NCBI GenBank assembly: GCA_902800055.1
Contig: CADCCW010000017.1
Location: 1-42,177 of the forward strand
Reading direction: 5' to 3'
DNA: 42,177 nt
Source of the DNA: an uncultured bacterium
GTDB taxonomy: Bacteria > Verrucomicrobiota > Kiritimatiellia > RFP12 > UBA1067
Shown: positions 1-42,177 of the stretch, one piece after another
Layout of the letters: each line of letters starts with the position of its first letter
Numbering within the stretch: position 1 is the first letter of the stretch
Notes under the pieces: generated by a model
Database searches by the model: none
Seen by the model: the letters and a program-made list of their open reading frames with translations, nothing else
Told to the model about the DNA's origin: nothing
Position numbers and translations under genes: made by a program

Positions 1-157
1 AAGTCCCAGAGCGCGGATAGGAGATGGACATCACCTGCTTTCGCAACCAGCGGCATCGCTCCGCGATTGGCCCTTGACAATTGTTCTCATAGGAGATTAT
101 GGTGCGGATGAAATCTTAGTCCTGCGCATATCCGTCGCAAACACCGTATTTGTGCAT

Positions 158-239
158 AAAAAGGGCGCATTTCCATTCATGCACTCTTGGGTAGCCCTAC
201 CACAGGCTAGTTTGGAATACATGAAGAGGAAATGCGCCC
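158..239 (-). terminator. Rho-independent terminator with a competing antiterminator
   Basis: On the minus strand the arm 239-228 pairs perfectly over 12 bp with 174-163. An inner 6-bp stem (225-220 with 181-176) and a small apical hairpin (209-205 with 196-192) continue it. TTTTT follows the last arm at 162-158. The same 239-232 segment can instead pair with 251-244 as part of a perfect 20-bp palindrome at 232-251, which would block the terminator. Confidence 0.6.
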
Positions 240-455
240 AGCTGGGCGCATCTCTGCTTACATGCCGTTCCAAACTTGAAATAGTGGTAGTATTTCCCAA
301 GAACGACGTGTAGCGTTGATGCTACATTGATGAACGTCTGGCGGGGTGTTCGCGGCGGCCGCGCGGGGCGCGGGGAGGCCTGACTACTTGCCCGTTTTCC
401 TGACTATCACCCCGCGCCGCGTCAGGAGGCGCCCGCCTCCCTAGCCTCGCGAGAT
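158..455 (-). ncRNA. structured untranslated RNA or attenuator leader, unclassified
   Basis: Seen: a minus-strand promoter at 462-470 predicts a start near 455, and a hairpin followed by five Ts ends near 158. Between them no start codon with a ribosome site opens a frame that ends before the terminator. Stems are dense: 425-430 with 435-440; 421-426 with either 399-404 or 379-384 (the octamer TAGTCAGG occurs twice on this strand, 20 nt apart); 309-314 with 321-326; 266-270 with 301-305 plus 278-283 with 291-296; 232-239 with 244-251; and 228-239 with 163-174. The segment below 330 has clearly lower GC than the flanking genes. I see no signature of tmRNA, SRP RNA, RNase P RNA, T-box or the common riboswitches. 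It is either a stable small RNA of about 300 nt or the leader of a gene lying left of the window. Confidence 0.5.
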
Positions 456-461
456 GGGTGA

Positions 462-470
462 ATTATACCA
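462..470 (-). promoter_or_regulatory. orphan extended -10 promoter
   Basis: Minus strand reads TGGTATAAT. Together with upstream bases it shares the 15-mer GATTTTTGGTATAAT with the tRNA-Arg promoter at 22545. There is no -35 match. No protein gene starts nearby on this strand, so it most plausibly drives the structured RNA at 455-158. Confidence 0.6.
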
Positions 471-719
471 AAAATCCCCGCCTCATTGGGCAGGGACTTC
501 CGCGCGGCGAGTGATGCCTCACAAACTGCCGCGGTCAATCCATGCGGAACATGGCGAGGCGGAGGGCGGGGCGTCGTCCCGACGACGTGATTCGAGACCT
601 AAGCGCGTTAGGAACGGAAGCGCGTTGCGGTCAGTGTCGAGAATCCCGAGCGAGGCACGTTAGGAGGCCGAGCGTTCGGCGGGGCGAGCGCCCCAGCCCG
701 ATGACGTGATTGAGCAGGA
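471..719. other. gene-free GC-rich spacer
   Basis: I find no convincing gene here. It holds two short hairpins, 572-577 with 582-587 and 681-686 with 689-694. Neither is followed by a T run on the minus strand, so neither is a clear terminator for the gene ending at 720. The short plus-strand frame at 454-663 has no ribosome site and no protein-like composition. Confidence 0.5.
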
Positions 720-2735
720 TTAGTGGGCGCGCTCGCGGGCGGCAAGCGTTTCGAGGTCGGCGGGGGTGGGGAACGTGCCGAAGAGGTTGTAGTTCATCAC
801 CCAGCGCGAGGGATGGCGGCTGATGACGCACTCGAGGTCGTGGGTGATGCGCTGGGTGGCCGACCAGACGTCCTTCGCCTCCTCGGGCGCGATGCGGTCC
901 AGGAACTCGCAGCGGTAGCGGCCGTCGGCGAGCGGACGCGACCAGGCGACGAAGATCGGGGCCTTGGTGCGGCTGGCGAAGAACGCCGGCGCGGCTGAGA
1001 CCGGCACCGGGCGGCCGAAGAACCTGACCCAGATGCCGCCGTCGTCCGGCGAGACGCGCTGGTCGACGAGGAGCCCGAGCGACTTGCCGCCGCGGATGCC
1101 GGCGAGGAGCGGACGGAACGCGCCGGCGGCGGGGACGATTTCCTGCCCCGCCGAGCGCCGCGCCCGCGCGAGCAGCGCCGTCATCGCCCGGGTGCCGATG
1201 TCCTTGGCGACGGACATCATCGAATGTCCTTCGAGCTGCGCGAGCTGCGAGAGGATCTCCCAGCAGCCGATATGCCCCGACACCGTGATCGCCGGACGGC
1301 TCCCGCGCAGCTTCGCCACGCACTCGGCGCTCATCTCGCCGGCCGCGCGCACACGCTCCGCGGCGCGGCGCGAGGTCCAGAACGCATGGCCGACGGACCT
1401 GGCCATGTTGCGGTAGGCGCCGCGCACAACCTTGCGCTCGCGCGGGGTCGGGTCGTACTTCGCCTTGGCGGCGTCGAAGAAGAAGGTGCCCTCGTTCCCC
1501 TTCGCGGTGCCGAGGACGACGCGCAGGTTCGCGAGCGCACGGCGGCGCCCCTTCCGGTCGAAGAGGTACATGAGGCCGGCCGCGAAGTCGCAGAGCCGCT
1601 GCATCGTCCGCCGACCGACGAAAGGCAAAGTGGCGAGGCCGATGCCGATGGCCAGCCACTCGAACGGCACCAGCAACACGCGCACGACCGCCTTCACGAG
1701 GCGGCGGCGGCGGGCGACGGCGACCAGCGCGGCGCGGTTGACCTTAGCCCGGGGGTAGTAGTCGGCGGGAATGCGCAGGGTGTCCTTCACCGCCGCCATG
1801 TCGCAGGCGTTGACGAAGTCGTACCAGGGGACAAGCAGCTGCTCCCGCGGCGGCTTGAGTCCCACCTCGCGCATGGCGCGGTGGTAGAGGCCGCGGTAGG
1901 GGCGGTGCGACGGCTTCCACGGCTTCTTCGGCCCCCAGAAGTGGAGGATCGCCGGGTTCACCGCCGCCTCCATGCATTCACGCGGGATGTTGCCGAGCCA
2001 GTACTTCGCGTTCAGCGGCCAGCGCGCATAGCCCTTCAGGTTGCGGTCGTGGAAGTTCCACCTCACCTCAAGCGGCTTCACCCGCCGCCAGTAGAGCGCG
2101 TTCCAGGCGTCCTGCTCGATGCGGTCGGCGACGTCGTAGTGGGCACGGTACCACTCGACGATCCGGTCCCAGGTCTTCTCGGCGCGGCAGGCCTCGGAGT
2201 TGAACACCAAAACGCCGGTGTTGAAGTAGCGCTCGGCCTCCGGCGGCAGGATGCCCTTCTCCCAGATCTCGCGGCCGGCGTTGTCGCCGAACTTGTCGTA
2301 TTCGTAGGCGCAGGCGACGAGGAACGGCTCGCCGCCGTCCCCGGAGAGATCGAGCTCGAAGAGCGGCGAGACGTCGGCGTTGAAGAGCATGTCGATGTCG
2401 AAGTGGATCACGTTGCCGGTCGCGTCGGGAATCAGCATCGGGGTAAAGACAGGCGTCCAGGTGAATACGTTCCAGCGCGAGCCGGGGCGCGGCGCGATGG
2501 CGTCCGCGTAGGGCTTGAGCGGCTGCTCGACGTCGACGTAGCGCAGCGTCGCGCCGGCGAAGCGGCCGACCAGCTCCTCCAGCTCTGCCTTGTGCGCGGC
2601 GGAGTGGCCGCCCCAGCCCTCGAACACGTTGACCCTGAGCGGCTCCTTGCCGGCGTAGCGGGAGAGGAGCGACCACACCGCCGTCTTCAGGTAGGGGACG
2701 CCGCCGTCGTCGCAGCTGAAGGCAACGTCACGCAT
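720..2735 (-). CDS. GT8-like glycosyltransferase fused to LpxL/HtrB-type acyltransferase
   Basis: One 671-residue frame carries two enzymes. Residues 1 to about 300 resemble retaining glycosyltransferase family 8: a DxD metal-binding motif (DID, 113-115), FNTGVLVFN (171-179) and HFWGPKKPW (265-273). Residues from about 340 resemble the lipid A lauroyl/myristoyl acyltransferase family: a hydrophobic segment near 350-375, the catalytic H-x4-E motif (H488 to E493), DQR (558-560), FFGRP (572-576) and HPSRW (641-645). Inferred role: adding a sugar and an acyl chain to the same envelope glycolipid at the inner membrane. It overlaps the trmJ stop by 8 nt and is last in the transcript from 7489. I know of no common fusion of this pair; a joined start is unlikely because there is no stop or frame break between the halves. 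Confidence 0.85.
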   Translation of the reverse strand: MRDVAFSCDDGGVPYLKTAVWSLLSRYAGKEPLRVNVFEGWGGHSAAHKAELEELVGRFAGATLRYVDVEQPLKPYADAIAPRPGSRWNVFTWTPVFTPMLIPDATGNVIHFDIDMLFNADVSPLFELDLSGDGGEPFLVACAYEYDKFGDNAGREIWEKGILPPEAERYFNTGVLVFNSEACRAEKTWDRIVEWYRAHYDVADRIEQDAWNALYWRRVKPLEVRWNFHDRNLKGYARWPLNAKYWLGNIPRECMEAAVNPAILHFWGPKKPWKPSHRPYRGLYHRAMREVGLKPPREQLLVPWYDFVNACDMAAVKDTLRIPADYYPRAKVNRAALVAVARRRRLVKAVVRVLLVPFEWLAIGIGLATLPFVGRRTMQRLCDFAAGLMYLFDRKGRRRALANLRVVLGTAKGNEGTFFFDAAKAKYDPTPRERKVVRGAYRNMARSVGHAFWTSRRAAERVRAAGEMSAECVAKLRGSRPAITVSGHIGCWEILSQLAQLEGHSMMSVAKDIGTRAMTALLARARRSAGQEIVPAAGAFRPLLAGIRGGKSLGLLVDQRVSPDDGGIWVRFFGRPVPVSAAPAFFASRTKAPIFVAWSRPLADGRYRCEFLDRIAPEEAKDVWSATQRITHDLECVISRHPSRWVMNYNLFGTFPTPADLETLAARERAH

Positions 2736-3451
2736 GGTTCTTCGCCGCCCACACGGCCTGGCGGGCGACGCCGAGCATCAGCGCGGCGTCGTCCTTGGTC
2801 ACCACCCCGCGCGAGAAGACGCGCTGGAAGCCCTGCATGAAGTGGTCGGTCTGCTCCTCCTTCATAAAGCCGATCTCCCGGAGCATGGCGGCCCAGTTCT
2901 TGTTCAGCTGCGCCTTCTGGGCCTGCGGGGCGGGCGGCGCCTTCTCGCGCGGCGGCACGTAGCGGCCGGACGCGGCGAAGAGCTCGTAGCAGGTGAGAAG
3001 CACTGCCTGCGAGAGGTTGAGCGAAGTGTAGCCCTCGTCCACCGGAATCCGCACGAGGTGGGTGCACTGGGCGATCTCCTCGTTGAGAAGTCCCTTGTCC
3101 TCGCGGCCGAAGACGAGCGCGACGGGACCGGTGGCGGCGATAGAGAGGATGTCGGCGGCGCAGTCGCGCGGCGCCTTGACGTGCTGGCGGTAGAGCCCTT
3201 CGCGCGCGGTGGTGCCGACGACGGCGACGCAGTCCGCCACCGCCTCCTCGAGCGACGGGAACTCCTCGCGCGCGGCGAGGATGTCGGTCGCGTGCACCGC
3301 GAGGCGCTCGCCCTCCTCCCAGGAGTTCTGGAGGTTCGGCGCGGCGAGCCTTGGCCATGGCGCGGCAGCTGGAGCCGACGTTGCCGGTGTAGAGGGTGCC
3401 CACGAGCACCACCCGGATGTTGTCGAGGGGGTTCGCGGCCGTGTCGCTCAC
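2728..3451 (-). pseudogene. trmJ: tRNA 2'-O-methyltransferase TrmJ-like (SPOUT), frameshifted
   Basis: The N-terminal segment (GTG at 3451, with IRVVLVGTLYTGNVGSS and RAM typical of TrmJ) is in one frame to about 3350; the rest (from about 3348 to 2728) is in another, one base off. Joining them gives a TrmJ-like protein with the SPOUT knot motif EGYTSLNLSQAV and the usual C-terminal helical extension. Compared with E. coli TrmJ, about seven residues are missing at the junction, which fits a deletion of about 20 nt rather than a single-base error. TrmJ methylates position 32 of tRNA. The GTG start overlaps the lipoprotein stop as GTGA. Either a recent mutation or an assembly error; an internal start at 3297 would lack the first SPOUT strands. 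Confidence 0.75.
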
Positions 3452-3915
3452 CGCCACTTCCCCTTCGCGTCCTTCTTCAACTCGCGCCACTTGTCGTCGT
3501 CGCCGCCCTCGGTCTTCGGAGCGTCGCAGAGGACGCCGCGGTAGACCTCGTGGAGCAGTCCGTCGTCCAGCTGGCGGTAGACCAGGCAGGTGAACCCGTT
3601 GGCGTGGAACATCCACTTGCCGTTGTCGGCCCGGTACATCGTGCCGGTGCTGGTGAAGTTCATGGTCTGCCAGGCGGTAAAGGTCTCGCCGTCGGGCATC
3701 TCGACCTCCACGGCGAGGCGGGAGAGGAATTCGGTCTTCTTGCCGGTGGCGGGATTGACGAAGGTGCCGCTGTGCGGCTTCTCCGCGCGGCCATAGCCCA
3801 CCTTGACCACGGCGCCGAGTTCGCTGACGAAGACGCCGTTCTGCACGATCTCGAAGCTGCAGCAGCCGGCGAGCAGCGCCAGCGCGACGCAAGCGATGGC
3901 GGAGAGCCTCAGCAT
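3448..3915 (-). CDS. small predicted lipoprotein, unknown function
   Basis: 155 residues. The N-terminus is a lipoprotein signal: Met-Leu-Arg, a hydrophobic core, then the lipobox LAGC with Cys18 as the predicted lipidated residue. The mature part has no motif I recognise; it contains a Gly-Lys-Lys loop, several aromatic residues and a charged Lys-rich C-terminus. The ATG at 3915 overlaps the end of gatB, and its stop overlaps the trmJ start, so it is translated within the same operon. Function cannot be assigned from sequence. Confidence 0.8.
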   Translation of the reverse strand: MLRLSAIACVALALLAGCCSFEIVQNGVFVSELGAVVKVGYGRAEKPHSGTFVNPATGKKTEFLSRLAVEVEMPDGETFTAWQTMNFTSTGTMYRADNGKWMFHANGFTCLVYRQLDDGLLHEVYRGVLCDAPKTEGGDDDKWRELKKDAKGKWR

Positions 3916-5345
3916 TTCGCGAGCCTTTCGGCGACGAGTTTGCCGACGACCTTCGGGTCGGCCTTGCCCTTGGAGAGCTTCATCACCTGGCCGACGAAGA
4001 AGCCGGCCGCGGCCTTCTTGCCGGCCTTGAAGTCGGCCACGCTCTTCGGGTTGGCGGCGATCGCCTGCTCGACGAACGCCTCCAGGGCGGAGGCGTCGCT
4101 CACCGCGCCGAGCCCGCGCTCCTTCACGATCGCCTCCGGGTCGCCGCCCTTCTCGAAGATCTCCGGGAGCAGCTCCTTGAGCGTGGGGCCGTTGATCGTG
4201 CCCGCCGCGGCGAGGCGCACGAGCGCGGCGAGATCGGCTGGCTTCATCGCGCACTCGCCGATCGCCTTGCCGCTCGCGTTCATCAGCGCCATCACGTCGC
4301 CCATGAAGAGGTTGCAGAGCTGCTTGGCGAGCTTGCGGTCGAGCCCCTTCGCGGCGGCCTCGAACCAGTCGGCGTTCTCCTTGTGCTGGGAGAGCACCCC
4401 GGCGTCGTACTCGGCGATGCCGTACTCCTCCACCATCCGCGCGCGGCGTCGCTCCGGCAGCTCGGGGAGAAGCGCGCGCCACTCCTCGACCTCGGCCTCG
4501 GAAAGCTCCACCGGCACCAGATCCGGTTCCGGGAAGTAGCGGTAGTCGTGGGCGTTCTCCTTCGAGCGCATGGAGGCGGTCTCCATCGCCTCCGGGTCCC
4601 AGCGGCGCGTCTCCTGCACGATCGGGATGGAGTGCGCCACGCATTCGCGCTGGCGCCTAGCCTCGTGCTCGAGCGCGGCGTGGATGCCGGAGAATGAGTT
4701 CATGTTCTTGATCTCGACCTTCGTCCCCAGCTCCTTCGCGCCCTTGGGCCGGATGGAGATGTTGACGTCGGAGCGCATGTTGCCCTCCTCGAGGTTGCAG
4801 TCGCTCACCCCCGCGTAGACCAGCATCTCGCGGAGCGCGGTGAGATAGGCGATCGCGTCGTCGGCCGACTCCATGTCCGGCTCGGAGACGATCTCCATCA
4901 GTGGCGTTCCGCCGCGGTTGAAGTCGACGCCCGAGGTGGCGGCGTAGTGGTTGATCTTCGCCGCGTCCTCCTCGAGGTGGATGTGGTTGATGCGGATCAG
5001 CTTCTTGGTGCCGTCGGGGCGCGTGATCTCCACCCCGCCGCCGATGCAGAGGGGACTGCCGTTCTCGGAGATCTGGTAGTCCTTGGCCATGTCGGGATAG
5101 AAGTAGTTCTTGCGGTCGAAGGTGGCGTGCGGGTTCACGCGGCAGCCGAGCATCAGGCCCGACATCACCGTAAGCTTCACCGCCTCACGGTTCATGACCG
5201 GGAGCGCGCCCGGGTAGCCGAGGCAGACGGGGCAGACGTTGGTGTTCGGCTCGCAGCCAGTCTTCAGCAGGCAGGAGCAGAACATCTTGGTCCTGGTCCT
5301 GAGCTGGACGTGCGTCTCGAGGCCGATGGTGCTTTCGTATTCCAT
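3909..5345 (-). CDS. gatB: Asp-tRNA(Asn)/Glu-tRNA(Gln) amidotransferase subunit B
   Basis: 478 residues, normal length for GatB, the kinase/transamidase subunit that activates mischarged Asp-tRNA(Asn) or Glu-tRNA(Gln) for amidation. The start is MEYESTIGLETHVQL, typical of the family. A Cys-rich zinc motif follows (CSC, then CEPN and CPVCLGYPG at about residues 21-45), then DRKNYFYPD and HLEEDAAK, and a C-terminal YqeY-like helical domain. It starts 11 nt after the upstream stop, with AAGGAG ahead. GatA is encoded about 17 kb away at 20991, and I see no gatC in the window. Confidence 0.97.
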   Translation of the reverse strand: MEYESTIGLETHVQLRTRTKMFCSCLLKTGCEPNTNVCPVCLGYPGALPVMNREAVKLTVMSGLMLGCRVNPHATFDRKNYFYPDMAKDYQISENGSPLCIGGGVEITRPDGTKKLIRINHIHLEEDAAKINHYAATSGVDFNRGGTPLMEIVSEPDMESADDAIAYLTALREMLVYAGVSDCNLEEGNMRSDVNISIRPKGAKELGTKVEIKNMNSFSGIHAALEHEARRQRECVAHSIPIVQETRRWDPEAMETASMRSKENAHDYRYFPEPDLVPVELSEAEVEEWRALLPELPERRRARMVEEYGIAEYDAGVLSQHKENADWFEAAAKGLDRKLAKQLCNLFMGDVMALMNASGKAIGECAMKPADLAALVRLAAAGTINGPTLKELLPEIFEKGGDPEAIVKERGLGAVSDASALEAFVEQAIAANPKSVADFKAGKKAAAGFFVGQVMKLSKGKADPKVVGKLVAERLAKC

Positions 5346-5356
5346 GCGCGGGTCCT

Positions 5357-7447
5357 TCACTCCTTGACCTTGCCGAAGATGTTGCCGTAGCGGTTGAGGT
5401 TGAGCGCCTCGACGAAGGACGAGATCTTGGTCGTCGTCGAGCACGGGTCGATCGACGCGTCCATGCAGTCGCCCTCGAGCGCGAGGAGCGGCACACCGAT
5501 CGAGTCGAGCGTCTCGCGGAGGTGCTTGGAGAGAGCGCGGTCGGCGAGCGAGCAGCGGCCGAAGCCGTGGGTGTAGAGGATGACGCCGTTGAAGCGGCCG
5601 GCGGGAACCGCGCGCTTAACGTACTCGACACGCAGGGCGGGGTCGAGGAAGCCGGACTCCAGCAGCTTGCGCGCGAGCGAGCGGTAGGGGTCCTTCGGGT
5701 CGAGCGGGCCCCAGCCCACGAAGTTCGTCTCCTCGAAGACGATCGGCGCGTTGCAGGTGGTCTCGATGAAGTCGAGGTGCTTGGTGTCGTAGAACGGCGG
5801 CAGGTGGAGCCACAGCAGGCGGTGGGTGTCGTCGATCGAGTAGCGCTGCTCGGCCCACGCCTTCTTGGCGAGGAGCTCCTCGTAGTACGCCTTCTGGATG
5901 TCGACGAGGTCCTGCGTGCCCCAGAGCTGGGAGAACACGACCGCGTTGTAGATCGCCTCCGAGCCGCGGACGAGCGGCGGCGAGGTGAACCTCAGGTCGG
6001 CGCACTTGCGCGCGAGGTCGGCCGCCTCGTTGGAGAGGACGCACGCCTCCTCGAGCCGGCCGGGGTCGAGCTTGCGCCCGAACGCCTTCTCCATCTCCGA
6101 AACCGCCTCGGCGAGGCCGTCCGCCACCGTCTCAACGGCGTTGCGGGCCTGGGAGTTCACCGGGGTCTGCAGCGAGTAGAGCCGGTCCGGGATGCCGTGC
6201 TCGCGCACAAGGTCGGCGAAGACGCGCTCCGCCTGCTGGCACGGCTGCACGGTGGAGACCACGAAGTCCGGCTTGTCGAGCTCCATGCCCTCGAGCATCC
6301 GCAGGAACGAGCAGGTCTGGCCGTCGAAGCCCTTCTGCGCGGCGCGCCCAAGCGCCTCCTTCACCTTGTCGGCGCGGCGGCCGAAGAGCGCGGCGTACGT
6401 CTCGAGGGTGCGGATGCGGCAGTCCATCGCGTTGAGGATCTCCGCCGGGAAGAAGAGGTTGCGCCAGACGAGCGGCTTCGAGGGGTCGTGCGAGAAAAAG
6501 TCGCGCTTGGTGGACTTGATCCGCAGCAGCGTCGACTTGCCGCGGGTCGGCTCGTACTCCACCTTCGCGAGGTCGAGCTTGCCCTTCTCCCTCAGGTCGT
6601 GGAGGCGCATCGCGATGACCGCCGCGCCGAGCGCGCCCATCACCTCGTGGTACTGGGGGATCACGATCTCGCTGCCGGTGAGCTTCTTCAGGAAGAACGC
6701 CACCGCCTTGTTGAAGGCGACGCCGCCCTGGAAGAGGATCTTGCGCCCAGGCGCGTTGACGAGGAGCTGCCCCACCGAGTTGAGGATCGTGCGCGCCTGC
6801 GCCTTGCACGCACCGGCCAGGAGGTCGCCAATCGGCACCCGGTTCTTGAACTTGTTGATCGAGGTCGCGGAGAGGACGGCGCAGACCGAGCTGAACTCGG
6901 TGTTGGACTCGTAGTTCACTTTGTCGGCCACGTCCTCGACCTTGACGCCGAGCTTCTGCGCCACCGAGTCGAGGAAGCTCCCCGTGCCCGCCGCGCAGAC
7001 GCCGCTCATCATGCTCGTCCAGAGCTTCATGGTCGGATTGTAGACCATGCACTTCGAGTCCTGGCCGCCGCAGTCGATGATCGCGTCGACGTCGGGGTGG
7101 AGGAATTTCGCGCCGGCGACGTGGGCCGTGACCTCGCTGACCTGGAAGTCGAACGGAATGAACCGGCGGGTATCCTCGACGATCTGGCTGCCGGTGACGA
7201 CGATCGCGTCGACGTCCTTGAACGATATCCCGGCCGCGCGCAGGAACTCGAGCGCGAGCTTCTTCACCGAGCCGCCGCTGCAGCAGCCGCACGCCGAGCA
7301 GTGGCCGGTGCAGGCCACCTTGCCGCTCTCGACCGGCTGGGTGCGCCGGTAGACCGTGCGCTCAACCTTGCCGTCGCCGGACATGAGGACGGCCTTGAAG
7401 GTCGTCGACCCGATGTCTATGCCCAGATAATGACTTTTATTGCTCAC
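5357..7447 (-). CDS. 2-hydroxyacyl-CoA dehydratase activase fused to HgdB/double-cubane-type domain
   Basis: 696 residues. Residues 1-285 are a BadF/BcrA/HgdC-type ATPase: GIDIGSTT (9-16), GGQDSK (127-132), CAAGTGSF with Cys151, and SSVCAV with Cys189. Those two Cys bind the subunit-bridging [4Fe-4S] cluster in the family. An extra Cys cluster, C46, C50, C53, C55 and C56, sits in a loop. Residues from about 325 resemble the HgdB/FldC dehydratase or double-cubane-cluster fold, with Cys at 379, 403, 565, 632, 661 and 669. Activators donate ATP-driven low-potential electrons to such iron-sulfur partners; here donor and acceptor are one chain. GTG start at 7447 with AGAGG ahead and a leader of about 35 nt. 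No separate dehydratase subunit lies nearby, so the substrate is unknown. Confidence 0.88.
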   Translation of the reverse strand: MSNKSHYLGIDIGSTTFKAVLMSGDGKVERTVYRRTQPVESGKVACTGHCSACGCCSGGSVKKLALEFLRAAGISFKDVDAIVVTGSQIVEDTRRFIPFDFQVSEVTAHVAGAKFLHPDVDAIIDCGGQDSKCMVYNPTMKLWTSMMSGVCAAGTGSFLDSVAQKLGVKVEDVADKVNYESNTEFSSVCAVLSATSINKFKNRVPIGDLLAGACKAQARTILNSVGQLLVNAPGRKILFQGGVAFNKAVAFFLKKLTGSEIVIPQYHEVMGALGAAVIAMRLHDLREKGKLDLAKVEYEPTRGKSTLLRIKSTKRDFFSHDPSKPLVWRNLFFPAEILNAMDCRIRTLETYAALFGRRADKVKEALGRAAQKGFDGQTCSFLRMLEGMELDKPDFVVSTVQPCQQAERVFADLVREHGIPDRLYSLQTPVNSQARNAVETVADGLAEAVSEMEKAFGRKLDPGRLEEACVLSNEAADLARKCADLRFTSPPLVRGSEAIYNAVVFSQLWGTQDLVDIQKAYYEELLAKKAWAEQRYSIDDTHRLLWLHLPPFYDTKHLDFIETTCNAPIVFEETNFVGWGPLDPKDPYRSLARKLLESGFLDPALRVEYVKRAVPAGRFNGVILYTHGFGRCSLADRALSKHLRETLDSIGVPLLALEGDCMDASIDPCSTTTKISSFVEALNLNRYGNIFGKVKE

Positions 7448-7488
7448 TTCAACCTCTTCGCTGTCGTCTTCCGTGAAGTAAGTTGCGT

Positions 7489-7497
7489 ATTATACCA
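7489..7497 (-). promoter_or_regulatory. extended -10 promoter for the activase-gatB operon
   Basis: TGGTATAAT followed by ACGC. The predicted start is near 7482, giving a leader of about 35 nt with a Shine-Dalgarno sequence before the GTG at 7447. Confidence 0.7.
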
Positions 7498-7522
7498 TAA
7501 TCGACGCCATCATCGGGCCGCG

Positions 7523-9145
7523 CTACTGCTCGTAGTGGCGGCGGTAGTACTGGTTAAAGGCGTAGAACATCACGTTCACGCCGAGCTTGTAGGCCTGGTC
7601 GGCCACCTCGGGCGAGGCGCCGGAGTGGTCGTCGCGCCAGGCGTCGTTGATGTCGCCGGGGTGGTAGAAGACCACCCAGCGCCCTTCGTCGCGCACGCCC
7701 ATGGCGCGATAGCCGGCGTGATGCCAGAACGGCGGCGCGCCGTCCGGGAAGACGTAGGGACGCTGGTAGATCGTGTCGTCGTTGGGGATGTCCACGAGCG
7801 GACGCCCTGGGAAGACGCGGCGGAGCATCGACTTGACGGCGCCGTCGAAGTGGCCGCCGCCGTTGTCGATGAAGAGCATGCCGCCTTCCTTGAGGCAGTA
7901 GTCCCTGAGGATGCGCACCTCGCGGTCGGAGAGCGAGATGCCGCGCATGCCGGTCATGAAGACGAACGGCGGCGAGCGCTTCTTGGGGAAGAACTTGAGC
8001 CGCTCGATCTCGCGGAACTCGGTCTCTTTGGCGATCTTCATGCCGGTCCACTCGTGGAACTTGAGGAGCAGGTTGTAGTCGGCGCCCTTGCCCATGTCCT
8101 GGTCCCAGTCGCCGCCGTTGTACTTCAGGCGGATGAACCTGACCGCCGAGCCTTCCATGCCCTTGGGCCAGCCGCCGGTGCCCTTGCCCTTGCCGCCCTT
8201 CTGGGACGAGTTCTGGGCTGCATACGTGTCCTTCGTCTCCTCCTCGAGCTCCTTGAGGGTGACGACGTCGTCGATGTCCATGCGCTCGAGGATATAGGGG
8301 CTCCACGGGTTGACGGTGAGCTTCTTCGGCTTCTTGCGCTTGATCTTCTTCACCTTGACCTGCTCGAAGACCTGCTCGCCGCCGCCCTTGGGAAGGCCGT
8401 ACGGCTCCTCCCAGCCCCACATGAAGACGAGGTAGGGCCCGAAGATCACGAGGAAGAAGATGGTGAAGGCGTAGTAGAGCGAGCTCTTCCAGCGGCGGTC
8501 GCCGACGGTGGTCTTGGCCGCGGCGACGACACGCTCGCCGGCATCGCGCGTGAGCGGCTCGTCGCCGAAGCCGTAGGCGCGGCGGACGCCCTTCATGAGC
8601 AGCGCGACGAGGAGCGCGAGCGCCCAGAGCGCGGCGACGAATCCCCAGAAGAGGAGCCCGGTCCAGAGCTCGTTGCGCATCCCCGAGTCGAACGCCTTGT
8701 GGTCGCAGGCGACGAAGATGGAGCCGACGCGCATCAGCCAGACGAGCGCGAGCGCGGCGGTCACGGCGAAGGCGGCCCACGCCGCCTGCATCAAACGGAA
8801 GGAAAACCGCTTCTTCGCCAGCGCGGACACCATCGCCGCCAGCGAAAGCGCCGCGGCGGCGAGGAGCGCCCAGGCGAGGCGGGCGCCGGCGGCGAGGTGG
8901 CCGGCGCGCTCGAGGTAGCGGACGAGCGACTCGTCGAACTCCTTCGAGGCCACGTAGCCGCCGGAGACGAGGTACGCGCACCAGACGGCGACGAGGACGA
9001 GCGGGAAGAACCCAACCGCAAGGCGGAAGGAGAGCGAGCGGCGGCCCTGCCACGCCCACAGCGCGCCAACGACCTTCAGGCAGAAGGACGACAGCCGCCG
9101 GTGGCAGGCCTCGACGAACCCAAGCGCTCTCTCGACGAATTCCAT
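7523..9145 (-). CDS. DUF4159 domain membrane protein
   Basis: 540 residues. The first half has about five hydrophobic membrane segments (roughly 42-62, 90-110, 120-140, 155-180 and 238-258). A basic, Lys-rich linker and a Gly-Lys-rich stretch follow. The C-terminal 200 residues match DUF4159, with RLKYNGGDWDQD, FVFMTGMRGISLSD, GGMLFIDNGGG and HPGDINDAW. The DUF4159 fold resembles glutamine amidotransferase-like domains found in bacterial surface or BatA-associated proteins; its activity is not known to me. It is the last gene after exbB, two exbD genes and a TonB-like gene, which suggests that it uses proton-motive-force energy delivered by that complex. Start ATG at 9145, 28 nt after the upstream stop. 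Confidence 0.85.
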   Translation of the reverse strand: MEFVERALGFVEACHRRLSSFCLKVVGALWAWQGRRSLSFRLAVGFFPLVLVAVWCAYLVSGGYVASKEFDESLVRYLERAGHLAAGARLAWALLAAAALSLAAMVSALAKKRFSFRLMQAAWAAFAVTAALALVWLMRVGSIFVACDHKAFDSGMRNELWTGLLFWGFVAALWALALLVALLMKGVRRAYGFGDEPLTRDAGERVVAAAKTTVGDRRWKSSLYYAFTIFFLVIFGPYLVFMWGWEEPYGLPKGGGEQVFEQVKVKKIKRKKPKKLTVNPWSPYILERMDIDDVVTLKELEEETKDTYAAQNSSQKGGKGKGTGGWPKGMEGSAVRFIRLKYNGGDWDQDMGKGADYNLLLKFHEWTGMKIAKETEFREIERLKFFPKKRSPPFVFMTGMRGISLSDREVRILRDYCLKEGGMLFIDNGGGHFDGAVKSMLRRVFPGRPLVDIPNDDTIYQRPYVFPDGAPPFWHHAGYRAMGVRDEGRWVVFYHPGDINDAWRDDHSGASPEVADQAYKLGVNVMFYAFNQYYRRHYEQ

Positions 9146-9173
9146 CGCGTTGACGGTCCGGACTTGATTCCCC

Positions 9174-9632
9174 TTAGTCTAGCGACAGGTCGTCGCCGAG
9201 CTGGAACTCCTTCTTCGGCGGCAGCGGCTCCACCTCGGGCGGCGTCACCTTGCCGTCTTCCGCGGCAGGCGTCGCGGCGGTGGCTGGCGTCGCGGCGTTC
9301 GCTGCGTTCGTGGCGGCTGGCGCGGCGGCCTTGGCGTCCTTGGCGGCGTCCTTGGCGGGCGCGGCGGCCTTCTCGGCCTCGGCCTTCTTCGCCTCCTCGG
9401 CGGCCTTCTCCTCCGCCGCGGCCTTGCGGCGCTCGGCCTCGGCCTCCTTGTTCTCCTTCGACTTCTGGGCGTTGATGTAGGACGGCGAGTGGACGCCGTA
9501 CTTGCCCCAGTCGGCGAAGAGCGAGAACGACGTCCCGCCCAGCAGCGCCGCGTGCGCGATGATGGAGATCACCAGCGCCTTCGCGAAGATAGAGCGCTCG
9601 ATGTCGGTCAGCAGCATGTCTGGTTTTTTCAT
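9174..9632 (-). CDS. TonB-like single-pass protein with Ala/Lys/Glu-rich periplasmic stalk
   Basis: 152 residues. A short cytoplasmic N-terminus precedes one membrane segment (about residues 17-37). A long charged region rich in Ala, Lys and Glu (about 56-115), then Ala-Thr repeats and a Pro-rich tail (PPEVEPLPPKKE), complete the protein. This layout resembles the TonB/TolA transducer anchor and stalk, but no TonB C-terminal domain is present. Its position directly after two exbD genes supports a role as the energy-transducing partner. Function is inferred from layout and context only. Confidence 0.75.
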   Translation of the reverse strand: MKKPDMLLTDIERSIFAKALVISIIAHAALLGGTSFSLFADWGKYGVHSPSYINAQKSKENKEAEAERRKAAAEEKAAEEAKKAEAEKAAAPAKDAAKDAKAAAPAATNAANAATPATAATPAAEDGKVTPPEVEPLPPKKEFQLGDDLSLD

Positions 9633-9636
9633 GTTT

Positions 9637-10035
9637 CTATTCCTCCGGTTCGCCGGTGAGTATCATCTTCGCCCCCGATTCGCTGATCGCCTCGATCAGG
9701 GGCATGAAATCCCTTTTGGTCAGGTCCTTGTGGATCGCCACGTGGACGGTGTATTCGTGGTCCTTCTCGGCCAGCTCCTTGAGCGCGCTGGTTACCTCGC
9801 CCTTGGAGACCTGGGTTCCCTCGAACCAGATCTGGCCGTCCTTGTCGAGGAGCACCGAGCACTTCGGCGGCTCCTGCTGCTCGAGCGAAGGCGCGTCCGG
9901 CTTCTCGAGCTCGACGTTGCCGGTCTTCATGAAGTTCGACGCGAGCATGAAGAAGATGATGAGCAGGAACGCGATGTCGCCCATCGACGAGAGCGGCAGC
10001 ACCAGGCTCGGCTTCTTTCTCCTCCTTATCGCCAC
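9637..10035 (-). CDS. exbD: ExbD/TolR-type biopolymer transport protein (second copy)
   Basis: 132 residues, a usual length. A basic N-terminus is followed by one membrane helix containing the family's essential Asp (MGDIAFLLIIFFML, about residues 18-31), then a periplasmic domain with HVAIHKDLTKRDFMPLIE near the C-terminus. ExbD subunits pair with ExbB pentamers to carry protons and energise a TonB-like partner. It lies 1 nt after the other exbD and 4 nt before the TonB-like gene. Confidence 0.93.
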   Translation of the reverse strand: MAIRRRKKPSLVLPLSSMGDIAFLLIIFFMLASNFMKTGNVELEKPDAPSLEQQEPPKCSVLLDKDGQIWFEGTQVSKGEVTSALKELAEKDHEYTVHVAIHKDLTKRDFMPLIEAISESGAKMILTGEPEE

Positions 10036-10036
10036 G

Positions 10037-10456
10037 TCACTCCTCCATCACCGCCACCACCCCGCCGGCGGCGGCGATCGCCGTCGCCACCTGGTAGTAG
10101 CGCTCGTACTTCACCTCGGGCGCGGTCTCCACCACCACCGCCCGCTTGTCCGGCTTCTGGGCCGGGAAGTTCCGCCGCCAGAGCTCGGCCCTGAGCTCGT
10201 TCATCGTGACCTCCTTCTCGTTCTTCTCGCCGGTGGAGAAGACGATGCGGTCGGTGGTCAGGCGCACCGTGGGCGTGTCGGACTGCTTCTGCTCTGTCGG
10301 CGGCTTGGCGCTCGAGGGCATGTCCATCATGCGCCCGAACGGCCTCACCAGCGAAGTGGTGAGGATGAAGAAGATTATGAGCAGGTTGGCAATGTCGGAG
10401 AACGACGTCAGGTCCGGGCTGACGTCTCCCTGCCGCTTTGGTCCGATCCGCTTCAC
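10037..10456 (-). CDS. exbD: ExbD/TolR-type biopolymer transport protein (first copy)
   Basis: 139 residues. Same design as its neighbour but divergent in sequence: SPDLTSFSDIANLLIIFFIL at about residues 13-32 places the conserved Asp in the membrane helix, and a periplasmic domain with a Pro-rich linker follows. Two non-identical exbD genes after one exbB suggest a heteromeric ExbD dimer. It starts 28 nt after exbB ends. Confidence 0.93.
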   Translation of the reverse strand: MKRIGPKRQGDVSPDLTSFSDIANLLIIFFILTTSLVRPFGRMMDMPSSAKPPTEQKQSDTPTVRLTTDRIVFSTGEKNEKEVTMNELRAELWRRNFPAQKPDKRAVVVETAPEVKYERYYQVATAIAAAGGVVAVMEE

Positions 10457-10483
10457 TTCCGCCGCAGTCCCGTTTCAATTCGG

Positions 10484-11116
10484 TCAGGCGCCGACCGCCT
10501 GGCCAAACTCCGCGATCGCGCCCTCGAGCCGCATGTTCCACTCCTCGACGCGCTTCTGGAACATGTTGTAGGCGACGACGCCGGGGATCGCGATGATGAG
10601 GCCGGCGGCGGTGGTGATGAGCGCCTCGGAGATGCCGCCCGCGACCGCGCCCGGGTCGAGCCCGGCGGCCTCGGCCATCACCGAGAAGGAGTTGATCATG
10701 CCGGTCACCGTGCCGCACATGCCGATGAGCGGCGAGATGGACGCGACGAGCACCAGGAGCCCGAGGCGCTTCTCGAGGCCGTTCATCGAGCGGGGGGCGT
10801 AGTCCTCCATCGCCTTGGTGACGCCGGCGCCGATCTCCGCCTCGCTCCTGCCCTTCTCGCGCATGTCGACGAGGCGCCGCAGCCCCGTCAGCAGCACGGC
10901 CGCGACCGGTCCCTCGCCGGCCTCGCAGACCTGCACCGCGCGGTCGACGTCGCCGGCGGCCACCGCCTCGCAGACCTCGGCGCGCATCTTGTCGGGGTCG
11001 ATCTTCGCGGCGCAGCGGAACGCGCGCGCGCGGTCGATGATCGCCGCGACCATCGCAATCGAGCAGATAAGCAGCGGAATCATCATCCAGCCGCCGTCCA
11101 TCAGGTATCCTATCAT
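10484..11116 (-). CDS. exbB: MotA/TolQ/ExbB proton channel family protein
   Basis: 210 residues with three membrane helices, at about 8-28, 117-143 and 160-186. The signature region LGLLVLVASISPLIGMCGTVTGMI and the helix AGLIIAIPGVVAYNMF contain the channel-lining Thr/Gly positions of the family. It forms the inner-membrane motor with ExbD. It leads a five-gene operon and has a strong Shine-Dalgarno (GGAAGGAG) just upstream of the ATG at 11116. I cannot name a convincing -10 for it; a weak TGG-AATACT lies near 11142. Confidence 0.93.
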   Translation of the reverse strand: MIGYLMDGGWMMIPLLICSIAMVAAIIDRARAFRCAAKIDPDKMRAEVCEAVAAGDVDRAVQVCEAGEGPVAAVLLTGLRRLVDMREKGRSEAEIGAGVTKAMEDYAPRSMNGLEKRLGLLVLVASISPLIGMCGTVTGMINSFSVMAEAAGLDPGAVAGGISEALITTAAGLIIAIPGVVAYNMFQKRVEEWNMRLEGAIAEFGQAVGA

Positions 11117-11178
11117 GGTCTCTCCTTCCTGTTTTTGAAGTATTCCATTGTCTTAAATGCGTCTTGCCGCCGGAACGT

Positions 11179-12057
11179 TCAGCCCAGCAGCCCCAGCTCC
11201 TCCATCGTCCCCTTCAGCTGCGCGAGCTTCGCGTCGTCGGTCTCGCAGAGCGGCAGGCGGAACACCCGCTCGCACTTGCCCATCGCGGCGAGCGCCTCCT
11301 TCACCATCACCGGGTTGACGTCGATGAAGAGGTCGCGGAAGAGCCGGTAGTACTTCTCGTGGAGCGCGCGGGCGCGGACGAAGTCGCCGGCGAGCGCGAG
11401 CCGCACCATGTCGCCCATCTCGCGCGGGACGACGTTGGAGGCCACCGAGATGACGCCCGCGGCGCCGACGGCAATCATCGGCAGGGCGAGCGAGTCGTCG
11501 CCGGAGAGGACCGTGAGGCCAGGCGCGGCATCGCGCACGGCGCTCACGCGGTCGACCGAACCGGCCGCCTCCTTGATGGCGACGACGTTCGGGTGCGCGG
11601 CGAGGCGCTTCACGACGGAAAGCGGGATCTCGCGGCCTGTCCTGCCCGGCACGTTGTAGAGGATCACCGGCAGCCCCATGTCAGCGACGGACATGAAGTG
11701 GCGGTAGAGTCCCTCGGGATTGGGCTTGTTGTAGTAGGGAGTGACCTGGAGGCAAGCGTCGGCACCGCCGCAGGCGATGGCCGCGCGGGTCAGGGAAAGC
11801 GCCTCGGCGGTGGAGTTCGCGCCGGTGCCGGCGACGACGGTGCACTTGCCCGCGGCGAACTCGATCGTCTTCTCGATCACGCGGTGGTGTTCCTCGTGGG
11901 TGAGCGTGGGCGACTCGCCGCTCGTCCCCACCGAGCAGATGCCCTCGACGCCCGCGGCGGTCTGCTCGTCGACGAGCGCCTTGAGCGCGCCGTAGTCGAC
12001 CGACCCGTCGCGCGCGAACGGGGTCACTAGTGCCGTGATGGTGCCGGAAAGGTTCAT
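11179..12057 (-). CDS. dapA: 4-hydroxy-tetrahydrodipicolinate synthase
   Basis: 292 residues, full length. DapA condenses pyruvate with aspartate semialdehyde in lysine and diaminopimelate synthesis. Visible active-site elements are GTSGES (44-49), YYNKP (108-112), Tyr134 in YNVPGRTG, and the Schiff-base Lys162 in VAIKEAAG. I chose the ATG at 12057 because the family starts here and GGAG lies about 10 nt ahead. It follows lysS by 17 nt, so lysine synthesis and lysine charging share a transcript. Confidence 0.96.
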   Translation of the reverse strand: MNLSGTITALVTPFARDGSVDYGALKALVDEQTAAGVEGICSVGTSGESPTLTHEEHHRVIEKTIEFAAGKCTVVAGTGANSTAEALSLTRAAIACGGADACLQVTPYYNKPNPEGLYRHFMSVADMGLPVILYNVPGRTGREIPLSVVKRLAAHPNVVAIKEAAGSVDRVSAVRDAAPGLTVLSGDDSLALPMIAVGAAGVISVASNVVPREMGDMVRLALAGDFVRARALHEKYYRLFRDLFIDVNPVMVKEALAAMGKCERVFRLPLCETDDAKLAQLKGTMEELGLLG

Positions 12058-12074
12058 GTGTTTCGCTCCAATTG

Positions 12075-13529
12075 CTATGCCTTCTTGAGCTGCGGGAAAA
12101 GCACCACGTCGCGGATCGAGTCGGTGCCGGTGAGGAACATGACGAGGCGGTCGACGCCGAAGCCGAGGCCGCCGGTCGGCGGCATGCCGCACTCGAGGGC
12201 CGAGATGAAGTCCTCGTCGATCTTCTCGGTGTCCTCGCCGGCCTGGTTCTCGAGCGCCTTGCGCTGCTCGACGGGGTCGTTCTGCTCGGTGTAGCCGGGG
12301 CAGAGCTCGCGGCCGGCGACGACGAACTCGAAGACGTCCACGAGGCTGGGGTCGTCCTTGCACGCCTTGGCGAGCGGGACGAACTCGTGCGGGATCCTGG
12401 TCACGAAAGTCGGCTGCATCAGCTTCTTCTCGATGAGCTTGTCGTAGACCTCGTGGGTGAGCTCGAGCTCGCGAGTAATTCCGTCAAGCTCCAGGTTGGT
12501 GCCCGTCTCCGCACCCTTCGCCTTGGCCTTCGCGAGCTGGGCGGCGAAGTCGAGCTCGAACCAGTCGTCGCCCATCAGCTCCTTGACGAGGTCCTTGTAC
12601 GCGACGCGACGGTAGGGCGGGTTGAAGTCGATCACCGTCTTCTCCTCGCCGTACTCCACCTTGCGCGTGCCGATCACCTTGTCGCAGAGGTGCGGGAGGA
12701 GTCCCTCCATGATCGCCTCCATCGAGGTGCGGTCGCCGTACGCCTCGTAGATCTCGCACACCGTGAACTCGGGGTTGTGGGTGCGGTCGATGCCCTCGTT
12801 GCGGAAGTCCTTGCCGAGCTCGAACACCTTGTTCATGCCGCCCACGAGGAGGCGCTTCAGGTAGAGCTCCGGCGCGATGCGCATCACGCAGTCCTTGTCG
12901 AGCGCGTTGAAGTGGGAGAAGAACGGCTTCGCGGCCGCGCCGCCGGCCTGGTCCTGGAGGATCGGCGTCTCGACCTCCACGAACCCGCGGTCCCAGAGGT
13001 ACTTGCGGATCTCCATGATCAGTCGGGAGCGGACGAAGAACCGCTCGCGGCTCTCGTCGTTCGTCATCAGGTCCACGTAGCGGCGGCGGTAGCGCTCCTC
13101 CTGGTCGGCGAGGCCGTGGAACTTCTCCGGCGGCTGCTCCAGCGCCTTCGCGAGCATCGTCCACTCCTTCACCACCACCGACTTCTCGCCCTTCTGGGTG
13201 GTGAAGAACACGCCCTCGGCGCCGATGATGTCGCCGAGGTTGAGGAGCTTGAACGCGGCGAAGGCGGTCTCGGAGAGCTCGTCGCGCTTGAAGATGAGCT
13301 GGAAGCGGCCGGTGCCGTCGTTCATGGTGCAGAAGTTCATCTTGCCCATGCGGCGGATCATGAGGAGGCGGCCGGCGACGCGCACCGGCTTCCCCTCCTC
13401 GAAGTTTTCGCGCGCGGCCCTGAGGTCGACGTGGTCGTACCTGCGGCCGTAGGGCTCGTAGCCCATCTCCCGTAGCGCCTTCATCGAGGCGAGGCGCTGT
13501 TCGCGGTATTCGTTGGTTTCCTGTGCCAT
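12075..13529 (-). CDS. lysS: lysyl-tRNA synthetase, class II
   Basis: 484 residues, typical of bacterial LysRS-II. An N-terminal OB-fold anticodon-binding domain (about 45-150, with VRVAGRLLMIRRMGKMNF) is followed by the class II catalytic core with motif 2 (FRNEGIDRTHNPEFT) and motif 3 (GLGFGVDRLVM near the C-terminus). It attaches lysine to tRNA(Lys) in the cytoplasm. It begins 9 nt after smc ends. Confidence 0.98.
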   Translation of the reverse strand: MAQETNEYREQRLASMKALREMGYEPYGRRYDHVDLRAARENFEEGKPVRVAGRLLMIRRMGKMNFCTMNDGTGRFQLIFKRDELSETAFAAFKLLNLGDIIGAEGVFFTTQKGEKSVVVKEWTMLAKALEQPPEKFHGLADQEERYRRRYVDLMTNDESRERFFVRSRLIMEIRKYLWDRGFVEVETPILQDQAGGAAAKPFFSHFNALDKDCVMRIAPELYLKRLLVGGMNKVFELGKDFRNEGIDRTHNPEFTVCEIYEAYGDRTSMEAIMEGLLPHLCDKVIGTRKVEYGEEKTVIDFNPPYRRVAYKDLVKELMGDDWFELDFAAQLAKAKAKGAETGTNLELDGITRELELTHEVYDKLIEKKLMQPTFVTRIPHEFVPLAKACKDDPSLVDVFEFVVAGRELCPGYTEQNDPVEQRKALENQAGEDTEKIDEDFISALECGMPPTGGLGFGVDRLVMFLTGTDSIRDVVLFPQLKKA

Positions 13530-13538
13530 GGACTTGAC

Positions 13539-16046
13539 TTACTTCTCCTCCGGCTTCGCGCCGAGGTCGCTGAGCTTCATGGAGATGACGCGCGAGACGC
13601 CCTTCTCCTGCTGGCTCACCCCGTAGACGAGGTCGGAGCCGGCGATCGTGTGCTGGTTGTGGGTGATGATGAGGAACTGCGACTGCGCGAGGAACTCCTG
13701 CAGCTGCGAGACGAAGCGGCCGATGTTCGCGTCATCGAGCGCGGCGTCGAGCTCGTCGAGCATGCAGAACGGCGCGGGCTTGATCATGAAGATCGAGAAG
13801 AGCAGCGCCACCGCCGTCATCGTGCGCTCGCCGCCGGAGAGGAGCGAGACCGACTGCGGGCGCTTCCCGGGCGGACGCGCCACGATGTCGATGCCGCACT
13901 CGAGCGGGTCCTCCTCGTTCTCCAGCAGCACCAGCCGCGCCTCGCCGCCGCCGAAGAGCTTGGCGAACATCGCCTGGAAGTTGCGGTTCGCCGTCTCGAA
14001 AGTCGTGCGGAACATCGTGCCCGAGGTGTCGTTGAGGCTGCCGATGAGCTCCATCAGCCGCGCCTTCGCGGCGATGAGGTCCTCCTCCTGCGCCTTCTCG
14101 CGGGCGTAGCGCTCCTCGAGCTCGCGGCACTCCTCCACCGCCACCATGTTCACGGGACCGAGCGCGGCGATCTCGGCTTGGAGCTGCGAGACGGTGCGCT
14201 CCACCTCGGAAAGCGGCGGCTCGCCGGCCTCGCCCCAGTCCGGGTCGGGCTCGCGCATCACCGCGTCGGCGAAGAGGCCGTATTCGTCCTGCAGATGCTC
14301 GTAGACGTTCTGGCGGCGCATCGTTGCCTCGGCCGCCTGCACCTCCAGCTTGCCGCGGAAGTCCTTCGCCTGGTCGAGCGCGATCCGGCGCTCGCCGACC
14401 CTGGCGTCGGCGGCGGAGATCTTCTCGAGCATCGCCGCGCGCTCGTCGCGGACGGCCTGGATGCGGGAGAGCGCCTCGCCGGCGCGGGCCTTGAGCTCCT
14501 CGAGGCCGGCCATCAGGTCGCCGGACTCCTCGGTGAGACGGTCGATGGACTCGCGGTAGCCAGCGATCTGGCCCTGGCGCGCGGCGATCGCGCGCTCGAT
14601 CTCGGCGCGCCGCGCCGCGGACGCCTCCTCCTGCTGGCCGACGAACGAAAGCTCCTGCTCGAGCTGGCTCAGGGCGATGCGCCGCTCGGTCAGCCGCTGC
14701 GACGCCGGCATGTGGCCGCGCTCCATCGCGCGGAGTTCCTCCTCGGCGGCGGCGACGACGGCCATCAGGTCCTCGCGCTTCATCATCGTGGTGACGGTGG
14801 TGCCGGCCTTCCACGTCTCCACCGCGCCGTTGCGGCTGACCTCGCTGTCGGCGACGAGCGTGCCGGTGCGGGTGGTGTCGGCCACCTCGCGGCGCTTCTT
14901 CGCCACCTCGGCGCTCTTCGCGTCGATCTCGGCCTGCAGGCGCGAGAACTCCTCCTCGGCCTCGGCCAGCGCGTCGCGCGCCGCGGCGAGCGAGTCGCCG
15001 AGCAGCGCGCGCTTCTGCGCGAGCGACTCGGACTGCAGCTTCGCCTCGGAAAGCGCCTCCTCGGCGAGCTTCAGCTCGCCCTCGTCGCGCGCGATGTAGC
15101 CGCGGTACTCCTCGACGCGCGAGGCGTTGACGCCGATCACCTCGCGGGCGCGGGCGTACGCGCCCTCGGCGGACGCCTGCTCGGACGCGAGCGCCTGGAG
15201 GCCGTCCTCAAGCTCGTGGATCTGCGCGTGCAGGGCCTGCGCCTCTGCCTCGGCGGCGGCGACCGTCTCCTGCGCCTCGGCGATCGCGCGGTCGACCTCG
15301 GAGCGGTTCCTCGCGTTCTGCTCCAGCTCCTGGTCGTAGGAGCGAATGCGCTGGCGGGAAAGGTGGATGTCGAGCCCGCGCAGCCGGTCCCGGAGCTCCT
15401 TGCACTTCTTCGCCTTGCCCACCTGGCGCTGCAGGGAGCCGATCTGGCGCTTCATCTCGCGCAGGACGTCCTGCTCGCGCAGGAGGTTCTGCTCGGTCTG
15501 CTCGATCTTGCGGAGCGCCTCCTTGCGGTCGGCCTTGAACTTGGTGATGCCGGCCGCCTCCTCGAACACGGCGCGGCGGTCCTCGGGACGCGAGGAGAGC
15601 ACCGCGTCGATCTGGCCCTGCGCCATCACCGAGTAGGAGCTGGTGCCGATGCCAGTGCCCATGAAGAGGTGCTGCACGTCCTTGAGGCGCGAGGGCTGCT
15701 TGTTGATGTAGTACTCGCCGGTGCCGTCGCGGTAGACGCGGCGGGTGATGGTGACCTCGTGGTAGTCGGTGCCGAGCTCCTTCTCGCACTCGGCGAAGGT
15801 GATGGACACTTCCGCCGCGCCGAGCGGCTTGCGCGTGTCGGTGCCGTTGAAGACCACGTCGGCGAGCTTGGAGCACCTCAGCGCAGTCGGCTTCTGCTCG
15901 CCGAGAACCCAGCGGATCGCGTCGGAAACATTCGACTTTCCGCATCCGTTCGGACCGACGATCGCGATCAAACCGGGATCGAAGTCGAGCCGCGTCTTGT
16001 CCGCGAACGACTTGAAGCCGATTATCTCTAGCTGCTTGAGGTACAT
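13539..16046 (-). CDS. smc: chromosome segregation protein SMC, short and nearly hinge-less
   Basis: 835 residues, whereas SMC is usually about 1150-1200. The N-terminal head has Walker A (GPNGCGKSN, 31-39); the C-terminal head has the ABC signature LSGGE (736-740) and Walker B (CMLDELDAALDD, about 761-772). Between them are two coiled-coil arms, about 170-388 and 428-660. Where the roughly 150-residue hinge should be there is only a short segment (about 390-426), with none of the glycine-rich hinge motifs and only a faint likeness to the hinge's last strands. SMC organises chromosomes through ATP-gated DNA loops, and the hinge normally dimerises it. The -10 ends 9 nt from this ATG, so the leader is at most 2-3 nt. 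Confidence 0.9.
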   Translation of the reverse strand: MYLKQLEIIGFKSFADKTRLDFDPGLIAIVGPNGCGKSNVSDAIRWVLGEQKPTALRCSKLADVVFNGTDTRKPLGAAEVSITFAECEKELGTDYHEVTITRRVYRDGTGEYYINKQPSRLKDVQHLFMGTGIGTSSYSVMAQGQIDAVLSSRPEDRRAVFEEAAGITKFKADRKEALRKIEQTEQNLLREQDVLREMKRQIGSLQRQVGKAKKCKELRDRLRGLDIHLSRQRIRSYDQELEQNARNRSEVDRAIAEAQETVAAAEAEAQALHAQIHELEDGLQALASEQASAEGAYARAREVIGVNASRVEEYRGYIARDEGELKLAEEALSEAKLQSESLAQKRALLGDSLAAARDALAEAEEEFSRLQAEIDAKSAEVAKKRREVADTTRTGTLVADSEVSRNGAVETWKAGTTVTTMMKREDLMAVVAAAEEELRAMERGHMPASQRLTERRIALSQLEQELSFVGQQEEASAARRAEIERAIAARQGQIAGYRESIDRLTEESGDLMAGLEELKARAGEALSRIQAVRDERAAMLEKISAADARVGERRIALDQAKDFRGKLEVQAAEATMRRQNVYEHLQDEYGLFADAVMREPDPDWGEAGEPPLSEVERTVSQLQAEIAALGPVNMVAVEECRELEERYAREKAQEEDLIAAKARLMELIGSLNDTSGTMFRTTFETANRNFQAMFAKLFGGGEARLVLLENEEDPLECGIDIVARPPGKRPQSVSLLSGGERTMTAVALLFSIFMIKPAPFCMLDELDAALDDANIGRFVSQLQEFLAQSQFLIITHNQHTIAGSDLVYGVSQQEKGVSRVISMKLSDLGAKPEEK

Positions 16047-16055
16047 TTATTACGT

Positions 16056-16064
16056 ATTATACCA
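16056..16064 (-). promoter_or_regulatory. extended -10 promoter, near-leaderless smc
   Basis: TGGTATAAT followed by ACGT. Nine bases separate the -10 from the smc ATG at 16046, so transcription should begin about 2-3 nt before the start codon and leave no room for a Shine-Dalgarno sequence. Confidence 0.7.
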
Positions 16065-16084
16065 TATTTAGTGGTACGCTGCGC

Positions 16085-16117
16085 AAAAAACAACTAGCGG
16101 TATTCCGGCCACGGCTA
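16085..16117 (-). terminator. possible terminator after ugd
   Basis: An imperfect hairpin (16095-16117, outer arms TAGC/GCTA, including the ugd stop codon) is followed on the minus strand by GTTGTTTTTT. The stem is weak and interrupted. Confidence 0.4.
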
Positions 16118-17509
16118 CTTGCCCACGTTGAGGACACGGAAGCCAAGGCGCTTGAGCGCGGCCGCGTCGAGGCAGTTGCGCGTGTCGAAGACGAGCGCGG
16201 GCTTGCGCATCGACTTGAAGACCTTCCCCCAGTCAAGCGCAGGATACTCCTTCCAGTCGGTCATGAGCAGGACTGCATCCGCGTCCTTCGCGGCCTTGTA
16301 CGGATCCTTCTCCCACGTGATGCCGTCAAGCCCAGCGAGGTCGCGCTTGCCGTTCTCGATCGCCTTGGGGTCGGTGATCGCAAGCCGCACATGCTCCTCG
16401 TTGAGCAGCCTGGCGACATAACCGGCGGGCGTCTCGCGCGTGTCGCCGGTGTCGGCCTTGAACGCGAAGCCGAACATGGCGATCTTCTTGTTCGCAAGCG
16501 TGTTGAACATCGCCTTGAAGAGCCGCGAGACGATGCGCTCCTGCTGATGGTCGTTCATCTTGATGACGCCAGACCAGTACTCCGCCGCGGTGTGGAGCCC
16601 GAAGGTCTCGCAGAGGTAGACGAGATTGAGGACGTCCTTCTTGAAGCAGCTGCCGCCGAAGCCGGGGCCTGCCTTGAGGAACTTGGATCCGATTCGCCTG
16701 TCCGCGCCCATCACGCGCGCGACCTCGTCGATGTCGGCGCCGGTCGCCTCGCAGAGCCCGGCAAGCGCGTTCACGGAGCTCACGCGCTGCGCAAGCATCG
16801 CGTTCGCAGCGAGCTTGGTGAGCTCAGCCGACCAGACGTTGGTCGTGAGGATCTTCGAGCGCGCGACCCACTTGCCGTCCTTCCCCGCGTAGATGTCGCA
16901 GATCTCCCCGACCGCGGCCTTGCCCTCGGGCGTCTCCGGCCCGCCGATCAGCACGCGATCGGGGGAGAGCAAGTCCTTGATCGCCGTTCCCTCGGCAAGA
17001 AACTCCGGGTTCGAGAGGACGGTAAATCTCGGCCCCTCACCACCTCTTCCCTCTTCCCTCTTCCCTCTTCCCTCATTCAAAATCGCCTCCATCGCGGCGG
17101 CGGTGCGGACGGGAAGCGTCGACTTCTCGACCACGATCTTGTCCCCGTCGGCATAGCCCTTGATCTCGCGCGCCGTCGCCTCCCAGAACTGTAGGTCGCT
17201 CGCCCTGCCCGCGCCGCGCCCGAACATCTTGGTCGGGGTATTGACGCCGACGAAGACAATGTCGCACTTCTTGACGGCGGACTTGATGTCGGTGGTAAAG
17301 AACAGGTTCTTGCCGCGCACTTCCTTCACCACGTCGACCAGTCCCGGCTCATAGATGGGGAGCTCGTAGTTCCACGAGTTCCACGCCGCGATGCGCTTCT
17401 TGTTGATGTCGCAGACGTAGACCTTGCGGTCGGGGTTCATCTTCGCGATGACGGCCATGGTCGGTCCGCCGATGTAGCCCGCCCCGATGCAGACAATGTT
17501 CTTGTTCAT
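16115..17509 (-). CDS. ugd: UDP-glucose 6-dehydrogenase, eukaryote-like type
   Basis: 464 residues. It oxidises UDP-glucose to UDP-glucuronate with two NAD+, supplying capsule and glycan synthesis. Features: the Rossmann motif CIGAGYIGGPT (7-17), VEKSTLPV, SNPEFLAEGTA (166-176), the catalytic Cys288 in GFGGSCFKKD, and FAFKADTGDTRETP. These look more like animal and plant UGDH than E. coli Ugd. An inserted hydrophilic stretch (about residues 145-160, Gly/Arg/Glu-rich) is encoded by a tandem heptanucleotide repeat at 17043-17074. It is last in the transcript starting at 20449, 17 nt after thrH. Confidence 0.95.
   Translation of the reverse strand: MNKNIVCIGAGYIGGPTMAVIAKMNPDRKVYVCDINKKRIAAWNSWNYELPIYEPGLVDVVKEVRGKNLFFTTDIKSAVKKCDIVFVGVNTPTKMFGRGAGRASDLQFWEATAREIKGYADGDKIVVEKSTLPVRTAAAMEAILNEGRGKREEGRGGEGPRFTVLSNPEFLAEGTAIKDLLSPDRVLIGGPETPEGKAAVGEICDIYAGKDGKWVARSKILTTNVWSAELTKLAANAMLAQRVSSVNALAGLCEATGADIDEVARVMGADRRIGSKFLKAGPGFGGSCFKKDVLNLVYLCETFGLHTAAEYWSGVIKMNDHQQERIVSRLFKAMFNTLANKKIAMFGFAFKADTGDTRETPAGYVARLLNEEHVRLAITDPKAIENGKRDLAGLDGITWEKDPYKAAKDADAVLLMTDWKEYPALDWGKVFKSMRKPALVFDTRNCLDAAALKRLGFRVLNVGK
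17043..17074. repeat. tandem heptanucleotide repeat inside ugd
   Basis: The unit CTCTTCC (plus strand) is repeated four times with a partial fifth. Seven is not a multiple of three, so gain or loss of one unit would shift the ugd frame. Confidence 0.9.
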
Positions 17510-17526
17510 TGATTCGTTTCCTTTTT

Positions 17527-18135
17527 TTACTTCGCGTCAATCGCGGCAATGATGGCGGAGAGGAATTCGGAATAGGACTCGAACGCGGGCAGGTCGGGGT
17601 TGGCGGCCTTGATCGCGTCGGTCGAGCGGAAGAGGAAGCCGGCACGCGAGGCGCGGATCATCTCCAGGTCGTTGAAGCTGTCGCCCGCGGCAATGGTGTC
17701 GAGTCCGCAGGACTGGAACGCGCGCACGGTAGCGAGCTTCGACTTCGCGCAGCGCATCTTGTAGCCAGTCACCTTTCCTTCTGGCGACACCTCGAGGGTG
17801 TTGCAGAGGAGCGTCGGCCAGCCGAGCTTCTTCATCAGCGGCTTCGCGAACTCGGCGAAGGTGTCGGAGAGGATCGCCACCTGAGTGCGCTCGCGCAGGG
17901 CGTCGAGAAATTCCAGCGCACCCTCGAACGGGTCGATGCCGGCAATTACGGACTGGATCTCGCGGAGCCCCAGTCCGTGCTTCGACAAAAGGTCGAGGCG
18001 GTAGCGCATCAGCTTGTCGTAGTCAGGCTCGTCGCGAGTAGTGCGCGAGAACTCGGGGATCCCGGTCGCGCGCGAGAACGCGATCCAGATTTCCGGCACC
18101 AGCACTCCCTCGAGGTCAAGGCAGACTATTTCCAT
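17527..18135 (-). CDS. thrH: ThrH-type phosphoserine phosphatase/homoserine phosphotransferase
   Basis: 202 residues, matching Pseudomonas ThrH over its whole length in my recall: MEIVCLDLEGVLVPEIWIAF at the start with the HAD nucleophile Asp7, PDYDKLM, VAILSDTFAEFA, LGWPTLLCNTLEV and AAGDSFNDL. ThrH is a HAD enzyme that dephosphorylates phosphoserine and can transfer phosphate to homoserine. Its ATG lies inside the end of the DUF2062 gene (20-nt overlap) with AAGGGA ahead. Close to the DUF1015 gene, which suggests a serine-related unit. Confidence 0.92.
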   Translation of the reverse strand: MEIVCLDLEGVLVPEIWIAFSRATGIPEFSRTTRDEPDYDKLMRYRLDLLSKHGLGLREIQSVIAGIDPFEGALEFLDALRERTQVAILSDTFAEFAKPLMKKLGWPTLLCNTLEVSPEGKVTGYKMRCAKSKLATVRAFQSCGLDTIAAGDSFNDLEMIRASRAGFLFRSTDAIKAANPDLPAFESYSEFLSAIIAAIDAK

Positions 18136-18607
18136 TTTTCTGTTCCCTTCTGCTTCGATGGCTTCTTACCATGGTTCTGACGGCGAAATACGTAATCGGC
18201 GTGAGGATGATCGCAAGCGCCAGCCCGCCAAGGAGGAAGCAGACGACCACGTCGCCCGAAAGGCTCAGGAGCGTCTTCCAGTCGCTGTTCTTCGCCACCC
18301 CGCGCATCGCCTTGAGGATGTAGTCCCAGGAGAAGTCGCGGCCGAGCAGCCAGCCCATCGCCATTGTCTGCGCGGGGTAGATTATCCAGATGGTCAGTGG
18401 GTTGGTGATGAAGGTGCCGAGCGTCGCGCCGATCTTGGAGACGCGCATCATCATCGAAAGCGGCACCGACACGATGAGCTGCAGTCCGAACGGCACCGAG
18501 CAGCCGACGAACATCCCCAGCGCCCAGCCGGCGGCAACGTCCTCCGGCGGAAGAGGGTCGCGGACCATCTTCCGCCAGATCAACCGGTAATACGCGCCGA
18601 GGTTCAT
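18116..18607 (-). CDS. DUF2062 family membrane protein
   Basis: 163 residues with about three hydrophobic segments. The conserved DUF2062 pattern is visible: PPEDVAAGWALGMFVGCSVPFG (about 20-41), then GATLGTFITNPLTIWIIYP (60-78). The C-terminus is basic. The domain is frequent in envelope and polysaccharide loci, but its biochemical role is not established. It sits 12 nt after the DUF1015 gene and overlaps thrH. Confidence 0.9.
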   Translation of the reverse strand: MNLGAYYRLIWRKMVRDPLPPEDVAAGWALGMFVGCSVPFGLQLIVSVPLSMMMRVSKIGATLGTFITNPLTIWIIYPAQTMAMGWLLGRDFSWDYILKAMRGVAKNSDWKTLLSLSGDVVVCFLLGGLALAIILTPITYFAVRTMVRSHRSRREQKNGNSLP

Positions 18608-18619
18608 CGCCCCGCGGCC

Positions 18620-19813
18620 TCAGACGGCGTGGACGAACAGCCCCGAGCGAAGCTTCGGCTCGAACCAGGTCGACTTTGGCGGCATGATTGCGCCGGCGTC
18701 GGCGATGGCCATCATCTCCTCGACCGTCACCGGCTCCATCGCGAACGCGACGGCGTTTTCGCCGGAGTCGACCTTGGCGGCCAGCTCCGCGTCGCCGCGG
18801 ATTCCGCCCATGAAGGAGATGCGCTTGTCGGTGCGCGGGTCGCCAATGCCCAGGATGGGCGCGAGCAGCTTCGACTGCAGGTAGGAGACGTCGAGCGCCT
18901 CCGCCGCGCCGACGCCGCGGGGGGAATCCCACGAAAGGTCCATCCACTTGCCGCGGAAGTACATGCGGCAGTTGCGCTCGCCGCGGCTGCCGATCGTGAA
19001 GTCCTGCGAGATGCGCGAGAGGAACTCGTAGTCGGAAAGCCCGTTCAGGTCCGCTACCAGGCGGTTGTAGGCGAGGATCTTGAGCTGGCTCGCCGGGAAC
19101 GCGACGGCGAGGAACCAGCGGCTCTCGCCCTCGAAGTTGCGCTCCTTCGCGTAGCGCGAGGCCGCGGCGCTGCGGTGGTGGCCGTCGGCGATGTAGGCGA
19201 CGGGGATCTGCGCGAAGCGCTCGACGAGCTCGTCGGCGGCGCAGGACGACGCCGCGGCGATCTCCCAGACCGTGTGGCCGATGCCGTCGGGCGCGGTGAA
19301 GTCGTAGAGCGGCTCGCGGCGGCACGCCTCCTCGACGATGAGGTCGATCGCCTTGTCGTCGCGGTAGGTGAGGAACGCCGGGCCGGTGTGGGCAGATAGC
19401 GTCTCGATGTGGCGGGTGCGGTCGTCCTCCTTGTCCTTGCGCGTCTTCTCGTGCTGCTTGAGGACGCCGGCGAGGTAGTCCTTGGTGTCGAACGTCGCCA
19501 CGATGCCCGTCTGCGAATGCGAGCCCATCGTCTGGCGGTAGGCATAGAACTTGGGCTCGGGGTCGCGCACCAGCGTGCCGCCGTCAATCAGCGCGTCAAG
19601 CGCGCGGCGCGCCTGCGCATACGCCTCGGGCGAGGACGGGTCAGTGCCGGGCGCGAGGTCGATCTCGGGGCGCGACACGTGGAGGAAGCTCTTCGGGTTG
19701 CCTTCTGCGAGCGCCTTCGCCTCGGCCGTGTCGACCACATCATAGGGAACGGACGCGACCATGGCCGCGTCCTCCTTGTTCGGCCTCACGGCCGCGAATG
19801 CACGAATGTTCAT
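18620..19813 (-). CDS. DUF1015 family protein
   Basis: 397 residues, normal length. Family hallmarks are FAAVRPN near the start, ASVPYDVVDTAEA (20-32), NPKSFLHVSRPE (39-50), YRQTM, a Lys/Arg/His-rich segment HEKTRKDKEDDRTRH (121-135) and ADGHHRSAAASRY (209-221). The enzyme activity is not settled. In many bacteria such genes neighbour serine biosynthesis genes; here thrH (a phosphoserine phosphatase type) is two genes downstream, which fits the same association. Confidence 0.9.
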   Translation of the reverse strand: MNIRAFAAVRPNKEDAAMVASVPYDVVDTAEAKALAEGNPKSFLHVSRPEIDLAPGTDPSSPEAYAQARRALDALIDGGTLVRDPEPKFYAYRQTMGSHSQTGIVATFDTKDYLAGVLKQHEKTRKDKEDDRTRHIETLSAHTGPAFLTYRDDKAIDLIVEEACRREPLYDFTAPDGIGHTVWEIAAASSCAADELVERFAQIPVAYIADGHHRSAAASRYAKERNFEGESRWFLAVAFPASQLKILAYNRLVADLNGLSDYEFLSRISQDFTIGSRGERNCRMYFRGKWMDLSWDSPRGVGAAEALDVSYLQSKLLAPILGIGDPRTDKRISFMGGIRGDAELAAKVDSGENAVAFAMEPVTVEEMMAIADAGAIMPPKSTWFEPKLRSGLFVHAV

Positions 19814-19826
19814 GTCTCAGTGTTGA

Positions 19827-20414
19827 TCAGAAACCAATGTTGATTATCGGGAAGAACTGGATTTCGGCGGAGCGGATCACGTTGACGAGACCGATCTGGT
19901 AGCCATGAAGCGACTCCGCGCGGTTGACGAGGCCGAACTGGATGCCGTCGGCGTCGTCGCCGGCGATGTTGACGAGGCCGACCTGCACGCCGCGAAGGCA
20001 GAGCGCCTCGTTCCAGAGGCCGACCTGCACCCCGAGCATGTCGCCGTGGCCAATCGAGTTGTAGATGCCGATCTGGATGCCGGCGCCGTCGTCCACCACC
20101 TCGTTGCGGAGCAGGTTGACCTGCAGGCCCTCGAAGTAGAGGCAGCGACCCCAGAGGCCAAGGTCGAAGCCGGTCACGTTCTCCTGCACCGTCGAGTAGG
20201 GAATCGTAAGCCGGAGCCCAACCACGTCTGGCGCGTGCGGAACCTGCCAGATGGCGAGGAACGCAGGCCAAGTCGGGCTGTCGTAGCGCTCCTCGGCCTG
20301 GGCGCGCGCAGGCTCGGGGGACTGGGTCTTCTTGGCGGCGTCGCCGTCGCCTTCGGCGGCGAAGACGGACATCGAAACGGCCGCGACAAGCGCGATGGAA
20401 AGAAGCTTCTTCAT
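19827..20414 (-). CDS. secreted glycine-rich surface-repeat protein
   Basis: 195 residues. The N-terminus is a signal peptide ending near Ala-Glu (about residue 20). After a low-complexity linker, the protein is a chain of short repeats of the form G-x-Q-x-G-L-x-N (GLQVNLLRN, GIQIGIYNS, GVQVGLWNE, GVQVGLVNI, GIQFGLVNR, GYQIGLVNV). It resembles the LA_2272-type surface repeat family, which is likely beta-rich and exported. I chose the ATG at 20414 for its signal peptide and the AAGGAG ahead of it. First gene of the transcript to ugd. Role unknown. Confidence 0.85.
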   Translation of the reverse strand: MKKLLSIALVAAVSMSVFAAEGDGDAAKKTQSPEPARAQAEERYDSPTWPAFLAIWQVPHAPDVVGLRLTIPYSTVQENVTGFDLGLWGRCLYFEGLQVNLLRNEVVDDGAGIQIGIYNSIGHGDMLGVQVGLWNEALCLRGVQVGLVNIAGDDADGIQFGLVNRAESLHGYQIGLVNVIRSAEIQFFPIINIGF

Positions 20415-20448
20415 CACTTGAATCTCCTTGGGGTGTTTTATATGTGGT

Positions 20449-20454
20449 ATTATA
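20449..20454 (-). promoter_or_regulatory. -10 element for the surface-repeat/DUF1015/ugd operon
   Basis: TATAAT on the minus strand, preceded by TCA rather than TGG. The leader is about 28 nt, with AAGGAG before the ATG at 20414. Confidence 0.55.
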
Positions 20455-20480
20455 TGATTTTTCGCGGCGGAAATCAAGGG

Positions 20481-20978
20481 TCAGGCCACGGTAACCTTCC
20501 TGATCACCACCGGCTCCTCGGGCACGTTCTGGTGGGGACCGGAGAAGCCGGTGCGCACCTTGGCGATGCGGTCGACCACCTCCATGCCGTCCGTCACCTT
20601 GCCGAAGACGGCGTAGCCGTAGCCGCTCTGGGTGGGCGCGGTGAAGTCCAGAAAGCCGTTGTCGACGAGGTTGATGAAGAACTGGCTCGTCGCCGAGTCG
20701 GGCACCATCGTCCTCGCCATCGCAATCGTGCCGCGGAGGTTCTTGAGCCCGTTCATCGACTCGATGCGGATCGGCCCGCGCGTGTCCTTCTGGTTCATGT
20801 CGCGGGTGAAGCCGCCGCCCTGGATCATGAACCCGTCGATCACGCGGTGGAAGATCGTGCCGTCGTAGAAGCCGTCGGCCGCGTACTTCACGAAGTTCTC
20901 GACCGTAGCCGGGGCCAGGTTGTCGTCAAGCTCCAGGGATATCGTCCCCATTGACGTTTCCATCGTAGCCTTCTTCAT
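20481..20978 (-). CDS. cyclophilin-type peptidyl-prolyl cis-trans isomerase
   Basis: 165 residues, a compact cytoplasmic cyclophilin without signal peptide. Active-site signature residues: [13 protein letters not shown] (about 43-55, with the catalytic Arg), [17 protein letters not shown], and [15 protein letters not shown] near the C-terminus. It speeds proline isomerisation during folding. It follows gatA by 12 nt with a strong AGGAGG ribosome site. Confidence 0.96.
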
Positions 20979-20990
20979 TTTGCTGTCCTC

Positions 20991-22430
20991 CTACTTAGCT
21001 TTGCGGAAATCGGCGAGCGTCTTCCTCGGGCGCATCTGCTCGAACGCCTTCGACACCTTCAGCAGCTTCTCCTCCTGGAAGCCGCCGCAGATGAACTGCA
21101 CCCCCACCGGCAGCGAATCCGCCGCGGTGAAGCCGGCCGGAACCGACGAGGCGCACACCCCGGCGAGCGCGGACGGAATGGTGTAGAGGTCGTTCAGGTA
21201 CATCGTGAGCGGGTCCTGGTTCGCACCGAACTTGAACGCCGGCGTCGGCGCGCAGGGCGAGATGATCGCGTCAACCTTGGCGAACGCCTCGTCGAAGTCG
21301 CGGCGGATCAGCGTGCGCACCTTCTGGGCCTTGCCGTAGTAGGCGTCGTAGTAGCCCGACGAGAGCACGTAGGTGCCCATGATGATGCGCCGCTTCACCT
21401 CCGGGCCGAACCCCTCGGCGCGGCTCTTCACGTAGAGCGAGTAGACGTCCTTCGCCTCGGCGCTGCGGTGGCCGTAGCGGACGCCGTCGAACCGCGCCAG
21501 GTTGGCGGACGCCTCCGCCGGGGCGATGATGTAGTAGACCGCCATCGCATACTCGGTGTGCGGAAGCGAGATCTCCACCAGCTCCGCGCCTGCCGCCTCG
21601 CAGTCGCGGATTGCCGCGTCGGTTATCCGCTTGACCTCGGGGTCGAGCCCCGATACCTCGAAGTACTCCTTCGGGAGCCCGAGCCTGACTCCCTTCATCG
21701 ACGCGCCCTCGATAGCCTTGAGGTAGTCCGGCACCGGGTCCGGCGCCGAGGTGCCGTCGTGCTCGTCGCGGCCGGCGAGCGCCCGAAGCAGGATCGCCGC
21801 GTCGTCGACGCACTTGGTCATGGGCCCCACCTGGTCGAGCGAGCTCGCGAACGCGGTGACGCCGTAGCGGCTCACGCGGCCATAGCTCGGCTTCACGCCG
21901 ACGCAGTTGCAGAAGCTCGCGGGCTGGCGGATCGACCCGCCGGTATCGGTGCCGAGCGCGGCGATGCAGAGGTCGCCGCCGACCGCCGCCGCGCTGCCGC
22001 CCGAGCTGCCGCCGGGCACGCGCTCCAGGTCGTACGGGTTGCGGGTCACGCCCAGGCCGGAGTTCTCGGTCGAGGAGCCCATCGCGAATTCGTCCATGTT
22101 GAGCCGTCCGGCGGGGATGAAGCCGTTGGCGCGCAGGTTCGCGACCACGGTGGCGTCGTAGGGGGAGACGTAGCCCTTGAGGATCTTCGAGGCGCAGGTG
22201 CAGGGCTGGCCGCAGACGTTGATGAGGTCCTTGATCCCCACCGGCACCGACTTCGGGTTCGCCTTTGCGAGCGCGAGCGCCTGCTCCTCGTCGAAGGAGA
22301 GGTACGCACCGATCTCGCCGTCGGCCTCCTTCCGGCGTTCAATCACCGCCTGCGTCAGCTCGACACAGGAGAATTCGCCCTTCGCGATCCCCTCCTGCGC
22401 TTCCTTAACGCCAAGTTCATAAAGTTCCAT
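20991..22430 (-). CDS. gatA: Asp-tRNA(Asn)/Glu-tRNA(Gln) amidotransferase subunit A
   Basis: 479 residues, full-length amidase subunit that releases ammonia from glutamine for GatB. The Ser-cisSer-Lys triad is visible: Lys67 in VGIKDLI, the cis-Ser near 142 in GGSSGGSAAA, and the nucleophile Ser166 in DTGGSIRQP. The start is the ATG at 22430 (MELYELG), not the longer upstream frame, which would run into the promoter and the tRNA. The -10 ends 7 nt before this ATG, so the mRNA should be leaderless. Operon with the cyclophilin gene. Confidence 0.97.
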   Translation of the reverse strand: MELYELGVKEAQEGIAKGEFSCVELTQAVIERRKEADGEIGAYLSFDEEQALALAKANPKSVPVGIKDLINVCGQPCTCASKILKGYVSPYDATVVANLRANGFIPAGRLNMDEFAMGSSTENSGLGVTRNPYDLERVPGGSSGGSAAAVGGDLCIAALGTDTGGSIRQPASFCNCVGVKPSYGRVSRYGVTAFASSLDQVGPMTKCVDDAAILLRALAGRDEHDGTSAPDPVPDYLKAIEGASMKGVRLGLPKEYFEVSGLDPEVKRITDAAIRDCEAAGAELVEISLPHTEYAMAVYYIIAPAEASANLARFDGVRYGHRSAEAKDVYSLYVKSRAEGFGPEVKRRIIMGTYVLSSGYYDAYYGKAQKVRTLIRRDFDEAFAKVDAIISPCAPTPAFKFGANQDPLTMYLNDLYTIPSALAGVCASSVPAGFTAADSLPVGVQFICGGFQEEKLLKVSKAFEQMRPRKTLADFRKAK

Positions 22431-22437
22431 GCCGCGT

Positions 22438-22446
22438 ATTATACCA
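22438..22446 (-). promoter_or_regulatory. extended -10 promoter, leaderless gatA
   Basis: TGGTATAAT followed by ACGCGGC, then the ATG of gatA. The element lies 9 nt after the encoded CCA of the upstream tRNA gene. Confidence 0.75.
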
Positions 22447-22454
22447 TATTGTTC

Positions 22455-22531
22455 TGGTGCGACTGACTGGGATCGAACCAGCAACCTTCGGCTTCGGAGG
22501 CCAACGCTCTATCCAATTGAGCTACAGTCGC
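22455..22531 (-). tRNA. tRNA-Arg, anticodon CCG, CCA encoded
   Basis: A complete cloverleaf: acceptor GCGACTG with CAGTCGC, D arm GCTC...GAGC, anticodon stem TTGGC with GCCGA around the loop CTCCGAA (anticodon CCG, reading Arg CGG), a short variable loop and a T arm with TTCGATC. Discriminator A is followed by a genomically encoded CCA (22457-22455). It has its own promoter. Confidence 0.96.
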
Positions 22532-22544
22532 GTGAATTTCGCGT

Positions 22545-22553
22545 ATTATACCA
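22545..22553 (-). promoter_or_regulatory. extended -10 promoter for tRNA-Arg
   Basis: TTTTTGGTATAATACGCG, starting 13 nt before the mature tRNA 5' end. A start near 22538 would leave a precursor of about 7 nt for RNase P to remove. No -35 is visible. Confidence 0.75.
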
Positions 22554-22557
22554 AAAA

Positions 22558-24396
22558 TCAGTCCGCGGCGGGGGCGTATTTTCCGTCGCGCTCGTCCAGG
22601 ATGCGGTCGTATTCGTCGTCGTCCTCGAAGTCCTGCAGCTCCTCGGGGCGGTCCGGCGACACGGAAAGGTATCGGAGCGCCGCCAGCGCGATGCGCTTGA
22701 AGACGGGGCCGGAGGAGTTGCCGCCCTGGTGGAACTTGGTGTTGTGGTCGAAGTCGAGCGTCACCAGCACCACTATGCGCGGGTCGGTGGCCGGCACAAT
22801 GCCGCAGAAGGTCGCGCGGTATTGCCCTGGAAAGTAGCCCCTGCCGCCGGGGATGCTCTTCTGGGCGGTGCCGGTCTTGCCCGCCACCGAATACCCGCGG
22901 ATCGCGGCGCGGCGCGCGGTGCCGTCCTTCGAGGCGACGCCAAGCATCATCTCGCGCATCGTTCTGGCGCTCTCCGCCGAAATCGCCCTTCCCGCCGGCG
23001 TCTCGTCCCAGTGATACAGTTCCCTGCCGTCGACGGCGACCACCTTCTCGACGACGTGCGGGCGCATCCTCACTCCGTCGTTCGCAATCGCCTGGTAGGC
23101 GGAGGCGAGCTGGACCGCCGTGACCGCCACGAACTGGCCGATGCCGGCGCGCGACTGCGAGGCCTTGTCCCACATCCGCTTGTGCGGATTGGGCAGGATG
23201 CCGTACTGCTCGCCCGGAAGCTCGATGCCTGTCTTCTCGCCGAAGCCGAACTTCTTCATCCCCTCGTGCAGAACCACGGGGCCGAGGTCATAGGCGAGCT
23301 TGCCGATGACGATGTTCGAGGACTTGACGATCGCGTCCTTGAGCGTCATCGTCGCCGGCCAGACGTGGCCGGCGTCGCCGGGGAGCCGGTAGTAGTCGGG
23401 GTCGTCGCGGTTGGTGCGGTAGACCGTGTTGGGCCCGTACTTGCGCGGGAACGCGTCGATGGCGGTCGCGGCGGTGATGACCTTCATCACCGATCCCGGC
23501 TCGTAGTTGAACGCAATGGCGCGGTTGAGCTGCTGGTCTTCGGTGGTGCGGCCGTAGAGGAGCGGATCGAAGTCGGGCAGCGATGCCATCGCCAGTACCG
23601 CCGCGGTCTTCGCGTCCATCACGATGCACCAGCCGGTGCCGGCCCCGTATTCAGACAGTCCCCACTTGAGCGCGCTCTCGGCCTCGAACTGGATGTTGTG
23701 GTCGATGGTGAGGTAGACGTCGGCCCCCGGCACCGGGTCGATCGAGATCGTGCGCTTGTCGTAGATCTCGAACCCGCGTGCGTCCTTCCGTCCGCGGATC
23801 ATCCCCGGCGTGCCGGAAAGCTCGCGGTTGAAGCGCTGTTCGATGCCGGCGGAGCCGACATGGTCGGCGTTGACCGAGCCGAGCACGTGCGAGAGGCGCC
23901 GGCCGTGCAGGTACTGGCGCACCTGGCGGTCGTGGATCGCCACGCCGGCGACAAGGGTCGAGTCGGCGAGGATGCGGTGGACCTCGGGGTCGGACGAAAG
24001 CCCGAGCGGCTGGTTGCGCCATCCGCTGTGCGGCGGCGCGTCGACCATCCGCTTCAGCTTCTTGTAGTCCGCCCCCAGCGCGTCCGCGATCGTCCTGACG
24101 ATGGCGTACTTGGTGCGCCGCGGCTCGCCGCGGCGCCTGACGACGGCGTTGGTGAGCGCAAGCGGGTCGAGCGCATATTCCCAGAACGGGACGCTCTTGA
24201 CGAGCGGGTACCTCTCGCCGTAGGCCGAGTAGATGGTGCCTCGGCGGGCGGGCTGCTCGCGCTCGAAGTCGTAGGTAGGCGCGGTGACCTTGGGGTCGAC
24301 GTGGGAGCGGACGAGCTTCTGGCCGGCGTAGGCCGCCATCGCCAGCAGCAGCAGAACCGGCGTCCAGAACCTCCAAGTCTCGCCGCGCATCGCCAT
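22558..24396 (-). CDS. ftsI: peptidoglycan transpeptidase FtsI (PBP3)
   Basis: 612 residues. One N-terminal membrane segment (about 9-25) precedes a class B penicillin-binding dimerisation domain (PARRGTIYS at about 49) and a transpeptidase domain with all three motifs: S302-x-x-K305 (EPGSVMK), S359-S-N361 and K507-T-G509. It cross-links septal peptidoglycan. Start chosen at ATG 24396, 8 nt after ftsL; an ATG two codons later is possible. The position after mraZ-rsmH-ftsL matches the conserved division cluster, but no murE or mraY follows: the transcript ends at the tRNA. Confidence 0.95.
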   Translation of the reverse strand: MAMRGETWRFWTPVLLLLAMAAYAGQKLVRSHVDPKVTAPTYDFEREQPARRGTIYSAYGERYPLVKSVPFWEYALDPLALTNAVVRRRGEPRRTKYAIVRTIADALGADYKKLKRMVDAPPHSGWRNQPLGLSSDPEVHRILADSTLVAGVAIHDRQVRQYLHGRRLSHVLGSVNADHVGSAGIEQRFNRELSGTPGMIRGRKDARGFEIYDKRTISIDPVPGADVYLTIDHNIQFEAESALKWGLSEYGAGTGWCIVMDAKTAAVLAMASLPDFDPLLYGRTTEDQQLNRAIAFNYEPGSVMKVITAATAIDAFPRKYGPNTVYRTNRDDPDYYRLPGDAGHVWPATMTLKDAIVKSSNIVIGKLAYDLGPVVLHEGMKKFGFGEKTGIELPGEQYGILPNPHKRMWDKASQSRAGIGQFVAVTAVQLASAYQAIANDGVRMRPHVVEKVVAVDGRELYHWDETPAGRAISAESARTMREMMLGVASKDGTARRAAIRGYSVAGKTGTAQKSIPGGRGYFPGQYRATFCGIVPATDPRIVVLVTLDFDHNTKFHQGGNSSGPVFKRIALAALRYLSVSPDRPEELQDFEDDDEYDRILDERDGKYAPAAD

Positions 24397-24403
24397 CGAA
24401 GCG

Positions 24404-24841
24404 TCAGCGGCGGACGGTCGCGCGCGATGACACGGCGCGGACACCGCCCGCGGCGGCCGAGACGCTCGCGACGTTCAGCCTGCGCTGGCCGGCCTTGGCC
24501 ACCGACACCTGCCCGGGATAGGGCTCGCCGTCGGCCTTCATGTGCACGGTCTGCTCTGGACGCGGCGGACGCATCGTCATCCCGTTGCAGACAAGCGCCT
24601 TGTCGAGCTTCTCCGGCGTCTTCATCTCCTCCCAGCGGGACGCCTCGCGCATGCGCGCGTCCTCGAGCCTGGCGAGCTCGCGCTCGTCCTCGCCGATCGC
24701 CTTCATGAGCTGCTGGCAGCTCGACGAGGCAAGCAGGTTGAGGATGACCATGACGAACAGCATGCCGAGCACAGCGCCGACGTGCATAGTGTTCGTCACC
24801 ACCACCGACTTCCGCTTGGGGATACGCCTGTTCTTCGCCAT
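24404..24841 (-). CDS. ftsL: FtsL-like division protein
   Basis: 145 residues: a basic cytoplasmic N-terminus, one membrane helix (about 20-42), then a charged helical region suited to a coiled coil (about 45-85) and a low-complexity C-terminus. Sequence alone would not identify it, as FtsL is very divergent, but topology and position between rsmH and ftsI support FtsL, which scaffolds the septal synthase. It is longer than usual FtsL (about 100-120 residues). It starts 4 nt after rsmH. Confidence 0.75.
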   Translation of the reverse strand: MAKNRRIPKRKSVVVTNTMHVGAVLGMLFVMVILNLLASSSCQQLMKAIGEDERELARLEDARMREASRWEEMKTPEKLDKALVCNGMTMRPPRPEQTVHMKADGEPYPGQVSVAKAGQRRLNVASVSAAAGGVRAVSSRATVRR

Positions 24842-24845
24842 GCCG

Positions 24846-25766
24846 CTATGTCCTTTCTATTGCGCGGAGCTTCGCGCTCCGCGAACGTGGGTTTGCCGCC
24901 ATTTCCGCTTCGCCGGGCGTCACCGCCCGGCGCGTCACCATCCTCGCGCGCGGCTCTTCGCCGCACCACTCCTCGCCGCCGGCCTGGAGCGAACGCATCC
25001 TGCCGACATGGGAGGAGAAAAACCGCTTGACCTTCCGGTCGCTCAGGCTCTCGAAGGTAATCACCGCAAACCTGCCGCCTGGGCGCAGGATCGCCAGCCC
25101 ACCCTCGAGCGCGCGGTCGAGCTCGCCGAGCTCGTCGTTGACCGCCATCCTCAGCGCCTGGAAGACCCGCGTCGCCGGATGCCTCGGACCCTTGCGCCCG
25201 ACGGCGCCGGCGACGACGTCGGCAAGCTCGGTGGTGGTCTCGATCCGCCCCCTCGACTCGCGCCGCCTGACGATCGCCCGCGCGATCCGCCGCGCGTTCG
25301 GCTCCTCGCCAAGGTCGCGGAAGATGGCGGCGAGGCCATCCTCGCCTTCGGAATTGACGATGTCCGCCGCGGTCAGCGCATCCGACCGATCCATGCGCAT
25401 GTCAAGGGATCCCTCGCGCAGAAAGCTGAACCCGCGCCCGGCGTCATCCAGCTGAGGAGACGACACGCCCAGGTCCAGCAGAACCCCGTCAACTTCATTC
25501 CATCCGTTTTCATCAGCAATCTCCTTGATGTCGCCGTGCCTTCCGCGCACCGCGACAAGTCCCTCCGTCCCCACGGCCTCGTCGATCGCCTGGGCGTCGC
25601 GGTCGATGCCCAGCACGCTGCCGCCGCGCGCGATGATCTCGCGCGTGTGGCCGGCGCGGCCGAGGGTGCCGTCGACATACCTGCCGCCGGGCTTCACCGC
25701 GAGCGCGTCGACGGCCTCCCGAAGGAGGACCGGTACATGCAGAGTCGATGTCGAGCTTTCCGTCAT
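24846..25766 (-). CDS. rsmH: 16S rRNA (cytosine-1402-N4)-methyltransferase
   Basis: 306 residues, normal length. Family features: HVPVLLREAVDAL at the start, the SAM-binding motif YVDGTLGRAGHT (about 30-41), DGVLLDLGVSSPQLD, GFSF and LDMRMD, ATRVFQALRMAVNDEL, and GGRFAVITFESLSDRKVKR. I chose ATG 25766, which overlaps the mraZ stop as TGATG and has GGAGG 4 nt ahead; a GTG one codon upstream is too close to that ribosome site. Confidence 0.96.
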   Translation of the reverse strand: MTESSTSTLHVPVLLREAVDALAVKPGGRYVDGTLGRAGHTREIIARGGSVLGIDRDAQAIDEAVGTEGLVAVRGRHGDIKEIADENGWNEVDGVLLDLGVSSPQLDDAGRGFSFLREGSLDMRMDRSDALTAADIVNSEGEDGLAAIFRDLGEEPNARRIARAIVRRRESRGRIETTTELADVVAGAVGRKGPRHPATRVFQALRMAVNDELGELDRALEGGLAILRPGGRFAVITFESLSDRKVKRFFSSHVGRMRSLQAGGEEWCGEEPRARMVTRRAVTPGEAEMAANPRSRSAKLRAIERT

Positions 25767-26251
25767 CACGCCTCCAGCATGTCGAGCGCCGCGTTGAAGT
25801 CGGCCAGGTCGCCGCCGGACTCCACGGCATACGCCTTTGGATCCCAGAGCTTGGCCATACGAACCGAACCCGCCATCACGACCGTCGTCGTCAAGTTCGC
25901 AAACTGAAGGAGCTTGTCGCTGATGCGGATTCGGCCTTGAACGTCAAGCATGAGCTGTTCCGAGTTCGCGCCGATGAGCATAGCCGCCTTCGTCAGCGCC
26001 GGATCAAAGAGCGCCTTCTCGCGCAGCTTCGCCAGGAGCGACTCCATCTCCGCCTTGGGCAGGAGGTCGAGGCACTTACCGTTTCGGTCGCGCATCACGT
26101 AGACAAAGTCGGGATCCCCCATCGCCTGTCGCCATTCGCGCGGAATGGTGAGGCGCTTCTTGGGATCAAGCGAGTGCTCGAACTCGCCCATCAGCGCGTT
26201 CGACCCGCTCGACGTTGCCTCCGCAACACTCTGAACAACCTTCTTTGACAT
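25766..26251 (-). CDS. mraZ: transcriptional regulator MraZ
   Basis: 161 residues. MraZ is a ring-forming DNA-binding protein of the SpoVT/AbrB type that autoregulates the division cluster. Visible are the two copies of its fold: GEFEHSLDPKKRLTIPREWR (about 22-41) and QLMLDVQGRIRISDKLLQFA (about 97-116). The N-terminus is about 15 residues longer than E. coli MraZ. The predicted start of transcription lies about 4 nt before the ATG, so the leader is minimal. First gene of mraZ-rsmH-ftsL-ftsI. Confidence 0.96.
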   Translation of the reverse strand: MSKKVVQSVAEATSSGSNALMGEFEHSLDPKKRLTIPREWRQAMGDPDFVYVMRDRNGKCLDLLPKAEMESLLAKLREKALFDPALTKAAMLIGANSEQLMLDVQGRIRISDKLLQFANLTTTVVMAGSVRMAKLWDPKAYAVESGGDLADFNAALDMLEA

Positions 26252-26256
26252 TTCGT

Positions 26257-26281
26257 GACACAATTATACACTATTTGACAC
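26257..26281 (-). promoter_or_regulatory. candidate MraZ operator, three direct repeats
   Basis: GTGTC, GTGTA and GTGTC occur on the minus strand at 26281-26277, 26271-26267 and 26261-26257, exactly 10 bp apart. They overlap the spacer, the -10 and the start region. Known MraZ sites are short direct repeats with 10-bp spacing in E. coli (TGGGN), so this is a good autoregulation candidate. Confidence 0.55.
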
Positions 26282-26292
26282 CACGCCGTCAA
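26263..26292 (-). promoter_or_regulatory. sigma70-type promoter for mraZ
   Basis: -35 TTGACG (26292-26287), 18-bp spacer, -10 TATAAT (26268-26263). It is the only clear -35/-10 pair among the operon promoters here; the others rely on an extended -10. Confidence 0.75.
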
Positions 26293-26301
26293 GGGGGTAT
26301 T

Positions 26302-26349
26302 GAAAAAAAATAAAAAAAAATTCTCCTGCGCGCCAAACGCAGGAGAATT
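26302..26349 (-). terminator. strong Rho-independent terminator
   Basis: A perfect 12-bp stem (26349-26338 with 26330-26319, 7-nt loop) is followed on the minus strand by a run of Ts interrupted once. It closes the long transcript that ends with the SGNH-GH28 gene and insulates mraZ. Confidence 0.95.
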
Positions 26350-26374
26350 GGGGTTCAGGGCACTGTCAGCCGCG

Positions 26375-28528
26375 CTACAGCCGCGGGACCGGCTTGCCGT
26401 TCATGCGCACGTTGCGCAGCTCGATCTCGCCTGGCTTAGTACCAGGCTGGAACGAGACGCCCGCCTTCGGAAGCGGCACGCCGTCCTCGACCAGGATGTC
26501 GATGTCCTCGAGGAGGCACCGGCGGAAGCTGCCGAACGGTTCGTTGGGCGAGACGTCCTTGTTCTTGTACATCGACCCCGACGCGTACATCTTGGCGTTG
26601 AGCGCGGCAAACCAGCAGTCGACGGCCGGCCGCTTCGCCGCCTTGGCGTAGACGTCGTCGCGCCCACGCTGATACTCGGGCTCGCTCCTGGACGCGTCGT
26701 ACTCGATGCGGATGTTCCTGAACGTCACATCGTCGACCGCGCACGGCCCGCCGAGGTGCACGCTCAGCGCGGCCGACGAGTTGTGGATGAGGTCGCAGTC
26801 CTCGAAGACTATGTTGCGCCACGCGCTCGCCCAGGTCTCGAGCCCGTTCTCGAGCGTCCGCCCCCAGCCGCACCAGCACACGCACCGCTCCACCTTCACG
26901 TTCTCCACTGGACGCGCGCTGTCAGGCAGGATCCCCTTCAGCACCACCGAGTCGTCGAACGAGTGGATGTAGCTGTCGGCGAGGCGCACGTTGCGCGTGT
27001 TGCAGAAGTCGATGCCGTCCGTGTTGTAGCGCCACGCGCCGGTGATCTTCAGGTGCGAGACGTCAACGTCCTCGCAGCCGAACGTCGCCACGCACCACTC
27101 GCACGAGTCCACGACCACCGGCCCCTCGACGACTATCCGCTTCGAGCGGCGCGCGCGGATCGGAGTGAGCTGCCGCATCACCATGTCCCCCTCCCCCGCC
27201 TTGTCGTCCGGATTGCGGTTGTAGTAGGCCTTCACGCGCCGGCAGGTCGTGCCGCAGATGATTCCGTAGCCGCGGATCTGGACGTCCTCGACGCCGTCCA
27301 TCGCGAAGCCGCCGTACACCACCGCGTCTTTGTCGATGTAGACGCGGTCGTGGCTCTTGAGATTGACGCCGCGCGTCAGGTGGACGCCCGGCCCGAAGGT
27401 CACCGTCGCCGTCCGGCGGTACTCGGCGAAGTCGTTCTCGGGCTCGACGAAGATCTCGAGCGGACGGTGGTAGTCGTCGAGCTCGAGCACGTAGTGGCCG
27501 CACTTCGGCAGCGTGAATTCCACCGCGCCGTCCTTCACGGCCGGCTTCACGCCGGCGGAGAGCGGACGTACCACCGCCTTCCTGAAGGCGCGGTCGCACT
27601 TCACCCGCCAGGACGTCGCGCCCTTCGCCTCGACCGCGGCGAAACCGGCGCGCTCGGTCTGGTCGACGGGGCGCTGGAAGCCGGTGAAGAGCCGGTTGTA
27701 CTCCATCGCCGAGACCTGGATCGCGTGTACCTTCACCGGCCGGCCGTCCACCCACGCCTCGTAGCCCGACCTCTCCGGGAACAGCCCCTCAACGATGCGC
27801 GCGGCGATCTCCGCCATGCCGCGGTCGCCGGGATGCGCCTTGACGCCAGGATGGGAGAAGCCGGCGTCGCTCGCGTCCATCCCCGGCTGCGTGTAGACGT
27901 CGGTCTTCACGAACGGGATCGCATAGTCGCTCGCGGCGTACGCCATCGCCCAGTCCTTGGCCGCATCCGGCCAGAAGCTGCCGCGCACGACGGCGAGCGG
28001 CTTGGTGTTCCGTCCGTCGAGGAACGCGCCGAGGAGCCGCTTGAACGTGTCGCGCCACGCGAGGCGGTCCGACTCGTTCTTCAGCGACCGCACGTTCTCG
28101 CCGAGCGCGACGACGAGCACGTCGGGGTCCTCCTTGGCGAGCTCCGCGGTCTTCGACCAGTCCCAGCTGCTGAAGTCGCGCTCGAAGTTGGCGTAGTTGC
28201 GCACCACGAGGTCGGCTCGGCGGCCGAGGCGCCGCTCGACCTCGCGCGTGACGATGTGGACAAAGTCCTTCTCCGCCGCGCTCGCGGCCATGCCCCAGCT
28301 GTTGGTCCAGCCGATCGCCGCGTTCGGTCCGTGCAGCGTGATGGAGTTGCCGATGAACAGCACCTTCACTCCGCCGTCGGTCTTCCGGTCCGCGGCGTAC
28401 GCCGCCGAGTTCATCTCCGTCGAATGGTGGCGCTCGGCGTCTGAGATCTCGCCAGTCGCGGCAACCGCAGACGCCGCAAGCCACACACCGACCAGGAAAC
28501 CCCTTCTGCCGATTATGTCATTTGCCAT
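26375..28528 (-). CDS. exported SGNH esterase fused to GH28 polygalacturonase-like domain
   Basis: 717 residues. The N-terminus has a Tat-like signal (GRRGFLVG followed by a hydrophobic stretch). About residues 53-250 form an SGNH hydrolase: FIGNSIT, the GEN block and HPGDRG near the C-terminal end of the domain. From about 390 a right-handed beta-helix follows with GH28 active-site residues YNTDGID and FDDSVVLKG, hydrolysing polygalacturonan-type chains. The pair would remove acyl (acetyl or methyl) decorations and cut the backbone of pectin-like glycans outside the cytoplasm. Start at 28528 with AGAGG ahead; 11-nt overlap with the glycosyltransferase gene. The substrate is inferred. Confidence 0.85.
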   Translation of the reverse strand: MANDIIGRRGFLVGVWLAASAVAATGEISDAERHHSTEMNSAAYAADRKTDGGVKVLFIGNSITLHGPNAAIGWTNSWGMAASAAEKDFVHIVTREVERRLGRRADLVVRNYANFERDFSSWDWSKTAELAKEDPDVLVVALGENVRSLKNESDRLAWRDTFKRLLGAFLDGRNTKPLAVVRGSFWPDAAKDWAMAYAASDYAIPFVKTDVYTQPGMDASDAGFSHPGVKAHPGDRGMAEIAARIVEGLFPERSGYEAWVDGRPVKVHAIQVSAMEYNRLFTGFQRPVDQTERAGFAAVEAKGATSWRVKCDRAFRKAVVRPLSAGVKPAVKDGAVEFTLPKCGHYVLELDDYHRPLEIFVEPENDFAEYRRTATVTFGPGVHLTRGVNLKSHDRVYIDKDAVVYGGFAMDGVEDVQIRGYGIICGTTCRRVKAYYNRNPDDKAGEGDMVMRQLTPIRARRSKRIVVEGPVVVDSCEWCVATFGCEDVDVSHLKITGAWRYNTDGIDFCNTRNVRLADSYIHSFDDSVVLKGILPDSARPVENVKVERCVCWCGWGRTLENGLETWASAWRNIVFEDCDLIHNSSAALSVHLGGPCAVDDVTFRNIRIEYDASRSEPEYQRGRDDVYAKAAKRPAVDCWFAALNAKMYASGSMYKNKDVSPNEPFGSFRRCLLEDIDILVEDGVPLPKAGVSFQPGTKPGEIELRNVRMNGKPVPRL

Positions 28529-29687
28529 TGCATTCCTCTTGCTTAAGTTGCACTACCCTGCGAACATACTCGGGATAGATCGAGTCAGCCCGGAGACAGA
28601 CCGGGAGCGATGCCGCCACGGCGGAATCCCGCAGCGAGCCGAGCGCGGCGAGGAGCGAGTCGGGCGAGGCGAAGTCGTACACCGCCCCGAGCCGCTCGCG
28701 TCGCAGCAGCTCGCCGCACTCGCCGTCAAGCGAGCTAACCACTCGCAGCCCCGCCGCGAGATAGTCGAAGAGCTTGTTGGGCAGTCCCACCCAGCTGTCG
28801 TCGCGCATCGGGATAACGCCGACGTCGCACTGCGCGAGCAGCGCATTCAGCTCCGCTTCGCCGAGATACCCGTGGAACACCACCCGGTCCGCCGCGCCGC
28901 GCGCGGCTGCGAGCGACTTGAGCGCCGCCTCCTTGCCGCCCGCGCCGGCAACGTCGAGCGTCAGCGACTTGTCGCGCGCCACCGCCTCGACCACCGTCTC
29001 GAGTCCGTAGCCCGAACCGAGGTTACCGGCGTAGACGAGACGCATCGTCCCGTCCGCCCGTGCGGCGCGCGGCGGCATTGACGCCGGCGCGTCGATGCCC
29101 AGCGGCGCGAGGAAGAAATCCTCCCTTCCGGTCAGCTCGCGGTAGCGCGCCGACACTCCGGTCACCAGGTCGGCGCGGCAGTAGAGCCGGCGCGCGGCAA
29201 TGCGCATCGGCAAGAGCGGCGCGAACGCCGCCCAGCGAAGCCACTTCGGCAGCAGGCGGAAAAATGTCTCTGGCCACGCGTCCTGCACGTCGAGGACGAA
29301 CTTCGCGCCGTACCGCCGCGCAAGCCGCATCGCGGCAGTCGCGGCTGAAAGCGTGGGCGCGGCGGCGACGACGACGTCCGGACGCGGCACTTCGCCGGCG
29401 TCGGCCATCCGCCGCGCCTGGCGCTCGAAGCGCCGCGCGTAGACGAGGTGGCTGAAGGCGCGGCGCAGCGAAACGTTGGCGGAATAGGGGATGGTCGGCA
29501 CCAGCACCACGTTCGGCGGCATCTCCGCGATCTGCCGCGGCGCCTTGGTGCCGTGGTTGAAGTCCGAGGCGAAGACGACCGCGCGGTGCCCGGCGGCAAT
29601 GAACGCCGCCTGCATGAGCGAGTAGCGCATCCGGCGGTAGCCCTCGGCCGGCAGGTTGTCGAACGGAGTCTCGATCCAGATTGTCAT
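28518..29687 (-). CDS. GT4-family glycosyltransferase (WbuB-like)
   Basis: 389 residues, GT-B fold. N-terminal half: MTIWIETPFDNLPAEGYRRMRY, a nucleoside-free acceptor domain, then VLDVQDAWPETFF. C-terminal half: RLVYAGNLGSGYGLETVVEA and the nucleotide-sugar-binding EX7E-like region SWVGLPNKLFDYLAAGLRVVS. Such enzymes add a sugar from an NDP-sugar to an exopolysaccharide or O-antigen intermediate at the inner face of the membrane. It is coupled to the SDR gene upstream by a TAATG overlap. Confidence 0.88.
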   Translation of the reverse strand: MTIWIETPFDNLPAEGYRRMRYSLMQAAFIAAGHRAVVFASDFNHGTKAPRQIAEMPPNVVLVPTIPYSANVSLRRAFSHLVYARRFERQARRMADAGEVPRPDVVVAAAPTLSAATAAMRLARRYGAKFVLDVQDAWPETFFRLLPKWLRWAAFAPLLPMRIAARRLYCRADLVTGVSARYRELTGREDFFLAPLGIDAPASMPPRAARADGTMRLVYAGNLGSGYGLETVVEAVARDKSLTLDVAGAGGKEAALKSLAAARGAADRVVFHGYLGEAELNALLAQCDVGVIPMRDDSWVGLPNKLFDYLAAGLRVVSSLDGECGELLRRERLGAVYDFASPDSLLAALGSLRDSAVAASLPVCLRADSIYPEYVRRVVQLKQEECNGK

Positions 29688-30364
29688 TAGAACCTCATGG
29701 GCGCCGACACGGCCATTTCGCCGCCGTCGACAGGGATGATGCAGCCGGTGGTGTGCTCCGCTTCAGCGAGAAAGGCAACGGACTCAGCCACCGCCTCCGG
29801 CGTTGGCCGCCCAAGCGGCGTAAAACCTGCCTTCTCGCGGAAGCCGACCGGCGCTAGCACCGGGCCCGGTGCGACACCGTTGACGCGCAGCGTGTCCGCG
29901 AAAAGTGCCGCGGCACGGTGAGTGAACTCGACGAGCTTGCGCTTTGACTCAAGGTAGGCGCCACCGCCTTCGCCAGCGAGTGCGCGAGAGTCGAGGATGT
30001 TCACCACCGCGCCGCGACCGGATTCGCGCCCGGCCGCGAGGATTGTTAGCTTCTCCGCGGCAGTGTAGTTGACGGCCTCGATCCGCGCGGCGGTCGCCGC
30101 GTCGACAGGATCCTGCGCAAAAAGCCCGGCGTTGTTGACGACGAGGTCAGGCGGCTGGCCGCCAAGGAGCCGCAGCGCCTCGGCGTAAAGCCGCGCCGCA
30201 CCAGTCGTCTCGGCGAGATCGGCGACGATGTCCGCACCGGCATCGGCGCGGTGGGAGCTCGTCAGCACCCGCCAGCCTCCGGCACGCAGGCGCTCGGAGA
30301 CCGCAAGACCGATCCGCGTCGTCCCTCCCGTCACCACCGCAGTAAGATGATTAATCGACTTCAT
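29687..30364 (-). CDS. SDR-family oxidoreductase, pteridine reductase-like
   Basis: 225 residues. A Rossmann fold with a TGGTTRIG cofactor loop (about 12-19), as in pteridine reductase/FolM-type SDRs, VNNAGLF (about 87-93), and the catalytic Ser in the ILDS strand with YLESK (Tyr-x-x-x-Lys). The C-terminal region has GCIIPVDGG. It would reduce a carbonyl or a pterin with NADPH; the exact substrate cannot be told. Start ATG 30364 with AGGAAG ahead. It lies directly below the 98-bp repeats. Confidence 0.88.
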   Translation of the reverse strand: MKSINHLTAVVTGGTTRIGLAVSERLRAGGWRVLTSSHRADAGADIVADLAETTGAARLYAEALRLLGGQPPDLVVNNAGLFAQDPVDAATAARIEAVNYTAAEKLTILAAGRESGRGAVVNILDSRALAGEGGGAYLESKRKLVEFTHRAAALFADTLRVNGVAPGPVLAPVGFREKAGFTPLGRPTPEAVAESVAFLAEAEHTTGCIIPVDGGEMAVSAPMRF

Positions 30365-30381
30365 TTCTTCCTATGTGAGAA

Positions 30382-30651
30382 TTTTAACACAAAGAACACA
30401 GAGAACGCAGAGAGCTTGTAGGCCCTCCTTTGTGCCCTTTGTGATCTTTGTGTTAGAAACCTTCATCGCCTCGTCCCTCTTTTAACACAAAGAACACAGA
30501 GAACGCAGAGAGCTTGTAGCCCCTCCTTTGTGCCCTTTGTGATCTTTGTGTTAGAAACCTTCATCGCCTCGTCCCTCTTTTAACACAAAGAACACAGAGA
30601 ACGCAGAGAGCTTGTAGGCCCTCCTTTGTGCCCTTTGTGTTCTTTGTGTTG
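30382..30651. repeat. three 98-bp units of palindromic 9-mers
   Basis: Units start at 30382, 30480 and 30578 (period exactly 98). The third is cut at about 73 bp. The first part of each unit is an imperfect inverted repeat: the left arm runs in 9-nt steps of ACACAAAGA type and the right arm in steps of CTTTGTGTT type. A non-palindromic spacer of about 25 bp (TAGAAACC...CCCTC) joins full units. Copies differ by only a few bases. Confidence 0.95.
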
Positions 30652-30660
30652 AGAAAAAAA

Positions 30661-31032
30661 TCATACCACCCTCTTTATGCACTGGAACTTCTCCGACCCA
30701 AAGTTTATTAGCATGCCGTGGCGCAGACCTGTAGCACGCAGATAATTAACCAACTGCATTTCATGTATCGGCGCTATGGCTGAAACAGCCTTCAGCTCGA
30801 CGATAACACAATCCTCCACCAGCAAATCCGCACAATATTCTCCAACCACAAAATCGTCTTCGTCACGCACGACAATCGGAGCCTGCTGCCTTACTGACAA
30901 GCCCAATTTAGACAAACGATGCGATAGAGCGTTCTCGTAGACCTTTTCAAGATATCCTGGCATGAAACGCACATGCACATCATATGCTGTCTGCCTTATT
31001 GTATCGCAGATGAGTTTTATGTCAGGTTCCAT
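30661..31032 (-). CDS. GxxExxY protein (PD-(D/E)XK nuclease-like)
   Basis: 123 residues. The family-naming motif is GYLEKVY (26-32). A PD-(D/E)XK-like core follows: GEYCADLL with Asp69, Glu79-Leu-Lys81, and EMQLVNYLRATG (Gln-x-x-x-Tyr helix). GxxExxY proteins are small, widespread and of unknown function, with a nuclease-like fold. Start chosen at ATG 31032; a GTG at 31044 lies within the flanking repeat. The gene has distinctly lower GC than its neighbours and is bracketed by identical 18-bp direct repeats, so it looks acquired. Confidence 0.9.
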   Translation of the reverse strand: MEPDIKLICDTIRQTAYDVHVRFMPGYLEKVYENALSHRLSKLGLSVRQQAPIVVRDEDDFVVGEYCADLLVEDCVIVELKAVSAIAPIHEMQLVNYLRATGLRHGMLINFGSEKFQCIKRVV

Positions 31033-31043
31033 GTTTTCACCCA

Positions 31044-31070
31044 CTATGTGTACTTTGTGTTCTTTGTGTT
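31044..31070. repeat. 9-mer repeat flanking the GxxExxY gene
   Basis: Three successive 9-mers (CTATGTGTA, CTTTGTGTT, CTTTGTGTT). The 18 bp at 31053-31070 is identical to 30633-30650 on the other side of the gene, in the same orientation. Confidence 0.9.
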
Positions 31071-31080
31071 AAAAAACTCA

Positions 31081-31677
31081 TTATCTTGACTCAATGTAGA
31101 CGAATGCGGGAGCGGAGGACTCGACTTCGATCGTCACGGCTGCGGCTCGGTTGAGGGTGGCGCAGTACGGATTCGCGAACTTCACCCCGTCCAGCGGCCA
31201 GACCAGGCCCTTCGACGCCATCCTCGCCTTCGGATCCGCCGTGAACACCGACACCCCTGCGCCCTTCCACGCCCGAAGCCGCGCACGGCCATGGACCGGA
31301 TGAAACACGCCAAAGTCGGTCACCACCTTCACCTGCGCCTCCAGCGCGCGGAAGACATTGCCGATTGTGTGATCCTCACGCTGACCGGTCGCGCCAACCA
31401 CCACCAGGTCGCTCCATCCGCGACCGCGGCAAAACGCAATCGCCTTGGCAAGGTCGTTGTCGTCCTGCGACTCCATCCGCACCGCGTTCGGCGGCGCGAC
31501 TCGGCACGAGTCGAAGTCGCCTACGGTAAAGTCCGGCCAGCGGCGGAACCGCCGTCGGTAGGCTAGCGCGGCGCCGTCGCAGGCGACTACGCGACGGGCG
31601 CGCTCAAGTAGCCGCCTCGCCTCGCCGCCCGGGCTCGGGAAATCGCCGTCCGCGACAATGACCGTGCAGTTGCTCAT
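31081..31677 (-). CDS. thiamine pyrophosphokinase
   Basis: 198 residues, normal for TPK (ThiN/Tnr3 type). It transfers pyrophosphate from ATP to thiamine. Motifs: VADGD near the start, VACDGAA, VGDFDS (about 52-57), DDNDLAKAIAF (DxxD-x-x-KA) and GATGQREDHTIGN (about 95-107). The C-terminal beta-domain is shorter and ends in Phe-Val-Tyr-Ile-Glu. It follows the GH28 gene by 13 nt, an odd partner functionally. Confidence 0.93.
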   Translation of the reverse strand: MSNCTVIVADGDFPSPGGEARRLLERARRVVACDGAALAYRRRFRRWPDFTVGDFDSCRVAPPNAVRMESQDDNDLAKAIAFCRGRGWSDLVVVGATGQREDHTIGNVFRALEAQVKVVTDFGVFHPVHGRARLRAWKGAGVSVFTADPKARMASKGLVWPLDGVKFANPYCATLNRAAAVTIEVESSAPAFVYIESR

Positions 31678-31690
31678 TCGGCTCCTGGCC

Positions 31691-33064
31691 TCACTTCGCC
31701 GGGACGTCGGTGAAGGTGCAGCCGTCGAAGCGCACCCCCTTCAGCCCGCGGAACTCCTCCCGGCCCTCGTTCCACCAGTACGCCGCGCCCTTCTGCTTCC
31801 AGCGCCCTGGGAAGGTGCCGTCGGCGCAGCGGGTGAACGCGCAGCCGCGGAAAACGACGTCCTCAAGCTCACGTCCCTTCGCCACGCGCAGGTCTGGGAA
31901 CTTGTAGGCGCGGGCGCGGATGTCCGAGAAGGTAATCGCCCTGATCGCCTCCAGGCGGGTGAACTCCTCGCCGGTGATGTCGAAGCGGACGGGCGAGGAG
32001 TAGATGCGGTCCATCACGATCGACGAGAAGACCAGGTTCTCGTAGAGCGACGCCTCGACCCCGTAGTCGTCCATCCCCTTCTCGAACGGCGGCAGGTCGA
32101 TGCCGATGCCGCAGGCGGAGTCGGTGATGGCGAGCCCCGTGAAGGTGCAGTTCCTCACCACGCCGTCGTTGAGCCAGCCGATGCGGATGGCGTTCGCGTG
32201 GCTGGTGAGCTGGCAGTTGGCCACGGTCACGCGCTCGCAGACGCGGAGGCGCCCGTCGCGGAACGGACGGTTGTTGCACCGCACCACGATCGCGTCGTCG
32301 CCGGCGAGGATGCGGCAGTTGGAGATCGAGACGTCCCTCGACGCGTTGAGGTGGATGCCGTCGTTGTTGGGGAGCTCGGGGTCGGCGAGCACCTTGACGC
32401 GCTCGAAGACCACGCGGTCGCAGTCGGTCACCCAGTAGCCCCAGCCGGCCGCCGGATGGACGAGCGTCACGTCCTCGACCAGCACGTCCTGGCAGCCGGC
32501 GAAGAGGATCATCCGCGGCGGACCGAGCTTGCCGGGAATGCGGCGGTACTTCCAGTTCACCCACTCGTCCTCGCCGAGCGGCTTTGCGTCCGCGCCGGCA
32601 TTGCCCTCGTTCTCGTAGCCGTAGGAGAGGCTGTTGGAGAGCTTGACGAACGCCATGCCGTTGCAGTCGATTTTGCCGCGGCCGGTGAGCGCGACGTTGC
32701 GGCGGCCGTCGGCGACGACGAGCGCGGTGGTGCGGCCGCGCGTGGTCTTGCCCGGGTCGAGGACGGCGCTGGGAACGTTGGTCGGGAAGTCCGAGTCGTC
32801 CTTCGAGCCGAGCAGCGTGGCATCGACTTCGATGTGGAGGTCGACGCCGTCTTTCAGGAACACCATCCCGGAGAGGAACGTCCCCTGCGAAAGCACCACC
32901 CTGCCGCCGCCGGCCTTGGCGCAGGCGTCGATCGCCTGCTGGATCGCGACAGTGTCCTTGGCGGTTCCGTCGCCCTTCGCGCCGAAGGCGCGCGGGTCAA
33001 AGTCCCTGGCCGGCGCGGCGGCGGCAAGCGCGGCAGCGAATGCGATGGTGATGGCTGTTTTCAT
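31691..33064 (-). CDS. secreted GH28-like beta-helix protein, copy 1
   Basis: 457 residues. A signal peptide (about 1-19) is followed by the pectate-lyase/GH28 entry motif AFGAKGDGTAKDT (27-39). The active-site region carries PNNDGIH (Asn233-Asn234-Asp235) and GDDAIVV (256-257 as the Asp pair). The family's GHG segment is replaced by SHANAIRIGW (288-297). It should cleave galacturonan-like or other side chains outside the cell, with a modified site. Start ATG 33064 has AAGGAG ahead. Paralogue of the next gene, 28 nt away. Confidence 0.88.
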   Translation of the reverse strand: MKTAITIAFAAALAAAAPARDFDPRAFGAKGDGTAKDTVAIQQAIDACAKAGGGRVVLSQGTFLSGMVFLKDGVDLHIEVDATLLGSKDDSDFPTNVPSAVLDPGKTTRGRTTALVVADGRRNVALTGRGKIDCNGMAFVKLSNSLSYGYENEGNAGADAKPLGEDEWVNWKYRRIPGKLGPPRMILFAGCQDVLVEDVTLVHPAAGWGYWVTDCDRVVFERVKVLADPELPNNDGIHLNASRDVSISNCRILAGDDAIVVRCNNRPFRDGRLRVCERVTVANCQLTSHANAIRIGWLNDGVVRNCTFTGLAITDSACGIGIDLPPFEKGMDDYGVEASLYENLVFSSIVMDRIYSSPVRFDITGEEFTRLEAIRAITFSDIRARAYKFPDLRVAKGRELEDVVFRGCAFTRCADGTFPGRWKQKGAAYWWNEGREEFRGLKGVRFDGCTFTDVPAK

Positions 33065-33092
33065 CGTTCTGCTCCTTGTGGTGGTTGAAGGT

Positions 33093-34385
33093 TCAGTCGT
33101 CGATCGTGGTGCGGTCAAAGGTGAATCCGCGGCAGTTGTGCAGGACGAACTCCTGCGGCGGGGCGCTGCCCGCCCCGCGCCACGGACCTGCCGCGGACGG
33201 ATCGCGCACGAAGCGGCAGTCGGTGAAGGCGAAGCCCTCGAACGGACGCTCCTTTGCGCCGCGGAAGTACGGACACCCGTACGAGCGCGCAACCACGTTC
33301 GAGAACGAGATGCCGCGGCAGGCGGCAATGTCGTCCTCGGCGCCCTCGAAGACGCGCACCGCGAGCGGCGACGTGTGCATCCGCTCCATCCTGATGCTCG
33401 AGAAGGAGATGCGCTCGATCACGGTCTGCTCGATTCCGTAGTCGCCGGCCGGGTTCCAGCTCTTCGGCACGAACCAGATGTTGATCCCGACGGTGGAGTC
33501 GCGGCAGACGATGTCCGAGAACGAGCAGTCGCGGATCGTCCCCTCGCGGCACCAGCCGACGCGGATGCAGTTGGCGTAGCTCCTGAGGTCGCAGTTCCTC
33601 ACCGTCACCCGCTCGCAGGTTTTGCGCTTGGCGAGCGAGCGGGTGTTGCACCGCACCACGATTGCGTCGTCGCCGGACTCGATGGTGCAGTTGGAGATCG
33701 AGACGTCCCGGCAGGCGTTGACGTGGATGCCGTCGTTGTTGGGGTAGGTCACGTCGGAGCGGATGCGGCAGCCGTCGAAGACGACGCGGTCGCAGTCGTG
33801 CACCCAGTAGCCCCAGCCGGCCGGCTGGTTGGTGAGGAGGACCCCCTTCACCGCGACGTCGCGGCAGCCGGCGAAGAAGACGACGCGCGGCGGCGACTGG
33901 TCGAAGCCGCCGATGCGCTCGAACTTCCACTTCTTCGACTCCGCGTCCGCGACGGGCCGCACGAAGCAGGTGCCGTTGCCGTCGATCACGCCTTCGCCGG
34001 TGATGGCGATGCGCTCGGCCTCGTCGGCCCAGATGAGCGCGGCGTCGCGCGCGCGCGGCAGGTTCGCGGAGACGACGTGCTTCATGTCGCCGCGGTTGGG
34101 GTAGTCGCGCCAGTCGCCGGAGCCGAGGATGCGGCCGCCGGACGCGAGATGCAGCTCGACGCCGCTCCGGAGCCGGATGGGCTTGACGAGGTAGGTTCCG
34201 CCGTCCACGACCACGCGCCCGCCGCCGGCCTCGGCGCACTCGTCGATCGCCCGCTGCACCGCGGCGGTGTCGAAGGTGCGGCCGTCGCCCTTCGCGCCGT
34301 AGTCGCGCGGGTCGAAGTCGCCGGCCGCCGCGGCGGCAAGCGCCAGCGCGGCGATCAACGCGCAGAACGATTCCCTTGCAATCAC
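33093..34385 (-). CDS. secreted GH28-like beta-helix protein, copy 2
   Basis: 430 residues, clearly paralogous to copy 1. It has a short signal peptide, DYGAKGDGRTFDT (28-40), PNNDGIH (215-221), GDDAIVV (238-244) and SYANCIRVGW (269-278). Here the His of the second block is lost altogether (Ser-Tyr-Ala-Asn). The GTG start overlaps the stop of the pseudopilin-like gene as GTGA, indicating translational coupling. Carbohydrate target unknown. Confidence 0.88.
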   Translation of the reverse strand: MIARESFCALIAALALAAAAAGDFDPRDYGAKGDGRTFDTAAVQRAIDECAEAGGGRVVVDGGTYLVKPIRLRSGVELHLASGGRILGSGDWRDYPNRGDMKHVVSANLPRARDAALIWADEAERIAITGEGVIDGNGTCFVRPVADAESKKWKFERIGGFDQSPPRVVFFAGCRDVAVKGVLLTNQPAGWGYWVHDCDRVVFDGCRIRSDVTYPNNDGIHVNACRDVSISNCTIESGDDAIVVRCNTRSLAKRKTCERVTVRNCDLRSYANCIRVGWCREGTIRDCSFSDIVCRDSTVGINIWFVPKSWNPAGDYGIEQTVIERISFSSIRMERMHTSPLAVRVFEGAEDDIAACRGISFSNVVARSYGCPYFRGAKERPFEGFAFTDCRFVRDPSAAGPWRGAGSAPPQEFVLHNCRGFTFDRTTIDD

Positions 34386-35092
34386 TCGTATTCCTTCATC
34401 TGCTCCTGGACGCGGAGCTTGGTGGCCTCGTCTGGCGCGACCACCACGCCGCGCAGCTCGCACGGCGCCCAGTGGTTGGTCCAGGAGGTGTCGCGGAACG
34501 GCTCGTCGAAGCTGAGCTGGTCCGGGAGGACGTCGTCGTCGGTGCCGGCGCGTCCGTCCGGGCCCTTGGAGTAGAGGATCGGGTTGCCGCCCTCGGGGCG
34601 AGGCTCGTAGAAGTAGTCGTTGCCCCACGGGTCCTTGACCACGTGGTTGATGTAGGGGCCGTCCCAGCCGGGATGCTGCCGCCGCACCGTCAGGATCTCC
34701 TTCGGCTTGCGGTATGCGAGCGGGGCGAGGCCCTCCTCGGACGACGGATACTCGCCGACGTGGAACTTGTAGCGGCCGAGCGCCACCGACAGCGCGTCCA
34801 TCGACTTGCGGGCGTTGAGCGCGCTGCGCTCGATGCGCTTCTTGCCGAGGGTCAGGTCGCCGCGCATGATGGCGGGGACGACCAGCGAACCGGCCACGAC
34901 GAGGACGAGCACCACCATTCCGTAGAAGAGCGGCCCCTTCTTCAGGTCCGGCGCGCCGCCGGCGATCTCCGCCTTCTTCGCCTCGTACTCGCGCGCGATC
35001 TTCTTGATCGCCAGCTGCTTCTTGCGGCGCTTTTCGTCCAGCTGCGGGTTCTTCGCCTTGAACTTCTTCCTGAGCTCGGTGTAGTCGACCAT
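34382..35092 (-). CDS. GspG-like protein lacking a prepilin signal
   Basis: 236 residues. The C-terminal part matches the type II secretion major pseudopilin core: YPSSEEGL (115-122), GPYI, DPWGNDYFYEP (154-164), and SKGPDG-x-GTDDD (175-187), which holds the calcium-binding loop in GspG. But the N-terminus is about 55 highly charged residues before the membrane segment (about 55-75), with no prepilin peptidase site (Gly-Phe-Thr-Leu-Ile-Glu type). It would sit as a signal-anchored membrane protein rather than be assembled in a pilus. ATG 35092 with GAGGAG ahead. It precedes two exported glycan-active proteins, so a secretion role is possible but unproven. Confidence 0.8.
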   Translation of the reverse strand: MVDYTELRKKFKAKNPQLDEKRRKKQLAIKKIAREYEAKKAEIAGGAPDLKKGPLFYGMVVLVLVVAGSLVVPAIMRGDLTLGKKRIERSALNARKSMDALSVALGRYKFHVGEYPSSEEGLAPLAYRKPKEILTVRRQHPGWDGPYINHVVKDPWGNDYFYEPRPEGGNPILYSKGPDGRAGTDDDVLPDQLSFDEPFRDTSWTNHWAPCELRGVVVAPDEATKLRVQEQMKEYE

Positions 35093-35115
35093 GTTCGCGC
35101 TTCTCCTCAGTGGTT

Positions 35116-36435
35116 TCAACATCCAATGCGCTCGACGACGAGCGGCTTCGGCGGCGGTGGCGTCGGCGATATGGCGAACGCCTTGATCAGCTCCGCCGCC
35201 GCGCGTTCGAGCGCGTCGGGATCGGAGCCCTTCTCGAGCGTCGCGAGCGGCGCGCCGATCGCCACCCGGTCGCCGCGCCTGACGGCGAGGCGCACCCCAG
35301 CGAGATGATCGATGCGGTCGTCCGGCTTCTCGCGCCCGGCGCCGAGCGAAAGCGCCACGCGGGCGACGCGGTCGGCGTCAATCGACTCCACGTAGCCGGA
35401 GCGCACCGACTGGATGCGGTACTTGACCGTTGGGCGCGCAAGGCGGCGCGCGAAGGCGTCGAGATCGCCGCCCTGGGCGGCAACCATCTCGCGGAACTTC
35501 GCAAGCGCCGAGCCGTCGGCAAGGTGCGCGCTGCACTCGGCGCGCGCGTCGTCGAGGGGAACGCCGCGGGCGATGGAGACCATCAGCGCGGCGAACTCGA
35601 CCGAAAGGCCGACGATGTCGGCAAGCGGACCCGACTCCGCGCCGGGCGCAAGCATCTCCAGCGCCTCGGCGACCTCGCAGGCGTTGCCGACCGAAAAGCC
35701 GAGCGGCTCGTCCATGTCAGTCACCAGCGCGGCGGCTCGCCGGCCGGAGGCGCAGACGCCGGAAACGAGGCTCTCGGCGAGCGCATGAGCCTCGGCCGCA
35801 TCCTTCATGAAGGCGCCGCGGCCGCACTTGACGTCGAAGACAAGCGTCTCCGCCCCTTCCGCAAGCTTCTTGGAAAGAATAGAGGCGGTGATGAGCGGAA
35901 TCGAGGCGACGGTGCCGGTGACGTCGCGGAGCGCATAGAGCCTGCGGTCGGCCGGGGCGATTTCGGCTGTCTGCGTCGCCAGCGCGATGCCAGTCTCGGC
36001 GACGACGCGCTTGAGCTCGTCGATGGAGAGCGAGACCTTGAAGCCGGGGATCGCCTCGAGCTTGTCGGCGGTGCCGCCGGTGAGCCCAAGCCCGCGGCCG
36101 ACGAGCGAGGGGACGGCAAGGCCGCAGGCGGCGGCGAGCGGCTGGATGACGAACGAGAGCTTGTCGCCGACACCGCCGGTGGAGTGCTTGTCGGCGACGG
36201 GCCGATCGACCACGCCCTTCCAGTCGATTGTCGCTCCGGAATTCATCATCACCTCGACGAGGTCGGCGGTCTCGCGCGCGGTCATGCCGCGGCAGCAGAT
36301 GGCCATCGCAAGCGCACTCATCTGGCAGTCAGGGATTTCGCCAGCGGTGAAACCAGAGATGAATTCACGGATCTCGGCGGAGCCAAGCGCTCGCCCCTCA
36401 CGCTTCTTGTCGATAATGGACTTTGCTGAAAACAT
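35116..36435 (-). CDS. deoA: thymidine/pyrimidine-nucleoside phosphorylase
   Basis: 439 residues, normal length. It splits thymidine to thymine and 2-deoxyribose-1-phosphate. Visible: the N-terminal helical domain, KHSTGGVGDK (phosphate loop, about 83-92), TGGTADKLEAIPG, FDVKCGRGAFMK and a C-terminal domain with RSGYVESIDA. The -10 ends 6 nt before this ATG, so the first base of the mRNA should be the A of the start codon. First gene of the long run down to 26375. Confidence 0.96.
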   Translation of the reverse strand: MFSAKSIIDKKREGRALGSAEIREFISGFTAGEIPDCQMSALAMAICCRGMTARETADLVEVMMNSGATIDWKGVVDRPVADKHSTGGVGDKLSFVIQPLAAACGLAVPSLVGRGLGLTGGTADKLEAIPGFKVSLSIDELKRVVAETGIALATQTAEIAPADRRLYALRDVTGTVASIPLITASILSKKLAEGAETLVFDVKCGRGAFMKDAAEAHALAESLVSGVCASGRRAAALVTDMDEPLGFSVGNACEVAEALEMLAPGAESGPLADIVGLSVEFAALMVSIARGVPLDDARAECSAHLADGSALAKFREMVAAQGGDLDAFARRLARPTVKYRIQSVRSGYVESIDADRVARVALSLGAGREKPDDRIDHLAGVRLAVRRGDRVAIGAPLATLEKGSDPDALERAAAELIKAFAISPTPPPPKPLVVERIGC

Positions 36436-36441
36436 AGCCGT

Positions 36442-36450
36442 ATTATATCA
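36442..36450 (-). promoter_or_regulatory. extended -10 promoter, leaderless deoA
   Basis: TGATATAAT followed by ACGGCT and then ATG: exactly 6 nt between the -10 and the start codon. The element abuts the hslO stop codon. Confidence 0.7.
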
Positions 36451-36453
36451 TTT

Positions 36454-37230
36454 CTACTTGATGGTAAAAACGTGGCCGCACATGTGGCAGACGATGGTGG
36501 TCGGCTTCGGCAGCGCCGCGCGCTCCGCCTCCGGCAGCGCAGCGACGATCGCCTCGGCGCGCTCCTGCGAGCAGCGGCAGGCGAACGAAAGCGGCGTCGT
36601 GCGCTTCAGCTCGGCGCCCTTGAGCCCCAGCTCGCCTAGAATCCGCCGCGGAGAGACGAAGATCGACTTGAGGTCCTGAAGCCGGCAGCAGACCAGATCG
36701 CCGGCGGCGTCCGGCATGTCCTCCACCAGCACCCCGCGCGCAGACGCGATCACGCAGTCGTCGCTCACCTCCGCCTCCACGCGGATCGTCGCGCGCCGCT
36801 GCAGCGAGCCGGCGAGGTACCCGTCCAGCGACGCGGCGATGCCCTGCGAGACTATCCGCCCCGGCACCGACCGCGTCACCTGCCACTTCGCGTCGCCCAC
36901 CACCTTGCGCGGGTCGGCCTTGCCAAGTCCGTCGAAGTCGTCCAACACCTTCCGCTCGGTGTAGCCGCGCAGCGTGCCGGCGGCGGTGCACTCCACGTTG
37001 AGCCCGCCGAGCGGACCAGAGCACTTCATCTGGAGCGAAACTACCTCGTCCTGCTCCGACGTCTCCGCGCCGAAAAGCGCCGCGGCGGCCAGCGCCTCCG
37101 AGAGGAAACGCGCGCTCGTCGGCCCGGCGAGATGTCCGCTCACGAGCGCGTTCGCCGCGGCGGTGACGTCCGCCACCGTCACCGACACCTTGCGCTCGGC
37201 ATCATACCATTCCTCGCGGCAGTTCTCCAT
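36454..37230 (-). CDS. hslO: redox-regulated chaperone Hsp33
   Basis: 258 residues, slightly short for the family (about 290). The C-terminal zinc centre is intact: C218-x-C220 and C248-x-x-C251 (CHMC). Oxidation of these Cys releases zinc and turns on holdase activity under oxidative and heat stress. The N-terminal core has SGPLGGLNVE (71-80). ATG 37230 lies 8 nt below the SGNH hydrolase stop, so the two are cotranscribed. Confidence 0.93.
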   Translation of the reverse strand: MENCREEWYDAERKVSVTVADVTAAANALVSGHLAGPTSARFLSEALAAAALFGAETSEQDEVVSLQMKCSGPLGGLNVECTAAGTLRGYTERKVLDDFDGLGKADPRKVVGDAKWQVTRSVPGRIVSQGIAASLDGYLAGSLQRRATIRVEAEVSDDCVIASARGVLVEDMPDAAGDLVCCRLQDLKSIFVSPRRILGELGLKGAELKRTTPLSFACRCSQERAEAIVAALPEAERAALPKPTTIVCHMCGHVFTIK

Positions 37231-37238
37231 CGTCGCGC

Positions 37239-38363
37239 CTACCTGAGCTTCAGCGCCTTGGCCACTGCCGCGCCGAATCCGCGCGCAAGCGCCGCCATGC
37301 CGATGTCGTTCGGGTGGCAACCGTCAACCGTCCCCTCGCCGTCATAGCCGAACTGCTCGTCGGCCCGGAGGTAGACGAGGTCCTTCCATCCCTCCGCGAC
37401 GAGCTTGTCGTAGAGCGCACGCACGAAATTGTCCTTGTCGCCGAAGCGCTTCGGTCCGCCCGGGCGCAGGTAGACGTCGCACTGCTCCGCCATGACGATC
37501 GGCACGCCCGGGCGCTTCGCGCGCAGATTGCGGATGAACGGCTCGTAGCGCTCCTCCACCATCTTCATGTCCATGTTCCAGAGGCAGTCGAGCACATAGC
37601 AGCTCGCGTCAATCGCGGCAAGATGCTCGCTCATCTCGAGCTCCATCTTGCCCGAGCCGGAGAAGCCAAGGTTGACGACCGGCACGTCCAGTTCGCGCCC
37701 GACGATGTTGACGAACGAGAGGCCGGGACGCGACGCGCAGCCGCCGTGGGTGATGGAGGTGCCGTAGAAGACGACCGGCTTGGTAACGCCGGACTGGTGC
37801 GGCGGCGGCGCGGAGATGGTCGCGCCCTCGTCGATGCCGATTGCGATGCTCTTCACACCGTTGTAGAGCGGCAGGTTGATAAGGCACGCGTCGCCCGGGG
37901 TCCAGGGAACGGAAAGCTGCGACCCTTCCGGCTTGTAGATGCGCCCGGTGTTCACGTAGCGCCACTTGCCGTCCGGCTCCTGGCGGTAGACGTCGACGCC
38001 GCTCACCCCAGTCGCCGGCATGTGATCCATCGCCAGGCTGCTGTTGACCGGCACCCACTTGACGATGACGCGCTTCGAGTCGGTGCGGAACCTGAGCTGC
38101 ATGCCGGTCGTGTGGTTGAGCATGCCGCGCACGCCGGCGTTTACGTTCGTGGTCACGGTCTTCGGCAGCCGGTCGTAGTAGGCGGCGGTGTTGTCGAAGG
38201 CGCGGCCCTCGATGGGCAAGTGGACGCCGTCGATCCACTTCACCCCGTTCTCGACCTTGGCGGTGGCGACGGCCATGCGCGGGTCGTAGTCGGAGATGTC
38301 GGCTGCTCCAGCCGCCATTGCCGCAATGCAGAGCATCCCGCTCGCAATCATTTTCGTTTTCAT
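37239..38363 (-). CDS. secreted SGNH hydrolase with N-terminal beta domain
   Basis: 374 residues. A signal peptide (about 1-20) is followed by a beta-rich N-terminal domain (about 30-175) of the SGNH_N kind. The catalytic domain has YGTSITHGG (Ser nucleophile), GFSGSGK, and DGCHPNDIG with the Asp-His pair. Members are carbohydrate esterases, often acetyl-xylan or pectin esterases. I start it at 38363: the longer frame would overlap the promoter. The -10 ends exactly 6 nt before this ATG, so the mRNA is leaderless. Confidence 0.9.
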   Translation of the reverse strand: MKTKMIASGMLCIAAMAAGAADISDYDPRMAVATAKVENGVKWIDGVHLPIEGRAFDNTAAYYDRLPKTVTTNVNAGVRGMLNHTTGMQLRFRTDSKRVIVKWVPVNSSLAMDHMPATGVSGVDVYRQEPDGKWRYVNTGRIYKPEGSQLSVPWTPGDACLINLPLYNGVKSIAIGIDEGATISAPPPHQSGVTKPVVFYGTSITHGGCASRPGLSFVNIVGRELDVPVVNLGFSGSGKMELEMSEHLAAIDASCYVLDCLWNMDMKMVEERYEPFIRNLRAKRPGVPIVMAEQCDVYLRPGGPKRFGDKDNFVRALYDKLVAEGWKDLVYLRADEQFGYDGEGTVDGCHPNDIGMAALARGFGAAVAKALKLR

Positions 38364-38369
38364 GCACAT

Positions 38370-38378
38370 ATTATACCA
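38370..38378 (-). promoter_or_regulatory. extended -10 promoter, leaderless SGNH hydrolase
   Basis: TGGTATAAT then ATGTGC and the ATG at 38363. Six bases separate the -10 from the start codon. Confidence 0.75.
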
Positions 38379-38410
38379 TATTCGTTGCTCGTGGTTCGCA
38401 TCCAACATTT

Positions 38411-39022
38411 TCACTGTATTGATCGCAGGTATTCCGCAAAGAGACGGTCATACACAATCCAACCTGCTTCAGCCTTGTACGCGATGTCCTTGCCTGCGAG
38501 GTCCTTGAGCGCGGCCCTGACAGTCGAAGCGCCCCTCAGCCCGTTCCGGGACAGGAAGCCAGTCGATGTCGGCTCCGAGACTATTCCATTGCGGGCAATC
38601 GCCATAACAAGCTCCTGGGACGCTTCGTTCTGCGCACACAGGAGGTCATGGTAGATAAGCGCCCGTTCCTCGTAGAGTTCCTTGACGGCCGCATCGACCT
38701 GACTGTCATGTTCAAGCGACATACGAGTTTCCCATACTTTGTTCAGCACCGCCTGGACATACCAGGTGACGCCGTCGAACCTCCTGTAGAGCCTCATGAA
38801 CACGTCCTCGTCAACCTCCCACCCCTCCGTGGAGAAAAAACCCCTCGCAAAAGAAAGATAGCTTTTCGGTGGAATCACGTCCAGATTCATTATCTGCGTG
38901 GACTGGTAAAACGCACCCTGCGGCATGACGAACATCTCCGACATCAGATGGCGGCGCGATCCGGCAAAGACAAACCGAACCCACGGAACGAACTGAATGT
39001 AGCTTCTGAGAAGCGCCTCCAC
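38411..39022 (-). pseudogene. remnant of an AAA ATPase (archaeal-type, PF01637-like), N-terminus lost
   Basis: 203 residues that match the C-terminal two thirds of this ATPase group: an arginine-finger strand VRFVFAGSRRHLMSEMF, the sensor region and a winged-helix part (SRNGLRGASTVRAALKDLAGKDI) ending in YLRSIQ. The Walker A and B region that should precede it, about 150 residues, is absent, and the frame closes with a TGA shortly upstream of the GTG at 39022. Lower GC than its neighbours. These ATPases occur as many scattered copies in gut bacteria and are often decayed. Confidence 0.75.
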
Positions 39023-39142
39023 ATGGCAAAAGTTTTGTCACAAAAATTTCGCCCTCTGCTTTGCCATAGTGAACGCAATTTTAGATTTTGTTTAGTTAGT
39101 CAACAGGTTCCCTCGGCCCGCCACGGACTCAGAACGCCGCGC

Positions 39143-40162
39143 TTAGGGCAGGACATCCTCCAGCACGTGGAAGGTCGAGCCCGCGCGCATCGGGGCTACC
39201 GACGGGCCGAAGTCCTTCATGTGCGGTGAGGCAAGATGCGCCTTCAACTCCGGAAGCGAGCGCCACTTCTCGAGCATCCAGAAGGTGCGGTCGCCGAAAC
39301 GCTGGGGCTTGTCCCAGTCGGTCTCGGCGTCGCCGAGGAGCCGGTACTCGCAGCAGCCCGGCTCGGCGCGGACCGCCGCCAGCACGGCCTTGGTCTTCGC
39401 CAGGTACGCGGCGCGGTCGGCGTCCGGCTTCAGGTCGAAGCGGCAGAGCACCCAGACCGGCTTCCAGCTCTCCCAGTCGAGCGCCGCGACGCGGTCCTCC
39501 GCCATGCCGAGCGCGCGCAGGACGCCGCGGGCCATCAGGCGGTTGCCGGCCGGGAGCATGTGCACGTTGTCACGCGTGAGCCTCACGGACGGATCGGCGG
39601 CGTGGGCCTTCCACATATCGGCGTTGAGGTCGGCGACGGGGTAGCCGCGGCGCTTCGCCTCGGCGCGGAGCCACTCGTTGTAGGGCGCGAGGGTCACGTT
39701 GTGCTTGGACTTCTCCATCTCACGCTCCTCGAACATCGTCGCCGTCAGCACGACCACCTGGCAGTTCGACGCCGCGCACTTGTCGAATATCGCCGAGATG
39801 TTCTTCTGGTAGTCCTCAAGCGAAACGCCGCGGTTGTTGTCCTGGTGCCAGACGTCGTTGACGCCGCACGAGAGCGTCATCACCTTCGGCTTCTTAGTAA
39901 GCACGTCGCGGTCGAGCCGTGCGAGCATGTCGTTGGACTTGTGGCCGCTCACGCCGGCCTTGACCGGCTTTACGTACACGCCATCGACGGCGAGCGAGCG
40001 CAGGACGAGGTTGACGTAGCCGTCGGGGCTTTCCTGGCCCTGCTGGGTGATCGAGTCGCCGAGGAACGCCAGCGTGTCGCCGCACTTGACGAGCAGTCCG
40101 TCCTCCGCAGCCGCCGCAAACGCGCACGCAACCGCCGCAGCCGCAACCATAAGTTTCTTCAT
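39143..40162 (-). CDS. secreted SGNH esterase fused to ABM-type domain
   Basis: 339 residues. Signal peptide about 1-19. SGNH domain about 25-220 with FLGDSITQQG (Ser36), CGVND (99-103) and DNVHMLPAG (Asp198, His201). From about 236 to the end is an antibiotic-biosynthesis-monooxygenase (YgiN-like) ferredoxin fold: FDLKPDADRAAYL, REPGC-like RAEPGCCEYRL, FWMLEKWRSLPELKAHL and HMKDF. The first half is an esterase acting on a carbohydrate or acyl substrate. ABM domains are usually stand-alone dimeric enzymes, so their presence on an exported esterase is strange. ATG 40162 has AAAGGAG ahead. Confidence 0.85.
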   Translation of the reverse strand: MKKLMVAAAAVACAFAAAAEDGLLVKCGDTLAFLGDSITQQGQESPDGYVNLVLRSLAVDGVYVKPVKAGVSGHKSNDMLARLDRDVLTKKPKVMTLSCGVNDVWHQDNNRGVSLEDYQKNISAIFDKCAASNCQVVVLTATMFEEREMEKSKHNVTLAPYNEWLRAEAKRRGYPVADLNADMWKAHAADPSVRLTRDNVHMLPAGNRLMARGVLRALGMAEDRVAALDWESWKPVWVLCRFDLKPDADRAAYLAKTKAVLAAVRAEPGCCEYRLLGDAETDWDKPQRFGDRTFWMLEKWRSLPELKAHLASPHMKDFGPSVAPMRAGSTFHVLEDVLP

Positions 40163-40195
40163 GTCCTTTGCTCCTTTCGCTTTGGTAATGCGCAT

Positions 40196-40204
40196 ATTAT
40201 ACCA
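40196..40204 (-). promoter_or_regulatory. extended -10 promoter for the SGNH-ABM gene
   Basis: TGGTATAAT followed by ATGCGC. The leader is about 27 nt and contains AAAGGAG. It directly abuts the T run of the preceding terminator. Confidence 0.7.
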
Positions 40205-40232
40205 AAAGACGGCGCCTCTTAGCAAAGGCGCC
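40204..40232 (-). terminator. Rho-independent terminator of the surface-protein gene
   Basis: A 7-bp stem, GGCGCCT with AGGCGCC (8-nt loop), is followed on the minus strand by GTCTTTT. Confidence 0.65.
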
Positions 40233-40257
40233 GCCTGTGGCCTCTATACCCCAGACT

Positions 40258-42177
40258 CTATATGATGTAGATCGCCGAGCCAGAGACGCACTTCCAGATC
40301 CAGACAACGCGGCGGATGGAGTCCGCACCCTCAAGCGTGACCGAGCGGCCGCTCTGCACCGCGCCCTTCTGCCAGCCGGAGCCATCCACCCAGGTGTCGA
40401 TGCGGTATCCGGTCGCCTTTTTCCCAAAGACCTCCCGCGTCGTCGCCGTGAATGTCTGGCTGTCGCCGACAGCAATCTTGTAGTAGCCTGGCGCTGTGGC
40501 ACCAGGATCGAGATATGCCGCCGGCTCGCCATTCTCGTTCTCGCCCGTCACCTGGACGGAGTTGGTAACGGCGTACAAGCCGAACTCGGCCACAATCTCG
40601 GCCTTGTCGCCGGTCGCGTAGATGTAGCTCTTGCCCACACGGTCGTAGAAGGACGGCCGGCCCGCCGCGTCGAGGCACGGCACATAGTCGCGCGTCAAGT
40701 CCACTCCGTTCGTCCAGATGGTGTAGGAGTAGTAGCGCGTGTTGTTGTAGTCCACGCAGAGCGGCGCGACCGTGTCAGAGAGGCGCTGCTGCCCGAAGAT
40801 GTGCAGCGTGCCGATGAGCGGCTCGCTGGAGCGCTCGTAGCCGGTGTCCTTCATCTCGGCGAGGTGATCCACGCCTTTCAACACGTCGGAGAGGCGGACG
40901 AACGTCGGATTGACGTCGATCACGAAACGCGCCGTATTGTCAATGCCGAAAGACTGCGAGGAGGATTCAACACCGTCCAGATAATTGCACATGTCCACAC
41001 GCAACTCCGGCTGTTGGAACGGCCACACGCGGCAAAGCTGGAAGTTGCACTGCCATTTCCCGGGGGGCTGGCTGTGGGCAGACTCGTCGCGGCAGCCGAA
41101 GAACCGCCGCTCATTGCACGGCGAGAGGTTGTTCTGGTCAGTGCGGTTGTTGCTGTCCAGGCCAACCTCGAAGAAGACGCGCGTCGTCGCCGGAACCGGG
41201 TGGACGCCGGTATTGAACGGCCCGTGACCGACTTCCGTCTTGCCGTTTGCATTCGTCGCGACATCGACGAGCCGCAGGCACTCCGCCCGCAGGCCGTCTG
41301 GCGGATCGACGAGCATTTCCGCGTCCCAGAGGCACACGACCCGCACGCCGTCGGTTTCTGAGTTGCGGGTAAAGGTATAGCTCCTGAGTCCGGGCTGCGG
41401 CGTCCCGATGACGAACTCGCCGGCATTGGCGTCGAAGGTGTCGATGCGCAGCCCCGCCGAGGCGACACGATACGAAATCCGGGTCGATTCGTCCCAGCAA
41501 ATGAACTTGTCGGCCGGGACGCTGAAGGTGACGCTGTCGCCGACATCGACTGATCTGCTGCCGTAGAGCGGAATTCCGCCGATGGCGAACGGCAGACTTT
41601 CCGACGCACATTCAACCGGAGCAGCCTTCAGCACCGGCGAAACGGCCGCCAGCGCGCCGAGGTGCGCGACGAGCGAATCGACATGCTGCGTCTCGGCGGA
41701 GGCGACATAGGGCTCGAACCCGCTTGCAACCGCAGTCCCCGACGCCGCCAGCGACTGGTCGCCAGACTCGAAAAACTTCCGCGTCACCAAATCGAAATAG
41801 CCGGCGACGCCGTTCGTCACCATCGGGCGGAAGTCGCCCACCTGCTCGCCCGAGCCGTTCCACGCCTTGAACGAATAGACCCGCGCGAAGGAGCACAAGT
41901 CGCCAGCACTGGCGTTGTAGTTTTTGCCATTGGTATCGCTCGATGCGCCAAACCAGAGGTTGTAGCCGGTGGCGTAGTTGGCGGAGGACGCCGTCAAATT
42001 TACCGTACAGAAGTTGACATTGTCGTTCAAATTTGAGACCGTGAAGACATTCCTGTTGATGGTCGCTCGATATTTGACGTCTGCCGAAATCGCACTTGAA
42101 GAGTATATGCTGTGGGATGCGCCATAGCCAAAGCGCAGCCGCTTGTCGGTAGAGCTCCGAACAATAAAATGAAGGAG
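40258..42177 (-). CDS. large secreted surface protein, N-terminus cut by window edge
   Basis: The frame is open to the window edge, so at least 639 residues are visible and the start is missing. Twice it shows a module with a LamG-like C-terminal strand pattern: YSFKAW...DFRPMV...GYFDLVTRKFFESG (near the edge) and YSYTIWTNGVDLTRDYVPCLDA...FYDRVGKSYIYATG near the end. Such modules are common in giant adhesin-like or phage-tail-like proteins of gut bacteria. Other parts are beta-rich with paired Cys. The C-terminus ends in a hydrophobic Ile-Tyr-Ile-Ile rather than a known sorting motif. Ligand unknown. Confidence 0.8.
   Translation of the reverse strand, partial: LLHFIVRSSTDKRLRFGYGASHSIYSSSAISADVKYRATINRNVFTVSNLNDNVNFCTVNLTASSANYATGYNLWFGASSDTNGKNYNASAGDLCSFARVYSFKAWNGSGEQVGDFRPMVTNGVAGYFDLVTRKFFESGDQSLAASGTAVASGFEPYVASAETQHVDSLVAHLGALAAVSPVLKAAPVECASESLPFAIGGIPLYGSRSVDVGDSVTFSVPADKFICWDESTRISYRVASAGLRIDTFDANAGEFVIGTPQPGLRSYTFTRNSETDGVRVVCLWDAEMLVDPPDGLRAECLRLVDVATNANGKTEVGHGPFNTGVHPVPATTRVFFEVGLDSNNRTDQNNLSPCNERRFFGCRDESAHSQPPGKWQCNFQLCRVWPFQQPELRVDMCNYLDGVESSSQSFGIDNTARFVIDVNPTFVRLSDVLKGVDHLAEMKDTGYERSSEPLIGTLHIFGQQRLSDTVAPLCVDYNNTRYYSYTIWTNGVDLTRDYVPCLDAAGRPSFYDRVGKSYIYATGDKAEIVAEFGLYAVTNSVQVTGENENGEPAAYLDPGATAPGYYKIAVGDSQTFTATTREVFGKKATGYRIDTWVDGSGWQKGAVQSGRSVTLEGADSIRRVVWIWKCVSGSAIYII

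Follow-up and report, generated by a model that had tools for sequence, protein, structure and literature searches.

The minus strand of the stretch analysed here (the window: 42,177 nucleotides, positions 1 to 42,177 of contig CADCCW010000017.1 in GenBank assembly GCA_902800055.1, from an uncultured bacterium of the Kiritimatiellia) carries, from position 476 to 158, a promoter and a leader RNA that together form a self-contained cassette. Comparison with relatives places it, as one copy among many, in what appears to be a family of RNA switches not described before. The reading that best accounts for the family, to which we give a probability of roughly 0.83, is that of a putative cis-acting transcription attenuator with complete strand exchange between two folds, placed before restriction-modification and surface genes. 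When fold 2 forms, RNA polymerase would stop at the U-run; when fold 1 forms, polymerase would read into the gene, and the choice of fold would set the expression level of the restriction-modification and surface genes. The sequence features expected of an attenuator are found: a promoter, a non-coding leader with a stem and U-run at its end, a gene on the same strand, and an antiterminator stem exclusive of the terminator stem, with both stems conserved.

Promoter and extent of the leader

The 15 bases of GATTTTTGGTATAAT occur exactly at 476-462 and again at 22559-22545, upstream of a tRNA-Arg gene, a match for which about 0.01 occurrences are expected by chance. A preliminary description of this DNA, made from the sequence alone, had located this sharing correctly, as it had every coordinate that it gave, and had called the element a stable-RNA promoter. 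That label does not hold. In aligned copies from the genus the -10 box reads TTTTGCTATAAT, the ordinary -10 region there, and the promoter is therefore a generic strong one, not reserved for stable RNA. As described, no gene follows it within the window, where positions 92-1 are the end of an IS110-family element. The 305-nt minus-strand RNA folds 6.2 standard deviations below dinucleotide shuffles, and the terminator arms at 239-228 and 174-163 are indeed perfectly complementary and followed by TTTTT at 162-158. The stable-RNA-like promoter and the contig break had made an rRNA-operon leader a candidate. It was rejected: a search of the assembly for a 16S gene found none, the repeated 3' end is that of the IS110-family element, and the copies precede protein genes.

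The first hairpin of the transcript, P1 (CATCCCGCG...CGCGGGG), is kept in most genus copies; distant copies lack it or have other small hairpins instead. A second switch had also been proposed, in which CCTGAC (426-421) would pair with either of two GTCAGG motifs (404-399 and 384-379). All three motifs are present, but the choice is peculiar to the window copy, since most copies lack the CCTGAC insertion and carry GTCCGG with CCGGGC or CCGGAC instead.

Table 1. Features of the leader cassette and its surroundings, in window coordinates
Feature	Position	Strand	Evidence
Promoter -10 region GATTTTTGGTATAAT	462..476	-	Exact 15-base match to tRNA-Arg promoter; TATAAT kept in aligned genus copies
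5' domain P1, hairpin at transcript start	408..456 (456-448 with 416-408)	-	Computed fold
P3 hairpin TAGC/GCTA, antiterminator fold	311..324 (324-321 with 314-311)	-	94.5% of cells paired
P0, terminator fold, GCATC with GATGC	322-318 with 252-248	-	99.5% paired in genus
Strand 1, GTCGTTC	301..307	-	Near-invariant; both alternative pairings kept in >97% of cells
Hypervariable segment a (partner a', 191-187)	296..300	-	0/2000 swaps as good as cis
Hypervariable 7-nt loop c, CTACCAC (partner c', 203-197)	284..290	-	0/2000 swaps; 13 alleles among 41 copies
Hairpin Pc, terminator fold, GAAATA with TATTTC, flanking c	296-291 with 283-278	-	
Hypervariable segment b (partner b', 215-210)	270..275	-	0/2000 swaps
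Strand 2, GAACGGCATG; pairs with strand 1 (P4) or strand 3	261..270	-	Pair counts of both folds
P5 hairpin, GATGCGCCC (252-244) with GGGCGCATT (239-231)	231..252	-	Apex of antiterminator fold
Terminator stem P6 (239-228 with 174-163)	163..239	-	Perfect 12-bp arms
P6 continuation, strand 3 CATGTATTC with strand 4 GAGTGCATG	223-215 with 186-178	-	
P7, loop = c'	208-205 with 196-193	-	
Segment c', GTGGTAG	197..203	-	Swap test and pair counts
Segment a'	187..191	-	Swap test and pair counts
U-run of intrinsic terminator	158..162	-	T-run at same place in at least 81/85 distant copies
Terminator to expected gene start	93..157	-	Homologous to leader of relative L034 up to 93
IS110-family insertion sequence end	1..92		Same end at contig ends C38 and C10

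Two folds from one set of strands

Fold 1, the antiterminator, is one long hairpin in which CGTTC of strand 1 pairs with GAGTG (186-182) of strand 4, followed by a/a', c/c', b/b' and strand 2 with strand 3, under a P5 cap. In fold 2, the terminator, the two halves are separate: strand 1 pairs with strand 2 as P4, with Pc displaying loop c and P0 closing the half, and strand 3 pairs with strand 4 within P6, a stem of roughly 20 bp directly before the U-run. Positions 239-232 are common to P5 and P6. The earlier observation that this arm also pairs perfectly with 251-244, making the two stems mutually exclusive, was correct.

Fold 1 is carried by segments that vary from copy to copy and change together. 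Among 41 copies there are 32 alleles of a, 37 of b and 13 of c, and the mean cis pairing energies (-4.9, -4.2 and -9.0 kcal/mol for a, b and c) lie well below those of swapped partners (-0.9, -0.8 and -4.0 kcal/mol). For each of a/a', b/b' and c/c', 0 of 2000 permutations reached the cis value. Double changes number 18-27 in each of the a/a' column pairs (32-35 with 177-180) and 19-25 per variable column pair of b/b'. Over the whole fold, 97.3% of cells are paired, 20 pairs show double changes, and 229 cells are double-changed as against 67 in shuffles. The P5 cap is paired in 99.2% of cells, with 12/2000 swaps as the corresponding count. One leader copy (L035, before a UvrD-PDDEXK gene) has all of its a, b and c pairings broken and its P6 terminator stem intact; it may have decayed, may be a chimera, or may be fixed in the terminating state.

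The terminator fold is maintained as well. In the genus, 93.3% of its cells are paired and the P6 swap test gave 0/2000. The fold-2 helices shared with fold 1 are nearly invariant there, as a double constraint predicts, and for that reason their covariation does not rise above shuffles within the genus. Distant copies supply what the genus does not: in 81 of them, found by a model containing no P6, the P6 energy averaged -29.0 kcal/mol in cis and -19.1 kcal/mol when swapped (0/5000), and in 85 of them P0 gave -9.0 against -6.7 kcal/mol (0/5000). These two tests are the strongest independent evidence for what appears to be selection on both folds. Compensatory changes in both alternatives, which the preliminary description had named as the support to look for, thus occur both in the long hairpin and in the terminator stem, and conserved pairing shows an RNA family whose two predicted folds exclude each other by strand exchange. 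A further hairpin just after the U-run (P8) was suggestive by eye in several copies and inconsistent when folded.

The same comparison bears on a DNA-level explanation, in which the cassette would be an integron-type site, a MITE or REP repeat or a cruciform, its palindrome kept by recombination and not by RNA function. The element is multicopy, contains a long imperfect palindrome, adjoins diverse accessory genes and occurs in mosaic copies. One of these, in the same genome (G000:C40:11079-11477; L002, L011 and L171), has a promoter and 5' domain 94% identical to those of the window copy and a strongly diverged core, which suggests that leader cassettes may recombine with one another. Against this explanation, the promoter and U-run are conserved at fixed places, a second, non-palindromic pairing scheme (P6 and P0) is independently kept, and the orientation toward the gene is fixed; an integron attC site fits poorly with an element that precedes its gene and carries a promoter and terminator. 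We regard a DNA-level element as extremely improbable. An invertible promoter was also rejected, as the promoter lies outside the inverted segments and inversion could not switch it.

Energetics and the choice of fold

Thermodynamic calculations, which do not describe kinetics, place the two folds close together. The energy of fold 1 minus that of fold 2 has a mean of -4.7 and a median of -3.7 kcal/mol, and 27 of 39 copies differ by no more than 6 kcal/mol; for the window copy the folds are equal within error (-72.5 and -72.3 kcal/mol). On thermodynamics alone, fold 1 is favoured in 39/41 copies, and termination therefore depends on kinetics or a factor. In minimum-energy structures of the nascent RNA, c/c' is already present when the terminator arm has yet to emerge. 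Because c sits in a 7-nt loop and c' in another loop, fold 1 probably begins as a c/c' loop-loop contact, from which it would then zip through a and b. In some copies a short terminator hairpin, GUGCAU/AUGCGC, is compatible with most of the long hairpin; through this coexistence the antiterminator may reduce termination without abolishing it.

What would choose between the folds of an attenuator is a separate matter. A metabolite riboswitch, for example one sensing SAM, would be a sub-case in which the fold is selected by a ligand bound to the 5' part. The terminator/antiterminator architecture suits this idea, as does the fact that many target genes encode SAM-dependent DNA methyltransferases. 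Yet few unpaired nucleotides are conserved phylum-wide, so that no aptamer-like conservation was found, the 5' domain of the genus is replaced in distant copies, the targets also include LRR, PEP-CTERM, acyltransferase and glycosyltransferase genes, and no Rfam riboswitch matches. The low conservation outside helices argues against a metabolite aptamer, which makes a riboswitch in this sense unlikely, and leaves protein binding, transcription kinetics, a trans RNA or stochastic choice. A ligand-free, kinetically bistable switch, made of tandem complementary hairpins with copy-specific barcode loops, is a tentative idea to which we give perhaps one chance in a few. If true, it would imply stochastic or phage-responsive expression of each restriction-modification or surface gene, RNA-level heterogeneity of defence across the phylum without DNA inversion or slippage, and variable a, b and c segments that insulate paralogous copies. 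Two comparisons did not establish insulation among copies of one genome: trans pairing energies were alike within and between genomes (-11.5 and -12.1 kcal/mol), and shared c alleles were only somewhat rarer within a genome (0.08 versus 0.17 between genomes).

Distribution across the phylum

Genomes of gut and rumen Kiritimatiellae carry the leader in many copies, and it is also found across the phylum. A BLAST search with window positions 470-1 matched 27 of 58 genomes (57 relatives and the source genome), and a single genome gave as many as nine matches. In named species genomes, a scan for exact patterns returned 96 stretches; the records listed are nearly all rumen or gut MAGs labelled Kiritimatiellae, Verrucomicrobia, Lentisphaerae, Victivallales or uncultured bacterium, and one record among the matches listed is labelled Bacillota. 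In about 40 aligned copies, a conserved -10 box is followed by a hairpin domain at the 5' end, a middle part that varies and a core of 190 nt, which ends at the U-run. Two covariance models extended this picture within the phylum, to which their searches were confined. A model of the core trained on the genus (R1) found the leader in 71/388 phylum genomes, other classes included, with E values down to 1e-15 and full-length alignment there. A model trained on diverse phylum copies (R2) found it in 153/388 genomes and 80/199 genera at E<=1e-4, mostly at full length, in a scan that scored at most six candidates per genome and whose weak hits may include chance hairpins. Distant copies retain the order of elements. 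The source genome has nine loci; a tenth R2 match is the palindrome on the opposite strand.

Known RNAs did not account for the family. None of the 4227 families of Rfam 15 matched the leader: at gathering thresholds the window yielded a tRNA alone, at E<=10 window positions 1-700 gave nothing relevant, and at E<=1 two distant copies gave nothing. The T-box model likewise failed to match at any of these thresholds. The Rfam and custom-model searches proposed at the outset found no known family and recovered an apparently new one across the phylum. No match to the leader came from phage, viral or plasmid sequences, and a literature search, which did not extend to preprints, found no description of this RNA. 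HEARO or omega-type RNA of IS elements was rejected, there being no Rfam match and no associated nuclease family before the copies.

Two further observations concern individual loci. A degenerate leader copy (L067) without the c'-a' region lies upstream of gatB in a relative. An intergenic repeat of about 148 bp occupies window positions 553-700; elsewhere this genome has five more copies of it, 90-95% identical, and one copy lies about 285 nt upstream of another leader (on contig C5).

Genes downstream of the leader

In 143 of 159 non-redundant copies, the start of an ORF of at least 100 aa on the same strand lies no more than 250 nt from the core. The dominant targets are restriction-modification genes of types I, II, IIG and III, followed by surface, glycosyltransferase and acyltransferase genes. 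Pfam counts, which are not additive as families overlap within proteins, were taken on the first genes. In close relatives (n=68) they were EcoRI_methylase 19, LRR_5 6, D12 methylase 4, N6_Mtase 4, and 2 each for C5 methylase, N6_N4 methylase, SacI endonuclease, UvrD/PDDEXK and ResIII; the four largest methyltransferase families make up about 29 of these 68 genes. In distant copies (n=77) they were ResIII 9, Mrr_cat 8, PEP-CTERM 6, N6_Mtase 5, acyltransferase 5, TSP3 5, N6_N4 4 and glycosyltransferase 2. PADLOC assigned first genes to type I, II, IIG, III and orphan methyltransferases and to restriction enzymes. As a control, 66 genes just upstream of the elements had no restriction-modification family among the top 25 families listed. 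In the source genome, the C40 copy precedes an EcoRI-type methyltransferase gene, the copy on contig C15 a trypsin-like peptidase gene, and five others proteins without a Pfam match. Nine leader copies (L034, L036, L037, L043, L052, L054, L059, L066 and L069) have two tandem EcoRI-type methyltransferase homologues downstream, possibly part of a multi-gene restriction-modification or other defence operon.

This placement weighs on the alternative, also raised in the preliminary description, of a free-standing, trans-acting stable RNA, about 300 nt long, that is multicopy, ends at the U-run terminator and has its downstream genes by accident. Its own promoter, strong fold (z -6.2), terminator and many copies per genome would suit such an RNA. 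A co-directional gene after nearly every copy speaks against it, as do the restriction-modification enrichment downstream, compared with none in the families listed upstream, and the presence of two strand-exchanged folds sharing a terminator arm, which is what a cis attenuator needs. We consider a free stable RNA very unlikely. For the attenuator, covariation in both folds and gene placement support the original proposal that the terminator and antiterminator hairpins of the leader exclude each other. Conserved placement before one gene family had been expected; the genes are co-directional and form one functional class, restriction-modification and surface genes, and not one family. Of the original interpretation the switch leader is supported; the second switch and the proposed start codon discussed below do not hold, and a metabolite riboswitch is not indicated.

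Relation to known regulatory systems

Leaders of the trp-operon type are intrinsic attenuators with strand exchange, in which 1-2/3-4 pairing alternates with 2-3. The present leader resembles them in its promoter, mutually exclusive hairpins, U-run terminator and a co-directional gene soon after. It differs in that no conserved leader peptide was seen, both alternatives are complete (1-2 and 3-4 versus 1-4 and 2-3), three hypervariable segment pairs co-vary, and the genes apparently controlled are for restriction-modification and surface functions, not biosynthesis. With riboswitches and T-box leaders it shares a terminator/antiterminator decision in a 5' leader that recurs before a gene class, but it matches no Rfam family and has no aptamer-like core phylum-wide. 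ColE1 RNAI/RNAII and CopA/CopT are kissing-loop antisense pairs of plasmid copy-number control. Here, too, there are 7-nt complementary loops, specificity in a variable loop and a presumed progression from kissing to full duplex; unlike in those pairs, the partners are tandem in one RNA and the outcome would be attenuation, not plasmid replication. RAT hairpins of the BglG/LicT type are protein-operated antiterminators. Leader hairpins in LoaP-dependent antitermination are reported to be protein-operated too (PMC12691694). Both systems likewise have an RNA hairpin overlapping or preceding the terminator, with a factor making the decision, whereas the antiterminator helix of the present leader is hypervariable in sequence. 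The element is thus an attenuator in kind. What is new, as far as our checks reach, is the family, together with the completeness of its strand exchange, its hypervariable segments that co-vary and the restriction-modification and surface genes that make up its regulon.

Restriction-modification and surface-modification genes are classic phage-facing, phase-variable classes, and the usual explanations for their control are C proteins and phase variation at the DNA level. A leader family of phylum scale before anti-phage restriction-modification systems of every main type and surface-modification genes, acting as an RNA switch that dozens of unrelated accessory genes have in common, would explain their control in another way. 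Its copy-specific co-varying segments also offer an unusually clean natural experiment on RNA strand exchange.

An IS110-family end beside the window copy

In the window copy the expected start of the regulated gene is occupied by the IS110-family end. Homology to the leader of a relative (L034, matched at G012:C17), whose gene encodes an EcoRI-type methyltransferase, stops at position 93. The homologous end in another relative (L049) adjoins a gene with Transposase_20 and DEDD_Tnp_IS110 domains; the family assignment comes through this neighbour, the transposase itself lying outside the window. An ATG at 31-29, earlier offered as a possible start, falls inside the IS110-family end and is not the target. 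We infer that the insertion disconnected the leader from a methyltransferase gene, or now separates the two; the gene beyond the IS110-family copy is predicted to encode an EcoRI-type adenine methyltransferase. The contig break at position 1 is caused by the IS110-family end. A short repeated motif, GATTTCATCCGCACCATAATCTC, precedes this end in the window and at C38 and C10, and also occurs near other leaders, as if it were a preferred target of the element.
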